Below, one piece after another: positions 1 through 64,000 of a DNA stretch of 64,000 nucleotides. Source of the stretch: Prochlorococcus marinus str. MIT 1214 (lineage in GTDB: Bacteria > Cyanobacteriota > Cyanobacteriia > PCC-6307 > Cyanobiaceae); assembly GCF_027359355.1 (NCBI RefSeq), contig NZ_CP114777.1, positions 310,001 to 374,000 of the forward strand, given 5' to 3'. Positions within the stretch are counted from its first letter, which is position 1, and each line of letters starts with the position of its first letter. The translations under genes and the position numbers were made by a program. A model generated the notes under the pieces. The model saw only the letters and a program-made list of their open reading frames with translations, did no database searches and was not told the origin of the DNA.

Positions 1-1728
1 GTTGGAATTTAACTTTAGTAATCCTTGAATAAGTGGATGGTTTGAATTGACGATTAAATTATGATATTCAGGCAGACCAGGAAGTTTCTGTTCCATTAAT
101 GCTGTTATATCATTAATTCTCCTCATTTGTTCTGGTAATAATATTAATGAAGGTGGGGAATTCTCACCTTTAAGACTTTGAACTTGTACCGTCACTTTTT
201 CATTATTTAGTGCTGAACTAATTATCTTTTTAAGTGTTTCTGACTTGGTATTTCCATCTTTATCTGCGATTTCAGGTGAATCATCTTTAATACTTTCATC
301 AAGTTCGGAGTCAACTCTAACAAAATTAATTTCTTTATTTTTTTCCTCCAACCAAGGAATAAATTGGGTATCAATAACAGTATCAAGTTTTAAAACTTCT
401 TTGCCCTGCGAAGTCCACATATTGAGTGCTGTTGATTGAGAGACTTCATCAGTTGAATATAAAACCTTTTTGTTCTCATCAGTTAGCCTATTCTTATAAG
501 CATCAAGGGTTGTAAAAGTCTTTGAACCAGATTTTATTATTTCATTAGTGTCTTCATTATCTTCTGATGTGTTTTTTGTTGTTGAATATAAAATTATCTC
601 TTTTACTTGTTCTGCAAATTTTTCATCTTCCATAGCTCCTATTTTTATAAATGGTGATATGGAGTCCCAAATATCAGCATAAAATTGGGTTTCGTCTTTC
701 TTTAACGTTTTAAGCTTATCGGCTAATTTCTTAGCAATAAAGTTACCGATAGATTTAACTCTTCTGTCTGATTGTAATGCGCTTCTGCTTACATTTAAGG
801 GAATATCTGGTGAATCTATTACTCCTCTCAAAGGTAATAAGTATCTAGGAACAATTTCTTTAATTGAGTCACTAACAAATACCTGATTGCAGAATAGTTT
901 GATTTCGCCACTTTCCCAATCGGCTCTTCCACTTATTTTTGGAAAATATAAAATACCTTGCAGGTTATATGGATAGTCTGTGTTTAGGTGAACCCACAAT
1001 AGAGGATCGCCTTGAAAAGGATAGAGATATTTATAGAGTTCAATATAATCTTCGTCTTTTAGATTTTGTTTGCTTTCTCTCCATGGTGGATTCATTTTGT
1101 TGATAACTTCCGCTTCAAGAGAGATTTCAATAGGCATGAAATCACAATATTTTTTTATTAATGTTTTAATCCTGCTTGGTTCAATGTATTCAATTTCTTC
1201 ATCCATTAAATGTAAAATTATATCTGTACCTATTTCTTCTTTATCTGACTCATCAAGTGAATATTGAGGTGAACCATTGCATTTCCATTTAATAGCTTGT
1301 GAATCATTCTTTGCTGATTTAGTTATTATTTCAACTTCTTCAGCAACCATAAAACTTGAATAAAAACCGAGGCCAAAATGGCCTATAAATCCATCATCAG
1401 GCTGTTTATATTTTTCAAGAAATTCTTCTGCACTAGAGAATGCTACTTGATTAATATATTTCTTAATTTCATCACTAGTCATTCCAATTCCATTGTCACT
1501 AATTGTCAATGTCTTATTTTCTCTGTCAATTGAGATTTTTATTTTTTCATCTTCAGAAGCAACACAATCACCTGCAAAGGCGGCCATTTTCCTTTTCTTG
1601 ATCGCATCTACCGAGTTACTTATTAGTTCTCTAATGAATATTTCATGATCTGAGTAGACTGCTTTTTTTATTATTGGAAATATATTTTCTGTGTGAATAA
1701 GAATTGTTCCTTCTTCTTTAACAGGCAT
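1..1728 (-). CDS. htpG: HSP90 chaperone HtpG (C-terminal end cut by the window edge)
   Basis: The frame is open from an ATG at 1728 to the window edge, giving 576 codons without a stop; cyanobacterial HtpG is usually about 630-660 residues, so only the extreme C-terminus is missing. The N-terminal GHKL ATPase motifs are visible: the helix with HEIFIRELISNSVDAI, the SDNGIGM loop that contacts ATP, and the GHFGLGFYSSF lid segment. The middle and dimerisation domains follow. HtpG is a cytosolic ATP-dependent chaperone used in heat, cold and light stress. The gene stands upstream of hisZ on the same strand, about 130 bases apart. Identification is secure; nothing can be said about the missing end. 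Confidence 0.96.
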   Translation of the reverse strand, partial: MPVKEEGTILIHTENIFPIIKKAVYSDHEIFIRELISNSVDAIKKRKMAAFAGDCVASEDEKIKISIDRENKTLTISDNGIGMTSDEIKKYINQVAFSSAEEFLEKYKQPDDGFIGHFGLGFYSSFMVAEEVEIITKSAKNDSQAIKWKCNGSPQYSLDESDKEEIGTDIILHLMDEEIEYIEPSRIKTLIKKYCDFMPIEISLEAEVINKMNPPWRESKQNLKDEDYIELYKYLYPFQGDPLLWVHLNTDYPYNLQGILYFPKISGRADWESGEIKLFCNQVFVSDSIKEIVPRYLLPLRGVIDSPDIPLNVSRSALQSDRRVKSIGNFIAKKLADKLKTLKKDETQFYADIWDSISPFIKIGAMEDEKFAEQVKEIILYSTTKNTSEDNEDTNEIIKSGSKTFTTLDAYKNRLTDENKKVLYSTDEVSQSTALNMWTSQGKEVLKLDTVIDTQFIPWLEEKNKEINFVRVDSELDESIKDDSPEIADKDGNTKSETLKKIISSALNNEKVTVQVQSLKGENSPPSLILLPEQMRRINDITALMEQKLPGLPEYHNLIVNSNHPLIQGLLKLNSN

Positions 1729-1857
1729 GACTTATCAAAATTTCTATCATCATAGCGATTCGAATTTCTATTTAGGCGTTAAAAGCAAAAGTATTATTGA
1801 TTACAGCTCAATAGTTATCGATCCCTGACAATTTTAAAAGGTTATAGTTAATTTATT

Positions 1858-3033
1858 TCAATCTATCCATTCGATTTTAGTGCATCTGTTGGATTTTAAA
1901 AGTTGATTTGTTGCATCATTGTTTTTTAGAGGTTCATGTGAAATTACAGAAATAATTCCTTTGTTGTGCCATTTCTTTTGTTGTCTTAATGCTTTATATA
2001 AACCTGTACTTTGTTTATATGCAATTAAAACCTTTTCACTATTAGAGGAAATTTCTTTGCTTGAGGTGACTAATTCCCTTACTTTATCAATACTAATACT
2101 AAATCCAATACCGAAGCAATTATTATCGGTAGAACTAAATTTCTTTACCAAATCATCATATCTACCTCCTTTAGCAATAATAATAGGAGCACTTGGGGAT
2201 GATGAAACAAGTGAAAAGGTTAAACCACTATATAATTTATATTTAGTACCTAATGTAGGGTCTAGTTGCACTTCTATGCCTTTCTCTTTGGCTAATGGTT
2301 CAATAATTGAAAATAATTCTTTTAGGTTTTCAATGTACGAATTCGATCCATAGATATTTTCTAGACTGGTTAATACTTCTTCTGGTGTTCCTCTCATATT
2401 CAAGATCTTTTTTATAAACATTCTTTGTTTATCTTTTACATCTAGTTTACTCAATGCTATGTAATCAAGATTACAGAGAATTTTTTTTATTTCATCTATT
2501 TTGGTTGAATCAAATGAGCTTAAAATAAGTTCCAATAGATATGTATTACCAATAAGCAATGTCATTTTATATTCCTTGTCAATTTCAATTATTTTTAATG
2601 ATTCAATGAGCAGAGATAGAAGTTCGATCTCTGCGTTAATAGCTTTAGTTCCTATCAACTCTACTCCGCTTTGGAATGACTCCTCAATATAAATACCACC
2701 ATCAATACTTTGATTGCATTTAAATGATGTACCTGTCGACCAGAATCGAAGTGGTCTTTCATCTTCATTAAATCTACTTGAAGCAGCACGTACAATTGAA
2801 GCTGTTATTTCAGGTCTTAATCCAAGAGGTTCATCAGAAACAATTTTTAGTATTTCATTGTTCGATATCCCGCCAGCTGCCATAAGTGTGTCTAGACGTT
2901 CAATATGTGGCGGTGATATTCGCTCATATCCCCATAGTTGATATAAAGATGAAAGTTTTGATGCAATGAGATGGTTCTTTCTTACTTGCTGAGGATTTAA
3001 ATCGCGCGCACCCGAGGCAGGTTGCAATGTCAT
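1858..3033 (-). CDS. hisZ: ATP phosphoribosyltransferase regulatory subunit HisZ
   Basis: 391 residues, class II aminoacyl-tRNA synthetase fold related to HisRS but without a tRNA-binding anticodon domain of normal form. The start MTLQPASGARDLNPQQV and the segment LRPEITASIVRAASSR are typical of cyanobacterial HisZ. The later segment with GGRYDDLV and GIGFSISIDKV matches motif 3 of the family. HisZ pairs with the short HisG to catalyse and feedback-regulate the first step of histidine synthesis. Genuine HisRS would carry the HisA motifs needed for histidyl-adenylate formation and would be longer (about 420-430 residues), so HisZ is preferred, although annotators sometimes label such genes hisS. 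Confidence 0.85.
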   Translation of the reverse strand: MTLQPASGARDLNPQQVRKNHLIASKLSSLYQLWGYERISPPHIERLDTLMAAGGISNNEILKIVSDEPLGLRPEITASIVRAASSRFNEDERPLRFWSTGTSFKCNQSIDGGIYIEESFQSGVELIGTKAINAEIELLSLLIESLKIIEIDKEYKMTLLIGNTYLLELILSSFDSTKIDEIKKILCNLDYIALSKLDVKDKQRMFIKKILNMRGTPEEVLTSLENIYGSNSYIENLKELFSIIEPLAKEKGIEVQLDPTLGTKYKLYSGLTFSLVSSSPSAPIIIAKGGRYDDLVKKFSSTDNNCFGIGFSISIDKVRELVTSSKEISSNSEKVLIAYKQSTGLYKALRQQKKWHNKGIISVISHEPLKNNDATNQLLKSNRCTKIEWID

Positions 3034-3075
3034 TATTTGAATCTTTTTATTACTTAAGGATCACATAAATTAGGA

Positions 3076-3942
3076 CTATTTTCCACCATAAGAGTTAGGA
3101 GTTAATGGTCTAATTTTTTCAAGTTCTTTTATGAGCTCATTTTGTATCTTTGGATTGCAGGCAAGAATTCTGCCGCTATTCAGATCAAAATCTCCGAAAG
3201 GATAGTTCGATACTATTCCACCTGCCATTTCAACTAGTGGTACTCCTGCTGCCATATCCCATTTCGCAAGCCCGCGTTCCCAATAACCATCTACTTTGCC
3301 TGAAGCTACAAATGCTAAATCTACAGCGGCTGCTCCTCCTCTTCTGACGCCATGAGTACGATGTGTTAGCCAACAAAATTCTGAATAATTATTATCTAAT
3401 ACTTCTCGTCTGTCATATGCGAAACCAGTAACTAAGAGTGAATTAGATAAGGAATTCGTGTCCGTGACATATATCTTTTCGCCATTACAAAATGATCCAT
3501 GCTCTGGAGAGGCATAATAAATTTCATTTAAAGAAGGTGCAGATATTGCTCCCAAAATTGGATGGCTATTCCAAATTAAACCTATTGAAGTTGCAAAAAA
3601 TGGATATCCATGGGCATAGTTGGTTGTTCCATCAAGAGGGTCTATACACCATTTTAATTCTCCATCTTTTGACTTATATCCACTTTCTTCAGCAAGAATA
3701 GAAATATTAGGAGTCTCTTTTTCTAAATAATCTATTATTAACTTTTCGCATTCTATATCTGCATTAGTAACAAGATCTCCAGCAGTTCCCTTACATTTTA
3801 TTGTTTTAATCCTTCCATAATTTTTCATTAGTGATGCCCCTCCTCTTTCTGCCGCCAGTTTGGCAATATCTAATAATTTGTTAATGTCATCTTTAGTTAA
3901 GCCTGCATTCAACGATGCGGTTTTACAGGAGGGTATTCTCAT
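3076..3942 (-). CDS. Inositol monophosphatase family protein (SuhB/IMPase-like)
   Basis: 288 residues, normal length for the family. The two metal-binding signatures are present: LAEESG followed by WCIDPLDGTTNYAHGYPF in the first half, and WERGLAKWDMAAGVPLVEMAGG in the second. These bind Mg2+ and position a small sugar- or inositol-phosphate for hydrolysis. In cyanobacteria such enzymes may act on inositol phosphates, histidinol phosphate or fructose bisphosphate. Its position next to hisZ makes a histidinol-phosphatase role tempting, but sequence alone does not decide the substrate. The gene is on the same strand as hisZ with a gap of about 40 bases, so co-transcription is plausible. Confidence 0.85.
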   Translation of the reverse strand: MRIPSCKTASLNAGLTKDDINKLLDIAKLAAERGGASLMKNYGRIKTIKCKGTAGDLVTNADIECEKLIIDYLEKETPNISILAEESGYKSKDGELKWCIDPLDGTTNYAHGYPFFATSIGLIWNSHPILGAISAPSLNEIYYASPEHGSFCNGEKIYVTDTNSLSNSLLVTGFAYDRREVLDNNYSEFCWLTHRTHGVRRGGAAAVDLAFVASGKVDGYWERGLAKWDMAAGVPLVEMAGGIVSNYPFGDFDLNSGRILACNPKIQNELIKELEKIRPLTPNSYGGK

Positions 3943-4158
3943 AACTATTGTTTATAATTATATTAATCATCTTCTATTGGAAGAGTCTATTTATCTTTAA
4001 ATCAATTTATTCTCGTAGTAAATTATTTACTACTTGACTTTTTTTTTACCATAAAAATATTTAATAAATAAATCCGACATTTAAATTTTTAACAATTGCT
4101 CTTTTGTGGTATATATTTAAATTCAGCAATTGAAAAAACATTTTCTTTGCTGATTTAA

Positions 4159-4245
4159 GGAGAGGTGGCCGAGTGGTTGAAGGCGCAGCACTGGAAATGC
4201 TGTATAGGGGCAACCCTATCGAGGGTTCGAATCCCTCTCTCTCCG
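4159..4245 (+). tRNA. tRNA-Ser (anticodon GGA)
   Basis: A full class II cloverleaf can be folded. The acceptor strand GGAGAGG pairs with TCTCTCC (one G-T wobble), the anticodon loop is CTGGAAA, a long variable arm (TATAGGGGCAACCCTATC) is present as expected for serine tRNA, and the T arm is GAGGG-TTCGAAT-CCCTC. The discriminator base is G at 4245 and CCA is not encoded. It reads UCC/UCU codons. It lies between the phosphatase gene and pstB, opposite in strand to both. Confidence 0.96.
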
Positions 4246-4281
4246 TTCCGCATGGTAACTTTTATAAAAAAACCTTAGTGG

Positions 4282-5091
4282 TTATCCAAATTTTCCAGAA
4301 ATATAGTCTTGAGTTGATTTTTGCTTTGGTGAATTGAACATGTTTTTTGTTTTATCAAACTCAACTAAAAAACCAATTTTCCCACCTAAATCTTTATCTT
4401 TTTTCTCTGTGTTGAAAAAAGCTGTGTAATCACTGACTCTATTAGCTTGTTGCATATTGTGCGTAACAATAATGATTGTAAAATTTTTCTTTAATTCATG
4501 AATTGTCTCTTCAATTTTTAATGTAGATAATGGATCAAGTGCTGAGCATGGCTCATCCATTAAGATCACATCAGGTTCAATAGCAATTGTCCTTGCTATG
4601 CATAATCGTTGTTGTTGCCCCCCAGATAATGAATAACCACTTTCGTTTAATTTATCCTTGCATTCATCCCAAACAGCTGCCTTTGTAAGAGATTCTTCTA
4701 CTAATTGATCCATATCACCTTTATATCCATTAACTCTTGCACCAAAGGCAATATTTTCGTAAATACTTTTAGGAAAAGGATTGGGTTGTTGAAAAACCAT
4801 TCCAATTCTCCTTCTTACTTCAACTGGATCTATATCTTCTGCATATATATCTATTCCTTCAAAAATAACACTGCCTGATAATTTGCAATCTTCAATTAAA
4901 TCGTTCATTCGGTTGATTGCTCTAATGACGGTTGATTTGCCGCATCCTGATGGACCAATAAAAGATGTAACTTGATTCTTTTCAATATCACAAAACACAT
5001 TTTTAACTGCAACTGAATTGCCATATTTTATAGATACATTGTCTAGTGAAACTGAATATTTAGGTTTTATATTTTTTTTATTCATTAGCAA
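4282..5091 (-). CDS. pstB: Phosphate ABC transporter ATP-binding protein PstB
   Basis: 269 residues. ABC ATPase with Walker [10 protein letters not shown] (residues 46-54), Q-loop QQPNPFP (from 101), signature LSGGQQQRL (155-163), Walker B VILMDEP (175-181) and the switch histidine in VTHNM (about 211). The insertion with [17 protein letters not shown] is characteristic of PstB. It energises high-affinity phosphate import at the inner face of the plasma membrane with PstA and PstC. It is the last gene of a pstC-pstA-pstB cluster and ends just before a serine tRNA. The periplasmic binding protein gene pstS is not in this window. Confidence 0.96.
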
Positions 5092-5116
5092 ATCTTATTA
5101 TTAGTTTCGCTCATAA

Positions 5117-6031
5117 TTATACTTTATTTTTTGAAAAAGTACCAAGTGTGCCTATCCATCTTGAAAGGATATTAAGGCTTAAAAGTACAACAACTAATAT
5201 GAATGATGCTGCCCATGCTAGTTGGTTTTGTGCTTCGTATGGTTCAATAGCGAAATTGTAAATTAAGACTGACAACGAACCCATTTCATAGAATAGATCA
5301 TCAAAACTTGTAATATAGTAACGGGAGAAAAGTGCTGTAAATATTAATGGAGCTGTTTCTCCTGCAGCTCTAGCGAGTGCTAATAATACTCCTGTAGAAA
5401 TTGATCTAAATGCAGCTGGTAATGTGATATTTGTTATCATTATGAATTTTGAGGCACCAACTCCAAATGCAGCTCTTCTCATGTCATTTGGAACTAATTT
5501 AAGTGCTTCATCAGTAGTTTTAATTATTGTTGGAAGCATTAAAATAGACAGTGAGAATCCGCCTGCAATACCACTGAACATTGATCCAAACAATATTTTG
5601 GTAGAGACTATAATTGCATATATAAATACACCAGCAATTATAGAAGGAACTCCTGCAAGTACATTTGATCCAAACCTTATAAACTTTGCAAATTTTCCTG
5701 ATTTTGAATATTCAGCAAGATATATTCCACCTCCTACTCCAACAGGTATTGATATTACTGAAGCAATAAATGTCATTATAAAAGTTCCAGTTATTGCTGG
5801 CCCTATTCCTCCCGCTGAGAGAAGATCATCTCCGGGTGGCTCGGGTTCAAGTATTAAGGTGTCTAAGTTTATATAACTTCCACCTTTAATTAATACATAG
5901 CTTATGACTAATATTAAAGGAAGGACGGAAATGATAGCAAAAAGAGCAGAAATAATAGTTAATGCTTTGTTCCCAATATTTCTAGATAGAGAGGGGTTAT
6001 AAGTTAGTGATTTTTGTGAAGCGTAATTCAT
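5117..6031 (-). CDS. pstA: Phosphate ABC transporter permease PstA
   Basis: 304 residues, six predicted membrane segments. The first spans about residues 25-50 and the others sit in the conserved permease core, which includes the EAA-like loop ALKLVPNDMRRAAFGVGASK. The GGIGPAITGTF and GVGGGIYLAEYSK segments are typical of PstA. It forms the membrane channel with PstC. Its ATG directly follows the pstC stop codon (TAA-ATG), which indicates translational coupling in one operon. pstB follows after 25 bases. Confidence 0.95.
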   Translation of the reverse strand: MNYASQKSLTYNPSLSRNIGNKALTIISALFAIISVLPLILVISYVLIKGGSYINLDTLILEPEPPGDDLLSAGGIGPAITGTFIMTFIASVISIPVGVGGGIYLAEYSKSGKFAKFIRFGSNVLAGVPSIIAGVFIYAIIVSTKILFGSMFSGIAGGFSLSILMLPTIIKTTDEALKLVPNDMRRAAFGVGASKFIMITNITLPAAFRSISTGVLLALARAAGETAPLIFTALFSRYYITSFDDLFYEMGSLSVLIYNFAIEPYEAQNQLAWAASFILVVVLLSLNILSRWIGTLGTFSKNKV

Positions 6032-6985
6032 TTATTGATACTTTAAACTTAATTTTTTTACAATCCACTGGGCAAATACATTAACTATTAATGTTAATAT
6101 CATTAGGATTAATGCTGCATACATTAATGAAGAGACTTGGCTTCCATCTGCTTCACCAAATTGATTTGCAAGCATTGATGAAATTGTATATGAAGGAGCA
6201 AATATTGACCAACTAAAGTTATTTGAATTGCCAATAATCATTGTGACTGCCATTGTCTCACCCATAGCTCTTCCTAAAGCAAGTAAAACTCCTCCTGTTA
6301 TCCCAGAAACTGCGGCTGGAATAATAACTTTAAAAATAGTAGTCCATCTTGACGCTCCAATTCCATAGGCAGCTTGCCTAAGTTTAGATGGAACTTGATT
6401 TAGAGAATCTTTTGAAATAGATGTAATTATAGGTAATATCATTACCACAAGTATTAGTATTGCTGGCATCATTCCAGCACCTAAAGGTTGGGTGCCGAAA
6501 AATGGTATAAATCCAAATAGCTCGTAGATCAAGTTCAAAAATGGTCTAATAAAAGGTTCCATAATGAATACTGCCCATAATCCTAAAACTACTGATGGAA
6601 TAGCAGCTAAAAGCTCAACCATTATTCCAATTACATCTCTTATGTATTTAGGAATTATATTTTCTGTTATAAATATTGCAGTGCCTACGCCTAATGGAAT
6701 AGCTATTAATAATGAAGCAAGTGATGTAAAAAGGGTTCCATAAATTGCAGTGAATGCCCCATACTCATCGGTTACAGGATTCCATGCAGAACTAACTAGA
6801 AACCTCAAACCATATCTTGAGATCGATTCGGTTGATTCATAGTAAACAACTGCAAATATTGAAAAAAGTACTACGGCTACCATTGAAGCCATAGCAATAA
6901 CAAAATTTTTAAAGCCTATATCCACCAACTTCTCCGAAGTTGGTCTTCTTCTTAGTAAAAATTTCGATGTAGTTGCTTTGTCCAC
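6032..6985 (-). CDS. pstC: Phosphate ABC transporter permease PstC
   Basis: 317 residues with six predicted membrane helices and the permease coupling loop DSLNQVPSKLRQAAYGIGASR. GIMVELLAAIPSVVLGLWAVF and GRAMGETMAVTMIIGN are diagnostic PstC segments. It is the first gene of the pstCAB operon and is transcribed away from dnaK3. The shared upstream region holds TTAAG-type octamers resembling cyanobacterial Pho boxes (see separate entry), so PhoB-dependent induction under phosphate limitation is likely but not shown. Confidence 0.95.
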   Translation of the reverse strand: MDKATTSKFLLRRRPTSEKLVDIGFKNFVIAMASMVAVVLFSIFAVVYYESTESISRYGLRFLVSSAWNPVTDEYGAFTAIYGTLFTSLASLLIAIPLGVGTAIFITENIIPKYIRDVIGIMVELLAAIPSVVLGLWAVFIMEPFIRPFLNLIYELFGFIPFFGTQPLGAGMMPAILILVVMILPIITSISKDSLNQVPSKLRQAAYGIGASRWTTIFKVIIPAAVSGITGGVLLALGRAMGETMAVTMIIGNSNNFSWSIFAPSYTISSMLANQFGEADGSQVSSLMYAALILMILTLIVNVFAQWIVKKLSLKYQ

Positions 6986-7031
6986 GCGCTAAAGCATTTA
7001 CTTTATGAATCTATATCTAATCTCAAATTTT

Positions 7032-7071
7032 TCACTAAGGTAGTGTTAAGGATTGGCTTTAAGTGTTGAAG
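7032..7071 (-). promoter_or_regulatory. Candidate Pho box array upstream of pstC
   Basis: Read on the minus strand, this stretch contains CTTAACAC and CTTAGTGA spaced by 3 bases (11-base period). Less regular CTTAAAGC and CTTCAACA copies lie farther from pstC. The cyanobacterial PhoB (SphR) site is described as tandem PyTTAAPyPy(T/A) octamers spaced by 3 bases. Two copies fit the spacing well; the others do not. It lies about 50-85 bases upstream of pstC, a plausible place for an activator. Its assignment to pstC rather than to dnaK3 on the other side is an inference. Confidence 0.35.
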
Positions 7072-7135
7072 GGTACATAATAAGTATTGAATACCCTTAA
7101 ATGCTAGTTACTGTGGGGCTTAAATAAGTATTGCC

Positions 7136-9136
7136 ATGGGGAGAATAGTTGGCATTGACTTGGGAACGACAAATTCCGTTGTAGCGGTGTTGGAGGCTGG
7201 TAGGCCTGTTGTTATTGCTAGTGCTGAAGGGGCTAGAACTACTCCATCAGTTGTTGGGTTTACAAAGGAATCTGAATTATTAGTTGGTCAACTTGCTAGA
7301 AGACAATTAGTTCTTAATCCAAAAAATACTTTCTCAAATTTAAAAAGATTTGTTGGTAGAGCATGGGATGAACTTGAAGAAACAAGCCTCTCAGTTCCTT
7401 ATAGCGTTCGTTCAAATGATCAGGGAAATGTTCGAATTACATCTCCTATTACAAAAAGAGAATATGCCCCCGAAGAATTGATTGGAAATATCATTAGGAA
7501 GTTAATAGATGACGCTGAAACCTATTTAGGAGAAAATGTTGATGCTGCTGTAATCACTGTTCCCGCTTATTTCAACGATTCACAAAGACAAGCTACCCGA
7601 GATGCTGCGATTTTGGCTGGTATTTCTGTTGAAAGGATTCTGAATGAACCAACATCTGCTGCTCTAGCTTATGGATTTGATAAAAGCTCTTCTAGAAAAG
7701 TTTTGGTTTTTGATTTAGGTGGCGGAACATTTGATGTTTCATTAATGTCCATTTCAAATGGTGTTTTTGATGTAAAGGCAACCTCAGGCGACACACAGTT
7801 AGGTGGTAATGATTTTGATCAAAAAATTGTTGATTGGCTTGCGGAAGATTTTTTAAAAAAAAATAAAATAGATCTAAGAAGAGACAGACAGTCATTACAA
7901 AGACTTACTGAAGCGGCTGAGAAAGCGAAACAGGAACTTTCAGGTGTTCAAACCACTCCAATATCACTTCCTTTTATTTCTACAGGAAAAGATGGTCCGT
8001 TACATATAGATACGACTCTTAGTAGAAAAAATTACGAGAGTCTTTGCAATGATCTTTTAGATAGATTATTTGATCCTGTTAATACTGTAATTGATGATTC
8101 AGGTTGGGATCCTGAGGAGATTGATGAGGTTGTTCTTGTAGGAGGGAGTACACGAATGCCAATGGTAAAACAATTAGTTAAAACTTTAGTTCCAAATCCA
8201 CCTTGTCAATCTGTTAATCCTGATGAAGTAGTAGCTATTGGTGCTGCAATTCAAGGTGGGATTCTTTCCGGAGAGTTAAGAGACCTTTTGTTAAATGATG
8301 TCACCCCTCTTTCTCTAGGACTTGAAACTGTTGGAGGTTTAATGAAAATTCTTATTCCTCGAAATACTTCAATTCCAGTAAGACAATCAGATGTTTTTAG
8401 TACCTCCGAGTCCAATCAATCATCAGTTGAAATACATATTTGGCAAGGAGAGAGGCAAATGGCCTCAGACAATAAATCATTGGGTAAATTCAGATTATCG
8501 GGTATCCCTCCTGCCCCAAGAGGTGTTCCTCAAGTTCAGGTGGCTTTTGATATTGATGCCAATGGTTTATTAGAAGTTAGTGCAACTGACAGAACTACTG
8601 GAAGGAAGCAGTCTGTAAGTATCACTGGTGGTTCAAACTTGAATCAAAATGAAGTTAACAAATTGATCGAGGAGTCCAAGTTAAAAGCATCTGAAGATAG
8701 AAAAAAACGAGCTTCTATTGATCAGAAAAATAATGCTTTGACACTTGTTGCACAAGCCGAGAGGCGACTAAGAGATGCTTCACTTGAATTAGGTCCCTAT
8801 GGTGCTGAAAGACAACAAAGATCTGTGGAAGTAGCTATGAGGGACGTTGAAGATTTGCTTCAAGATAATGATTTGCAAGAACTTGAATATGCAGTTGGTT
8901 CTCTGCAAGAAGCATTATTTGGTTTGAATCGTCGCTTGTCAGCGGAAAGAAAAACAGAATCTAATCCCATACAAGGCATAAAGAATACTTTTGGATCTTT
9001 AAAGGACGAATTATTTTCAGATGATTACTGGGATGATGATCCCTGGGATTATTCACAAAGAGGGCAAAACAGAAATGGTGATAATAGTTATGGCAGAAGG
9101 GATATAGATCCTTGGGATAATGACTACTACCGTTGA
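7136..9136 (+). CDS. dnaK3: DnaK3-type Hsp70 chaperone
   Basis: 666 residues. The Hsp70 ATPase domain shows [13 protein letters not shown] at the N-terminus and [13 protein letters not shown] in the phosphate-binding region. The substrate-binding domain starts near [12 protein letters not shown]. The C-terminal tail is not the usual EEVD-like end of bacterial DnaK: it is rich in Asp, Trp and Tyr ([11 protein letters not shown] and [10 protein letters not shown]). An extended acidic tail and an adjacent zinc-finger-less dnaJ are features of cyanobacterial DnaK3, reported to be membrane-associated and essential in other cyanobacteria. The gene overlaps the following dnaJ by 17 bases in another frame, indicating coupled expression. 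Confidence 0.88.
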
Positions 9137-10046
9137 TCCTAATTATTGGTCTTTATTAGGAGTATCTCCTGAATGTGACGCTAATGAACTTAAATCTGCC
9201 TTTAGAAAAGAGGCAAGAAAGTGGCACCCTGATTTAAACAAAAATGATGTTAACGCAGAGGAAAGATTTAAATTAATCAATGAAGCCTATGCGATTCTTA
9301 GCGACCCAAAGAAGAGAAGAGAATGGGAGAAACAAAATGAAAAATACACTGATATCTTTGATAATAGATTTCCCACTTATGAAGAATATTTAGAGGTTAT
9401 ATTAGGAGTAAGAACAAATCTAAATATTGATAATGATGATATAGAAGAGCAATATTCTGAGATTTCTGAAGACGATAATGAATACGTTGATCGAACTAAT
9501 TATAATGAATATATTCCTACAACAAGTGAACCATCACCACCACCCACATTAATTTATGAAGATCAAGAATCCATTGTAGAAATCTCACCAGATCAAGCTC
9601 TTTACGGCTCTTCTGTTGAAATTCAATTGCAAGACGGTACTCTTGTTGAAGTGTTAACTCCCCCCTTTGCAGGTGATGGATGGAGATTAAGAATAGAAGG
9701 TGCAGCAATTGGTTGTCGTGATCATTTTGTTCAATTAAAAGTCCAAACTGAAGATGGCTTATGTATTGATGGCTTAAGGGTTAAGTATCGTCTTGAATTA
9801 TTTCCACATGATGCTTTATTAGGATGCGCTGTGGATATCCCAACTCTAAACGGCACGGTAACTTTGCAAGTACCTCCTAATTCATCAACCGGTAGATTGT
9901 TAAGATTAAGAGGCCGTGGGTTGGAATACGAAGAATATCGAGGTGATCAGATTGTAGAAATAATTATTGTGTTACCTGACAATCTAAGTGACTCCGAAAT
10001 TGCATTATATCAGCGTCTAAATGAACTATCTATGGAAAATTATTAG
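9120..10046 (+). CDS. dnaJ3: DnaJ3-type Hsp40 co-chaperone
   Basis: 308 residues. The J domain occupies residues 8-70 with the HPD tripeptide in KWHPDLNKN, which stimulates Hsp70 ATPase. An acidic linker of roughly 60 residues follows, then a DnaJ C-terminal substrate-binding domain (from about 140). There is no CxxCxGxG zinc finger and no G/F-rich stretch, so this is a type II/III J protein. It starts within the end of dnaK3, and this arrangement matches the dnaK3-dnaJ3 neighbourhood known in other cyanobacteria. It probably directs DnaK3 to its substrates, possibly at thylakoid membranes. Confidence 0.87.
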
Positions 10047-10102
10047 GAATATATTGTTTATTCACTTAATCGATTTATAATTCAATAGGTTATTTAATTC
10101 TT

Positions 10103-10495
10103 ATGTTAGTTCATGTCCTTTTGTATGAACCGGGGACTGAAAGTGAAGGTATACATTCCCTCGAACTAAAAGGATCAACAGTAATCCTTATGTTCGAAGA
10201 TAGAGACGATGCTGAGAGATATTGTGGTCTTTTAGAGGCTCAAGACTTCCCAACTCCTTCTGTTGAAGAGTTAACAAGGAGAGATATTGAAGCTTTTTGT
10301 GTCGAAGCTGGATATGAAGCCCGATATGTGGAAAAAGGATTTATTCCAAGCACTGATGAAGAACGCCTTATGATATCCCCACCCCTTTCAAATTTAGAAG
10401 TAGGTAATTGGCATAATAATGATGATAGAAATGAACAAATTTCCTCTAATGATCAACTTGAAGAGATAAAGAAACGTTTAGAAAATCTTTTATGA
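10103..10495 (+). CDS. DUF3110 family protein
   Basis: 130 residues, soluble. The first 90 residues (MLVHVLLYEPGTESEGIHSL, then VILMFEDRDDAERYCGLLEAQDF and SVEELTRRDIEAFCVEAGYE) match the DUF3110 family, found in cyanobacteria and plastid-bearing organisms. The family has no established function. The tail is polar and probably disordered. Its stop overlaps the murQ start (ATGA), so the two are probably translated together, although no functional link is known. Confidence 0.8.
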   Translation: MLVHVLLYEPGTESEGIHSLELKGSTVILMFEDRDDAERYCGLLEAQDFPTPSVEELTRRDIEAFCVEAGYEARYVEKGFIPSTDEERLMISPPLSNLEVGNWHNNDDRNEQISSNDQLEEIKKRLENLL

Positions 10496-11424
10496 TAAAT
10501 CGTAATAAAGATTCCAAAAATAATAATTATCGGATACTTACGGAGCAGATTAATTTAACATCTAATGAATTGGATATTAAATCGACTAATGAAATTGTAA
10601 ATATTTTTTCTGAAGCTGATAAAGAACCTCAAAAGGCTGTGGAGAACGCTATTCCAGAGATAGTTAATGCTATTGATGAAATTACAGTAAGACTTAAATC
10701 AAATGGTAGATTGTTTTATATTGGCACGGGTACTTCAGGAAGATTAGGTGTTTTAGATGCCTCAGAATGCCCTCCAACTTTTTGCACGAATCCAGATATG
10801 GTTCAGGGCATAATTGCTGGAGGCATCCCATCATTAACAAAAAGTTCTGAATCTCTAGAGGATTTATCTGAGATTTCTGTTGCTGATCTTAAAGATAGAA
10901 ATTTTACAAATAGAGACGCATTAATAGGTATAACAGCAAGTGGTCGAACTCCATATGTACTAGGAGCATTAAACTATTCAAAAAATATAGATGCACTAAC
11001 TATTTCTATTTCATCTGTTCCAGAATGTGATTCAACGTTAAATAATGATATCGATATTAGGCTGATTACAGGACCAGAGATTCTTGCAGGCTCCACAAGA
11101 TTAAAAGCTGGCACAGCTACAAAGATGGCGTTAAATATAATTTCTACTTCTGTGATGATTAAATTAGGAAAGGTTTATTGCAATAGAATGATCGATTTAT
11201 CAGTAAACAACGATAAATTAATGGATAGAGCAATTGGTATTTTATGTGATATCGGTTCAGTTGATAAAGAATCTGCTTTTCAACTTTTAAAGAAGACAAA
11301 TGGATCCGTAAAATTATCTTTATTAATTGCTTTGTCTGGGATGGATGTTATTGAGGCTAAGCAATTACTCAATGATTCAAACGGGAATTTAAGAACCGCA
11401 CTAATTACTATTAAAAGTTATTGA
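10492..11424 (+). CDS. murQ: N-acetylmuramic acid 6-phosphate etherase MurQ
   Basis: 310 residues. The SIS sugar-phosphate isomerase-like domain contains GTGTSGRLGVLDASE (residues 78-92) and the ITASGRTPYVLGAL phosphate-binding loop, with GSTRLKAGTATKMALN nearby; these are diagnostic of MurQ. The enzyme cleaves the lactyl ether of MurNAc-6-phosphate to GlcNAc-6-phosphate and D-lactate during recycling of cell-wall sugars. A small helical UBA-like C-terminal segment follows, as is usual. No anmK or MurNAc transporter gene is nearby, so the source of its substrate is not evident from this window. Confidence 0.93.
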   Translation: MINRNKDSKNNNYRILTEQINLTSNELDIKSTNEIVNIFSEADKEPQKAVENAIPEIVNAIDEITVRLKSNGRLFYIGTGTSGRLGVLDASECPPTFCTNPDMVQGIIAGGIPSLTKSSESLEDLSEISVADLKDRNFTNRDALIGITASGRTPYVLGALNYSKNIDALTISISSVPECDSTLNNDIDIRLITGPEILAGSTRLKAGTATKMALNIISTSVMIKLGKVYCNRMIDLSVNNDKLMDRAIGILCDIGSVDKESAFQLLKKTNGSVKLSLLIALSGMDVIEAKQLLNDSNGNLRTALITIKSY

Positions 11425-11514
11425 ATTAAATTTAAGTTTAATTCTTGTTATTCTGAATATACTTTATGCATTAAATTTAAAAAACAGTTATTATAAAAAA
11501 AATCAATTAGAGTT

Positions 11515-11955
11515 ATGTCTAAAGTATTGATGAACACAGATAAAGGCCAATTGACTATTGCCCTGTTTGATAATGATGCTCCCAAAACAGTTGAAAACTT
11601 TTTGAAACTTGTTAAAGAGGGTTTTTACGATGGCCTTTCATTCCATAGAGTTATTAATGGCTTTATGGCGCAAGGCGGATGTCCGAATACTAGAGAGGGA
11701 GCAAGAGGGATAGCTGGAACTGGAGGACCTGGATATTCCATTAATTGTGAAATTAATTCAAACAAGCACGTTGCTGGATCGCTTTCTATGGCGCATGCAG
11801 GAAAGGATACAGGCGGTAGCCAATTCTTTTTAGTTCATGCTCCACAACCACATTTGGATGGAGTACATACTGTCTTTGGTAAAACAGATGACATGAAAAT
11901 ACTTTTATCTATTACTAATGGTACTAAGATTATTAATATTAGCCTTATAAAATAG
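11515..11955 (+). CDS. Cyclophilin-type peptidyl-prolyl cis-trans isomerase
   Basis: 146 residues, compact single-domain cyclophilin. The active-site elements are present: [13 protein letters not shown] (catalytic Arg and hydrophobic pocket), [16 protein letters not shown], and HTVFGK. There is no signal peptide, so it is cytosolic (PpiB-like) and accelerates proline isomerisation during folding. It ends 16 bases before the 3' end of the convergent ribBA gene. Confidence 0.93.
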
Positions 11956-11970
11956 AATTTATATTTATTA

Positions 11971-13656
11971 TTAACTCCATTCAATAGTACTGGTTTTATC
12001 TTTTAAATCCCAATCAAATAAAGGCGAATTCTCAAAATTTGAAAGTTCGCTAATTACTTTCTGTTCAATTAATATATTTTCAGATGGATGCAACAGTCTT
12101 TCATAGTTATCTGTTTTAATTATTCCAATTCTTTCTGTATTTTCCCAGTTACTTAGTTCTTTAAGAAGTGACTCAAGCAATCTTTTATCTATTAAGTTTC
12201 CTTCTAAAAATGTCTTAATATCTCTATGTCTTACATTCCATATAAATAATGGGTTTTTACATAAAGCTATTAACCTTGGAGAGTTTTGAATAGAAATATT
12301 TAAAAAATGGTTTTCTGACCATTTATTAGCTTTATCTTCAAAATGTTTTAATTCGTTATTATGAACTTTACCATCCCAATAGACAACAATGTTTTGTCTT
12401 TCATTGCTTAAATTTGATTGGGTATTATTACCAATTAAGTGGCCAAGTTTTTCTCTTTTTACTTCAAGATAAGCTGCATTATGATCTCCAGGGCAAATTA
12501 CTAATGGGACCCTAGACTCAACCTGAAGACCATATCCACCAAGACCTGCTATTTTTCTTGGATTATTGGTTAATAACTTAAGTCTGTTTATTCCTAAATC
12601 TGTCAAAATTTGTGCTCCTACTCCATAATTTCTTAGATCTGCCGGAAAGCCTAACTTCTCATTAGCTTCAACCGTATCTAATCCTCCATCTTGGAGGTTA
12701 TAGGCTTTTAATTTATTCACTAAACCTATACCTCTTCCTTCCTGCCTTAGATATACAACAACTCCTTCCCCTTCTTCAGAAATCCTTGATAAGGCTGCTT
12801 CTAATTGAGGTCTGCAATCGCACCTTAATGATCCAAATGCATCACCTGTTAGACACTCTGAGTGCATTCTTACTAATACCGGCTCTTTTAAATTTTCAAG
12901 ATCTCCTTTTATTATCGCGACATGTTCTGAACCATCCAATTCGTTCTTATAACCTATTGCCTTGAAATCACCAAACAGGCTGGGTAAATTTGCAATTGCT
13001 TGTCTGTAGACAAATCTCTCATTTTCAAGTCTGTAATGAATTAAATCTGCAATACTTATCAACTTTAATTTTCTTTCCTTCGCATATTTTTTTAATTCCG
13101 GCAGTCTTGCCATTGATCCATCTTGATTTTGGATTTCACAGATAACCCCTGCTGGAGATAGACCCGCTAACAAAGATAAATCTACTGCTGCTTCGGTATG
13201 TCCAGCTCTTTTTAATACACCACCTATTTTTGCTCTTAAGGGAAAAATATGACCCGGTCTTCTCAAATCTATTGGTTTTGTTTGACTATTAAGAGCAACT
13301 TGAATTGTTTTAGCTCTATCTTCAGCAGAAATACCAGTAGATACTCCAAATTCTGGACCTGCATCGATGCTTACCGTGAAGGCTGTTTGGTTTGAATCGG
13401 TATTTCTGTCGACCATTAAAGGTAGATCTAACTGATCTAATCGATCTCCTTGCATCGCTAGACATATCAAACCTCTAGCCTCAGTGGCCATGAAATTTAT
13501 TTGTTGAGGAGTCGCAAATTGAGCAGCACAGATTAAATCTCCTTCGTTTTCTCTCTTTTCATCATCAACTACAACAACACATTCACCGTTTCTAATAGCA
13601 GCAAGAGCATCCGCTATATCATCAAATTCAATTTCATAACAATCTTCTGATTTCAA
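11971..13656 (-). CDS. ribBA: Bifunctional riboflavin synthesis protein RibBA
   Basis: 561 residues in three parts. Residues 1-210 are 3,4-dihydroxy-2-butanone-4-phosphate synthase ([16 protein letters not shown], then [10 protein letters not shown] and [15 protein letters not shown]). Residues about 215-410 are GTP cyclohydrolase II, with zinc ligands in [17 protein letters not shown] and the [10 protein letters not shown] loop. The last 150 residues form an extra domain of no known function that is common in cyanobacterial RibBA. The protein supplies both precursors of riboflavin, hence FMN and FAD. The gene is divergent from argC with an 87-base gap. Confidence 0.95.
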
Positions 13657-13743
13657 CTTATTCCTCGTGTTTGTGGTGAAATGGTTCTTTGCTACTTATT
13701 CTCAAATGAATATCTCATCATTCTACGAAATAACCTTGATGTT

Positions 13744-14823
13744 ATGGCAATTAGTACATTGAAAGCTGGGAAGATCGCAATTATTGGAGCATCTGGATAT
13801 GGAGGACTTCAACTCGTAAAGTTAATCAATGAGCATCCAATCTTTGAGATTTCTACTCTAAATGGAGAGCGATCAGTAGGTAAAAGCTGGAATGCAATAA
13901 ACCCTTTTTTGAAACTCCTGAGTGACAAACAGATAACAAAAAGCAATATTGATGAAATTTCTCAAGATTCGGATTATGCAATATTGAGTCTGCCAAACGG
14001 TTTATCATCGCAACTAACCCCTTTATTATTAGAAAAAGGTATTAAAGTACTTGATTTATCAGCAGATTATAGATTTAAGTCATTAGACAAATGGAAGGAA
14101 GTATATTCCAAAGAGGCTGCAAAATTTCAAAGATATGACTACGAATTATGTGAAGAGGCTATTTATGGCTTTTCAGAGGAATTTAGTAGTGAAATCTCAA
14201 AGTCTAGATTAATTGCTTGTCCAGGTTGCTACCCAACCTCATCTCTTAGTGTACTTATTCCATTTTTAAAACAAGGATTAATAGATAGTGAAGGAATTAT
14301 CATTGATGCCAAATCTGGTACATCCGGAGGAGGGAGAAATCCCACTGAACAACTTTTACTGTCTGAGTGCTCTGAATCTATTAAGCCTTATGGCGTTATT
14401 GGGCATAGGCATACGGCTGAGATAGAAACGATTGCTAGTTACTTTGCTGGTCATGAAGTGAATTTGCAATTTACGCCTCATTTAGTGCCAATGGTTAGAG
14501 GGATTTTATCGACAGTTTATGCTCGTTTAAGAGATCCTGGATTAACAGCAGAAGACTGCAAAGTTGTAATTGAAGCTTTTTATAAAAATCAACCATTTAT
14601 TGATATTTTGCCTGTAGGAACTTATCCAGCAACTAAATGGGTTAAAAATACAAATAAAGTTATGATTTCAGTTGAAGTTGATAAACGTAATGGAAGAATA
14701 GTTCTAATGAGTGTGATTGATAATCTTATAAAAGGTCAAGCAGGACAGGCTATACAAAATTTAAATATTATGCACGGACTTGAATCAGATATTGGTCTTC
14801 CTAAGATTACTTATTATCCATAA
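13744..14823 (+). CDS. argC: N-acetyl-gamma-glutamyl-phosphate reductase ArgC
   Basis: 359 residues from the ATG at 13744. An in-frame ATG at 13681 would add 21 residues of hydrophobic, non-conserved sequence and lies only 25 bases from the ribBA start, so the shorter form is preferred. The NAD(P)-binding loop is GASGYGG (residues 15-21). The catalytic cysteine is in ACPGCYPTS (Cys162), and GHRHTAEIE provides the family histidine motif. The enzyme carries out the third step of arginine synthesis in the cytosol. Its 3' end overlaps the convergent purN gene by 17 bases. Confidence 0.94.
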   Translation: MAISTLKAGKIAIIGASGYGGLQLVKLINEHPIFEISTLNGERSVGKSWNAINPFLKLLSDKQITKSNIDEISQDSDYAILSLPNGLSSQLTPLLLEKGIKVLDLSADYRFKSLDKWKEVYSKEAAKFQRYDYELCEEAIYGFSEEFSSEISKSRLIACPGCYPTSSLSVLIPFLKQGLIDSEGIIIDAKSGTSGGGRNPTEQLLLSECSESIKPYGVIGHRHTAEIETIASYFAGHEVNLQFTPHLVPMVRGILSTVYARLRDPGLTAEDCKVVIEAFYKNQPFIDILPVGTYPATKWVKNTNKVMISVEVDKRNGRIVLMSVIDNLIKGQAGQAIQNLNIMHGLESDIGLPKITYYP

Positions 14824-15508
14824 AGCTAGTTCTTATATTCTTTGCTACTTTTGCTATCGCTAAAGGTAATATTATATGTTCCATGCTTTGAATCCTTTTT
14901 TTTAATTTCTCTTTACTTTCCTGTTCTTTAAGAGGTACTGCAGCTTGAATAATTATTGAGCCAGAATCAACTTCTTTTTGCACATAGTGAACTGTACATC
15001 CAGTAATAGTTACCTTCTTTTCTATTGCCTGTTGTATTGCGTCAACCCCTTTAAAAGATGGTAAAAGTGATGGATGAATATTAATTATTCGGTTTTTAAA
15101 ACTATTAATTATTTCTTCACCCACAATTCTCATCCATCCAGCCATAACAACTAATTCTACAGATAAATCCTCAAGTTTTTTCTTTACCAACATGTCGTGT
15201 TCATATCTCGAATTACAATCTCTATGATCAATAATTGCATAAGGTATTTTGTATTTGAGTGCTTTGTTTATTGCTAAGCATTTAGGATTATTGACAATTA
15301 ATATTGAAATTTCCGCATTAAGTTGCTTGTTTTCTATGGATTTAACTATGTACTCAAAATTAGATCCATTACCTGAGGCAAGGATACCTAATCTTATTTT
15401 TGGCGAAAATAGAGAGGTTTCTGAATCTAATGGACTAATTAGGCTCTGTTCATTTAAATCATAAGATAAATTGTTCTCCATATATTCTTTATTATCTTGT
15501 TTCATCAA
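14807..15508 (-). CDS. purN: Phosphoribosylglycinamide formyltransferase PurN
   Basis: 233 residues. The core starts near residue 37 with IRLGILASGNGSNFEYI (GAR-binding loop). It continues with the NIHPSLLPSFKG motif carrying the catalytic Asn and His, then GCTVHYV and DSGSII with the catalytic Asp. The enzyme transfers a formyl group from 10-formyl-THF in purine synthesis. The first 36 residues are a polar, probably disordered extension; a Met at position 10 gives an alternative start. The last 17 bases overlap the convergent argC. Confidence 0.92.
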   Translation of the reverse strand: MMKQDNKEYMENNLSYDLNEQSLISPLDSETSLFSPKIRLGILASGNGSNFEYIVKSIENKQLNAEISILIVNNPKCLAINKALKYKIPYAIIDHRDCNSRYEHDMLVKKKLEDLSVELVVMAGWMRIVGEEIINSFKNRIINIHPSLLPSFKGVDAIQQAIEKKVTITGCTVHYVQKEVDSGSIIIQAAVPLKEQESKEKLKKRIQSMEHIILPLAIAKVAKNIRTSFMDNK

Positions 15509-15732
15509 ATAAGAATTATTTACAACTAAATATATGACCTTTAGGAGAAATTACAATATATAAATATAAAGACATATTTAACAGTAATGAAAGTTAAATC
15601 AATATTTAGATATCGTCAACGTTGCAAGAAAATTACTATCTAGTTTATTTACATCCCTATTTGTCAATTACTAAACATTCGCCATTTGAAACCATTCTTG
15701 CCTAATATAAATTAAATCAATTTGTTTAACGG

Positions 15733-15780
15733 TTCTCTTTTGAGAATACCTGCTAACAGAACTCATTAAGGAGTATTCTC
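15733..15780 (+). promoter_or_regulatory. Mutually exclusive hairpins in the pgi leader
   Basis: Directly upstream of the pgi ATG (15790), the segment GAGAATAC (15742-15749) can pair locally with the upstream TTCTC (15733-15737, TTTT loop). Alternatively it pairs perfectly over 8 bases with the downstream GTATTCTC (15773-15780). The likely Shine-Dalgarno AAGGAG (15768-15773) abuts the second stem, and a small ACTC/GAGT hairpin could also cover it. The alternatives are seen in the sequence; a regulatory role is inferred. Confidence 0.4.
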
Positions 15781-15789
15781 TTATCAATA

Positions 15790-17388
15790 ATGGCAATAAC
15801 TGACATCTTCCAGATGAATAACAACGATAAATGGATAAGGTACTGTGACCTTTTATTTAGCGATGATTTATTAGGTTTTTGGTTAGACATAAGCAGAATG
15901 GATGTCGAGAAGAGCGATTTTGAAAAATTTAAGGACATTTATTCCAAAGCTTTTGATTCTGTAGAAAGTCTAGAGAATGGTTCGATTGCCAATATTGATG
16001 AAGGTAGACAAGTTGGTCATTACTGGCTTCGAAATCCGCAGATTGCTCCAACTCAGGAAATGTCAGATTCTATTTCCCATGAAATTCAAGCTATATCAAA
16101 GTTTGGGGCATCAATATTAAATGGTGAGATAACTAACAGCGATGGACAAAATTATACAGATGTTTTTTGGATAGGTATAGGTGGTAGTGGTTTAGGTCCT
16201 TTACTTATTAAAGAGTCATTTAAGAGAGAGTCAATTGGATTGAATCTACATTTTCTTGATAATGTTGACCCTGAGGGGATTTTCCACAAATTAAATTCAA
16301 TTCTTCCTAATATTGAATCAACTTTGTTTGTAGTTGTTAGTAAATCTGGGGGTACTCCCGAACCTTTAATTGGAATGGAGCAAGCTATGAAGTTTGTTTC
16401 TGATAACAACCAGAACTGGTCATCTCGGGCAATAGCAATTACATCAAAAGGTAGTAAGTTGGATCTTTTAGCAGTTAATGAAAATTGGTTAGATGTTTTT
16501 GATTTACCTGATTGGGTTGGCGGAAGGACAAGTATTACCGGAGCTGTTGGATTATTACCTGCTGTCCTTATAGGCGCTGACATAAACAAGTTTTTAGATG
16601 GTGCGTCCAAAATGGATGCACTAACTAGAGTAAAAGACATTAAAAATAATCCAGCAGCACTTTTATCCTTAGCTTGGTTCAAATCCGGAGATGGAAAAGG
16701 GTTAAGAGATATGGTGGTACTTCCCTATAGAGACAGATTAGAAGTTTTCAGTAGATATCTTCAACAACTTGTTATGGAATCTTTAGGCAAGAAGTTTGAC
16801 AGAGATGGAAATCAAGTTAATCAAGGTATTGCAGTTTATGGAAATAAAGGTTCTACTGATCAGCATGCATATGTTCAGCAATTAAGAGATGGTGTTGATA
16901 ATTTCTTTGTGAATTTCATTGAAATTCTTCACGATCCTTCAGAGATAGTTGAAGTTAAAAATAAAAGACCAGGAGACTATTTATCAGGATTTCTTCAAGG
17001 AACTCGTTCAGCATTGACTGAAGGAGGAAGACAGAATCTTACTATTACATTTAAATCATTTGATGAATCTAGTCTTGGAGCTTTAATTGCATTATTTGAA
17101 CGAGCAGTAAGTTTATATTCAGAATTGATCAATGTTAATGCTTACAATCAACCTGGAGTTGAAGCGGGGAAAAAAGCCGCAACAAATATAATTAATCTTC
17201 AAAAAGAAATTGAAGATCTTTTGGATGATGGTAAGGAAAGAACATTAAATGAAATCAATAATGCTTTGTCTTCTGATTCAACTGAGTCGATTTATTTAAT
17301 TCTTAGAAAACTTTCAGAAAATTCTGATCATTATTCAATGAGTGGTAATCAATCAAATCCAGATAAACTAATTATTTCAAAAAATTAA
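15790..17388 (+). CDS. pgi: Glucose-6-phosphate isomerase
   Basis: 532 residues. The family motifs are [24 protein letters not shown] (sugar-phosphate site), [12 protein letters not shown] and [16 protein letters not shown], the last carrying the catalytic His. The enzyme interconverts glucose-6-phosphate and fructose-6-phosphate, linking the Calvin cycle, glycogen synthesis and the oxidative pentose pathway. The start at 15790 is preceded by AAGGAG at good spacing. The leader contains alternative hairpins (separate entry). It converges with leuS, with only 3 bases between stop codons. Confidence 0.95.
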
Positions 17389-17391
17389 AAT

Positions 17392-19980
17392 CTAAATAAC
17401 TATATTTACTAATTTATTTGGAACAACAATTATTCGTTTTGGCTTTTTCCCAGCTATCCATTTTACAGCTGCCTCACTTTTAATTGCTATATCCTCTAAT
17501 TCGTCTTTAGATAGATTTTTACTAGCATCGATTGATCCTCTAACTTTTCCATTTATTTGAATCATAAGCTTAAAGATATCTTGTTCAATTGCAGTTGGGT
17601 CATATTTTGGCCACAACTGAAGATGAATACTTTCTTTCTTTCCGATAGCCTTCCATAGCTCCTCTGCAATATGAGGTGAGAATGGAGATGTTATTTTGAT
17701 TAATAATGAAATAACTTGATTTAATGTTTCATCACTACAGTAATTTACTATTGAACTTAGCCCATTTACAGCTTTCATAAGTTCAGATATTGCTGTATTA
17801 AATTGAAGATTATCTAGATCATCACTAATTTCTTTGATTGCAATATTTATGAGACGTAATGCTTCATCGTCTTTTAACTTTTCTTTATCAATTTTTAATC
17901 TTGAATTACTCTTAGTTAGTTTTAAAGTATTAATAACAAATTTCCATAGTCTTTGTATAAATCGATATTGACCTTCAACATCTGAGTCATCCCATTCTAA
18001 ATCTTTTTCTGGAGGTGCTTTAAAAAGTATAAACATTCTCGCTGTATCTGCTCCATATTTATCTATAACTAATGATGGGTCTACTCCATTATATTTTGAC
18101 TTTGACATCTTTTCATAGATGATATCGATTCTCTCTCCAGTAATTGGATCTTTTGGATCATTAATATCACTAATTTGATCTTTTGAAAAATATTTATTGG
18201 TATTTGGATTTTTATAGGTTACAGCTTGAACCATACCCTGAGTTAATAGTTTCTTAAAAGGTTCATCGATATTTATTAATCCACAACTCTTTAGGGCCTT
18301 GGTTAAAAATCTTGAATATAGTAAATGTAAGATTGCGTGCTCAATACCACCAACGTATTGTTTAACAGGAAGCCATTTATCAATTTCACTTTTTATAAAT
18401 GGAATTTCACTATTTTTTGGGTTTATGTATCTTAAAAAGTACCAAGATGAACACATAAAAGTATCCATTGTGTCTGTTTCTCTTGTTGCTTCAATTCCAC
18501 ATTTAGGACAGCAAGTATTTATCCATTCTGTATTTGTAGTTAAAGGTGACTTTCCTTTTCCAGTTAATTTAATATCAACAGGTAGAGAAACTGGAAGATC
18601 TTTGTCTGGGACTCTTACTTGACCACACTTCTTACAATTAATAATCGGAATTGGGCAGCCCCAATATCTTTGTCTAGATATAAGCCAATCCCTTAATTTA
18701 TATGTGATTCTTTGTTTTGCCCAATTAGCATTGGAACCTAATTCAAGTATCTTTTTTTTTGCAATATCAGAATCAATTCCATTGAATGTATCAGAATTGA
18801 TCATGATTCCCTTATCTACATACTCAGAATTTAAATAACTATTATCTTCATCATTTTTGGGTTTTATTACATAATTAATTGGTAAATTATATGATTTGGC
18901 AAATTGATAATCTCTACTATCATGTGCTGGAACTCCCATGACTGCTCCAGTTCCATATTCCATTATGACATAATCGCCAATCCAAATAGGTATCTCTTTA
19001 TTATTTGCTGGATTTACTGCATTTACTCCTAAATACATTCCATTTTTTTTTCTACTATCTGAATTACGTTCTAAATCACTTAGCTTTTCTTGAGTTCTTC
19101 TAAATTCTTTTAATTTATCAATATCCTTATTATTTATTAATTGATCAATTAATGGATGATCTGATGCTAGTACAAGATAACTTACTCCATAGACTGTATC
19201 GATTCTTGTAGTGAAAGCGGTTATTTTCTGATTATAATTTTTTAAATCAAATGTAATTTCTGCACCGATAGATTTACCAATCCAATTTTTTTGCATAACC
19301 CTTACTCGATCTGGCCAGTCTTTAAGCTTATCTAAATCCTTATTTAGATCTTCGGCGAAACTAGTTATTCGTAGAAACCACTGGTTTAATTCTTTTTTCT
19401 CAACTTTTGCTCCAGATCTCCAAGATTTACCATCAGCATCAACTTGTTCATTAGCGAGAACAGTTTGGTCAATTGGGTCCCAATTCACTGTTGCTTTTTT
19501 TTGATAGGCTAGATTATTTTTATGTAATTGATTAAATATATATTGAGTCCATTTATAATAATCTTCTTTGCAAGTGGTAACTTCTTTAGACCAATCTATT
19601 GATAATCCAAGTCGATCTAATTGATCTTTCATTTGTGTAATATTTTTATCTGTCCATGTAGATGGACTTGTTTCTCTCTCTATTGCTGCATTTTCAGCTG
19701 GTAAACCGAATGCATCCCATCCCATTGGATGAAGAACGTTATAACCTTGCATTTTTTTATATCTAGCCAGTACGTCTGTGATCACATAATTCCTAACGTG
19801 CCCCATATGTAAAGAACCGGAAGGGTATGGGAACATTGACAAGGCGTAAAAAGTATTTTCTTTGCTTACCTCAGTATTTGTTCTATATAGCCTTTGATTA
19901 GCCCACTCTTGTTGCCAATAAGCTTCTATTTCACGAGGCTCGTAATTCTGGTCAATAATCTCTGAAGTAGTATTATTCAA
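17392..19980 (-). CDS. leuS: Leucyl-tRNA synthetase
   Basis: 862 residues, full length for a bacterial LeuRS. The class I signature HMGH is at residues 58-61 within SMFPYPSGSLHMGHVRNY. The editing (CP1) domain has GTGAVMGVPAHDSRDYQFA, which contains the conserved Asp that binds mischarged amino acids. A zinc-type insertion with paired CxxC motifs (NCKKCGQV and CCPKCG) follows, and the second signature is KMSKSKYNGVDP. A C-terminal anticodon-binding domain ends the protein. It charges tRNA-Leu. Confidence 0.97.
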   Translation of the reverse strand: MNNTTSEIIDQNYEPREIEAYWQQEWANQRLYRTNTEVSKENTFYALSMFPYPSGSLHMGHVRNYVITDVLARYKKMQGYNVLHPMGWDAFGLPAENAAIERETSPSTWTDKNITQMKDQLDRLGLSIDWSKEVTTCKEDYYKWTQYIFNQLHKNNLAYQKKATVNWDPIDQTVLANEQVDADGKSWRSGAKVEKKELNQWFLRITSFAEDLNKDLDKLKDWPDRVRVMQKNWIGKSIGAEITFDLKNYNQKITAFTTRIDTVYGVSYLVLASDHPLIDQLINNKDIDKLKEFRRTQEKLSDLERNSDSRKKNGMYLGVNAVNPANNKEIPIWIGDYVIMEYGTGAVMGVPAHDSRDYQFAKSYNLPINYVIKPKNDEDNSYLNSEYVDKGIMINSDTFNGIDSDIAKKKILELGSNANWAKQRITYKLRDWLISRQRYWGCPIPIINCKKCGQVRVPDKDLPVSLPVDIKLTGKGKSPLTTNTEWINTCCPKCGIEATRETDTMDTFMCSSWYFLRYINPKNSEIPFIKSEIDKWLPVKQYVGGIEHAILHLLYSRFLTKALKSCGLINIDEPFKKLLTQGMVQAVTYKNPNTNKYFSKDQISDINDPKDPITGERIDIIYEKMSKSKYNGVDPSLVIDKYGADTARMFILFKAPPEKDLEWDDSDVEGQYRFIQRLWKFVINTLKLTKSNSRLKIDKEKLKDDEALRLINIAIKEISDDLDNLQFNTAISELMKAVNGLSSIVNYCSDETLNQVISLLIKITSPFSPHIAEELWKAIGKKESIHLQLWPKYDPTAIEQDIFKLMIQINGKVRGSIDASKNLSKDELEDIAIKSEAAVKWIAGKKPKRIIVVPNKLVNIVI

Positions 19981-20115
19981 GGAAGATCTCCTTCAGTAGT
20001 TGTTTTGCCAATCAAATAATGTTCTCATAAATTGATGCCCAATATGCAAATAGTTCTGAAATTACTACCAAGAACGCTTAATTTCCTAAAAACTTAGTTA
20101 AACAAACTTTAAATC

Positions 20116-20970
20116 ATGAAAAATAATTTCTCAAAATATCATGGACTTGGTAATGATTTTATTATATTTGATGCTCGTGATAATAACTTAGACAACTTAT
20201 TTACTGAAAATAAAGATAACTTTATTGAACATCTATGTAATAGAAATTTTGGCATCGGAGCTGATGGAATTATTCTTATATTAGAGTCCAATGATAAATG
20301 TTTTGTGAGAATGAAGATATTTAATTCTGATGGCTCTGAACCAGAAATGTGTGGCAATGGTATAAGATGCTTGATTGCTTATCTAAATGACAATAAGGAA
20401 ATTAAAAATTCTTCTGCGATACCAATTGAAACTAAAGCTGGTCTGATTCATACCTCTATTCAAGATAATCAAAATATTAAAGTAAATATGGGAGAACCTA
20501 TCCTTTCTCCTCAAGATATACCTACAAAATTGTTAATGAATAATTTAACAGTTCCTAATGGAAAGATTAAAATAAATGATCAAATATTAAATATTTATGC
20601 TGTTAGTATGGGGAATCCACATATGATCGTATTTGTTAATAAAATTGACAATATACCCTTTAAAGCTTGGGGAAGATCACTTGAAAAACACAATACATTT
20701 CCCAACAATACAAATGTTCACTTTGTTGAATTAATTGATAAATCAAATATTAAAGTTAAAGTATGGGAAAGAGGTTGCGGGCCAACCTTAGCTTGTGGTA
20801 CAGGAGCTTGCGCGTGTGTGGTCATAACATCTAAGCTAGGTAAAACATTAAATAAGGCTAATGTTTATTTACCCGGCGGCAAATTAGAAATTGAATGGCC
20901 CAATCAAGCGGGTCCAGTTTTAATGCAGGGCCCTGCATTAAAAGTATTTAGTGGAGAGATAGATATTTAA
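20116..20970 (+). CDS. dapF: Diaminopimelate epimerase
   Basis: 284 residues, with the two pseudo-symmetric halves of the family. The catalytic cysteines are Cys79 (SDGSEPEMCGNGIRC) and Cys227 (GPTLACGTGACAC). It converts LL- to meso-diaminopimelate, used for lysine and for the peptidoglycan cross-link. It starts a run of four same-strand genes (dapF, cysteine desulfurase, DUF1995, dacB) with gaps of 4-12 bases, which suggests one operon with two wall-related members. Confidence 0.95.
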   Translation: MKNNFSKYHGLGNDFIIFDARDNNLDNLFTENKDNFIEHLCNRNFGIGADGIILILESNDKCFVRMKIFNSDGSEPEMCGNGIRCLIAYLNDNKEIKNSSAIPIETKAGLIHTSIQDNQNIKVNMGEPILSPQDIPTKLLMNNLTVPNGKIKINDQILNIYAVSMGNPHMIVFVNKIDNIPFKAWGRSLEKHNTFPNNTNVHFVELIDKSNIKVKVWERGCGPTLACGTGACACVVITSKLGKTLNKANVYLPGGKLEIEWPNQAGPVLMQGPALKVFSGEIDI

Positions 20971-20982
20971 TCACTCTTAAAA

Positions 20983-22164
20983 ATGAACAATATTTATCTC
21001 GACGCATCAGCGACAACTCCACCACATATAGATGTTATTAATAAAATAAAGGATATTCAATTTGAATGCTGGGGGAATCCATCAAGTATCCATAAAGTTG
21101 GGCTTATAGCAAGAGAGATTTTGGAAAGATTTAGATTATCAATTGCTAATAAATTAAAAGCTTCATCTGACGAAATTTTTTTTACATCTGGAGCAACTGA
21201 GTCAAACTATCTTGCTCTTAAAGTTGTATCTAATAATCTTAATAAAGGCAGACTTATTATAAGTAGCGTTGAACACCCTTCTATTAATTTAATTGCCAAT
21301 CAACTACTTAATGACGGATGGGATATTCAATACTGGCCTGTAGATCGTTATGGAATTATTGACTTAGATCATTTGGAGGAGATGTTATCTCCTCCAACAA
21401 AATTGGTTTCTATAATCTGGGGCCAAAGTGAGATTGGTTCCATTCAGCCCATAAATCTCATAGGTAAGGAATGTAAAAAACGAAATATACTTTTTCATAC
21501 TGATGCTACACAGGTCCTCCCTAGCGGCCTTATTGATTTGAGTAATTTAAATGTTGATATGCTTAGTGCCTCTGCTCATAAACTTCAAGGCCCTAAAGGT
21601 ATTGGATTATTAATGTTGCGAAAGGGAGTTCGAGATTTATTACTGAATGATCCTTCATATGGATTTAAGAATGGCTCTATAAGATCAGGTACTGAGTCAG
21701 TTCCCCTTATTGCAGGTTTTTCGACAGCAATTGACCTACTAAATGAATATATAGAAGTTACTGATTATCAAACTTTATTTCCTGAGAATAATGTTTCCAA
21801 GATGACTTCTCATTTAAAAAAAAATCTTGTTAAAAATGAACAACTTACTTTTATTGGCCCTCATAAAGAACGACTACCAAATAATCTTTCATTTCTTTGT
21901 CATACAAAGTCAATGATTCCAATACAAGGTAGAGAAATTGTTCGATTATTGTCACAACATGGCGTTTATATAAGTAGTGGTAGTGCCTGCTCATCATCTA
22001 GTCAAGGGCCAAATCCCATACTGGTAGCAATTAATGTTGACAAACCACTTCAAGAATCTGGATTAAGAATAACTATTGGTCCATGGATTTCAAATGATGA
22101 TATTAACTCTGTTTCAAATATAATATATCAATCATTGCAATCTTTAGAACCTAAAAAACAATGA
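20983..22164 (+). CDS. NifS/IscS-like cysteine desulfurase
   Basis: 393 residues, class V aminotransferase fold. The PLP lysine is in SASAHKLQGPKG (Lys200), and the preceding HTDATQVLP supplies PLP contacts. The sulfur-accepting cysteine lies in SSGSACSSSSQ (Cys336), the longer flexible loop typical of the NifS/IscS group rather than the SufS group. It releases sulfur from cysteine for Fe-S clusters or thiolated cofactors. The gene sits in the dapF-dacB run with no iscU or suf gene beside it, so its partner is unknown from this window. Confidence 0.9.
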   Translation: MNNIYLDASATTPPHIDVINKIKDIQFECWGNPSSIHKVGLIAREILERFRLSIANKLKASSDEIFFTSGATESNYLALKVVSNNLNKGRLIISSVEHPSINLIANQLLNDGWDIQYWPVDRYGIIDLDHLEEMLSPPTKLVSIIWGQSEIGSIQPINLIGKECKKRNILFHTDATQVLPSGLIDLSNLNVDMLSASAHKLQGPKGIGLLMLRKGVRDLLLNDPSYGFKNGSIRSGTESVPLIAGFSTAIDLLNEYIEVTDYQTLFPENNVSKMTSHLKKNLVKNEQLTFIGPHKERLPNNLSFLCHTKSMIPIQGREIVRLLSQHGVYISSGSACSSSSQGPNPILVAINVDKPLQESGLRITIGPWISNDDINSVSNIIYQSLQSLEPKKQ

Positions 22165-22171
22165 TCATCAA

Positions 22172-22795
22172 ATGAAGAATAAGCTCCCCTCAGACCTTAG
22201 AGAGGCAGAATCAAATGTATATGAATCAATTCAAAGTTATTTTTTAAGTAATTCTGAACAATCTTTTCTTTCTATCAACCTTAAATTTGAAGGATTAAGA
22301 ATTAATCCAATAATTTTTCGTTTATCTAATAAACTAACTGAAATTAAATTTGATAATATTTTATTGTGGGCAGACGCTGGTGGAGCGGCTCTTGCTAAAA
22401 GAGATAATCCTGAATTGGCCAATAAGATTTTTACATTTAAGGAGTTTATTAATTCTACAGAGTTATTAAATTCAGTACTATTAGTTTGTTCCCCTCAACC
22501 ATACGATATTGAGATGTTTGAGCAAGTTTGTTCCCGAACTAATTCAACGGTAATTATGATTAATGGTAAGTTGGAAGATCCAATAGTAGGAATAGGAAGT
22601 GTCGGTAGGGAAATGAGAAAAAGGTTCGCTGAAAAATGGAAAGTAATTTATTATGTTCAACCATTATCTTTGGGTGCATTATTAAAAAGATTTCCTGGTA
22701 GTTGGGAGCTTTTTAAACTCAACTCTAATGGATATTCCTTTGTTAAGTCATTTGATAAACGTCCTGACGATGAAACTATAATCCTAAACTTATAA
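22172..22795 (+). CDS. DUF1995 family protein
   Basis: 207 residues. It matches the DUF1995 family of cyanobacteria and plastids: LPSDLREAESNVYESIQSY at the start, LLWADAGGAALAKRD in the middle, and WKVIYYVQPLSLGALLKRFPGSWELF near the end. No signal peptide or membrane helix is seen. Plastid relatives include the LPA3-type photosystem II assembly proteins, but this is a domain-level similarity and does not establish function here. It sits 8 bases after the cysteine desulfurase gene and 5 bases before dacB. Confidence 0.75.
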   Translation: MKNKLPSDLREAESNVYESIQSYFLSNSEQSFLSINLKFEGLRINPIIFRLSNKLTEIKFDNILLWADAGGAALAKRDNPELANKIFTFKEFINSTELLNSVLLVCSPQPYDIEMFEQVCSRTNSTVIMINGKLEDPIVGIGSVGREMRKRFAEKWKVIYYVQPLSLGALLKRFPGSWELFKLNSNGYSFVKSFDKRPDDETIILNL

Positions 22796-22799
22796 CTCC

Positions 22800-24035
22800 A
22801 TGAATAAGAAATTTTGTTTTTATATTGGGTTAATCTTATTATCAATAAATATAGTTAACGGTAATTTATTCTCATTATATTCATACATCAGACAAAGGCA
22901 TAATATTAATACTATAAGTCCTGAAAAGTTTAATATATGTAAGTCTTTGCAAAATAAACTGGAGGATTATACATATAACTTTAACTCCAATATCAGTATC
23001 AGTATTCTAGAAGATTCTGGCGATTTTATTGTAGATATTAATGGCGAAATACCCAGAATACCTGCTTCTAATCAGAAGATTCTTTCTAGCGCTTTTTCTT
23101 TAGATATTTTAGGACCTTATTATACTCTAAATACATCTTTAAATGTTATGAATGATGGAGGCTTATACATAGAAGCTTCTGGGGATCCAGATTTTAATAA
23201 ACGTCATCTAGAAGAATTAATTAATGATCTTAATAATACGAATTATAATCCTAATTTAAAAATTCCAATAGTAGTTAAAAGTAGTAATCCAAAAAATTGG
23301 TGGCCTTCTAGCTGGTCGTATGCCGATAGAAAAGAAGAATATGGTGCACCTATTACTAAGTATTCAATAGCTAGTAATGCAAGTATTAATTCTTTAAATA
23401 ATCCAATTGATCATTTCATTTATGAGTTAGAGAATGCTCTAAGAAAAAAGAACTTATCTACAAAATATTTTGTGAAATCCGTACATGAAGACTATCCTAT
23501 TGATTATATTTCGACAATTAAAGTTATCAATTCTGCTCCTTTATATATTTTACTAAATCTTGTTAACTCTGAAAGTCATAATTTTACATCTGAAGTTATT
23601 TTTAGACATTCATTAAATGACTGGTCTCATGATTTTCCAAATCTAAAATACAGTAATTGGATAAATGATCAAAACTTTAATTCTGATAATTTTATTTTTG
23701 CAGATGCTAGTGGTTTATCAAGAATGAACAGAGTAACTACATATGGTTTATCTCAGTTTTTGAGAAGAATGAAACTCAACAGATTTTCTGACTATTATTT
23801 CTCATCATTTTCACTATTAGGTGTTAGGGGCTCGTTAACTAATGTAAATGCTCCAGTAAATCTTAAGGGAAGAATTTTGGCTAAGTCCGGAAGACTTAAT
23901 AATGTTAGATCCGTTTCAGGTATTATATTAGGAGACGGTAAAGTTTTTAGCATTATAGTTAACAATATGGATAATTCGACAAAACATATAATGAACATAT
24001 TATCAATAGTAGATAATACTGAAAATTGTAATTAA
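22800..24035 (+). CDS. dacB: D-alanyl-D-alanine carboxypeptidase, PBP4/S13 family
   Basis: 411 residues with an N-terminal hydrophobic signal (residues 5-20), so it is exported to the periplasm. The serine penicillin-binding motifs are present: SxxK as S90-N-Q-K93 in IPASNQK, SxN as S259-H-N261, and K362-S-G364 in place of the usual [14 protein letters not shown] is also typical of the family. It trims or cuts D-Ala-containing peptidoglycan cross-links. It is the last gene of the dapF cluster and overlaps the convergent coaD by 4 bases. Confidence 0.88.
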
Positions 24036-24508
24036 TTAGTATTTAGTTCCAAAAGATCTTTGGCTATAAATTCAGGCACCATATGCCGTATTTCGCCACC
24101 AAATCTTGCGACTTCTTTAACTACAGAACTACTTAAAAAACTATGATGTGTTTCTGTCGCGAGAAAAATTGTTTCGTATTGATTATTTAGAGACCTATTT
24201 GTATGAGCAACCTGTAATTCATATTCAAAATCACTCATGGCTCTTAAGCCTCTTAAAATAAGATCCGCATTATGTTCACGAGCACAATCCACAGTTAGCC
24301 CTTTAAAAGCTATTGTTCTACAACCTGGTATATCTCTGGTTGCATTTTTAATCTGCTCTATTCTTCTTTCGCAGGAGAAAGTAGCTTTTTTTGAAGGATT
24401 TTCTAATACTGCAATGAGAACTTCTCCAAATAAATCACTTCCTCTTTGAATTAGATCAAGGTGTCCAAACGTTAAAGGGTCGAAGCTGCCAGGATAAAGT
24501 GCCTTCAT
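24032..24508 (-). CDS. coaD: Phosphopantetheine adenylyltransferase
   Basis: 158 residues. The nucleotidyltransferase motif is [19 protein letters not shown] at the N-terminus. [19 protein letters not shown] and the C-terminal [17 protein letters not shown] complete the diagnostic set. It makes dephospho-CoA from 4'-phosphopantetheine and ATP, the penultimate step of coenzyme A synthesis. It is convergent with dacB and divergent from the flavin-reductase-like gene. Confidence 0.96.
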
Positions 24509-24575
24509 GGTTTTTTAACTTTAAAAAAGTCCATTTCTTTCATAGAATCTCATATATATAAACGTATCAAAGCGC

Positions 24576-25058
24576 ATGACTCTTGATCAGGATGCCAAAA
24601 AAGTTCTTTTGCGCAAAATCCCTCATGGATTATTTATATGTGCAGTAAGAGAAGGAGATGAAATAAATGGTTTTACTGCTAGCTGGGTAACACAAGGATC
24701 ATTTACGCCACCATTAGTTGTAATGGCTGTTCGCGCTGATGGATCTAGTCATGGAATTATTCAAAGAACTAAGATGTTTTCTCTCAATGTTTTGAGAGAA
24801 GATCAAAAGGATCTAGCAGCTGTGTTCTTTAAGCCGCAAAAAGGATTAGGTGGACGATTTGAAGCTTGTAAATTCTCTTATGGAGAGTTTGGTATGCCCT
24901 TAATCGAAGATGTAATAGGTGGAGTTGAATGTGAAGTTATTTCGGGGGTAGAACACGGTGACCATACAGTCTTTGTCGCTGAAGTAAAGAGTGCAGTATT
25001 GAATAAAGATGGATCTGCTTTAAATTTAGCGAGTACAGGTTGGAACTATGGCGGCTAA
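24576..25058 (+). CDS. Flavin reductase-like FMN-binding protein
   Basis: 160 residues forming a single flavin-reductase-like split-barrel domain: GLFICAVREGDEINGFTASWVTQGSFTPPLV binds FMN, and FSLNVLREDQKDLAAVFF follows. The same domain forms the C-terminal part of cyanobacterial flavodiiron proteins, but here it stands alone without the metallo-beta-lactamase and flavodoxin modules. A flavin or NAD(P)H oxidoreductase role is inferred; the physiological partner is unknown. It lies 18 bases upstream of uvrC. Confidence 0.8.
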   Translation: MTLDQDAKKVLLRKIPHGLFICAVREGDEINGFTASWVTQGSFTPPLVVMAVRADGSSHGIIQRTKMFSLNVLREDQKDLAAVFFKPQKGLGGRFEACKFSYGEFGMPLIEDVIGGVECEVISGVEHGDHTVFVAEVKSAVLNKDGSALNLASTGWNYGG

Positions 25059-25076
25059 TTTAACGAGACATGATCG

Positions 25077-26999
25077 GTGGAATTAACGCCGTTAATTAAG
25101 GACAAGTCAAGACTAACGAATTTTTTGAAGGATATACCAAACGATCCTGGTTGTTATTTGATGAAAGATCGTGAGGATAGATTGTTATATGTTGGTAAGT
25201 CAAAAAAGTTAAGAAATAGAGTTAGAAGTTATTTTCGATCCAGTGATGAATTGAGTCCAAGAATCTCTTTAATGGTTAGGCAAGTTGTAGATATTGAGTT
25301 GATAGTTACTGATACCGAAAGTGAAGCCTTAACTCTTGAATCAAATTTAATAAAATCTAATCAACCCTATTTTAATGTTCTATTAAAAGATGATAAGAAA
25401 TATCCCTATATTTGTATAACCTGGGGTGATAAATATCCAAGAATTTTTTTAACTAGGAAAAGACGGGAAAGACAGAAAAAAGATAAATATTATGGTCCAT
25501 ATGTTGATGTTTATTTACTTAGACAGACCCTATTTAGTATAAAAAAACTGTTTCCTCTTAGACAAAGAAGAATTCCTCTTTACAAAGATAGAACGTGTCT
25601 TAACTATTCAATTGGAAGATGTCCTGGCGTTTGTCAAGAAGAAATTAGTTCAGAAGATTATAAAAATACACTAAAACGAGTTGAAATGATATTTCAAGGG
25701 AGAACTGAAGAATTGAGACTTTTATTAGAAAAACAGATGCATTCTTTATCAGATTCATTGAAGTTTGAAGAAGCTGGATCTGTCAGAGATCAGTTAAAAG
25801 GTATAGATAAATTGTATGAATCTCAAAAGATGATTATTCCTGATTCATCTGTATGCAGAGATATAATCGCATTGGCAACAGAAGAGAATATATCCTCTAT
25901 TCAAATTTTTCAAATGCGCTCAGGAAAATTAATTGGAAGACTTGGATATTTCTCAGATAATAATAATCTCAGTACTTCTCACATACTTCAAAAAGTTGTA
26001 GAAAATCATTATTCAAATGTTGATCCGATTGAAATACCTTCAGAAATATTAGTTCAACATCAATTACAAAATACAGATATAATATCGGATTGGCTAAGTG
26101 AATTAAAAAAGCAAAAAGTTAATATAACAATCCCAAAAAGATCTAAGAAGGCGGAAATTATTAAATTAGTAGAAAAGAATGCAAATATGGAGTTACAAAG
26201 AATTAGACAATCTCATGACAAAAATTTAGTTGAGCTTGACGATTTAACCAATATACTAGAGTTACTAAAAATTCCAAAAAGAATTGAATGTTATGATATT
26301 AGTCATATTCAAGGTAGTGATGCTGTCGCTTCTCAGGTAGTATTTATTGATGGTATTGCGGCTAGACAACATTACAGAAAATATAAAATTAAAAGTTCAA
26401 ATATAAAACTAGGGCATAGTGACGATTTCGAATCAATGGCTGAAGTTATTACTAGGAGATTTAAAAGATGGGCTCGTTATAAAGAGGATGGAGGTGATAT
26501 GAATAAACTATCAAGTAATGAATCTAGTGTTTTAGACAAGGATAATTTGAATGATTGGCCTGATTTAGTTGTAATTGATGGAGGTAAAGGTCAATTAAGT
26601 TCGGTATTAGAGGCTTTAGAAGAGTTGAATCTAGATCAAAATATAAATCTCATATCTTTAGCCAAGAAGAAAGAAGAGATATTTATTCCAAATGTTAAAC
26701 AATCATTAGACACTGACCCTAATCAACCTGGAATGCTTTTGTTAAGAAGAATTAGAGATGAAGCTCATAGGTTTGCTATTACCTTTCACAGACAAAAAAG
26801 AAGTCAACGTATGAAACGCTCTCAATTAAATGAGATACCAGGATTGGGACCACAAAGAATCAAATTATTATTGGAGCATTTTAGATCAATAGAGGCTATT
26901 CAAATGGCATCTCTTTCCGAACTTTCATCAGCACCAGGCTTGGGATCATCTACTGCTGGTGTTATTCGAAATTATTTTCACCCAAATGAAAATAAATAA
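25077..26999 (+). CDS. uvrC: Excinuclease ABC subunit C
   Basis: 640 residues. A GTG start at 25077 is used, because the nearby ATG at 25070 runs into a stop within ten codons. The N-terminal GIY-YIG nuclease domain has PGCYLMKDREDRLLYVGKSKK. A cysteine-bearing CLNYSIGRCPGVC segment and the UVR domain (residues about 200-245) follow. The RNase H-like endonuclease has CYDISHIQGSDAVAS and VVIDGGKGQL. Two helix-hairpin-helix motifs end the protein. It makes the dual incisions of nucleotide excision repair with UvrAB. Confidence 0.96.
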   Translation: MELTPLIKDKSRLTNFLKDIPNDPGCYLMKDREDRLLYVGKSKKLRNRVRSYFRSSDELSPRISLMVRQVVDIELIVTDTESEALTLESNLIKSNQPYFNVLLKDDKKYPYICITWGDKYPRIFLTRKRRERQKKDKYYGPYVDVYLLRQTLFSIKKLFPLRQRRIPLYKDRTCLNYSIGRCPGVCQEEISSEDYKNTLKRVEMIFQGRTEELRLLLEKQMHSLSDSLKFEEAGSVRDQLKGIDKLYESQKMIIPDSSVCRDIIALATEENISSIQIFQMRSGKLIGRLGYFSDNNNLSTSHILQKVVENHYSNVDPIEIPSEILVQHQLQNTDIISDWLSELKKQKVNITIPKRSKKAEIIKLVEKNANMELQRIRQSHDKNLVELDDLTNILELLKIPKRIECYDISHIQGSDAVASQVVFIDGIAARQHYRKYKIKSSNIKLGHSDDFESMAEVITRRFKRWARYKEDGGDMNKLSSNESSVLDKDNLNDWPDLVVIDGGKGQLSSVLEALEELNLDQNINLISLAKKKEEIFIPNVKQSLDTDPNQPGMLLLRRIRDEAHRFAITFHRQKRSQRMKRSQLNEIPGLGPQRIKLLLEHFRSIEAIQMASLSELSSAPGLGSSTAGVIRNYFHPNENK

Positions 27000-27091
27000 T
27001 CTATTGATAAATTATTAACGAAAATGGGACAGTTAATCTTTATTATAGTAATGTATAGAGTGATATGAAGGTACGAAACATTTTATAGAAT

Positions 27092-27655
27092 ATGATTTTT
27101 TCACCAGAGACATATTTATGGTTTAAATCTTTTCATATTATCGGTGTAGTTGTTTGGTTCGCTGGCTTATTTTACCTAGTCAGATTATTTATTTATCATG
27201 TAGAAGTCCAAAATGAGAAAGAAGAAATAAGGGATGTATTTAATAAGCAATATACATTAATGGAAAAAAGACTAGCTAATATTATAACAACTCCTGGCAT
27301 GATTTTAGCTGTCATTATGGCATCTGGATTATTATATATGCAGCCTGTATATCTTACACAAACATGGATGCAGATTAAATTATTGTTTGTCACTTTTTTA
27401 CTTATTTATCATTTTTATTGCTATAAAATCATGAACGAATTAACTAATAATCAATATAATTATAGTGGACAGCAACTCCGCGCTTTGAACGAGTTGCCGA
27501 CACTATTATTAGTAGTTGTTGTAATGCTTGTTGTATTTAAAAACCAGTTTCCAACTAGTGCAGCAAGTTGGTTAATATTTGGCTTAATTCTCTTTATGGC
27601 TGCAAGTATACAGTTTTATGCTAAATGGAGAAGAAATAGGAAACAATTCACTTAG
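27092..27655 (+). CDS. hemJ: HemJ-type protoporphyrinogen IX oxidase
   Basis: 187 residues, four predicted membrane helices. The first helix carries the conserved histidine and arginine of the family (FHIIGVVVWFAGLFYLVR, His15 and Arg31). The C-terminal half has QQLRALNELPTLLLVVVVMLV. HemJ oxidises protoporphyrinogen IX at the last step shared by heme and chlorophyll synthesis, and is the usual enzyme in cyanobacteria lacking HemG or HemY. It is followed after 5 bases by a PHP-domain gene. Confidence 0.9.
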   Translation: MIFSPETYLWFKSFHIIGVVVWFAGLFYLVRLFIYHVEVQNEKEEIRDVFNKQYTLMEKRLANIITTPGMILAVIMASGLLYMQPVYLTQTWMQIKLLFVTFLLIYHFYCYKIMNELTNNQYNYSGQQLRALNELPTLLLVVVVMLVVFKNQFPTSAASWLIFGLILFMAASIQFYAKWRRNRKQFT

Positions 27656-27660
27656 TTAGT

Positions 27661-28320
27661 ATGTCTGATATTGATTCTACTGAATTAATTAACATAATTA
27701 AATCAATTACTAAGAATAGTTGTCCAAATTCTATCAACTTTCACATGCATTCAACATTTAGTGATGGAAGTTTGACTGCTAAACAAATTTATTCCCAAGC
27801 AATTGAATTAAATATTGATCATTATGCAATTACAGATCATCATTCAGTTAATGCATATATTGAATTAAGCAAAATTAGCGACTCTATATATAAGGAGAGA
27901 TCAAATTTTCCTAAACTTTGGACTGGTATAGAAATTACTTGTCTATTAAAGGGGTGTTTAGTTCATGTTTTAGGTCTTGGTTTTGATCATAATTCAAAAT
28001 ACTTATTACCTTATGTTGATCATAAGGCTGCCATTGGTAATGAGTTATTAGCTTCGACAGTAGTAGATTCTATTCATAAAGCTAATGGAATTGCCGTTTT
28101 AGCTCATCCCGCTAGATATAAGCTTCCATTTGATCTCTTGATTAATGAAGCATCAAAACTTGGTTTTGATGCTGTTGAAACTTGGTATAACTATGAAAGA
28201 GCACATAATTGGATCCCATCAGAGTTTGTATGCGATAAAATATTTGATTGCGCAAACTCTTATTCATTATTATCAACCTGTGGTACCGACAGCCACGGAC
28301 TATCTCTTCTTAGGCGTTAA
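27661..28320 (+). CDS. PHP-domain phosphoesterase-like protein
   Basis: 219 residues. Metal-binding PHP motifs are visible: the N-terminal HMHSTFSDGSLTAKQI (HxH), ITDHHSVNAY, EITC, VLAHPARYKLP, and the C-terminal CGTDSHG. Relatives act as trinuclear-metal phosphoesterases, for example RNase AM/YciV-type nucleases or 3',5'-nucleotide phosphatases. At 219 residues it is shorter than YciV (about 290), so the substrate is left open. It ends 5 bases before the convergent cobN gene. Confidence 0.82.
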   Translation: MSDIDSTELINIIKSITKNSCPNSINFHMHSTFSDGSLTAKQIYSQAIELNIDHYAITDHHSVNAYIELSKISDSIYKERSNFPKLWTGIEITCLLKGCLVHVLGLGFDHNSKYLLPYVDHKAAIGNELLASTVVDSIHKANGIAVLAHPARYKLPFDLLINEASKLGFDAVETWYNYERAHNWIPSEFVCDKIFDCANSYSLLSTCGTDSHGLSLLRR

Positions 28321-28325
28321 ATAAT

Positions 28326-31300
28326 TTATAAATTATTATTAGAAGTATAGTTTTCAATTTTACTATCTATATCTGATAGTAATTTTTTTATAGATGATAT
28401 TTCTTCAATAGTTGCATTTGTCCAAAGTTTTCTGTTGGATGCTTCTAGTAATCTTTCAGCGATATCTCTTAAAGCCCAAGGATTGTTTTCACTAATAAAA
28501 TTTTTCGTATTATTATTCATTAACCAATTATTCACTATAGATTGATAACACCAATTTGGAACTAAGTTTGTAGTTGCATCATAAGAAAATAAATAGTCAA
28601 GGCTAGCTGACATTTCAAAAGCTCCTTTATATCCATGTTCTTTAATCCCCTCTATCCATTTAGGGTTTAATAATCTGCTACGAACAACTTTATCAATTTC
28701 TTTTGAGAGTTTATGAATTCTTGGCCGTTGATACCTTGAATTATCTGCAAAATAGGCTTGAGGATTTGTTCCACTAATTTTTTTAATCGCAGAAACTAAT
28801 CCACCCTGAAATTGATAGTAATCATCTGAATCAAGTATGTCATGTTCTCTATTGTCCTGACTATGAAGTACTACTTTTACCTTTGATAAATTACTTTCTA
28901 ATCCATCTTTGTCTTTTATGATTTTACTTGAACCTTCATATCTCCATTTACTCCATTCGATAAATGCATCAGCTAGTTCTGATTGATTCTCCCAAGATCC
29001 ACTATTGATTATTTCTTGTAATCCTGCTCCGTATGATCCAGGTGCAGATCCATATATTCTTGATTTTGTATTTCCATTTCTATATGACTCAGCAAGTGGA
29101 TTATTAGAAGAGGATTCTTTTAAATTTCCAATAAGATTTTGACCTCTTCGAATCAATTCAATTATCTGTGGAAATGCATCCCTGAATAAACCAGAAATTC
29201 TTAATGTTACGTCTACTCTTGGTCTGTTCAATACACTGAGGGGAATGACCTCAACGTCAACTACCCTTCTTAAAGTACCGTCCCATATTGGCCTTAAACC
29301 CATGAGAGCAAAAAGCTGACAAATATCTTCTCCACCATTTCTCATTGTTGAAGTACCCCAAATTGAAATAGCAAGGTGTGAAAGGTGTTCACCATTTTCT
29401 TGTAGATAAAGTTCCATTATTTGTTCAGCACTTCTTTTCCCTAAGTCCCAAGCTGTTTCAGTTGGTATTGCTCTGATATCAACCGAAAAGAAATTCTTGC
29501 CTGTGGGTATAACTTCTAATTTTCCTCTTGTAGGAGCCCCAGAAGGACCGCTAGAAATTCTTTTACCGTCTAAAGCCTTGAGAAAATTTGTTTTTTCGTT
29601 GCTTGAACTATTTAATAGTCTGGGTAAAATGTTATTTAGTAAATGATTTATAAAAATATTAGGTTTTTCATGATCTAGGTAATTTAAAATTTTACTATCA
29701 AGTTTTATCTTCTTTTTTGATCTATTCTTGAAATTAAGTATGTTAAAACAATGAAACTCTATTATATATTTCCCGATGTCATTCAACCAGGCAACTACTT
29801 TGCCGACTTTCCTTGCATTAATAGCTGTATATTTTTTAAATAAATCAATATCTACTTGTTTTAACTTTTTACTCTCTTCGTCACTCCAAGGGTCAAACGT
29901 AAAACCTAAATCTTCTGCTAAATATTGAGTAAGACCTAGAGTTATTCCTGTCGGGACATTGGAAATAGCGAGTGTTAACTCTACTAATTTATCCATACTC
30001 TGATTAACTCCAAAAACATGAAGACCAGTTCTTATCTGCGAATTCTTAATTTCACATAAATAACTTTCTGCATTATCTATTAGATCTTGTATGTTTAATT
30101 TATCTTTTTCTGCTTTTAATTTATTTGATTCAATGCCTGGCCATGAATTTTTAATTAAAAGATCTATTATCTTATTCTCTAATAATTCATTTCTATTATC
30201 GTTAATTAGTTTAGATTCATAATATTCATCAATTAGGTTCTCAATCATTAATAGGTCATTAAAACTACCGGCATGAGAAAGTGGTGGGGTTAAATGATCT
30301 ATAATGATTGCATGTGTTCTTCTTTTTGCTTGGGAGCCTTCGCCAGGATCATTTACAATAAATGGATATATATTTGGAATAGGAGGACAAAGAATAAATG
30401 GGAAACAATTATGACTTAAACCAACCCCTTTTCCTGGTAACCATTCCAAACTTCCATGTTTACCTAGATGTACAATTGCATTCGCTTTAAATGTATTATA
30501 TAGCCAGCAATATTGTGCAATATATTTATGTGTAGGAGGTAAGTCGGGCGAGTGTAAATCAGATAAATTATCGCTCTCATACCCCCTATTTGACTGAATT
30601 AGAATTGTTATATTTCCAAAGTTTATTCCATTAATAGGAAATCCAGATTTTTCTAATTGACAAGAATCAAGTGGTTCGCCCCATCGATTTGATATCTTTT
30701 CTTTAACGTTAGATTCGAGCTCTTTCCAATAAATTAAATAATCTTTAATATTTAGATATGATTGAGGTTCATTTGAGATTGTCTCTTCAGAATTCGTCCT
30801 ATGACTTAATATAAGGTTAATTAATTCATTGCTATTATCAGGAATATCTTCATTTCCTAGATTATATCCCTCGTCTTTAAGCCAGTTCAAAATATTAAAT
30901 AGGCTTTCGGGTGTATCTAAACCAACTCCATTCGCAATTCGTGAGTCTTTTACTGGGTAATTTGCTATAACGAGAGCTATCTTTTTGTTAGAATTATTCG
31001 TTTGTTGTAGATAAGTTAGATTTTTTATATATTTTATGCACCATTCAATATGTTTTTCATATGGCTCTGTTTTATATACAGCAATTGATAATTCATCATC
31101 TGTATAAGTAAGGTTTTTAAATGCAACTGGAATTGTACAGATTCGACCATCAACTTCTGGTAAAACAACTTGAATTGATAAGTCAATGGGGTTAAGACCT
31201 ACAGTAGATTCTTTCCACTCAGTTATTGATGAGCTAGATATTAGTAGTTGATATACAGGTATATCTATTCTATCCCATAGGTTTTTCTTCACATCATCAT

Positions 31301-32099
31301 GTTTATATTCAACTGATGAAAATGAGGTTGTAGTTATTATTGCTTTTATGTTCTCTTTTTCTAATAAACTTACTATATGATTCTCTATATTTTTAGATTT
31401 AAAACTTGTAATCCATATTATTTTGGCATTTAATTTGTATTTATTAGATATTTCATTTATTTTATCAGCTAGCTCTGTATTGCCCGATTGTAAAAGTGAT
31501 TTATAGAGAAATACGGCAATAGATGGATTATCATTATTTTTCCATTTCCATTTTATTAACTCATCATGATATTCAATTAAATCTGAATTTAAATTAATTT
31601 CTTCAACATCAATTATTTTCTCTAAGGTTTGAAGCATATAATTATAGTTTTTTATACCTCCTTGATTTAAAAGTGTTTGAAATAAATCAACTTTCTCTTG
31701 ATTTAAGCTACTAATTTCTTGAACATCATTTGCTGTACTTTCAATTCCCGAGACTACTATCAGATGTCTATTTGGTTTCTCTAATTGCCATAAACCTAAT
31801 TGTTCAAATCCATAAGACCAGTATGATTTTGATCCTAAAAACCTAACAAGAATAATTTCAGCTGTATTACATGTATTAGTTATATAATGATCAATTGATG
31901 CATTTGAAGATAAATAAGCTATAGGTAATGCTCTTATTTTATTTTTCCACTTACTATTGTCAGGGACCTTTAATACTGTAGATAAACAGGTTATATCAGA
32001 TGTAGCGCTAGTTAAGAAGATAACTGGAGCTGATGGCTGTTCGATAAATGTATTTTCTTCTTGAGGTTCATTCCCTGGAAGGGTGGAAATTCTATGCAT
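28326..32099 (-). CDS. cobN: Cobaltochelatase subunit CobN
   Basis: 1257 residues, as expected for the large chelatase subunit. Conserved segments include [61 protein letters not shown] and the C-terminal [18 protein letters not shown]. CobN inserts cobalt into the corrin ring, using an ATPase partner that in cyanobacteria is often shared with Mg-chelatase (ChlD/ChlI). ChlH is the close relative, but the order of motifs and the N-terminal domain fit CobN. It is divergent from ilvE. With cobU and metH in the same window it supports corrinoid synthesis and use. Confidence 0.92.
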   Translation of the reverse strand: [1257 protein letters not shown]

Positions 32100-32170
32100 T
32101 CATTTATTATGTGTAATAAGAGCAGTAAAAACTGAAATGCTGATTGTTTTCATCTTAGCTGGAACTAATA

Positions 32171-33085
32171 ATGCATAATTTTCTTCCATTCGCTTGGTTT
32201 GAGGGGCAATGTATCCCATTTAATGAGGCGAAGCTATCTATAGCTACTCATGCACTTCATTATGGAACTGCAGCTTTTGGAGGAATGCGCGCTATTCCTG
32301 ATCCAAATAATAGTAAATCATTTTTATTATTTAGAGCAGACAAACACGCAAAAAGATTATGTCAAAGTGCTAGATTTTTGATGACTGAATTAGATGAGGA
32401 TTTTGTATTAAAGTCTCTTGAAATATTTCTTGTTAAAAACAAACCGACTCAACCTGTATACATCAGACCATTTGTATATACTAGTGACTTAGGAATTGCA
32501 CCAAGGTTACATAATATAGAAACTAATTTCTTTATTTATGGAATAGAACTAGGTGATTATCTATCACCTGATGGGGTTACTTGTCGCGTTAGTAGCTGGA
32601 CTCGTCAGCAGGACAACTCACTTCCATTAAGAGGTAAAATTAGTGGAGCTTATATCACCAGCTCCTTAGCCAAAACTGAAGCTGTAAAAAGCGGATTTGA
32701 TGAAGCACTATTATTAAATAGTCAAGGAAAAATCAGTGAAGCTAGTGGTATGAACATTTTTATAGTACGTAATGGTGAATTAATTACACCTGGTGTTGAT
32801 CAAGATATTCTTGAAGGTATAACTCGTTCAAGTGTTATAGAACTGGCAAAAAAAGATGGTATAAAAGTTATTGAAAGACCAGTAGATAAAACAGAATTGT
32901 TTATATCTGATGAAGTATTCCTTACAGGAACGGCGGCTAAAATTACCCCTATAAAAATGATTGAAACTACATCAATGAGCAAAGATATGCCAATAATGAA
33001 TTCATTAAGAACGAAGTTGACTAAAATTACAGAAGGTTTAGATCCTGAATATGAAAATTGGGTTAAACGTGTACAGATAGATTAA
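32171..33085 (+). CDS. ilvE: Branched-chain amino acid aminotransferase
   Basis: 304 residues, fold-type IV PLP enzyme. The start WFEGQCIPFNEAKLSIATHALHYG, the LPLRGKISGAYITSSLAKTEA stretch carrying the PLP lysine, and SEASGMNIFIVRNG are typical of IlvE. It performs the last step of leucine, isoleucine and valine synthesis. D-amino acid transaminases and aminodeoxychorismate lyases share the fold but are shorter and lack these combinations. A long AT-rich inverted repeat separates it from metH. Confidence 0.93.
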   Translation: MHNFLPFAWFEGQCIPFNEAKLSIATHALHYGTAAFGGMRAIPDPNNSKSFLLFRADKHAKRLCQSARFLMTELDEDFVLKSLEIFLVKNKPTQPVYIRPFVYTSDLGIAPRLHNIETNFFIYGIELGDYLSPDGVTCRVSSWTRQQDNSLPLRGKISGAYITSSLAKTEAVKSGFDEALLLNSQGKISEASGMNIFIVRNGELITPGVDQDILEGITRSSVIELAKKDGIKVIERPVDKTELFISDEVFLTGTAAKITPIKMIETTSMSKDMPIMNSLRTKLTKITEGLDPEYENWVKRVQID

Positions 33086-33093
33086 AATAAGAT

Positions 33094-33140
33094 TATATAA
33101 CTTATGTAAATTAATGATTTTCATTTTTATAAGTTATATA
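33094..33140 (+). repeat. 12-bp inverted repeat between ilvE and metH
   Basis: TATATAACTTAT (33094-33105) and ATAAGTTATATA (33129-33140) are perfect complements. Inside the loop, AATGA (33113-33117) and TCATT (33121-33125) form a second small hairpin. The structure lies 9 bases before the metH ATG and just after the ilvE stop. It has no GC-rich stem or downstream T-run, so it is not a classic terminator. It may be a processing site or a leader element. Confidence 0.5.
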
Positions 33141-33148
33141 TATAATTT

Positions 33149-36100
33149 ATGACTGATTTTTTAGGCTATCTCAACTCTGAAAAGAGACCGATATTAGTCT
33201 TTGATGGCGCTACCGGCACGTCTCTGCAAGATCAACAACTTAATGCAGATGACTATGGCGGAGCTTCATTAGAAGGTTGTAATGAAAACCTTGTATTGAC
33301 ATCAGTCTCCAGCGTCGAAAAAGTACATGAATCATTTTTAAATGCAGGTTGTGATGTAATTGAAACAAATACATTTGGTGCTACTTCAATTGTTCTAGAT
33401 GAATATGGAATTGGTAATAAAGCTTATGAGATCAATTTAAAAGCAGCACAAATAGCAAGGAATGTTGCAAATAAATATCAATCTGAGGAAAAACCACGAT
33501 TTGTAGCTGGATCTATTGGACCAACAACCAAGCTACCAACCCTTGGTCATATTAGTTTTGATGAGCTTAAAAATTCTTATCTCGAGCAAGCTAAAGCACT
33601 AATTGAAGGTGGAATTGATCTTTTTATTATTGAAACTTGCCAAGATGTCCTTCAAATCAAGGCTGCTCTGCAAAGCGTAAATGAAGCTATTGGTTCTGGA
33701 AAGAGAATTCCATTAATGGTGTCGGTAACCATGGAAACCACCGGCCAGATGCTTATTGGTAGTGATATTTCCTCTATTACAACAATACTGGAGCCATTTA
33801 ATATTGATATTTTGGGCCTTAATTGTGCAACTGGCCCGGAAGAAATGAAGGATCATATTAAATATTTATCCCAACATTCACCATTTCATATAAGTTGTAT
33901 ACCAAATGCAGGACTTCCAGAGAATGTAGGTGGGAAGGCTCATTATCGATTAACTCCAATGGAACTTAAGTTCCAACTTAGTCATTTTATTAATGATTTA
34001 GGAGTTCAACTAATTGGAGGTTGTTGTGGAACTAGACCGGAACATATTAAGCAACTTTCAGATTTATCTAAAGAGCTTTTATCTTCTGAGCGAAGATTGG
34101 ATACTCTTTCAAAAGAAAGATCTATAATTCCAGCTGCATCATCAATATATGAGTCTATTCCGTATGTGCAAGATAACTCTTTCTTGATCGTAGGTGAGAG
34201 ATTAAATGCTAGTGGATCTAAAAAAGTAAGAGAACTCCTAAACGATGAGGATTGGGACGGACTTGTTGGAATTGCAAAATCTCAACTGAAGGAAAATGCT
34301 CATATATTAGATGTAAATGTAGATTTTGTTGGAAGAAATGGGATCGAAGATATGTCTATGTTAGTCAAAAGACTTGTAAATAATATTAATTTGCCTTTAA
34401 TGCTTGATTCAACAGATTATGAAAAAATGGAGAGTGGGCTAAAACATGCTGGAGGAAAATGTATTTTAAATTCTACTAATTATGAGGATGGACCAGATAG
34501 ATTCTATAAAGTAATTGATCTTGCTAAACGATACGGGTCAGCCGTCGTAATTGGAACAATTGACGAAGATGGAATGGCTAGATCTTCTGATAAAAAAGCA
34601 GAAATAGCAACAAGAGCCTATAAGGATGCGACTGATTCTGGATTAAAATCTTATGAACTTTTTTATGATCCGTTAGCATTACCTATCTCAACAGGATTAG
34701 AAGAAGATAGAAAGAATGGTTTAGAAACTATAAAAGCAATTAAGTTAATAAAAGATAAACATCCTGAAGTTCATTTAATCCTTGGAATTTCAAATGTAAG
34801 TTTTGGTTTATCTTCTAGTGCAAGAATTGTTCTTAATTCTATCTTTCTTAATGAAGCAATTAAGGCCGGTCTTGATTCTGCAATTGTTTCTCCTTCCAAG
34901 ATTTTACCTCTAAACAAAATAAGTGAAGAAGAGATAAAAATTTGTATGGATCTTATTTATGATAGAAGAATATTTGAAAATAAAGTATGCACATATGATC
35001 CTTTAACAACCTTAACTAGTTATTTCGATGATTCAAAGACAATTTTAAATAAAAGTTCTAATAATGATGATATTAAATTACCAATAGAAGAAAAACTAAA
35101 GAATCATATTATTGATGGTGAAAAAACTAATTTACATTCAAATCTTGATTTCGCATTAAAGAAATATAAACCTTTGGTAATAATTAATGAATATTTATTA
35201 GATGGAATGAAAGTAGTTGGTGAATTATTTGGGTCAGGTCAAATGCAATTACCATTTGTTCTCCAATCTGCAGAAACAATGAAATTTGCTGTTTCATATT
35301 TAGAGGATTTTATGGATAAATCTGAGGTTAATCAATCAAAAGGAAAATTTATTATCGCTACAGTTAAGGGTGATGTTCATGATATTGGCAAAAATTTAGT
35401 AGATATAATTTTATCAAATAACGGTTATGAAGTTATTAATTTAGGAATTAAGCAAGAAGTTAATTCAATAATTAATGCTCAGAAAGAGCATAACGCTGAT
35501 TGTATCGCTATGAGTGGACTACTAGTTAAATCAACTGCATTTATGAAAGATAATCTTAAAGCATTAAATGAAGAAGATATATCTGTGCCTATTATTCTTG
35601 GTGGAGCAGCTCTGACTCCAAAATTTGTTAATCAAGATTGTGCAAGTGTTTATAAAGGGAAAGTTATTTACGGTAAAGATGCTTTTACAGATTTGAAATT
35701 TATGGATTCATATATGAAAGCAAAGGAACTAAATAATTGGGATAATTTCTCAGGTTTTAAAGAAGGTGCTCCCGAGGGGATTACTATTGGTAATTATAAA
35801 AATACAAATATTCATCAAGAAATTAATATCAACAAAATCAAGGAAAAGTCTATTGAAGATACCTCAAGATCAAAAGATATATCTCAAATAGATTCTATTA
35901 AACCACCATTCATTGGCCCAAAGTTTTTACTAGAGAAAGACATAGACATAACTAAAGTTTATAAATTCTTAGATCGTAATGCTTTATTTGCTGGCCAATG
36001 GCAAATGAAACGTTCTAAGCAAATGTCTGCTTCAGATTATAAGGACTTTTTACATGAGAAGGCAGAACCAAAGTTAGATTACTGGATGAATAAAATAATC

Positions 36101-36697
36101 AATGAAAAGCTTATTAATCCATCATTAGTGTATGGTTATTTTCCCTGTGGTAGAGCTGGTAACAATTTAAAAGTATATGATAAAGATCACCAAAGTCTTT
36201 TAGGCGATTTTTTATTACCTAGGCAGAGATCTGGAAAAAGATTTTGTATTGCAGATTTTTATAATGACCTAAATAATAATCAGCCTACAGATTATTTGCC
36301 AATGCAGGCTGTAACAATGGGAGAATCAGCTAGTGAATATTCTCATAAATTATTTAGTCAAGATTCATACTCAGATTATCTATTTTTTCATGGTTTAACC
36401 GTCCAGCTTGCAGAAGCACTTGCTGAATATATACATTCTCTTATTAGAATTGAATGTGGATTTGGAGACTTTGAACCAAATAATATAAAAGATATCTTAG
36501 ATGTTAAATATCGAGGATGCCGATATTCTTTTGGCTATCCTGCTTGTCCTGAAGTTTCAGATTCTAGAAAACAATTGTTATGGCTTGATGCTAAAAAAAT
36601 TAATATCTCTATGGATGAAAGTGAGCAACTTCATCCTGAACAAAGTACAACAGCTATTGTTGCATTACATCCAGTTGCTAAATACTTTGGTATTTAA
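33149..36697 (+). CDS. metH: Cobalamin-dependent methionine synthase
   Basis: 1182 residues with all four MetH modules. The homocysteine domain has zinc cysteines Cys226 (LNCATGPEE), Cys292 and Cys293 ([10 protein letters not shown]). The methyl-THF domain begins near [15 protein letters not shown]. The B12-binding domain holds DVHDIGKN with the cobalt-ligating histidine at 744. The C-terminal SAM activation domain has FDPN-like [15 protein letters not shown]. It makes methionine from homocysteine. The upstream leader shows an AT hairpin but nothing resembling a cobalamin riboswitch. With cobN and cobU nearby the strain appears to rely on its own corrinoid. Confidence 0.97.
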
Positions 36698-36731
36698 ATA
36701 TTTTCCTATACTTATATATTAATTTTGAAAA

Positions 36732-37046
36732 TTAGTTATTCATTTCATCGATAGTTTCTAATACTTCCATCTGAAACTCAGCCATTGATTCTGAGTCACT
36801 TAAATCAATGCCCTCTCCAGCAGCATTTTGAGTTAATTCCTGAAAGTGAAATGCACCCTCACCCGTTGCCAGGAATTCCATGGCAGATGTTTCCCCGCTC
36901 TCGCGAAACGCATCGCATAGAGCTAAAAAAGCTTCGTCTTCAGAAAAGTCCCAATCCATTGAGGAGACATTACTGAATGAGGTTTTACCTCTTTCCCCCC
37001 TGCTTTCGTCAACCTTATTTGCTAAAAATCTGAAACTATTTTGCAA
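36732..37046 (-). CDS. Small acidic protein of unknown function
   Basis: 104 residues, strongly acidic in the C-terminal two thirds (WDFSEDEAFLALCDAFRES, then GEGAFHFQELTQNAAGEG and SMAEFQMEVLETIDEMNN). It has no signal peptide, membrane segment or cysteine cluster. It looks helical and soluble. I do not recognise a family beyond a general resemblance to small conserved picocyanobacterial proteins. It is convergent with metH. The reading frame is GC-richer than its surroundings, which supports coding. Confidence 0.65.
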   Translation of the reverse strand: MQNSFRFLANKVDESRGERGKTSFSNVSSMDWDFSEDEAFLALCDAFRESGETSAMEFLATGEGAFHFQELTQNAAGEGIDLSDSESMAEFQMEVLETIDEMNN

Positions 37047-37470
37047 ATTGATAAATTTGAATTTTTAGTTGTTGTCTTAAAACCTTTCCAGCACAACCGA
37101 TCTCGAGAGTTTACTCAGTTGATTACCAATTAATGAGTTTGAACTTTTATTTTTTTAATCTTCATAAAGAATTCTTTTACAAGAATTCTTTACTCGAATA
37201 TGTCAAAAGATCTTTCAAGCAATCAATCCGTCTCTAGAGGCCCGCAAATCGTCTCTAATGCGTCGAATCAATTGTGTGAATGCAATTGATCATTCATGCG
37301 TTGGTTGGCTTGCAAAGCATAAATTTCATGATCCCTAGAATATTGATTAGCTTCATTCAGGTTTTTAAATTATTGATTAGGCATTGGGTAATAAGCTTTT
37401 ATTTAAATTTTAAATTTATAGATTATTAATTATATAATCTATAAATATATTTATCAAAGGTCTATTTGAG
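37047..37470. other. Gene-poor stretch with hairpin and a 29-codon frame
   Basis: No protein gene of normal size fits. AAGAATTCTTT occurs twice (37167-37177, 37181-37191), each copy palindromic. ATCAATTG (37267-37274) and CAATTGAT (37283-37290) form a perfect 8-bp hairpin. CGTCTCTA occurs twice within 37220-37260. A 29-codon frame, ATG at 37200 to TGA at 37289, starts MSKDLSSNQSVS and ends LCECN. Its base composition is less AT-rich than the flanks, but nothing else supports it. Confidence 0.4.
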
Positions 37471-38307
37471 GTGAAGAGCCAATCTATATGGTCAAAAGCT
37501 CTGGACATTAGTAGACAAGCTGTTAATTGCGGTGCAGTAATTCCTCTTAATACTATAAAATATAAATCCAGTGAAGCATGTTGTGATTTTGAGCTTCGTT
37601 TTCTTAAAAGTCCAATACCCAAGTCTTTAATAGAATATGGTCCAAAACGAAATCCATTTATTCCTTGGGATTCTAGATTAGAAATACAGCCAATAAATGA
37701 CAAACATACATTAATATTAAATAAATATCCAGTACAGATAGGACATATGTTATTAATTACCAATTCCTGGAAACCACAAAATGGCTGGTTAAATAAAGAT
37801 GATTTTGAGGCTATTCAAAATGTTGACAATGATACTACAGGTTTATGGTTTTTTAACAGTAGTAAAGAGGCTGGTGCCAGTCAGCCTCATAGACATTTTC
37901 AATTATTACCAAGACGCCACGATGAGTGTATTTGTCCTAGATTTGACTGGTTTTGTTCCTTATTAAATAACACTAATAGCAATAAATCTGAAATATCACA
38001 CTGCATTTCAATTAGACAAAGGAATAATAATATAAACTCAAACTCATACGATTTATTCTGCTCCTATAAATCTATGATTAATGAAATGAATTTAGGTGAT
38101 ATAGATATAATTAAAAAACCTTTAAAACCATATAATTTACTTATAACATCTGAGTGGATTGCTCTAATAACACGTAAAACAGATAGATCAAACGGTTTTA
38201 GTATAAATGCTCTTGGTTTCGCTGGTTATTTTCTTGGTACACAAAGATCTGATGTTGATGCTCTTATTAAATTTGGTCCAGAAAAGATATTAAAAGATGT
38301 AATTTAA
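37471..38307 (+). CDS. HIT-like ATP adenylyltransferase / Ap4A phosphorylase-like protein
   Basis: 278 residues from a GTG start. The central HIT-type histidine motif is GASQPHRHFQLLPRR, preceded by HTLILNKYPVQIGHMLLIT; together they are typical of the Ap4A phosphorylase II family, which splits diadenosine tetraphosphate to ATP and ADP using phosphate. The second half (KPYNLLITSEWIALITRK, then NGFSINALGFAGYFLG) also matches that family. An actual Ap4A substrate is inferred from family membership. An A/T-rich leader precedes it; no clear Shine-Dalgarno is seen beyond GAG next to the GTG. Confidence 0.82.
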   Translation: MKSQSIWSKALDISRQAVNCGAVIPLNTIKYKSSEACCDFELRFLKSPIPKSLIEYGPKRNPFIPWDSRLEIQPINDKHTLILNKYPVQIGHMLLITNSWKPQNGWLNKDDFEAIQNVDNDTTGLWFFNSSKEAGASQPHRHFQLLPRRHDECICPRFDWFCSLLNNTNSNKSEISHCISIRQRNNNINSNSYDLFCSYKSMINEMNLGDIDIIKKPLKPYNLLITSEWIALITRKTDRSNGFSINALGFAGYFLGTQRSDVDALIKFGPEKILKDVI

Positions 38308-38327
38308 GAACTAGCTTTAAGGTTGAT

Positions 38328-38507
38328 TTAGCTTTCCACACTAGGAGTTGTTGAATTCATTTGTTCTTCAAGCATTGATATTGATGCTGTAATAGCAGCA
38401 AGCTTTCTTTCATAAGATTCTTTAACGGATATTAAAAAATTTAATTTTCTAGCTTGAAACAATTTTTTTCTTTCACTCCAATTTTTGGAAGAATCGCAAA
38501 AGTTCAT
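38328..38507 (-). CDS. Small helical protein of unknown function (59 residues)
   Basis: An ATG at 38507 opens a 59-residue frame beginning MNFCDSSKNWSERKK and continuing with SVKESYERKLAAITASISML. It is predicted as mostly alpha-helical, possibly a coiled coil, with no membrane segment. It ends 21 bases from the convergent Ap4A-phosphorylase-like gene. The clean amphipathic pattern and its exact fit into the gap favour a real gene. Function unknown. Confidence 0.6.
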   Translation of the reverse strand: MNFCDSSKNWSERKKLFQARKLNFLISVKESYERKLAAITASISMLEEQMNSTTPSVES

Positions 38508-38699
38508 TTTTGATTAATATTTGATCTACTTTGCAAATGATACTTAATTGTGTTGTTCTATGTGGCCATAATTTAATTTTAAGAAAAGATTACAAAATTT
38601 TTTCATATTTTGTAATTAGATATTAATTATATAAATTCAAAGCTAAAAGTGTGTTGAAAATAAAAAGGCTATTATTATGTGACTAGATATTAGGATCTT

Positions 38700-39737
38700 G
38701 TGACGGAAGGGGAAGGAAAGGAAGTTAAGAGAATATCAATTGATTTACCAATTGATCTAGTTGATGGCGTCGATCGACTTCGCAAAGAATGGGGATTTAG
38801 GGCTAGAGGACTAGTTTTCGAGAGATTATTAGAGGTTATTTTATCTAATGATTTAGATGATGAAATAATCGAGAATGAACAATTAGATTTTAAACATAAT
38901 AGTAATAATGATTCATCAACTCCTCATAACGGAATAGATAATGGTAAACAGGAAGAAAAAGCACTTGTGATAGTTGGCAATAAGAATATTGAAATAAAAA
39001 ATGTTGCTGTCAATGATGTCAAAGCTAATGATGTTCTAATTAATAAAAAAAATACTGTCTCCACAGGCATTGAATTACCAGGCTTTATTAGAAAACAAAC
39101 TACCAACCTAAAGAGAAGTTTGAGTAAAGATAAAACTTTTAAAAATATGGAAGATACCTCAATTACCACTATTGATATCGATGATCTATTAAAGGCGAAA
39201 GATGCTGCAGAAAAACATTGGATATATCTTTATGGACAAAAACCTACTGAAAGTGTTATTGAGGCTTCAATGATTTGGCTTGCTAGAGATATCTGGCCAA
39301 ATGTAGATGGCACTGAAAGTATACCTTTCACCTGGAATGCGGCTTGTAAAATGCTTAATTCCTATTGCAGTGAATGGAAAATCGACTCGGTAACTTTTGA
39401 TGATGTTGTGATATTGGCCGGAGCTCTGGAAGACCCTTTTTCTGCTAAGAACCTAAGAAGTAGAATACCAACTCTTATTCGTAGATTCGTTAATAAATTC
39501 AAACGTAGTCAAAATGTAACTTCATTCCAAACACTTGAGTCTACGATGACTGTTCATGGTGCTCTCAAGTTGTTGGGTTTACCAACTAAGGCTGGATCAT
39601 CTCTAACACTTTCTTTTATTAGAGATGCCTATAAAGAAAAAGCTCTTTCAAATCATCCTGATGCTGGAGGATCAAACGAAACAATGAGAAAACTAAATGA
39701 GGCTTATCAATTACTCAAAGATTTATATAAGAATTAA
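38700..39737 (+). CDS. Protein with N-terminal ribbon-helix-helix-like and C-terminal J domains
   Basis: 345 residues from a GTG start. The first 40 residues (KRISIDLPIDLVDGVDRLRKEWGFRARGLVFERLLEVIL) look like a CopG/MetJ-type ribbon-helix-helix segment. A polar, probably disordered linker of roughly 90 residues follows, then a helical domain (about 155-275). The last 60 residues resemble a degenerate J domain with an intact HPD in LSNHPDAGGS and a final helix NEAYQLLKDL. This suggests a DNA- or nucleoid-associated Hsp70 cofactor, but both ends are recognised by pattern only. No operon partner is adjacent. Confidence 0.6.
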   Translation: MTEGEGKEVKRISIDLPIDLVDGVDRLRKEWGFRARGLVFERLLEVILSNDLDDEIIENEQLDFKHNSNNDSSTPHNGIDNGKQEEKALVIVGNKNIEIKNVAVNDVKANDVLINKKNTVSTGIELPGFIRKQTTNLKRSLSKDKTFKNMEDTSITTIDIDDLLKAKDAAEKHWIYLYGQKPTESVIEASMIWLARDIWPNVDGTESIPFTWNAACKMLNSYCSEWKIDSVTFDDVVILAGALEDPFSAKNLRSRIPTLIRRFVNKFKRSQNVTSFQTLESTMTVHGALKLLGLPTKAGSSLTLSFIRDAYKEKALSNHPDAGGSNETMRKLNEAYQLLKDLYKN

Positions 39738-40049
39738 ATTCTCAAGTGTCTTAAATTCGTCTAATAGATAGTCCAGTATAGAGACTCGTTGGAGACTGAA
39801 TAGATTAAGTCGGATAAATTTTCTTTCGTTAATAAGCCAACGAATTAGGTAAGAATAGATCGGTAAAGTATAAATATTATTGAATCTTCTCTATATAAAA
39901 AATACATTAAAGGTATATGAAGTCATCAATTGCAATTTTAAATGCATAAAAATTGGCTTTTATTATTAGCAGTCTGATTAGATCCATTCGTTTTTGATGT
40001 AGCTAGACGTTATAAATGTCCATCTGATGTCCATTCGTTCTTTCGAGGC
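39738..40049. other. Non-coding stretch downstream of the J-domain gene
   Basis: No open frame of useful length on either strand. A TTCGTT/AACGAA hairpin (39825-39830 with 39839-39844) lies about 90 bases after the J-domain stop. Two AGACT copies (39782-39786, 39793-39797) begin a repeat cluster that continues to the pheT stop codon. Nothing else is evident. Confidence 0.4.
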
Positions 40050-40055
40050 TATAAT
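40050..40055 (+). promoter_or_regulatory. Consensus -10 box of a candidate small RNA
   Basis: TATAAT is a perfect sigma-70 -10 hexamer in a gap with no following protein gene on the plus strand. A convincing -35 is not seen (CTGATG lies 20 bases upstream). Transcription would start near 40062-40064 and run into the hairpin and terminator described next. Confidence 0.45.
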
Positions 40056-40061
40056 ACACTG

Positions 40062-40258
40062 GTACAACATGCTTTACAACTCAGCATAACTGCTTGATAG
40101 ACAGTTATGCAAATAAACCCAATAAGAAATCTCTGGGATTTGAATTAATTAGAAATACTTCCGGAACTAGGATTAAACAATTCTAATGAATCTACTATGA
40201 GATCATAAGTGAGTCTAGGCTTGAGTCCTTTATCGGACTATTAAGACTATTTCTTTTT
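40062..40258 (+). ncRNA. Candidate small RNA between the J-domain gene and pheT
   Basis: About 197 bases bounded by a perfect TATAAT (40050-40055) and a terminator-like hairpin. The 5' part contains a perfect 9-bp stem, GCATAACTG (40084-40092) with CAGTTATGC (40102-40110), loop CTTGATAGA. The 3' end has AGTCC/GGACT (40224-40228, 40235-40239) nested in AGTCT/AGACT (40212-40216, 40244-40248), followed by ATTTCTTTTT. No coding frame is plausible. Structure and signals are seen; expression is inferred. I do not recognise it as RNase P RNA, tmRNA, 6S RNA or SRP RNA. Confidence 0.45.
40212..40258 (+). terminator. Putative intrinsic terminator
   Basis: Two-part stem (AGTCT with AGACT outside, AGTCC with GGACT inside, loop TTTATC) followed directly by ATTTCTTTTT. 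The stem is weak by textbook standards (five-base helices with an internal loop) but strong for this AT-rich genome. It would end the candidate small RNA and stop transcription before the convergent pheT gene. Confidence 0.45.
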
Positions 40259-40390
40259 GGTTTGTATGTGTTTATCGAGCTTAATTTTAAATTTTATTCA
40301 TCCTAGTGTAGTTCTAACCAAATAAACAATCTGTTTGCTTCTACTGGATGCAATGAAATTTTTAATATTATTGCAAAAAATACCATCCAA

Positions 40391-40454
40391 CTAGTCTAAT
40401 ACAGGTCTTAGCATGAGACTATTAGTGAGTCTTATGATAGACTTGATAGACTAG
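40391..40454. repeat. Inverted repeat with internal AGTCT/AGACT hairpins at the pheT 3' end
   Basis: CTAGTCTA (40391-40398) and TAGACTAG (40447-40454) are perfect complements; the second copy contains the pheT stop codon. Between them, GTCT-AGAC and AGTCT-AGACT pairs (40428-40432 with 40439-40443) can form inner hairpins. The result is a branched structure at the end of the pheT transcript. It has no T-run in the pheT direction, so it may act as a 3' stabilising structure. Confidence 0.5.
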
Positions 40455-42925
40455 CTTCTGAGGTCCGCATTTAATTTTTCTTTAAGAGCACTTCTTATTT
40501 TTTCGTGTATTGGATTTATATCTTCTTCTATTAGGGTTTTCTTTGGATCTCTGTATTTTATTCTAAAAGCCTGGCTAACTGAATCATGGGGAATAGAAGA
40601 TCCCTCGTAACGGTCTATCAATTCCACTTTTTCTAAAAGTGGTCTACCAGATTTCTTTATTAGATTTATTATTTCTAAGGAACTATATTTTCTTGAATGA
40701 ATAAGCGCAATATCCCTTTCCATGTAAGGAACAGTTGGGTAATCCTTGTAAACTCTTGTCCAATTTGTTTTCCTTGTCGAGGCCTTAACCAATGAATCTA
40801 ACTCAAGGTTATATAAGTAAGTTTCTTTAATTAGATCATATTCCTCGGATAGAGAAGGGTGAATTTGTCCGAAGAAGCCGATACTTTTTCCCTCAACAAA
40901 TAATTCAGAAGTTCGACCCGGATGCATGAATTTTTTTTCGATAAGTTGCTTATCAATAGTTTCAATTCCAAGAACGTCAAGTGATTGCTTGAGTTTTCCT
41001 CTTGCTTCAAAATAATCTAAAGAAATTTGTTTTGATGCTGAGCCCCACCTACTAAATCGTTTATTTCCAGTTAAAGCACCTGCTAATAAATTTGTTTCAA
41101 CAAAGCTTTCTTTATCTTTTTTGTATGTCTTTGCTATTTCAAAGATCCAACACCCTTCAGATCCAAATGATACATTTCTCTGTAGAATTTTAAGATGTTC
41201 ATCCCATACATTTGTTCTTAATCTACTAGTCTCTGATAGTAATGGATTTTTGATTATTACAGCATTTTCATCAGTGTTATCAGGACCAACAAGTGATGAA
41301 GTCACTACTTCTTGAAAACCATTATGGATAAAGGAATTTCGTAAACGTCTTTCAACCAAATTTGCAGGTGTTAGTACTCCTGGCTCAAGAGGATCGGGCA
41401 TATTTGAATCAAAATTATCATATCCAATTAGTCTTGCGATCTCTTCTATCAAATCGATTTCTCTAGTTAAATCTAATGATCTGTAAGGAGGAATTTGTAC
41501 ATCCCAACCACTAGAAGTTTGAGTAATTAGGCAACCAAGTTTTATTAGAAGAGACTCAATCTCATCCTTATTAAGATAACGGAATGTATTAGAACTTTTA
41601 TCTACTTCATTACTATCTATACAACTTAATTTACCTAGAACCTTATTTATTTTGTCTATTCTAATATTTACACTAATATCTTTTCTAATAAACTCATTAT
41701 TGACATGAGTCGATTTAACATTACCGCCTAATTCTAACGAAATAAGATCACTAGCTCTTAGTGAAACAGCAGTTGTCATGTTAGGTGATATACCCTTTTC
41801 GTATCTACTACTTGCATCTGTTCTTAGCCCTATTTCTCTACTACTATTTCTAACTGACGTAGGAGTAAATACAGCTGCTTCCAACCATACTCTTGTAGTT
41901 TTAGCACTTACGGAACTGTTTTTTCCTCCGATAACCCCTGCTATTGCAATTGGAATATCGCCGCATGTAATCACCTTTATATTTTTATTTAACTTATATT
42001 CTTTTTTATCGAGTGCAATAAATGATTCACCTTCTCTTCCATTTCTAATACCAAAATCATTTGGCATAACTATTCTACCAACTATATTATCTAATAGATC
42101 TGCATCAAAGGCATGTAGAGGCTGGCCTTGCTCAAGCATTAAAAAATTTGTTATGTCTACAACTGGGTTTATACAATTTTGCCTTAATGAATTTAATTTA
42201 TTAGATATCGATTTATTTATCTTTCCAGTATTGTCTATATTATCTATATACGTAAGTGAGTAAATAAAGTCTGATCCTATCGTTTCTTTTTCTCTTATTT
42301 GTGGCTCAAATTTTTCAAAGTCTTTTTTGAAATTTAAAGTTGGTAATGTTAATTTTGAATTTGTTATGATTGATATTTCTCGTGCTATACCAGCCATAGA
42401 CATACCATCAGGTCTGTTAGCAGTAATAGCTAATTCAATAATGATGTCATTCAAACCAAGATAATCGACAGCATTTGAGCCAATTGGAGGGATATTATCT
42501 TCACTTTCTTCAAGAATTTCTATACCTTCATTACTACTTTCAATCCCTAATTCATCCAATGAACAAATCATTCCTGCGCTTTCTACGCCTCGTAAATTAG
42601 ATAATTTTATTTTTAATGACTTTGAAGATAAATAGGCTCCAACCTTCGCAACAAGGACGTGGTATCCGGGCTTTACGTTTGGTGCACCACAAACAATACT
42701 TAGTTTTTTGGGTAAACCAACATCTACTGAACAAACTTTAAGCTTTTCGGCATTTGGATGTGGTGTGATTTCGTCTACATAACCAATAACAACATTCTTT
42801 GCTTGCGCTGATAAGTCTTCTAATGATTCAACTTCAAAACCAGTCATTGAAAGCTTTTCAGCCAATTCATCAATATCATTGTTAAATACGACAAGATCTT
42901 TTAGCCAGGAAACTGATACCTTCAT
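40451..42925 (-). CDS. pheT: Phenylalanyl-tRNA synthetase beta subunit
   Basis: 824 residues. Domain order is normal: the N-terminal B1 and EMAP-like tRNA-binding domain (KNVVIGYVDEITPHPNAEKLKVC), the B3/B4 editing domain (PVVDITNFLMLEQGQPLHAFDAD), B5, the catalytic-like core (EVVTSSLVGPDN), and a C-terminal ferredoxin-fold anticodon domain (YKDYPTVPYMERDIALI). It pairs with PheS, which is not in this window. It is divergent from rpmG with a gap of 116 bases. Its stop codon lies inside an inverted repeat. Confidence 0.97.
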   Translation of the reverse strand: MKVSVSWLKDLVVFNNDIDELAEKLSMTGFEVESLEDLSAQAKNVVIGYVDEITPHPNAEKLKVCSVDVGLPKKLSIVCGAPNVKPGYHVLVAKVGAYLSSKSLKIKLSNLRGVESAGMICSLDELGIESSNEGIEILEESEDNIPPIGSNAVDYLGLNDIIIELAITANRPDGMSMAGIAREISIITNSKLTLPTLNFKKDFEKFEPQIREKETIGSDFIYSLTYIDNIDNTGKINKSISNKLNSLRQNCINPVVDITNFLMLEQGQPLHAFDADLLDNIVGRIVMPNDFGIRNGREGESFIALDKKEYKLNKNIKVITCGDIPIAIAGVIGGKNSSVSAKTTRVWLEAAVFTPTSVRNSSREIGLRTDASSRYEKGISPNMTTAVSLRASDLISLELGGNVKSTHVNNEFIRKDISVNIRIDKINKVLGKLSCIDSNEVDKSSNTFRYLNKDEIESLLIKLGCLITQTSSGWDVQIPPYRSLDLTREIDLIEEIARLIGYDNFDSNMPDPLEPGVLTPANLVERRLRNSFIHNGFQEVVTSSLVGPDNTDENAVIIKNPLLSETSRLRTNVWDEHLKILQRNVSFGSEGCWIFEIAKTYKKDKESFVETNLLAGALTGNKRFSRWGSASKQISLDYFEARGKLKQSLDVLGIETIDKQLIEKKFMHPGRTSELFVEGKSIGFFGQIHPSLSEEYDLIKETYLYNLELDSLVKASTRKTNWTRVYKDYPTVPYMERDIALIHSRKYSSLEIINLIKKSGRPLLEKVELIDRYEGSSIPHDSVSQAFRIKYRDPKKTLIEEDINPIHEKIRSALKEKLNADLRS

Positions 42926-43041
42926 GATTTGCTCTTACAGGAGTTAAACATAGGTGCTCAAATGAATTTATAAAAAAGGGTGCTTAGCCTAGTAAGATTG
43001 TACTTCGTTCCCTAGACTCACAAAAGTTGAGCTGAGTTCAT

Positions 43042-43239
43042 ATGGCTAAAAAAGGTACCAGAATAGTGGTCACTTTAGAATGTACTGAGTCTAGATCTGT
43101 ACCTAGCTCAGAAAAGCGTTCTGCAGGTGTATCTAGATACACCACAGAAAAAAATCGTAGGAACACTACTGAGAGACTGGAACTTAAAAAATTCTGCCCT
43201 GAATTAAATAAGATGACTATTCATAGAGAAATCAAATAA
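43042..43239 (+). CDS. rpmG: 50S ribosomal protein L33
   Basis: 65 residues: [17 protein letters not shown] at the start, then [25 protein letters not shown], typical cyanobacterial L33. The zinc-ribbon cysteines are mostly lost, as in cysteine-poor L33 forms. It is followed after 27 bases by rpsR, an rpmG-rpsR pair conserved in cyanobacteria and plastids. A promoter must lie in the 116-base gap shared with pheT. Confidence 0.96.
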
Positions 43240-43266
43240 TCATCCCCTTTTATACACTTTTTAAAA

Positions 43267-43488
43267 ATGACTAATTCAGTATTCAAGCAAAAGCTCTCTC
43301 CAATAAAGCCTGGAGATCCTATTGACTATAAGGACGTAGAATTATTAAAGAAATTTATTACAGATAGAGGAAAAATTTTACCTAGAAGACTTACTGGATT
43401 AACAGCTAAACAACAAAGAGATTTAACCACAGCAGTTAAAAGAGCACGAATTATTGCCTTACTTCCCTTTGTTAATCCAGAAGGGTAA
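43267..43488 (+). CDS. rpsR: 30S ribosomal protein S18
   Basis: 73 residues. The core is [37 protein letters not shown], the rRNA-binding signature of S18. It ends with [14 protein letters not shown]. It belongs to the small-subunit platform beside S6. It is in one operon with rpmG and probably with the downstream RNase gene, which begins 23 bases later behind a perfect hairpin. Confidence 0.97.
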
Positions 43489-43494
43489 GTTAAT

Positions 43495-43513
43495 ATTCTA
43501 TTAATAATAGAAT
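43495..43513 (+). promoter_or_regulatory. Hairpin overlapping the start codon of the compact RNase II gene
   Basis: ATTCTATT (43495-43502) and AATAGAAT (43506-43513) form a perfect 8-bp stem with the loop AAT. The last two bases are the first two of the ATG at 43512. Such a structure could mask translation initiation or mark an RNA-processing site between rpsR and the RNase gene. The stem is AT-only except for two GC pairs. Confidence 0.45.
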
Positions 43514-44798
43514 GTGCTCTAAAATTATAGATAATGAAGTTAAAAATATAATTTCTAGATTTAAACAAACAAGTAATGTAAATACTTCAGTTAAAGACCT
43601 TACACATCTTAATACTTATTCTATAGATGATTCTCAAACTTTTGAAATTGATGATGCTATTTCTTTAGAAAAAATTTCTTATCAGCATAAGTTATGGATC
43701 CACATTGCTTCCCCTACTTCATATTTTGAATATCAATCAGCTATTGACAAGAAGGCAAGGGAGCTTATTTCAACTGTTTATTTATCAAATAATACTTATT
43801 ATATGCTTCCTGAAATTTTAATAAATGATGTTTTTAGTTTATGTGAAAGAGAAAAGAGACAATCATTAAGTTTAGGTGTTATTTTTAATGATGACGGTAG
43901 TGTTTCTTCTACAGAAATAGTCCAGAGTATTATTAAAGTAGACTTCAGGTTAAATTATACAGAAGCTGATGAACTAATAGATTATGCGCCAAAAGAAGAA
44001 GAAGATTTAAGTATTATCTCTGAAATATTACAAAGTAGAAAACGTTGGAGAAAGAATTCAGGTGCTATGGAAATATTAGAATCATTTGGAAAGATTATTG
44101 TAGAAGATAACAATCCCACCCTTAAGATAATAGATCCAACGTTATCGAGACAATTAATAAGTGAAGCAATGATTTTGTATGGAAGCTTAATTTCAAATTT
44201 TACTAAGGTCAATAAAATTCCTGTTCCATATAGAGTCCAACAACGTATAGATAAAGTTTCTAATGATAATATTCAAGAATCTGATAATAATGTTTTACAC
44301 AATTTTGTACTTAAGAAAACTATGGGTAAGTCATATTACTCTGTAACTCCCATGCCTCACTCGAGTTTAGGATTAACATCTTATCTACATGCCACATCAC
44401 CGATAAGAAGATATGCTGACTTGTTGGTTAACTACCAACTAAATAGATATCTAAATAATAAAGAACTTATATCTAAAGAAGATATTGAACAAATGACTCT
44501 TAAGATTAATAATCAAGGAAGACAAAATATTATGAGATATAGAGAGGATCAAAAATATTGGCTAATTAAATGGTTCAAAACATATTCATTTAAGGAATAT
44601 AATGTACTTTTATTAAATTGGATAAACAAACATAAATGTATTTGTATTTTATACTTTATTGAATATCATTTTTCTACTATATGTAATCTAAAATCAAAAA
44701 AGAGCTTAAATATCGGCGAGAGCTTTAACGTTCAAAATATAGTCAATAATAATAATAATGATATAATATATTTTGAATTAATTTCATTATCAAAATAA
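43512..44798 (+). CDS. Compact RNB-domain ribonuclease (RNase II/R family)
   Basis: 428 residues, much shorter than RNase II or R (about 640-810) because N-terminal cold-shock domains are missing. The RNB catalytic site is recognisable: residues 39-48 IDDSQTFEIDDA keep three of four metal-binding aspartates, with one replaced by Glu45. The RNA-gripping HATSPIRRYADLL (293-304) is intact. The C-terminal 60 residues look like a degenerate S1 domain. It is likely an active 3'-5' exoribonuclease. It follows rpsR in the same operon; a hairpin overlaps its start. Confidence 0.82.
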   Translation: MCSKIIDNEVKNIISRFKQTSNVNTSVKDLTHLNTYSIDDSQTFEIDDAISLEKISYQHKLWIHIASPTSYFEYQSAIDKKARELISTVYLSNNTYYMLPEILINDVFSLCEREKRQSLSLGVIFNDDGSVSSTEIVQSIIKVDFRLNYTEADELIDYAPKEEEDLSIISEILQSRKRWRKNSGAMEILESFGKIIVEDNNPTLKIIDPTLSRQLISEAMILYGSLISNFTKVNKIPVPYRVQQRIDKVSNDNIQESDNNVLHNFVLKKTMGKSYYSVTPMPHSSLGLTSYLHATSPIRRYADLLVNYQLNRYLNNKELISKEDIEQMTLKINNQGRQNIMRYREDQKYWLIKWFKTYSFKEYNVLLLNWINKHKCICILYFIEYHFSTICNLKSKKSLNIGESFNVQNIVNNNNNDIIYFELISLSK

Positions 44799-44862
44799 GC
44801 GTTCATCATAAGTGTGCAAGAGTTTTAAAAATACAATATAATAATTAGAATATATATTGAAT

Positions 44863-46407
44863 ATGAAATACACAATTACAACACCACTATATTATGTTAA
44901 TGACAAGCCTCATCTAGGTAGTTCATATACAACAATCGCTTGTGATGCAATAGCTCGATTTCAAAGACTAAGTGGAAATACTGTACTTTTTCTTACTGGA
45001 GTTGACGAACATGGTCAAAAAATAGAGCGAACCGCCGAAAGTAAAAACCTTCAACCCCAACTACATTGTGATGAAATCACAGAAAAGTATAAGTATTTAT
45101 GGGATAAATTAAATATTAGTTATGATCGTTTTGTCAGAACAACCTCTAAAGATCACACATCCTTAGTTCATCAATTTTATTCAAAAGTTTTGAATGCTGA
45201 TGATGTTTATATGGGTAGACAAAGTGGTTGGTATTGTGTTGGATGTGAGGAATATAAAGATGTAGACGAGGATGAACAAAGCCCAATATGTTCTATTCAT
45301 AAAAAGGAATTAGAATGGAGAGATGAAGAAAATTTATTTTTTAAATTATCAAAATATCAAGAGCAAATTGAAAAATTAATTCAAATTGACGGTTTTATTT
45401 CTCCTAAAAGCAGAAAAAATGAAATTATCAATTTTGTCTCAAAAGGGTTAAGGGATTTCTCAATTTCTAGAGTAAATTTAAAATGGGGTATAAGTGTTCC
45501 AGGAAACAATGATCACACTTTTTATGTATGGTTCGATGCTTTATTAGGTTATATTAGTGGATCTCTTCGTGATCAAAACTCTCCTGAACTAACCGATGAA
45601 TCGCTATGTAATTGGCCTGCAAATATACATGTAATTGGAAAGGATATACTCAGATTTCATGCAGTTTATTGGCCAGCAATGCTACTTTCTGCTGGTATGA
45701 ATCCACCTGGCAGTGTTTTTGGGCACGGGTTTTTAACACGAGAAGGGCAAAAAATGGGTAAATCATTAGGTAACGTTCTCGACCCGATTGAACTCTTGGA
45801 ATATGGGGGTATAGACGCGATGAGATGGTATCTTTTGAGAGATATTGAATTTGGTGAAGATGGTGATTTTCAAATGAGAAGATTTGTGGATATTGTTAAT
45901 AGTGATTTAAGTAATACCATTGGTAATTTGTTAAACAGAACAATTACAATGTCTAAAAAATGGTTTAATGATAAAATTCCAATAGATAATTCTTTATTAC
46001 CTGCATCTCCTCTTAAAGTTCAATCAGAGATAAAAATAAATGAATATATGCAATCATTTAAAGATAGAAATTTCAAAAATGCAGCAAATGCAATTATAGA
46101 CCTAGCTAATAGTGCAAATCTTTACCTAAATGATCGTGCACCATGGAAGCTAATTAAAGATATTACAAATAAAGATATTGTTGCTCTTGATATATATTCT
46201 GTACTTGAATCCTGCCGAGTTATTGGAATATTGCTAAATCCTTTTGTACCCAATTTAAGTATTAGAATTTTAAATCAATTAAATATTGATTCTTCAGCTA
46301 TTAATTTTAAAAAATCATTACATTGGGGTTTGTTAGATCCTGATAATGGACTACAAGACCCTTGTCCTGTAATGGATAAAATTGAATTTAATGAGAATTC
46401 TTTCTAG
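44863..46407 (+). CDS. metG: Methionyl-tRNA synthetase
   Basis: 514 residues from the ATG at 44863 (a TTG two codons earlier is less likely). The class I signature is PHLGSSYTT near residue 16. A single zinc knuckle (WYCVGCEEY, then ICSIHKKELEWRDEENLFF) precedes GHGFLTREGQKMGKSLGNVLDP with the KMSKS-type loop KMGKS. The C-terminal dimerisation domain of longer enzymes is absent, as in many cyanobacteria. The stop overlaps the GTG start of the lptC-like gene by one base. Confidence 0.96.
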   Translation: MKYTITTPLYYVNDKPHLGSSYTTIACDAIARFQRLSGNTVLFLTGVDEHGQKIERTAESKNLQPQLHCDEITEKYKYLWDKLNISYDRFVRTTSKDHTSLVHQFYSKVLNADDVYMGRQSGWYCVGCEEYKDVDEDEQSPICSIHKKELEWRDEENLFFKLSKYQEQIEKLIQIDGFISPKSRKNEIINFVSKGLRDFSISRVNLKWGISVPGNNDHTFYVWFDALLGYISGSLRDQNSPELTDESLCNWPANIHVIGKDILRFHAVYWPAMLLSAGMNPPGSVFGHGFLTREGQKMGKSLGNVLDPIELLEYGGIDAMRWYLLRDIEFGEDGDFQMRRFVDIVNSDLSNTIGNLLNRTITMSKKWFNDKIPIDNSLLPASPLKVQSEIKINEYMQSFKDRNFKNAANAIIDLANSANLYLNDRAPWKLIKDITNKDIVALDIYSVLESCRVIGILLNPFVPNLSIRILNQLNIDSSAINFKKSLHWGLLDPDNGLQDPCPVMDKIEFNENSF

Positions 46408-47066
46408 TGAAGTATTTACCGATTCATTTTCTGCTAATAATTACTACATTAACTCTATTTGGCTGTCAAAAATCAAACAAATCTTCTACTCAGATAGATA
46501 ATAAAAGCTACATTAATGATTTTGAACTACTTCAAGAAAATCCTAATAATGAAACCAGCGTAAGAATCACTAGTCCTAAAGCCATAATTGACCCAACAAA
46601 TAATGATATAGATATATTTGAAAGCTCAATAGAATTACTTAATAAAAAGGGTCAAGACTTTAAAGTTAAATCCGGCAATTCAACTCTCAACAATTTAACT
46701 AATTCTATTAGCGTTTTTAATAATGTACGAATATCATTTCTTGACAAACAGGATTACTACATCACTACTAATTCCTTTGATTGGGATTTAAATACCTCTA
46801 TTATTGATATTAATAATCCAGTTAATATTAATTTTAATAATACTAGAATAAAAGCAACTAATGGATTCTATGATATTGATTCGAGCCTACTTAAAATAGA
46901 CAATAGTGAATTCAATAGATATATATATAATGTAAAAGGTGAAGAGGAATATTATGTAAAAATCAAATCTGACTTTGCAAAATGGTTTAAAAAAGATAAT
47001 ACTTTAGTATTTACATCTAATGAGAAACAGGTAGAAACAACTATTAATTTCCTACTTACTGAGTAG
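46407..47066 (+). CDS. LptC-like lipoprotein (LPS export)
   Basis: 219 residues from a GTG start. A signal peptide with lipobox LTLFGC (Cys20) marks it as a lipoprotein. The rest is a beta-strand-rich sequence (VRITSPKAIIDPTNNDIDIFES, FNNTRIKATNGFYDIDSS) in the repeating pattern of the LptC/OstA-like beta-jellyroll family. LptC anchors the periplasmic bridge that moves lipopolysaccharide to the outer membrane. No lptA, lptB or lptF/G gene is adjacent. It overlaps the convergent downstream gene by 15 bases. Confidence 0.75.
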   Translation: MKYLPIHFLLIITTLTLFGCQKSNKSSTQIDNKSYINDFELLQENPNNETSVRITSPKAIIDPTNNDIDIFESSIELLNKKGQDFKVKSGNSTLNNLTNSISVFNNVRISFLDKQDYYITTNSFDWDLNTSIIDINNPVNINFNNTRIKATNGFYDIDSSLLKIDNSEFNRYIYNVKGEEEYYVKIKSDFAKWFKKDNTLVFTSNEKQVETTINFLLTE

Positions 47067-47669
47067 TACGTATAACTTATCAGACCATCCTGATATCCAT
47101 TTTTCATCTGAATTAGTAAATGATCTCTTTGACCAACCTCCAACTATTGTGAGGCCTCTATTTTTAAGAGGATAAACAATCACTGCTGGTAAATTATTTA
47201 AAACGCCATCAAACTCATCTCTACCAGGAAATAATTCAGTATTAACTAACGAGATTAATCGGTTTTGATCAATTGATCTTTTACATATTTCTCCAGGTTC
47301 AAATATTTTTTCAGAAATCAAGCCTCTTCTAAGTATTACTTTATTGTCCCAATATATTAATACTGTACTAGCTGCTGTTGCAGTAAGTATTTGCTTGCTT
47401 CCCCAGGCTAATTCATTCCTTTGATCGTCAGTTAATTTCTTACAAAGTTCGAAACCCTCCTTTCCATCCAAGTTAGCCTTAGAAGGTTGTTTAGGGTTAA
47501 TTTCAGTCCAGAGATAACCAATAGTTATTAAAGCTATTGAAGCCATTCCAGATATTGTCTCAGCTCTTACTAATGTTGGATTCACTTGATTAGCAGTAAT
47601 AATATTTATAATTGATAAAATTAATAAAAAAGATCCAAATATTATGACTAAGCTAGAAATTTTATACAT
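47052..47669 (-). CDS. CCB2/CCB4-type cytochrome b6f cofactor assembly protein
   Basis: 205 residues, two membrane helices near the N-terminus (about residues 5-25 and 38-55) and a soluble C-terminal domain. Segments such as ELAWGSKQILTATAASTVLIYW and LPAVIVYPLKNRGLTIVGGW, together with the final SDEKWISGWSDKLYVLL, fit the CCB2/CCB4 family (formerly DUF2930). In plants these proteins attach heme c(i) to cytochrome b6; a similar job in the thylakoid is inferred. It is convergent with the lptC-like gene (15-base overlap) and divergent from cobU. Confidence 0.8.
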   Translation of the reverse strand: MYKISSLVIIFGSFLLILSIINIITANQVNPTLVRAETISGMASIALITIGYLWTEINPKQPSKANLDGKEGFELCKKLTDDQRNELAWGSKQILTATAASTVLIYWDNKVILRRGLISEKIFEPGEICKRSIDQNRLISLVNTELFPGRDEFDGVLNNLPAVIVYPLKNRGLTIVGGWSKRSFTNSDEKWISGWSDKLYVLLSK

Positions 47670-47804
47670 TTAACTATTCAATCAAGTTTAAATAAATATA
47701 TTGATTCTTTATTATACATATCAATATCTAACTTTAATCTTTATGCTATATCAATATAGTTTATAAAAAAACACTATTAATAGATTTTTTTAATAGCTTA
47801 GAAT

Positions 47805-48362
47805 ATGATCACACCAATAGCCCATAACTATAAAGGACTCATATCAATTACTGGACCGACAAAAAGTGGAAAAAGCAAATTAGCTGAGTTTTTAATATCG
47901 GAGCAAGAACTTGTCACTTACATAGCGACATCAAAACCAAGACCAAATGATTCTGATTGGCAAGTTAGGATAGATATTCACAGGAAGAGAAGACCTGATA
48001 GCTGGACGCTCATTGAGCATCCAAAAGACATCTGCCAAGCAATTGAATCGATTGAAGGAAATGAGTCAATATTAATTGATTCATTAGGTGGCTTAGTTGA
48101 GCAGCACCTAATAAAAGATGACGATCAATGGAATAATTTCCAAATGAAATTTCTTAATTGCCTTTCAGAAGATAATTTATGCATTGTTGTTGTTTCTGAG
48201 GAAGTTGGCTGGGGAATTGTTCCTGCCACACCAATAGGTCATTTATTTCGTGAACGTCATAGCACCCTAACCTCATTGATAAGTCGCCAATCAAAAAAAA
48301 GGTGGCTTGCTATCAATGGGACTGCAATTGACTTAGATAAATTTGGTGATCTCATACCATGA
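47805..48362 (+). CDS. cobU: Adenosylcobinamide kinase / adenosylcobinamide-phosphate guanylyltransferase
   Basis: 185 residues. The P-loop is GPTKSGKSKLAEF, followed by YIATSKPRPNDSDWQVRIDIHRKRRPDSW, which carries the guanylate-accepting histidine of CobU. ILIDSLGGLVE and VVVSEEVGWGIVPATPIGHLFRE complete the family pattern. It phosphorylates and guanylylates adenosylcobinamide for nucleotide-loop assembly of B12-type cofactors. Its stop overlaps the trmL start (ATGA), so they are co-translated. Confidence 0.92.
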   Translation: MITPIAHNYKGLISITGPTKSGKSKLAEFLISEQELVTYIATSKPRPNDSDWQVRIDIHRKRRPDSWTLIEHPKDICQAIESIEGNESILIDSLGGLVEQHLIKDDDQWNNFQMKFLNCLSEDNLCIVVVSEEVGWGIVPATPIGHLFRERHSTLTSLISRQSKKRWLAINGTAIDLDKFGDLIP

Positions 48363-48859
48363 ATGATTTTATTACTTCTAGACCTCGTGTCGCATTATTT
48401 GAACCAAGAATTCCACAGAATACAGGAACAATTGGTAGATCTTGCTTAGCATTTGGTATGTCCTTAGATATTATTAAGCCTACTGGCTTTAGCTTTGAAG
48501 ATAAATATTTAAAAAGAGCAGGTTTAGACTACTGGGCAAAAGTAGACCTACATTTATATGACTCATTTGAACAATATAAAAATACGTTTAACAATTCAAG
48601 AATTATCGCTCTTACCAAAAAAAGTAGTAATTCAATCTCAAATCTTGTTTATAAAGATACAGACATACTTTTATTCGGACGAGAGGATACAGGTTTACCC
48701 AATGACATAATGAATAATTGTGAAATAGTTGCGGGAATACCTATGCCAGGGGGTGAGACTCAATTGAAGACAGGGGGAGTAAGAAGTTTAAATCTATCCG
48801 TTGCATGTGGGATAGTTTGTTATTCAGCATGCTTACAATTGAATTTATTAAGCAAATAA
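48359..48859 (+). CDS. trmL: tRNA (cytidine(34)-2'-O)-methyltransferase TrmL
   Basis: 166 residues, SPOUT fold with the C-terminal trefoil knot. Motifs: ALFEPRIPQNTGTIGRSCLAF at the N-terminus, LLFGREDTGLPND, and the knot signature VRSLNLSVACGIVCY. TrmL methylates the wobble ribose of particular leucine tRNAs. The 166-residue length fits TrmL better than the larger TrmH/SpoU proteins. It starts within the cobU stop codon and ends 10 bases before a convergent small gene. Confidence 0.9.
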   Translation: MNDFITSRPRVALFEPRIPQNTGTIGRSCLAFGMSLDIIKPTGFSFEDKYLKRAGLDYWAKVDLHLYDSFEQYKNTFNNSRIIALTKKSSNSISNLVYKDTDILLFGREDTGLPNDIMNNCEIVAGIPMPGGETQLKTGGVRSLNLSVACGIVCYSACLQLNLLSK

Positions 48860-48869
48860 TTCATTCTAT

Positions 48870-49055
48870 TTATCCAAGGAAATTACAGTATAAAACTCCA
48901 TCATTTATTACATTATTATCATCTACCTCTAACCACTCTTTGTATTCATCATATAGAGCTTCCCGGTTCTTGCCTTTCAACTTATTGAGTCGTTTAAGTG
49001 ATCCGTTAAGCATTACCTCAACAGCCTGTAAAGCTCCAGATTGCCTTGAAGACAT
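48870..49055 (-). CDS. Small protein of unknown function, paralogue of the gene at 49287
   Basis: 61 residues from the ATG at 49055 (MSSRQSGALQAVEV); an in-frame ATG at 49127 would add 24 residues but is not supported by the paralogue. The core LKRLNKLKGKNREALYDEYKEWLEV aligns with INRLSKIEGKNKKALESE and FREWIDA of the neighbouring gene. It is charged and helical with no membrane segment. It is convergent with trmL. Function unknown; the duplication supports that it is a real gene. Confidence 0.7.
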   Translation of the reverse strand: MSSRQSGALQAVEVMLNGSLKRLNKLKGKNREALYDEYKEWLEVDDNNVINDGVLYCNFLG

Positions 49056-49286
49056 AGAGGATATATATTTTCTATAAAAGTAAACCATAAACGTATATAT
49101 TTCAGTTTCATTTATTACAGAATTCAAAACTTTAGTATCAGAAAAGAAAATAATTTCTACAAAGCTATCTTATTATTTTTCTTAGGATTAAGATAGCAAT
49201 TTATTTAAATCATTTTTTGAATTACGGGATTTACTAATTAACAGAAGCCAATACACGAAATAAGATAAAAAAAACAAAAAAATTAA

Positions 49287-49466
49287 ATGTCAAAAACAAG
49301 CTTAAGAGGGAGTTGCGAAGTCACAATTAACACTGCAATTAATAGGCTATCGAAAATTGAGGGTAAAAACAAAAAAGCCCTCGAAAGTGAGTTTAGAGAA
49401 TGGATAGATGCAATTGAAGGGGATAATAAAAACTATGATGTTCTTTATATTAATAAGATCGATTAA
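49287..49466 (+). CDS. Small protein of unknown function, paralogue of the gene at 48870
   Basis: 59 residues beginning MSKTSLRGSCEVTINTAINR. It contains GKNKKALESEFREWIDAIEG and ends DVLYINKID, against DGVLYCNFLG in the paralogue. The match over about 45 residues with similar spacing shows common descent. The two genes are divergent, sharing a 231-base upstream region. It is soluble, charged and probably alpha-helical. Its function is not recognised. Confidence 0.68.
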   Translation: MSKTSLRGSCEVTINTAINRLSKIEGKNKKALESEFREWIDAIEGDNKNYDVLYINKID

Positions 49467-49478
49467 TAAATTGATTCC

Positions 49479-49685
49479 TCAGGCACGTGGGTGTAGATCA
49501 GGGTATCTGGTATTTTGATCTTTTATTCTGCTTGGATTTTCACGGTCAGAACTTCTAGCTGCATTAAAAATGATTAGAAATGGGGTAAAAATTGCAAAAA
49601 AGTAAAAGTGTAAAAGGATTAAATCCCAAGGAATACCAGCATTTCCATAATCTGGAAAAAACAAAGCGGTTGCTAATAGAGACAT
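49479..49685 (-). CDS. Small membrane protein of unknown function
   Basis: 68 residues: hydrophobic MSLLATALFFPDYGNAG, a clear membrane helix (about residues 20-42, LILLHFYFFAIFTPFLIIF), then a polar tail NAARSSDRENPSRIKDQN. The proline- and aromatic-rich helix resembles small photosynthetic membrane proteins, but it lacks the chlorophyll-binding ExxNxR motif of high-light-inducible proteins. It is convergent with the 49287 gene, 12 bases apart. Function unknown. Confidence 0.6.
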   Translation of the reverse strand: MSLLATALFFPDYGNAGIPWDLILLHFYFFAIFTPFLIIFNAARSSDRENPSRIKDQNTRYPDLHPRA

Positions 49686-49991
49686 GTTAAACTAATGTAT
49701 TCAATTAATTTAACTAAGATGGCTTTACACCGTGAATTACTTATTGGATCAAGAATTTATTAATAGCATGAATTCATATATACGTTTATCTGTAGCTCTG
49801 ATCTTTTAATTGTTCATTTATTAAATGATTATATTTTTTTAAAGAAGTGTTAAAAACGTAGAGTTGATAAATATATTCTTTTTAAATATGATTAACTATC
49901 TATTAAATTACATAGTTAAAGAAAACAAGGACTTTGCACAAAAACAGATTCAAACTATAATAAATAAATAAAATAATAGATTTAGAAACGA
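49686..49991. other. Intergenic stretch without a convincing gene
   Basis: About 300 bases of very AT-rich sequence. The only frame of note is a 27-codon one (49888-49971) beginning MINYLLNYIVKEN, too short to support. A promoter for the following membrane-protein gene should lie here, but no clear -10/-35 pair can be picked out. Confidence 0.4.
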
Positions 49992-50207
49992 ATGAATACT
50001 ATATCTAATATACTTAAGTGGCTAAGAAATCAGATGCCGTATTTACTATTAATAGCGATTTATTTCTTTTTTGTTAATATTGAAGCTAAGAAAGAAAAAA
50101 ATAAGAATCTAAAATCATATGAAAAAAAAATATTGCATAATAATACATCTGACTCTGACGATAAGAACATAAGAATTGAAATCCCAGTGGTTCCATTTAA
50201 TGAATAA
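49992..50207 (+). CDS. Small single-helix membrane protein of unknown function
   Basis: 71 residues. A short N-terminal segment precedes one membrane helix (about residues 15-30, MPYLLLIAIYFFFVNI). A lysine-rich cytoplasmic-looking stretch (EAKKEKNKNLKSYEKK) follows, then an acidic tail ending IEIPVVPFNE. Topology by the positive-inside rule would leave the C-terminus in the cytosol. I do not recognise a family. Confidence 0.55.
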   Translation: MNTISNILKWLRNQMPYLLLIAIYFFFVNIEAKKEKNKNLKSYEKKILHNNTSDSDDKNIRIEIPVVPFNE

Positions 50208-50211
50208 ATTC

Positions 50212-50322
50212 CTACCTAATAATCAATTTAGAAGTTCTTAGTTTAAATAAGTCTGCTTGTCTTTGTGCTGCTCTGTCATGTTGTTTTTTAATTTCAATAC
50301 AATGCTGGCAGTTGCAAGTCAT
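50212..50322 (-). CDS. Candidate 36-residue protein with a CxCxxC motif
   Basis: The frame runs from ATG at 50322 to TAG at 50212, convergent with and only 4 bases from the preceding gene. It begins MTCNCQHCIEIKKQHDRAAQ. The CNCQHC cluster close to the N-terminus, followed by a charged helix, suggests a small metal-binding or redox-sensitive protein. The neat packing against its neighbour favours a real gene, but its size makes this tentative. Confidence 0.45.
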   Translation of the reverse strand: MTCNCQHCIEIKKQHDRAAQRQADLFKLRTSKLIIR

Positions 50323-50732
50323 TTTTAATGAAGAGAAGTTAGGAACTTAGTTTGTTTCAGTAGAATAACTATTGTTTCTCTAATTAGTTTGTTAAAGAAT
50401 AAACTTATCATTAATATTCTAACTAATTTATTAGCAATTGCAAGTTGTTCATATATCCAAGAATATTCCTAGAGAGGTGGATTGTTTGGGGTTATAAAAA
50501 TCTATAAAGTGACTTTGACAGCATAGGGTTGATGTTCATCTATATTAAATAAATAAGTGTTTTTAATTATTGTGGTTTATTACAGAATCGTGTATTGAAT
50601 TTTTTAGGTTAAGTACAATCATATTTTATTTATAGTGTGCAATTTGAATAATTCAATTGTGTGTGTTTTTTGAATTAGTATTATCAATGGTGATATTGTT
50701 CTAGAATATTAAAGAATACCTATAGCTGAGAT
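50323..50732. other. Intergenic stretch, nothing identified
   Basis: About 410 bases of AT-rich DNA. No frame, tRNA, strong hairpin or repeat stands out on either strand. It may carry the promoter of the 50733 gene. Confidence 0.4.
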
Positions 50733-50924
50733 ATGAGTAGAAAATTATTTAAATTAGACGGCAACAAAACCTACTCCCTAATAGGCTTTGATAAAAGAGC
50801 CGCACTCGCTATTCAAAACCATTTTCGTTTAAGCAATTATCAAATGTTAGTCCTGAGCTGGGTTAAGGGTATATGGACCGGTATTTTGATTTCACTTGTT
50901 GTCCACTATTTTATAAATCATTAA
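50733..50924 (+). CDS. Small membrane protein of unknown function
   Basis: 63 residues. The N-terminal half is polar and basic (MSRKLFKLDGNKTYSLIGFD, then KRAALAIQNHFRL). The C-terminal half is a single membrane helix (about residues 38-60, MLVLSWVKGIWTGILISLVV), ending HYFINH. The frame is slightly GC-richer than its flanks. It is not a high-light-inducible protein by motif. Function unknown. Confidence 0.58.
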   Translation: MSRKLFKLDGNKTYSLIGFDKRAALAIQNHFRLSNYQMLVLSWVKGIWTGILISLVVHYFINH

Positions 50925-51367
50925 CTTCTTACAGCTGTATGAGATTAAATGAACAATAAAATTATATATCCTCAATTAAGATATAATCATCATTTATTTC
51001 ATCTAAAATTAATTCAATCCTAAATATTTACTTATTACAGATTTCATATCTTATTAGATAGTAAAGTAAAAGCTACAAATTATCAAAATTTCACGTATTT
51101 TGTCGATTCGATAAATAATTTGATTACTTATTTTCACCTTTGGCTTAAAAATTCATTATCTTTACCTTCTTTACCTTTAGTTCTTTCTTGTCTATTACTA
51201 CTATTTTTTTATCTATTGAAGATATTCAATATAATTTTTTTTTATTTAATATACGTTGCTATATATAGGGTTTCCAGGCATAGGTAAAAGCTTAGTAAAA
51301 ATATATATAAAAATTTTTAATATGTTTCTATTAAAGTTAGTGCTTTGATCGATACAGATTGTTTTGC
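50925..51367. other. Intergenic stretch, nothing identified
   Basis: About 440 bases with homopolymeric T runs and no acceptable frame. The only structural hints are short AT palindromes, as expected by chance at this base composition. Confidence 0.4.
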
Positions 51368-51523
51368 TTATTTATTGTGTGCCTTCTCTATTACTTTTTG
51401 GGATTCAGCTCTTGAAAGAGTAGCCTCAATTCGTGCCAAAACTTGCTGTAATTCAGCTGTCTTATTCAATGAGTTCTCAGCCATCGATCTAAGCTTTTGA
51501 AGTTCTTTAGATGCTGTTTTCAT
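51368..51523 (-). CDS. Candidate 51-residue coiled-coil protein
   Basis: ATG at 51523, TAA at 51368. The sequence starts MKTASKELQKLRSMAEN and continues KTAELQQVLARIEATLSRAE. It has regular heptad-like spacing of Leu, Ile and Ala and no Pro or Gly, so a single long helix or coiled coil is likely. Composition and codon pattern look coding. Family and function are not recognised. Confidence 0.5.
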   Translation of the reverse strand: MKTASKELQKLRSMAENSLNKTAELQQVLARIEATLSRAESQKVIEKAHNK

Positions 51524-51990
51524 AAAGAAGGTAAAAAGATTGAAATTTCCTAGATAACAAAGATAATTACCTAAGGAATCAATAGGAATATCACACGAAC
51601 CAAATTGCCAAATATTTTCATGATGTCAATAGATGAAATCTTGATCTCTTGATAAATTCATAATTACATAGTAGTAATTATGAATAGTAGTAATTAGTTC
51701 TTTATTAAGGTAATTAGTTAAAATTAAAGAGTATATAAATAAATAGAAATTTAAAATAACAAAAAAACACAGATCTATTCGGACCTGTGTTTTTCACATT
51801 AATTAGGTTCTAAATCAATTAATAGATAAATATAAAAATTAATTGTCCTTACCTTTCTTCTCTGAATCTGTAGGTCTTACTGGTTTAGGCAAAAGCATGA
51901 TGAAAATCTTATCTCTATCTTTATTTATAGTTGGTTTTCTGATTTCGTAAATAAGAATTATCAGTTTGAAACTTCTTGATACATGTAAAT
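51524..51990. other. Intergenic stretch with a bidirectional terminator
   Basis: Apart from the terminator at 51767-51794 only a 19-codon frame is present (51839-51898, minus, MLLPKPVRPTDSEKKGKDN), too short to call. A short palindromic cluster of TAATTA motifs lies at 51660-51720. Confidence 0.4.
51767..51794. terminator. Bidirectional intrinsic terminator
   Basis: ACACAG (51767-51772) pairs with CTGTGT (51785-51790). The stem extends inward with TC/GA pairs around one mismatch, and the loop is TATTCG. It is flanked by AAAAAA upstream and TTTT downstream, so it can terminate transcription from either side. It separates the 51368 coiled-coil gene from the plus-strand genes after 52 kb, although no gene is obviously served on the left in the plus direction. 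Confidence 0.6.
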
Positions 51991-52116
51991 TTATGTTTTT
52001 CGATGCTTGTCAGTAAACTTATGATTTTTTCTGTATACGGTTTCCTCTTGTTGAGCTAATTCTTGTTGTGACTGAGCTCTCTTATCAATTCCGGGCTCAG
52101 ATTTTGCCCTGAGCAT
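51991..52116 (-). CDS. Candidate 41-residue hydrophilic protein
   Basis: ATG at 52116 to TAA at 51991, beginning MLRAKSEPGIDKRAQSQQEL. It is charged, Gln-rich and helical. Codons immediately upstream of the ATG would read LSLEEIE in the same frame, which looks protein-like, but a stop closes the frame behind a run of eight A residues; the original start may have been lost or shifted there. Could be a gene remnant. Confidence 0.35.
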   Translation of the reverse strand: MLRAKSEPGIDKRAQSQQELAQQEETVYRKNHKFTDKHRKT

Positions 52117-52222
52117 CTCAATTTCTTCTAATGATAATTTTTTTTAAAAATCACTTTAACTGTAACCTTTCAACTAATTGAAGAAACCAAGACAGTCTTA
52201 AGCTAAGTTAAAGCATGATTAG

Positions 52223-52477
52223 ATGGATTATGAAATATTCCATTGGCAATCCTTATTGAGGAAATTATCTATGAAAGAAGATTGGAAGCCTGTAGATTCT
52301 CAAGTCCTGGTAGATTCTTGGGAAGAAATTAAAGACTGTGCAGAAGGTATTCAAAGAGATCTAGCTTGCCCTGATGAAACTATTTCAAAAATGTTGAGGT
52401 CAGTGGCTGAAACTTTTGATAATACTGTTGAAGATCTGCTGGATAAGGCTGAAGAAGATTGGGAAGAAGAGAAATAA
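52223..52477 (+). CDS. Small acidic protein of unknown function
   Basis: 84 residues, or 68 if the ATG at 52271 is used (MKEDWKPVDSQVLVDSWEEI). The rest is helical and very acidic (TISKMLRSVAETFDNTVEDL, ending WEEEK). It has no membrane segment. The codon pattern is clearly coding compared with the surrounding DNA. It is followed after 16 bases by a 46-codon membrane-protein frame and may share its transcript. Function unknown. Confidence 0.62.
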   Translation: MDYEIFHWQSLLRKLSMKEDWKPVDSQVLVDSWEEIKDCAEGIQRDLACPDETISKMLRSVAETFDNTVEDLLDKAEEDWEEEK

Positions 52478-52493
52478 GATGTATCATTAATTT

Positions 52494-52634
52494 ATGATTC
52501 CAAATTTTTTTCAAACTCCTGAGCCAGTAACTCATATTGGCCTATGGAAATCTATAATTGGATTGATAATTGTTTTGTTTGGAACATTTGTAGGTGTTGA
52601 AATTAGACTTGGTAACGAAGAGGATGAAAAATGA
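52494..52634 (+). CDS. 46-residue single-helix membrane protein
   Basis: ATG at 52494, TGA at 52634. It starts MIPNFFQTPEPVTHIGLWKS. One membrane helix (about residues 20-36, SIIGLIIVLFGTFVGVE) and a short acidic tail RLGNEEDEK follow. The size and topology recall low-molecular-mass photosynthetic subunits, but it matches none that I know. It lies 16 bases after the acidic-protein gene. Confidence 0.55.
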   Translation: MIPNFFQTPEPVTHIGLWKSIIGLIIVLFGTFVGVEIRLGNEEDEK

Positions 52635-53029
52635 TTTCTTTAGCCTAATTTTTACAATATTAATACTTAATAATTCTTAGCTTTATTAATTCTCAAAATG
52701 AGCGATTAATTCAAATATAATTTTAAATTAAATTAATAGCTATATCAGAACACCATGTTTATCTGATATTTCAATTGCTCAGAGAAAAGAATCAAAATTT
52801 AATTCTTCACGATTGGGTGAAATTGCACAAAAGGAATTGACAATACACGAAGAGTTAAAACAGTTTTATTTAGTGGATGTAGAGTGAATCTATTAAATTG
52901 GAAATATATTCAGATAAACGAAGTAAAATATTTAGATCTAAATTTGAATATTAACTTTTAAATATGATTTCTTTTTTTTGATTTAGATGTCAATTCTGAT
53001 TTTGAGAAACTTAAATAATTTGATTTATT
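52635..53029. other. Sparse stretch with a start-less open frame
   Basis: No complete gene. A plus-strand frame ending with TGA at 52885-52887 stays open for about 50 codons, and its last part reads like protein (SSRLGEIAQKELTIHEELKQ), yet it has no ATG, GTG or well-placed TTG start. It may be the remains of a small gene. Confidence 0.35.
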
Positions 53030-53166
53030 ATGGATAAACAAAGTTATTGGGAGCAGCTATGTGAAAAATCTAAATCAACTTGAGTTACCAAAGCCTAGGA
53101 GATCAATTTTTCTATGGAAATGAAGATGGTAAAGTGTATAAAGACAAATTTAAAATAATCAGATAA
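53030..53166 (+). pseudogene. Frameshifted small gene
   Basis: An ATG at 53030 opens 17 codons (MDKQSYWEQLCEKSKST) and stops at 53083. In another frame, protein-like sequence continues directly (SYQSLGDQFFYGNEDGKVYK, ending FKIIR) to TAA at 53166. Joining the two needs a one-base shift near 53068-53083. Together they would give a 44-residue soluble protein. The reading-frame break is seen; that it inactivates a gene is inferred. Confidence 0.4.
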
Positions 53167-53289
53167 TTTGATGCTATTAAAGATTAATATCATTAATCTT
53201 TATCTTTAAATTCTAAGTAACTATAACCATTGAAGAATATGCTTATAAAAATGAGTGCTCTGAATAACCTATTAAGCCTTTAATAAAAA

Positions 53290-53341
53290 GAGGATGACGA
53301 AGCTCTCTGTTGGGGAAGCTTCATATGTTCCGATCATCCTC
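53290..53341 (+). terminator. Strong hairpin, probable terminator or structured RNA 3' end
   Basis: GAGGATGA (53290-53297) pairs perfectly with TCATCCTC (53334-53341). Inside, GAAGCT (53299-53304) pairs with AGCTTC (53317-53322). It is followed by ATTTTCTTG, a weak T-run. This is the most GC-rich structure in several kilobases. It could end a plus-strand transcript (for example an unannotated RNA from about 53.2 kb) or act on the minus side downstream of the 53412 gene. Confidence 0.5.
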
Positions 53342-53411
53342 ATTTTCTTGATAGCAATTTTTATTTATAATGGCAACAATATTTATTTTGTTTCTGAACA
53401 TATAAAATTGA

Positions 53412-53603
53412 CTAATGATCTCTAAATTTATTTGATATGAGTTGTTTTTGGCCCCATTCTTTGTGCTTGCTCTCTAGATCAGATAATGAATTACTTTGAG
53501 CTTTTAATTTCAATAGATATGAAACTTTCGAGATTTTTGTTGAAATAATCTTGTTGGGATAGTCAATATGAGTTTGGTATGCTTGTAAGTAATAATTACT
53601 CAT
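53412..53603 (-). CDS. Small soluble protein of unknown function
   Basis: 63 residues starting MSNYYLQAYQTHIDYPNKII. It continues STKISKVSYLLKLKAQSNSL and has a polar tail ending KFRDH. Basic, no membrane helix. It is isolated between a hairpin and a long non-coding gap. The amino-acid composition is balanced, which supports coding, but the family is not recognised. Confidence 0.5.
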   Translation of the reverse strand: MSNYYLQAYQTHIDYPNKIISTKISKVSYLLKLKAQSNSLSDLESKHKEWGQKQLISNKFRDH

Positions 53604-54064
53604 TAGATTAAATACTTGCTTTAATTAGTATTTACTACGCAACTCATAAGAATTATAATTCTTTAATATTTTCTTTCTCTTTGCTTTACAACATTTAGGC
53701 TTAATAGATAAAACTGTTTCTAATTTTTTTTTTAATAAAACAAGTATGCTAGTGCTAATTTTACTACTAGAAGAATTACAAGTATTTATATTCTTAAATT
53801 CATTAGAAGGTGGTGTAACTGCTTTATGAAATTGAGTATTTATGGTATGTGAAATTCATATTTCAAACTTACCCAGAAATCCACTTTCGGTATAAAAGCC
53901 AATTAACAGTCAAAAAAAGTTTAGATCTAAAGATTTCTTCCTTTGAAGACCATCCTGATTTAATATGGTGAATGTAACCATGATAAATCAGATTTGATTA
54001 CTATTTCAAGGACTTTCTTCCTTGGGAGGCAACTAAATCTTCTATTTATAAAGGTTTCATTATT
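53604..54064. other. Intergenic stretch upstream of the tRNA
   Basis: About 460 bases. A 27-codon frame at 53746-53829 (MLVLILLLEELQVFIF) is hydrophobic but too short to call. TTTCTTCCTT occurs twice (around 53935 and 54015). Nothing else is evident. Confidence 0.35.
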
Positions 54065-54138
54065 GTCAGTGTAGCTCAGCCGGTTAGAGCACAGCATTCA
54101 TAACGCTGAGGTCGAGAGTTCAAGTCTCTCCACTGACA
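54065..54138 (+). tRNA. tRNA with CAT anticodon (elongator Met, or Ile2)
   Basis: A complete cloverleaf folds. Acceptor GTCAGTG pairs with CACTGAC, the D arm is GCTCAGCCGGTTAGAGC, the anticodon arm is CAGCA-TTCATAA-CGCTG with one A-C mismatch at the loop end, and the T arm is GAGAG-TTCAAGT-CTCTC. The discriminator is A and CCA is not encoded. The anticodon CAT reads Met, or AUA if the C is changed to lysidine; which one cannot be settled from this gene alone. It is not an initiator form, since the first acceptor pair is matched. Confidence 0.93.
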
Positions 54139-54260
54139 TTAAGTTCAATTGCAGAAAAATATTAAAAAACACGAGTAATCTTTTTTTTAGTCAACTTAGT
54201 AAAATGGAAAATTTCTCATCAGTCTATTCTCAACTTTAAGTATATGTAATTAGTAAATAA

Positions 54261-54674
54261 CTATTTCATATCTATTTGATTTAGGCGTTCTTTAAATGTT
54301 GATGTAGAATCATTCTCAAATGAATTATTACGAGGATTTATTTTAGTATCATTAGTGGTATTATTCTGATTTTTACTAGAATTATTATATATAGAGAAAT
54401 CAGTTGCATTATTAAAACTCACATTTGATTTGTTCACAGTATGTACATTTATCTGATTAGGTATTTTGGGTGAAATTGCGTCTTGTTTGTGTGAGATATC
54501 TGATTTAAGTTTATTAACTATATTTGTATCCTTGTTCTGTATTAATGAAAGTTCCTTTTTATTCTTTAATGGATATTTTACAACTTCTTTTTTAAGCTGA
54601 TTTAACAACTTAGAATGATTAGATGTACTAAATTTTTTAACAAGGGATGGATCCCAACTTATTGGATCATTCAT
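54261..54674 (-). CDS. Low-complexity protein with conserved-looking ends
   Basis: 137 residues. The N-terminus (MNDPISWDPSLVKKFSTSNH, then KLLNQLKKEVVKYPL) and the last residues (TSTFKERLNQIDMK) look like short conserved motifs. The middle 80 residues are Asn-, Ser- and Lys-rich and probably disordered. No signal peptide or membrane helix is seen. The design suggests an adaptor that binds partners through short terminal motifs. It is divergent from the peroxiredoxin gene. Confidence 0.62.
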   Translation of the reverse strand: MNDPISWDPSLVKKFSTSNHSKLLNQLKKEVVKYPLKNKKELSLIQNKDTNIVNKLKSDISHKQDAISPKIPNQINVHTVNKSNVSFNNATDFSIYNNSSKNQNNTTNDTKINPRNNSFENDSTSTFKERLNQIDMK

Positions 54675-54797
54675 TTTTATAGATTATTCTCGGCAAGATA
54701 GAAAGAGTAAGTTTCTTGGTCTTTACATGATAAATTATAAAAAGGAAAAGGGGAAGTTCACTACCCTCCATACCAATCAAAATACGCAACAAATTCC

Positions 54798-55394
54798 ATG
54801 ACGACAAATGAGTGCCTTAGGGTAGGAATGCAAGCACCAGATTTTTCTGCTACTGCAGTCGTTGATCAAGAATTTAAGGACATCAAGCTTTCTCAGTACA
54901 GAGGCAAGTATGTGGTTTTGTTTTTTTATCCATTAGATTTCACATTTGTTTGCCCCACTGAAATTACTGCCTTTAGTGATAGGTATAGCGATTTCAACAG
55001 TAAAAATACCGAGGTTTTAGGTGTTTCGGTAGACAGCAAATTTTCTCATTTAGCTTGGATTCAAACACCAAGAAATGAAGGAGGAATTGGTGATATTAAC
55101 TATCCTCTGGTTTCAGATCTTAAGCGGGAAATATGCCAATCATATAATGTATTAAACGAAGATGGAGAAGCTGATAGAGGACTATTTATTATTAATCCTA
55201 ATGGAATCATTATGCATTCAACAATCAATAAAGCACCTGTTGGCAGAAATATTGACGAAACACTAAGAATTTTACAAGCATATCAATACGTAGAATCCCA
55301 CCCAGATGAAGTATGTCCTGCAGGATGGACTCCTGGTGATAAAACTATGAAGGAAGACCCAAAAGGAAGTAAGGAATACTTTTCAGCACTGTAA
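54798..55394 (+). CDS. 2-Cys peroxiredoxin (AhpC/TSA family)
   Basis: 198 residues. The peroxidatic cysteine is Cys52 in [14 protein letters not shown] and the resolving cysteine is Cys173 in [26 protein letters not shown] carries the GG(L/I)G loop linked to overoxidation sensitivity, but no clear YF motif is seen at the C-terminus. It removes hydrogen peroxide and alkyl peroxides using thioredoxin. It ends 18 bases before the convergent ftsH-like gene. Confidence 0.95.
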
Positions 55395-55412
55395 AAAAGA
55401 CAATATCAATAA

Positions 55413-57140
55413 CTAATTATCAGCAACGTAAGAGTTAAGTGTACTAATAATATACTCAGATTCAAGTGACTCATTGAGTATTAATTCATCAACAAGAATA
55501 TCCATTAAGTCCACTTTATTTTCTAGTAGTTTGATTGCCTTATTAATACCCTTGTTTGCTATGGAAATGATTTGCTTGTCAATCTCCATACTAGTTTTCT
55601 GTGAATACTCTTTTCTGTTTTTCATAATATCCTTACCAAGAAAAATTGAATTTTTTTCTGAGTCAAATGCGATCGGTCCAAGATCCGAAAAACCGAATTT
55701 TGTAACCATTTGATTAGCCCAGAAATATACATTCTCAAGATCCTTTTGTGAGCCTTGCGTAACCTCCTTGGAGCCAAAGACAATAATTTCAGCGGCCCTT
55801 GATCCTAGTGAAATTACGATTTTGTTGAAAATGTAGTCTCTGGTTAATAGACCACTGTCTATGGTTTCCTCATTAGGGGTGAAATAAGTAGTTCCAGAAA
55901 TATCTGATAATGACTTAAACAAAGAAACTTTTTCTAATTTATCTTGAGTAGGAATTAATAACGCAACTAATGTTTTACCAATAATCTGATAGGCAATTTG
56001 TCGTTTTTTGGTGCTATCGGTAAGAGGTTTAGATAATAATCCAAACCGAGCTTTTTCTAGAGCCTTATCAAGTTCAATATTACTTATGCTTGATTTGTCA
56101 TTTCTAGCAGCATATATAGCTGCCTCATTTAGGAGATTTTGTAAGTCAGCTCCTGAAAAACCTGGAGTCTTTGATGCCCACTCTGCAAGATTAACAGAAT
56201 CAGATAAAGGTTTTGTACGAGCATGTACAGACAAAATCTTGTGTCTAGCTTTTCTATCTGGAAGAAATATGTCGATACGACGATCAAATCTGCCCGGTCT
56301 TGTTAACGCTTCGTCAAGTATATCTGGCCTGTTCGTTGCAGCAATAACTATAACTCCGTTATTTGTTTCGAAACCATCCATCTCTGTTAAGAGTTGATTT
56401 AGTGTTTGCTCTCTCTCGTCATTTCCTCCTCCTATGCCAGCTCCTCTTTGACGTCCAATTGAATCGATTTCGTCTATAAATACAATGCATGGAGATTTTA
56501 ATTTTGCAGTATTAAATAAATCTCGAACCCGTCCAGCTCCAACACCAACAAACATTTCGACAAATTCTGATGCGGATATAGAAAAGAAAGGGACATTTGC
56601 TTCTCCTGCTATTGCTCTTGCTAATAAAGTTTTACCTGTACCTGGAGCACCCACTAACAAAACACCTTTTGGAGTTTTTGCACCAAGGTCAATAAGTAAC
56701 TGTGGATGTTTTAAGAAGGTTACTATCTCTTTTAATTCATCAGATTCTTCATTCAACCCAGCCACATCATCAAAAGTATATTTTCTAATATCATCTTCTT
56801 TTACTTGAGAAGATCGCCTAGAAAAGCTCTGCATATTGTTCAATAATTTAGATGATCTCCTAATTAAAAATGAAAGAGATAAGGTAAAAATCAATACGAG
56901 TCCAAATCCAGTAATAAAATTTGCTAATTGCTTATCAGATCTTATATCTTTTACAGTAAGAGGAACATTATATTCATTAGACATGCGAAGTATTTTCTGA
57001 TCGTTATAAAATATTGGTATTAATTTTTGGTCTCCATTAATAAATTCAACTATTACTTCTCTTCTATTAGGTATTAAAATAATAGAAATAATTTCACCAC
57101 TTTCAATATCCTTTAATAGTTGACTATAACTTTTACTCAT
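55413..57140 (-). CDS. FtsH-like AAA protein lacking the zinc-protease motif
   Basis: 575 residues. The AAA ATPase is complete: Walker A GAPGTGKT (164-171), Walker B IVFIDEID (219-226), the pore loop MFVGVGA and the arginine-finger region [20 protein letters not shown]. Where the zinc motif HEAGH should stand (AYHEAGH), the sequence is AYQIIGK (Gln385, Ile386, Lys389), so both zinc histidines and the catalytic glutamate are gone. The third ligand Asp467 remains. Only one membrane helix is left (about 75-93); the first is missing, and an in-frame stop shortly upstream excludes a longer start. It probably acts as an unfoldase or chaperone, or in complexes with active FtsH. Confidence 0.9.
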
Positions 57141-57312
57141 TTGAAAATTAAATCAATTAATTTAATAGAGTTTATATATTAACTATAGTCAAAATGTTAG
57201 CTAACTTGAATTTATATAGAAAAAGAGACAAGAACCTATTTTTTCCTAAAGGCTTTTTGAAAAGTAGGTGCATGACGTTATAAACTATAATATTAGTAAA
57301 TGGAAAGCAGAA

Positions 57313-57492
57313 ATGGCGGTTCCCAAGAAAAAAACCTCTAAAGGTAAAAGAAATCAAAGGCATGCTACATGGAAAGGGAAAGCTGCTGTTGCAGCTGAAA
57401 AGGCTTTGTCAATAGGAAAATCAGTTCTTACTGGAAGAGCTCAGGGATTTGTATACCCTATGAATGAATCTTCAGAAGAAGAAACAGATTAA
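57313..57492 (+). CDS. rpmF: 50S ribosomal protein L32
   Basis: 59 residues from the ATG at 57313 ([20 protein letters not shown]), the conserved L32 start; the frame is open 45 bases farther upstream but the extra residues are not family-like. The C-terminus is acidic (NESSEEETD). It lacks the zinc cysteines, as is common in cyanobacterial L32. It ends 5 bases before the convergent ycf20. Confidence 0.95.
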
Positions 57493-57497
57493 CCAAG

Positions 57498-57827
57498 CTA
57501 TGAACCAAGTTTAAATGCTTCAAGGATTAGTGCATAACTTGAGCCAATTCTTAAATTATCAATTGAACGTATCATTAATGATAATTGTTTATTGTTAGAA
57601 AATAACGATAAGCGAATAGCTAACTCCATAATTAACAAAATAATTAGGGCTAAGAAAATTGTATTAATTGATTTATCTAATAAAAAGGAAAGTAAGCTGT
57701 TGGTAAAATAAAAACCAGACAATAAAGAAAGAAGCAAGATACTTCTCTTACTCCATGAATCGCTGACGATCGGATTTATAACTCTAATTGAAGAATTTAT
57801 AAATTTTTTAAATTGGGTGTTCTGCAT
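57498..57827 (-). CDS. ycf20: Ycf20-like protein (DUF565)
   Basis: 109 residues with two membrane helices (about residues 30-48 and 55-72). The family patterns are WSKRSILLLSLLSGFYFTNS in the first helix region and the C-terminal LRIGSSYALILEAFKLGS. Plant and algal relatives affect photoprotection (non-photochemical quenching), but the molecular role is not settled. It follows the HAD-hydrolase gene with a 3-base gap on the same strand. Confidence 0.88.
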   Translation of the reverse strand: MQNTQFKKFINSSIRVINPIVSDSWSKRSILLLSLLSGFYFTNSLLSFLLDKSINTIFLALIILLIMELAIRLSLFSNNKQLSLMIRSIDNLRIGSSYALILEAFKLGS

Positions 57828-57830
57828 TTT

Positions 57831-58577
57831 TTAATTGATAAGATGTGTAAGATATTTCACATCGACATAAGTACTTATTAAGTTCTTACCATAGATTAAT
57901 TTTGATGGACTATCATCACCTCCAAGGCTATTTACACAAGCACAGGCTTTTTTAGAAATGTTGTTTATTGAAATTGGCCACGGGGGCAAAGTCAAAAGGC
58001 AATTAAGCCCTGCGGAATTTGCAGCCTCTACACCAATCGAGGAATCTTCTATGGCTATGCAATTAAAAACTGATTTTTTGCTTAATTGAATTGCTAATTT
58101 ATAAGCCTCTGGAGAGGGTTTATGCTTACTAACATCTTCGTAGGTAATTATTTTAGAAAAAAGATTTAAATGTGAACTTATTGAGTTATATAAAAAAGGC
58201 TCTAAGGAATCTCTTCCACTTGTGGTAACAATGTATTGCTCAATATCGTATTTTGAGAGCTCATCAAAAAGTCTCAGGACACCTTCTCTCACTTTTATTT
58301 TTCCAGATTTAATTAAATTCTTGTAATGGAAACGCTTTCTAGTTTGGATTTTTGAACATTGACACTCACTTAAATCGCTTTTTATTTCGTTTCGATAATG
58401 GAGAATTCGGTTTAGACCACCTGATATCTTTAGAAGATCCAAATATTTGATCTCATTCCAGTTCCAATCCAAATCATAATCCTTAAAAGCTAAATTAAAA
58501 GCTATTCTGTGACCACACAATTCAGTGTCGGCTATTGTTCCATCGACATCCCAAAAAACCGCTTCTAAACTATGCAT
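57831..58577 (-). CDS. HAD-superfamily hydrolase, CbbY/phosphoglycolate-phosphatase-like
   Basis: 248 residues from the ATG at 58577, which begins MHSLEAVFWDVDGTIADTEL; a frame open farther upstream would add 26 residues of unlikely sequence. Catalytic Asp10 and Asp12 are in DVDGT. The cap domain lies at about 20-95. Motif II is IVTTSGR, motif III has SKHKPSPEAY, and motif IV is AIEDSSIGVEAANSAG. The CbbY group removes phosphate from sugar phosphates such as xylulose bisphosphate. The exact substrate is not determined. ycf20 follows immediately. Confidence 0.87.
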   Translation of the reverse strand: MHSLEAVFWDVDGTIADTELCGHRIAFNLAFKDYDLDWNWNEIKYLDLLKISGGLNRILHYRNEIKSDLSECQCSKIQTRKRFHYKNLIKSGKIKVREGVLRLFDELSKYDIEQYIVTTSGRDSLEPFLYNSISSHLNLFSKIITYEDVSKHKPSPEAYKLAIQLSKKSVFNCIAIEDSSIGVEAANSAGLNCLLTLPPWPISINNISKKACACVNSLGGDDSPSKLIYGKNLISTYVDVKYLTHLIN

Positions 58578-58638
58578 GTATTTTCTGTATATATTAAATC
58601 TAATTCTGAAAAGTATTAAATCAATATAGGATAAGCTT

Positions 58639-60528
58639 TTGCAAACAGATAACAATCAAATTACAAGATGGGTATTACCAAAGCCTGTAACCCAAAGGGA
58701 AATAGAAAATTGCTCTATAAATTACACCTTACAGAAAGTTTTAATTAGAAGGGGTATTGATTTAAATAAAGAATTAGATGATTACCTAACACCATCAGAT
58801 CTGCCAAATCCTGAAGATCATTTTGGTGATTTAAATATAGCAACTGAAAGAATTATACAAGCATGTACTAAAAACGAACAGATTGCGATATGCGGAGATT
58901 ATGATGCAGATGGTATTACTAGCACAGTACTTTTATTAGAATTATTAACTAAACTTGGAGCTAAAGTTAAGCCTTATATACCATCAAGGCAAGAGGAAGG
59001 ATATGGATTGAATTTAAACATGATAAATGAAATTAATAAAAAAGAGATTAAACTAATTATTACTGTAGATAATGGGATCTCGGCGTTCGACGCGATTAAA
59101 AAATCTAGAGAACTTGGTATTGATTTGATTATAACTGATCATCACAAAATACCAGATATAGAATTAGATATATTTTCACTAATTCATCCAGAGAATAGCC
59201 CTACCAATTCTCCTTATAGATACTTGGCTGGAGTTGGAATTGCATATCTTTTAGCAAACAATATTTGTAATAAAATTAATTATGATATAAATAATACATC
59301 AGCTAATGTATTATTTTGTATTGGTACTGTAGCAGACATGGCTCCTCTTAAAGGAGCTAATAGAAAATGGCTTAAAGAATTTTTACCCAAAATAAATACA
59401 ACAAGCAATAAAGGAATTAAATCTATTATTAATACTCTAGCAATTGATAAAGTTACCATCACTTCAGAGGATATCGCCTATAAGATTGCACCATTAATAA
59501 ACGCAGTTGGAAGAATAGGTGACCCAAAACTTGTAATCGATCTTTTGACAAATCAGTCTTCAGACTCTTTATTAGAACTCACAAAAGAATGTTTCTCAAT
59601 TAACAAACAAAGAAAAGAGATTACAACGTTACTACAACAAGAAGCCATGGAAATGGCACTAAGTCAATTTGAAATTAATAGAAAATTTCTTGTAATTACA
59701 AATAAAAAATGGCATCCAGGAATCATTGGTATCGTTGCTGCAAGAATAGTTGACAAATTTAATTTACCTACAGCAATACTAGCTATGGCTAAAGATGGTA
59801 AATTTAGAGGTTCAATAAGATCTAATAAACTTTTAAAAGTAAATCTGGCATTAGATGAATGCAGTGATCTTCTAATTTCTTATGGAGGACATTCCGCAGC
59901 TGCAGGTTTTTCAATTCAAGCTGAAAATATTCCTATGCTTGAGGAAAGGCTTAATAACATAGCCAAGAGACAATTTAAAAATAAAAATTTAAATGTGTCA
60001 ATAAAGCCTGATGCATACATTTGTTTTTCTGAGATTAATCTAGAAATTTATAAACAATTATGTTTGATTGGCCCTTTTGGAATTATGAATCCTGCGCCAA
60101 TCTTTTGGACTAGGAAATGTAAAATTTTAGATATTTACAATCTTAGAGGTGGCCATATAAAAATGACTTTAGATGATGGAACCTCGATCATAGAAGCAAT
60201 TAAATGGAACCAAACTACAGACCTAAACAAAAATGATTTAATAGACATATCTTTTCTCATTGAATTAAATAGATGGAAAAATAGAAATAACCTACAATTA
60301 AATATTATAGACTTCAAGAAACATTCAAATATTGTTGAATTGCAAATACATAAAAGAGTTTATAGGTGTCATTCTACTAACAATAAGGAAATAATAATAA
60401 CAAACTCAAATGGACAAACTATTTGCTCAGATTTATCAAAAAATTCTGAGAATCTTGATAAACAAAAATTAGCATTCGCAAAAAAAATTTTTACCTTTGC
60501 TGAAATTGCTCTTGGTCAAACGGCTTAG
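58639..60528 (+). CDS. recJ: Single-stranded-DNA-specific exonuclease RecJ
   Basis: 629 residues, read from a TTG at 58639 (MQTDNNQITRWVLPKPV) because no ATG is well placed. The DHH phosphoesterase motifs are CGDYDADGITST (residues 85-96), VDNGISAF and ITDHHKIPD (Asp167, His168, His169). The DHHA1 domain carries GGHSAAAGFSI. An OB-like C-terminal part follows. It degrades single-stranded DNA 5' to 3' in recombination and mismatch repair. It is divergent from the HAD gene and converges with psb30, 4 bases apart. Confidence 0.95.
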   Translation: MQTDNNQITRWVLPKPVTQREIENCSINYTLQKVLIRRGIDLNKELDDYLTPSDLPNPEDHFGDLNIATERIIQACTKNEQIAICGDYDADGITSTVLLLELLTKLGAKVKPYIPSRQEEGYGLNLNMINEINKKEIKLIITVDNGISAFDAIKKSRELGIDLIITDHHKIPDIELDIFSLIHPENSPTNSPYRYLAGVGIAYLLANNICNKINYDINNTSANVLFCIGTVADMAPLKGANRKWLKEFLPKINTTSNKGIKSIINTLAIDKVTITSEDIAYKIAPLINAVGRIGDPKLVIDLLTNQSSDSLLELTKECFSINKQRKEITTLLQQEAMEMALSQFEINRKFLVITNKKWHPGIIGIVAARIVDKFNLPTAILAMAKDGKFRGSIRSNKLLKVNLALDECSDLLISYGGHSAAAGFSIQAENIPMLEERLNNIAKRQFKNKNLNVSIKPDAYICFSEINLEIYKQLCLIGPFGIMNPAPIFWTRKCKILDIYNLRGGHIKMTLDDGTSIIEAIKWNQTTDLNKNDLIDISFLIELNRWKNRNNLQLNIIDFKKHSNIVELQIHKRVYRCHSTNNKEIIITNSNGQTICSDLSKNSENLDKQKLAFAKKIFTFAEIALGQTA

Positions 60529-60532
60529 CCCT

Positions 60533-60616
60533 TTAAACGCCTCTTCTATAGAAGATCAAAGCAATGATTGCAGGTCCTGCAAGAAAGACTGCTACAAGAG
60601 GCAATAGGTTTCCCAT
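60533..60616 (-). CDS. psb30: Photosystem II protein Psb30 (Ycf12)
   Basis: 27 residues, one membrane helix: MGNLLPLVAVFLAGPAIIAL followed by IFYRRGV. The AGPxIIxLxxxRRG ending is the conserved C-terminus of Psb30/Ycf12, a small peripheral subunit near cytochrome b559 in photosystem II. The N-terminus is shorter than in beta-cyanobacteria. The size and the fit into the gap after recJ support a real gene. A longer frame on the opposite strand here is a shadow. Confidence 0.75.
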   Translation of the reverse strand: MGNLLPLVAVFLAGPAIIALIFYRRGV

Positions 60617-60900
60617 GTCGTTTTAAATATTTTATTTATCCTACTAAACAAACTGACAATCCTTCAAATTATTTAAAGAACTTTGACTATCATCTTTACC
60701 AAAATGGATATTTTTTAGCAAAACACCACTTCTTCATCATAAAAAGAAGAAAAAAAAGTGATCGAATTTTAATGAGAAATCTCTTTTATATGGAAATAAT
60801 CTTGCACAAATAGTGATTTTATTGATAAATTGAACTTTTAGATGTTATATATAGTGGATGTATAGGAATAAAAAAAGTTAACATCACTTAATTGGAAGTA

Positions 60901-61248
60901 ATGGGTCAGCCTAAATCAAATTCAAAAATAGGAAGTAGTGGTGCAGAGGATTCTGATACATTTTTAAGCATATTAATTACATCTTTTAGCACAATTTTTT
61001 TGGCAGAGTTGGGAGACAAGACTCAACTTGCGACACTAATGCTTTCTGCGCAGTCTGGTCGGCCATTAATAATTTTCATTGGAGCAGCACTTGCTCTTAT
61101 CTCAACTAGTCTTCTTGGCGTTCTAATAGGTAGATGGATAGCGAATAACCTTCCAAGGAAAAATTTTACAGTGGTTTCAGGAATAATTATGTTAAGTTTA
61201 GGTATATACCTTGTTACAGACTGTTTGATTGACTTTTTTCAAAATTAA
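60901..61248 (+). CDS. Gdt1/TMEM165-family half protein A (probable Mn2+/cation exporter)
   Basis: 115 residues from ATG 60901 (a TTG three codons earlier is possible). After a polar leader of about 20 residues there are three membrane helices; the first contains the family motif FLAELGDKTQLATL. Full-length Gdt1 proteins have two such triple-helix halves in one chain; here each half is its own gene, 14 bases apart. In Synechocystis the fused homologue exports manganese from the cytosol. A heterodimer with the next gene is inferred. Confidence 0.85.
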   Translation: MGQPKSNSKIGSSGAEDSDTFLSILITSFSTIFLAELGDKTQLATLMLSAQSGRPLIIFIGAALALISTSLLGVLIGRWIANNLPRKNFTVVSGIIMLSLGIYLVTDCLIDFFQN

Positions 61249-61262
61249 AATCTGAAATATTT

Positions 61263-61556
61263 ATGCTTCTAACACTTCTTTTTACAACTTTTGTCACTGT
61301 GTTTTTAGCTGAAATGGGCGACAAAACACAATTAACAACTATATCTTTGAGTAGTACAACTAATAATCCCTTAGCAGTATTTATTGGGTCGTCTGTTGCT
61401 CTTATATCAGCTACTCTTTTAGGGGCCTTGGCTGGCGGCTCAATTGCAAATCTTATCCCCGCCTATCTACTAAAACTGCTCTCTGGAATAGTATTCTTAA
61501 TTATAGGAATTAAACTTCTGGGACAAAGCAGAGAATATTATGATAGTGATGCATAG
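61263..61556 (+). CDS. Gdt1/TMEM165-family half protein B
   Basis: 97 residues, three membrane helices. The first helix holds VFLAEMGDKTQLTTISLSS, the second Gdt1 signature. SSVALISATLLGALAGGSIA and the terminal helix with GIVFLIIGIKLLG follow. It pairs with the preceding half gene, and together they restore the ExGDK motif pair that forms the ion site. Function in manganese or calcium export at thylakoid or plasma membrane is inferred from fused relatives. Confidence 0.87.
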   Translation: MLLTLLFTTFVTVFLAEMGDKTQLTTISLSSTTNNPLAVFIGSSVALISATLLGALAGGSIANLIPAYLLKLLSGIVFLIIGIKLLGQSREYYDSDA

Positions 61557-61624
61557 TAAACAAACTTTATTTTTAAGAATATAGCCTTTTTTATTCAAAG
61601 ACTTTATCAAATAAAAATTAAAAT

Positions 61625-63925
61625 GTGCCTATTACTATGACTTCTGTTTTAAAAATTCTTGAAAGTCTTGAGAGAGAAGATGGTTTGGAAGTTTCCAAAC
61701 TTGAGAAATCATTAAAACTCACTAAAAAGCTTGATAGAGATAATTTGCAGATAGCGATTAAAGCTCTTAGTAAGCTAGGTATAATTCAAAATACTAGTGA
61801 CGAGAAACTGATTATTAACGATAATAATGATTTTATTCAAGGTAGAGTCCGTTGTAGCAGTAAAGGGTACTGCTTTGTAGTTAGAGAAGATCAAGGCGAA
61901 GATATTTATATTAGAGAAACCAATCTGAATAATGCCTGGCATGGTGATTTAGTAATAGTTGTAATAACAAGACAGGGTATTAAAAGACGAGCCCCTGAAG
62001 GATCTATTCAATGCGTATTAGAAAGATACAATGATAAATTACTTTCAAAGGTAGAATCTGATAAAACAACTGGTGAATTAAGGGCCTACCCCTTGGATGA
62101 CAGGATTCCAGCAATTATTGATCTAGAAAGTGATAACGAATTTTGTAAAAAGCCAATAAATAAAGATCTTATATATGAAATAAAAATAAGTAGATATCCT
62201 ATTGCTCAATTTAAAGCAAAAGGCTCAATAATTAGAGAGTTTTCAATAAACTCTGGAATTGAAGGTGATATTGATTTATTACTCTCAAAGAATAATATTT
62301 CCACAAATTATGAGGAACCAAAAGTATCTCCCAAAAAAGTTGCATTAAAAGGAAGAGAAGATTTGACGTCTCAACCTGCATTATTGTTTAGAAGTTGGGA
62401 ATCTGCAAAGTCTCCATCACTACCTGCATTATTTGCAGAACCTTATGAAGGTGGTAATAGAATATGGGTTCACTGTCCAACTGTTGCAGAAAGAATAAAT
62501 TTAGGGAGCAAATTAGACAAATTCCTCAAAGAGAAAGGTGAAGCCATTTGCCTTGGAAATGATTGGTTTGAATTCCTTAATGACTCGCTTAAATCAGCAT
62601 CACAATTTATTCTAAACGAAAAATGTGAGGCAATCTCATTAAGGATAGATATTAATAGCGAAGGGAATATTGCTGATTGGGAATTTATTCTCAGTATCAT
62701 TAAACCCGTAAATATTATTACACCAAAACACCTTAACGCTATTAATAATAGAAAACCAAATTCCAAATCTGTTCCTATTGCACTTAAAACTGTTAAGGAA
62801 AATCTTGAAGTAATTTACACCATCATATATTCTTCAAAATTAATTAATACCAGCAATAAAACAACTATTAAATTGGATGAAAACATACCTAAATTTGAGA
62901 GATTAAGTGAATTGCAGAAAACATATCCAGGTAGAGATTTCCATGGTTGGTCAAAGACTTTTGATAGCAATGACCCTCAATCAATAGTTGATTTATACAT
63001 TAGACTTTCTAATAATATTCTTGCTAATCATTTAATTGGATATAAATTACCATTTATATATAAAGAACATGAAGAAATTGAATCATCATCTATTAATGAG
63101 TTAACCAAATCTGCTCTTACTTTAGATAATAAAGTAGCTGTAAATATTGATGGAAGTTTAACCGCACATGAGTTGATAAAAGCATTTGAATCAAGTACTG
63201 AAAAGAAAATCCTTCATAAATTAGTGAAACATATAATTCCCGGAATACATTTAAAACTTTATAAGTATAATCCGCAAGCAGAAAAAGAAGATATGAATTA
63301 TGCCATTTCAACTACTAAAATTGAATCACCGTGGTGCTGTCCATCCTTAAATTACTGGAATATTTATAATCAGTTTATAATATGCTTACTCCTATCCGAA
63401 GGTAAAAATAAATCTACAAGTCGAAGTAAGGAATTAATTGAATTAGGTAAAATGAATAGCTGGCTTGAAGTTAATTGGGAGATATTTTCACAAAAGGTAA
63501 AAGATAATATATATAATAGTTCAAATTTACGGCTAATTCAGAATTTAAATGATATCAGAAAGAAGTCAAAATCATTTAGAAATAATATTATTGCAATAGC
63601 ACAGGGTAGAGAAGCTCAGAAGATTATCGGTGAAGAAGTAACAGCAATCATCACAGGAGTTCAAAGTTATGGTTTTTTTGCTGAGATAGAAGATATAACT
63701 GCTGAAGGTTTAGTTCATGTAAGTACTCTTGGTGATGACTGGTATGAATATAGATCAAGACAAAACCTATTAGTAGGAAGGAAAAGTAAAAAGACGTATC
63801 AACTTGCCCAAAAAGTAAATGTTAGGGTATTAAAAGTTGACATCCTAAAAAATCAAATTGACTTAGAGCTTGTTAAGGAAAATCCTGCAGATTTGATAGG
63901 TAATAATGATAATGAATCTGAATGA
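61625..63925 (+). CDS. Long RNB-family protein with degenerate catalytic site (RNase R-like)
   Basis: 766 residues from a GTG (or 762 from ATG 61637). The N-terminus holds a winged-helix-like segment and cold-shock-type RNA-binding sequence (IQGRVRCSSKGYCFVV). RNB fold landmarks are seen (KGREDL at 242-247, IWVHCPTVAERINLGSKLD at 280-298), but between them the aspartate cluster normally reading DxxxARDFDDA is replaced (LLFRSWESAKSPSLPALFAE). The HATSPIRRY segment is also gone (SPWCCPSLNYWN, 568-579). The C-terminal S1 domain (about 668-750) is good. It is probably an RNA-binding protein rather than an exonuclease. Confidence 0.8.
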   Translation: MPITMTSVLKILESLEREDGLEVSKLEKSLKLTKKLDRDNLQIAIKALSKLGIIQNTSDEKLIINDNNDFIQGRVRCSSKGYCFVVREDQGEDIYIRETNLNNAWHGDLVIVVITRQGIKRRAPEGSIQCVLERYNDKLLSKVESDKTTGELRAYPLDDRIPAIIDLESDNEFCKKPINKDLIYEIKISRYPIAQFKAKGSIIREFSINSGIEGDIDLLLSKNNISTNYEEPKVSPKKVALKGREDLTSQPALLFRSWESAKSPSLPALFAEPYEGGNRIWVHCPTVAERINLGSKLDKFLKEKGEAICLGNDWFEFLNDSLKSASQFILNEKCEAISLRIDINSEGNIADWEFILSIIKPVNIITPKHLNAINNRKPNSKSVPIALKTVKENLEVIYTIIYSSKLINTSNKTTIKLDENIPKFERLSELQKTYPGRDFHGWSKTFDSNDPQSIVDLYIRLSNNILANHLIGYKLPFIYKEHEEIESSSINELTKSALTLDNKVAVNIDGSLTAHELIKAFESSTEKKILHKLVKHIIPGIHLKLYKYNPQAEKEDMNYAISTTKIESPWCCPSLNYWNIYNQFIICLLLSEGKNKSTSRSKELIELGKMNSWLEVNWEIFSQKVKDNIYNSSNLRLIQNLNDIRKKSKSFRNNIIAIAQGREAQKIIGEEVTAIITGVQSYGFFAEIEDITAEGLVHVSTLGDDWYEYRSRQNLLVGRKSKKTYQLAQKVNVRVLKVDILKNQIDLELVKENPADLIGNNDNESE

Positions 63926-63935
63926 TTAACAATCA

Positions 63936-64000
63936 ATGAATAGTATTGTTATTGCTATCACAGGTGCTTCAGCCATGCAAATAGCTGAGAGATCAATACA
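63936..64000 (+). CDS. Start of a UbiX-like flavin prenyltransferase gene (cut by the window edge)
   Basis: Only 21 codons are visible, starting MNSIVIAITGASAMQIAERS. The IAITGASA segment resembles the N-terminal FMN-binding loop of UbiX, which makes prenylated FMN for UbiD decarboxylases. It begins 10 bases after the RNB-family gene. Too little is visible for certainty. Confidence 0.5.
   Translation, partial: MNSIVIAITGASAMQIAERSI

Follow-up and report, generated by a model that had tools for sequence, protein, structure and literature searches.

Zam, an RNB protein of cyanobacteria with a degenerate catalytic site and redox regulation, was described by Thomas et al. 2022 as present in every cyanobacterial genome surveyed and as carrying an RNB site that is extremely degenerate or poorly conserved (PMC9145284). 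Loss of zam gives acetazolamide resistance or altered pigmentation, with phenotypes in both PCC 6803 and PCC 7002; in PCC 7002, the two cysteines of the first cold-shock domain (CSD1; C73 and C79) are redox-active and needed in vivo, and deletion and Cys-to-Ser mutants have phenotypes in common (PMC9145284). The purified PCC 7002 protein showed neither nuclease activity nor RNA binding (with the caveat that it is prone to aggregation), Zam is reported to conserve the loop L12 residues of CSD1 that contact RNA, and the authors favour redox control of a contact with RNA and/or RNase E (PMC9145284). They also identify Alr1240, an RNase II-type partner of RNase E in Anabaena, as Zam (PMC9145284), whereas the available part of a review (PMC10989914) describes Alr1240 as an active exonuclease as well as an RNase E partner, and reports that an RNase II-type protein in Anabaena binds RNase E and enhances its cleavage. 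Either one of these two papers is wrong or the Anabaena Zam is active. In addition, according to the available part of PMC7125299, a CRISPRi screen lists zam among the genes that, when repressed, impair growth on L-lactate. Our literature search found no paper joining Prochlorococcus, Zam and ribonuclease, and Prochlorococcus is unnamed in the main text of PMC9145284.

The closest solved relatives of Zam by sequence and fold are the RNase R proteins of Bacillus subtilis (8cdu) and Escherichia coli (5xgu), in which the domain order is the same; RNase R, however, is an active enzyme with four acids and an Arg motif, none of which is found in the Zam studied here. Further afield, the fungal proteins Ssd1 and Sts5 are RNase II-family pseudonucleases that have kept the CSD1–CSD2–RNB–S1 arrangement, lost catalysis and serve as RNA-binding regulators (PMC8934651, available part). 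Unlike Zam, they are eukaryotic and Dis3L2-related, with a funnel blocked by insertions in CSD1 and S1, and the same part of that paper describes no cysteine switch in either. Ssd1, whose cold-shock domains are believed to be its RNA-binding surface, is the best functional analogue of Zam, as far as that portion of the paper goes.

Identity, layout and distribution of the Prochlorococcus Zam

The genome of Prochlorococcus marinus str. MIT 1214 encodes two RNB proteins, both within the window (that is, the whole 64,000-nucleotide stretch that we analysed): one in the open reading frame 61625–63925 and one of 428 residues at 43512 (Table 1). On sequence grounds, we take the first gene to be zam. 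Its product scores 246–306 bits against 30 Zams from outside the Cyanobiaceae (L066–L095) and at most 24 bits against any listed Rnb. As in the published Zams (sll1910 of PCC 6803 and A1543 of PCC 7002), an RNase R layout, a degenerate site and a CSD1 cysteine pair are accompanied by an active Rnb elsewhere in the genome; this likeness is drawn from the published descriptions, and the sequence scores are those against L066–L095. We regard the protein as an ordinary Prochlorococcus member of the Zam family with modest lineage novelty, and as almost certainly both a dead nuclease and a Zam ortholog.

Table 1. Features of the zam and rnb loci in the window (residues of Zam counted from the ATG at 61637)
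Feature	Position	Strand	Details
Compact Rnb, 428 aa	43512..44798	+	Catalytic RNB residues 28–315, S1-like tail, N-terminal module missing
zam, catalytically dead RNase R-family protein, 762 aa	61637..63925	+	Start ATG 61637
CSD1 (Pfam OB_RNB, residues 69–125)	61841..62011	+	E 1.9e-17
C73 + C79, CSD1 cysteine pair	61853..61873	+	Positions as in PCC 7002 Zam (PMC9145284)
Probable CSD2 region (residues ~126–225)	62012..62311	+	Continuous RNase R alignment; predicted strands, moderate-to-low-confidence model
RNB domain, degenerate (residues 240–587)	62354..63397	+	E 1.3e-33
Former Asp cluster, residues 252–263, now R-x-W-x5-P-x-L-P	62390..62425	+	Catalytic columns of alignment
Former HATSPIRRY segment, residues 565–579, now PWCCPSLNYWNIYNQ	63329..63373	+	Catalytic columns of alignment
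S1 domain (residues 664–744)	63626..63868	+	E 6.3e-10

The reading frame is open and intact, and a GTG start at 61625 would give 766 residues. Given that the open reading frame begins M-T-(S/T/N)-V in 19 of 21 same-genus loci, which matches the ATG at 61637 here, the 762-residue protein is likelier. The first-pass annotation had described an RNase R-like protein with a retained S1 domain, and both points hold: Pfam recognizes OB_RNB, RNB and S1 in the window protein and in all of the 20 same-genus Zams scanned (19 of the 21 same-genus loci and the window protein itself), and the alignment with RNase R is continuous. The Pfam match for CSD2 covers residues 87–134, overlapping CSD1, and residues ~126–225 have no separate Pfam domain match; the continuous alignment and the predicted strands nonetheless make a second cold-shock domain probable there. 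The protein scores 116 bits against Pfam RNB (versus 223 for the 428-residue protein) and 191.2 bits against the NCBIfam RNase R model TIGR02063, below the curated cut-off of 597.85 bits. In an AlphaFold model made with 20 same-genus sequences, the N-terminal cold-shock part was better than the RNB core, which was poor; as mean pLDDT was 55, and below 50 across most of the ex-catalytic region, we claim no superposition. A Foldseek search with this low-confidence model had RNase R as its top match (8cdu, E 5e-30), with Ssd1 (7am1) at rank 31.

The neighbourhood of zam is common to the window (58639–64000) and the one relative compared (L034, 1975–7907), comprising in order what we take to be a RecJ-like protein, a pair of small UPF0016-type membrane proteins, zam and a UbiX-like flavoprotein. 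In neither do these neighbours show an evident connection with RNA turnover.

Among Cyanobiaceae genomes that are at least 85% complete, 322 of 334 have a Zam match, of which 316 are strong and six are weak (E 1.9e-4 to 8.8e-7, the level of Rnb cross-matching); the 12 genomes that lack one are all multi-contig assemblies. Within the same genus, with no limit on completeness, 31 of 41 genomes have a match (one of them weak). In one same-genus genome (L026 = L046), a single in-frame stop divides zam into open reading frames of 388 and 378 residues; the assembly is fragmented, and an error is possible. A class-wide search matched all 213 genomes, but the Zam query matches Rnb too, and G643 (4.2 Mb in one contig, same class) and G608 (1,150 contigs) gave an Rnb-type match alone. 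At least one cyanobacterial genome assembled in one contig (G643) thus seems to lack Zam.

The former active site and its replacement

Catalytic columns were read from an alignment of 173 Zam rows (>600 residues) and 42 Rnb rows. Counts for Zam refer to 168 rows (83 from Cyanobiaceae and 85 from outside the family), leaving aside L170–L173 (cut copies of the L162–L165 genes), L247 (a copy of L226), open reading frames of 600 residues or fewer, and L033–L053 (same genus, already in the sample). The 42 Rnb rows represent 40 genes, with L254 duplicating L240 and L255 duplicating L237, and L253 is a fragment.

In the window protein, the metal positions are occupied by R252, P260, L262 and P263 (that is, by none of the four acids of RNase R and RNase II), and the segment corresponding to HATSPIRRY reads PWCCPSLNYWN, which contains no Arg and has L571 and N572 at the RR positions. 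The replacement of the Asp cluster and of the HATSPIRRY segment, as first noticed from the DNA, is thus confirmed, and it extends across the family: in Cyanobiaceae Zams, the four metal positions carry no acid in 57 of 83 rows and a single one in the other 26, and Arg occurs at either RR position in none of the 83. By comparison, Rnb has D, D/E, D and D in 42 of 42 rows (40 genes) and RR in 41, the remaining row being the fragment. That the protein is catalytically dead and has kept its RNA-binding domains is therefore supported here, although this headline was already known for the family from the published work on Zam (PMC9145284).

Cyanobiaceae Zams differ in this respect from those sampled elsewhere, which often keep RRY and some of the acids. 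Among the 85 non-Cyanobiaceae rows, the metal positions hold zero, one, two, three and four acids in 8, 25, 38, 14 and 0, respectively, and the second Arg of RR is retained in 80; these rows are biased towards better preserved sites, as they were picked as best scorers or matches (L066–L095 are the 30 best RNB scorers and L176–L205 the 30 best matches to one of these). Three acids are kept by L068, L069, L070, L072, L180, L184, L189, L190, L191, L200, L201, L202, L204 and L205. Residual activity may persist in these 14 loci, a possibility that touches the conflict over Alr1240, and the view that all Zams are dead should accordingly be held less firmly outside the Cyanobiaceae. Such partly preserved sites could also be taken to mean that Zam is still a nuclease whose active site has been rebuilt elsewhere in the chain, particularly as eight RNB columns (242, 285, 302, 425, 482, 488, 497 and 505) carry an acid (D or E) in at least 90% of the 83 Cyanobiaceae rows. 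However, E285 is the sole single acid fixed at 98% or more, the eight columns are scattered along the chain, five of them (242, 425, 482, 488 and 505) are commonly acidic in other Zams, and both RR arginines are missing from all 83 of these rows; we consider a rebuilt nuclease very improbable.

A new observation from this sample is that, in the Cyanobiaceae, what took the place of the catalytic residues appears to have been re-fixed rather than eroded. P260, L262, N578 and Q579 are invariant in all 83 Cyanobiaceae rows, followed by P263 and P565 (80 of 83 each), W254 (78) and W566 (77), and the P260 and W254 columns rank among the most variable in Zams from outside the family (percentiles computed with the five copies L170–L173 and L247 still included). 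In the Cyanobiaceae, columns conserved at 98% or more number 20 of 64 in CSD1, 25 of 86 in S1 and 14 of 353 in RNB; of the last, R240, H279 and H465 alone are also fixed in other Zams. Four near-invariant columns fall within the two ex-catalytic segments against 1.07 expected (p 0.016), an enrichment that is weak because the segments were picked after inspection of the data. Two further candidates were rejected: W277 as a new Zam feature (fixed in 83 of 83 Cyanobiaceae Zam rows, yet Trp is likewise found in 39 of the 42 Rnb rows) and C567–C568 as a second redox switch or core feature (54 of 83 rows carry both, but none of the nine g25 rows does).

Purifying selection acts on Zam in each of the domains tested. 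Over 12 pairs, dN/dS is 0.08–0.20 for the gene, 0.09–0.21 for RNB, 0–0.14 for CSD1 and 0–0.10 for S1, with CSD1 and S1 below RNB in all of the pairs. These values argue against zam being a functionless, decaying relic of RNase R, as the vanished active site, the in-frame stop in L026 = L046, and the 12 of 334 Cyanobiaceae genomes without a match (with six more matching weakly) might otherwise suggest. CSD1 and S1 are highly conserved, strong matches persist in genomes of 1.6–1.7 Mb, none of those 12 genomes is a single contig, and loss of the gene has phenotypes in PCC 6803 and PCC 7002 (PMC9145284), leaving decay scarcely credible.

The compact Rnb and its relation to Zam

The 428-residue protein was initially described as the reverse case, with active-site motifs kept and RNA-binding domains reduced, and this description is borne out. 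D39, E45, D47 and D48 are in place, as are R299 and R300 of SPIRRY; the protein aligns (by profile) to residues ~249–675 of full-length Rnb, indicating that an N-terminal module of ~250 residues is the part lost, and the S1-like tail remains. Pfam scans covered 26 of the 29 compact proteins and 26 of the 32 full-length ones. RNB was found in all of the 26 compact Rnbs, and an RNA-binding family (including the N-terminal HTH_RNase_II, wH_RNase_II and CSD_RNase_II) in none of them; HTH_RNase_II, wH_RNase_II and CSD_RNase_II were recognized in 17, 10 and 3 of the full-length proteins, respectively. The compact form thus resembles cyanobacterial Rnb (sll1290) in its catalytic residues and differs from full-length members in lacking the N-terminal HTH, winged-helix or CSD-like region that is often recognizable there. 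For Synechocystis Rnb too, an unusual CSD1 is reported, together with a shortened S1 (PMC3293843, available part). The best PDB match of the compact protein is the Deinococcus RNase II-family protein 2r7d, and a single-sequence structure model (mean pLDDT 32.6) held no usable information. Among the titles listed in our literature search, none concerned a shortened Prochlorococcus Rnb, which is weak evidence of absence.

Rnb was found in 91 of 91 Cyanobiaceae genomes that are at least 95% complete. Its open frame is 398–454 residues long in 24 (g1, g3, g4, g5, g7, g10, g18, g25, g26 and g27), 436–502 in six (all g33; 416–443 from the first start) and 675–737 in 59, and is split over contigs in two. 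A further survey of 14 genomes found short forms in g2, g3, g4, g8 and g25, full-length forms in g12 and g19, no match in three genomes and a weak match in one.

To order these changes, we mapped the state of Rnb (set per genus from sampled members) onto a tree of Zam comprising 58 rows from the Cyanobiaceae and 7 from outgroups, inferred with a quick method under LG+G4 and with a composition warning for 52 of the 65 rows. Short Rnb requires two changes, one at the base of a 28-row clade to which the window protein belongs, the other in g33; the 28-row clade adjoins g19 and g24, both of which have full-length Rnb. All 83 sampled Cyanobiaceae Zams are dead, including those of lineages with full-length Rnb. 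On this tree, the Rnb N terminus would thus have been lost twice, each time with Zam already dead, and, given that Zam is dead alongside full and short Rnb alike, the reciprocal pattern arose in two separate steps.

This order bears on the division of labour proposed in the first-pass annotation, a functional pair in which binding of RNA, or scaffolding, would fall to Zam and catalysis to the compact Rnb. The domains of the two proteins are indeed complementary (OB_RNB and S1 in 20 of 20 same-genus Zams, no RNA-binding family in 26 of 26 compact Rnbs), and g33, which shortened Rnb independently, retains Zam. In addition, scaled to the protein as a whole, these parts of Zam are slightly better conserved with short than with full Rnb (CSD1, 1.59 versus 1.54; S1, 1.50 versus 1.40; N terminus, 1.05 versus 0.83), although these differences, which compare ratios from 12 short-Rnb and 18 full-Rnb genera without a significance test, are small. 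At most, CSD1 and S1 became slightly more constrained after Rnb was shortened, which neither requires cooperation nor argues against it. The proposal is not upheld, however: catalysis was gone from Zam before Rnb was shortened; zam and rnb lie ~17 kb apart in the window, not in one operon, and about 190–215 kb apart in G337 and G114; and zam has phenotypes in PCC 7002, outside the short-Rnb lineages (its Rnb being assumed full length from relatives). Cooperation in trans is possible, and a dedicated pairing of this kind is distinctly unlikely. A more elaborate version, a little more doubtful, is that of a split exoribonuclease made of a nuclease core and a redox-gated pseudo-nuclease, in which Rnb would have shed its RNA-binding N terminus in the Prochlorococcus lineage and, independently, in g33 because Zam, already a pseudo-enzyme, delivers RNA or RNase E to it in trans, and in which the old Zam pocket may be a new fixed binding surface (W254, P260, L262 and N578–Q579).

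Cold-shock cysteines and a proposed adaptor role

Across the 168 Zam rows, C73 is present in 161 and C79 in 165; within the Cyanobiaceae, C79 is invariant (83 of 83) and C73 nearly so (78 of 83). Serine replaces C73, with C79 kept, in all four g33 Zams (L166, L167, L168 and L169) and in L148 (g28), so that the C73–C79 disulfide is not universal. Genus g33 is also the one that shortened its Rnb independently.

Taking these observations together, we suggest that zam encodes a cyanobacterial pseudo-RNase R that acts as a redox-switched adaptor with a rebuilt pocket, and give this reading as a whole a probability of about 0.6. Its mechanistic part, an adaptor for RNA or the degradosome, is carried over from other cyanobacteria, and we hold it with even confidence. 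In this scheme, Zam would not cut RNA; CSD1 and S1 would contact RNA and/or RNase E; and the C73–C79 pair, as dithiol or disulfide, would switch this contact according to the photosynthetic redox state and would thereby alter mRNA turnover. The Cyanobiaceae pocket, reshaped around residues that are now fixed (Pro, Trp and Asn-Gln), would probably be a closed or protein-binding surface. By analogy, RNA or RNase E would be the target in Prochlorococcus as well; to our knowledge, neither RNA binding nor contact with RNase E has been reported for a picocyanobacterial Zam.

Zam could instead act through protein contacts alone (for example, as a regulator of RNase E), with CSD1 and S1 as protein-docking OB folds. 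The purified PCC 7002 protein did not bind RNA, and the Anabaena protein that the same authors equate with Zam binds RNase E and enhances its cleavage (PMC9145284; PMC10989914, available part). However, the PCC 7002 preparation was prone to aggregation, the RNA-contact residues of loop L12 are conserved according to PMC9145284, and R72, K76 and F80 are near-invariant in our sample; we consider protein contacts alone unlikely, and continue to favour the redox-switched adaptor. With regard to its role, Prochlorococcus largely lacks phycobilisomes, and the reported phycocyanin phenotype is therefore unlikely to represent the common function of Zam.

Zam has been proposed to connect the photosynthetic redox state with RNA turnover in cyanobacteria (PMC9145284). 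Retention of zam in genomes of 1.6–1.9 Mb in the Prochlorococcus lineage, which largely lacks phycobilisomes, makes it unlikely that its conserved job is phycobilisome-specific. The re-fixed ex-catalytic segments point to residues for mutation, and the Rnb N terminus, lost twice independently, provides a natural experiment on whether Zam and Rnb cooperate.
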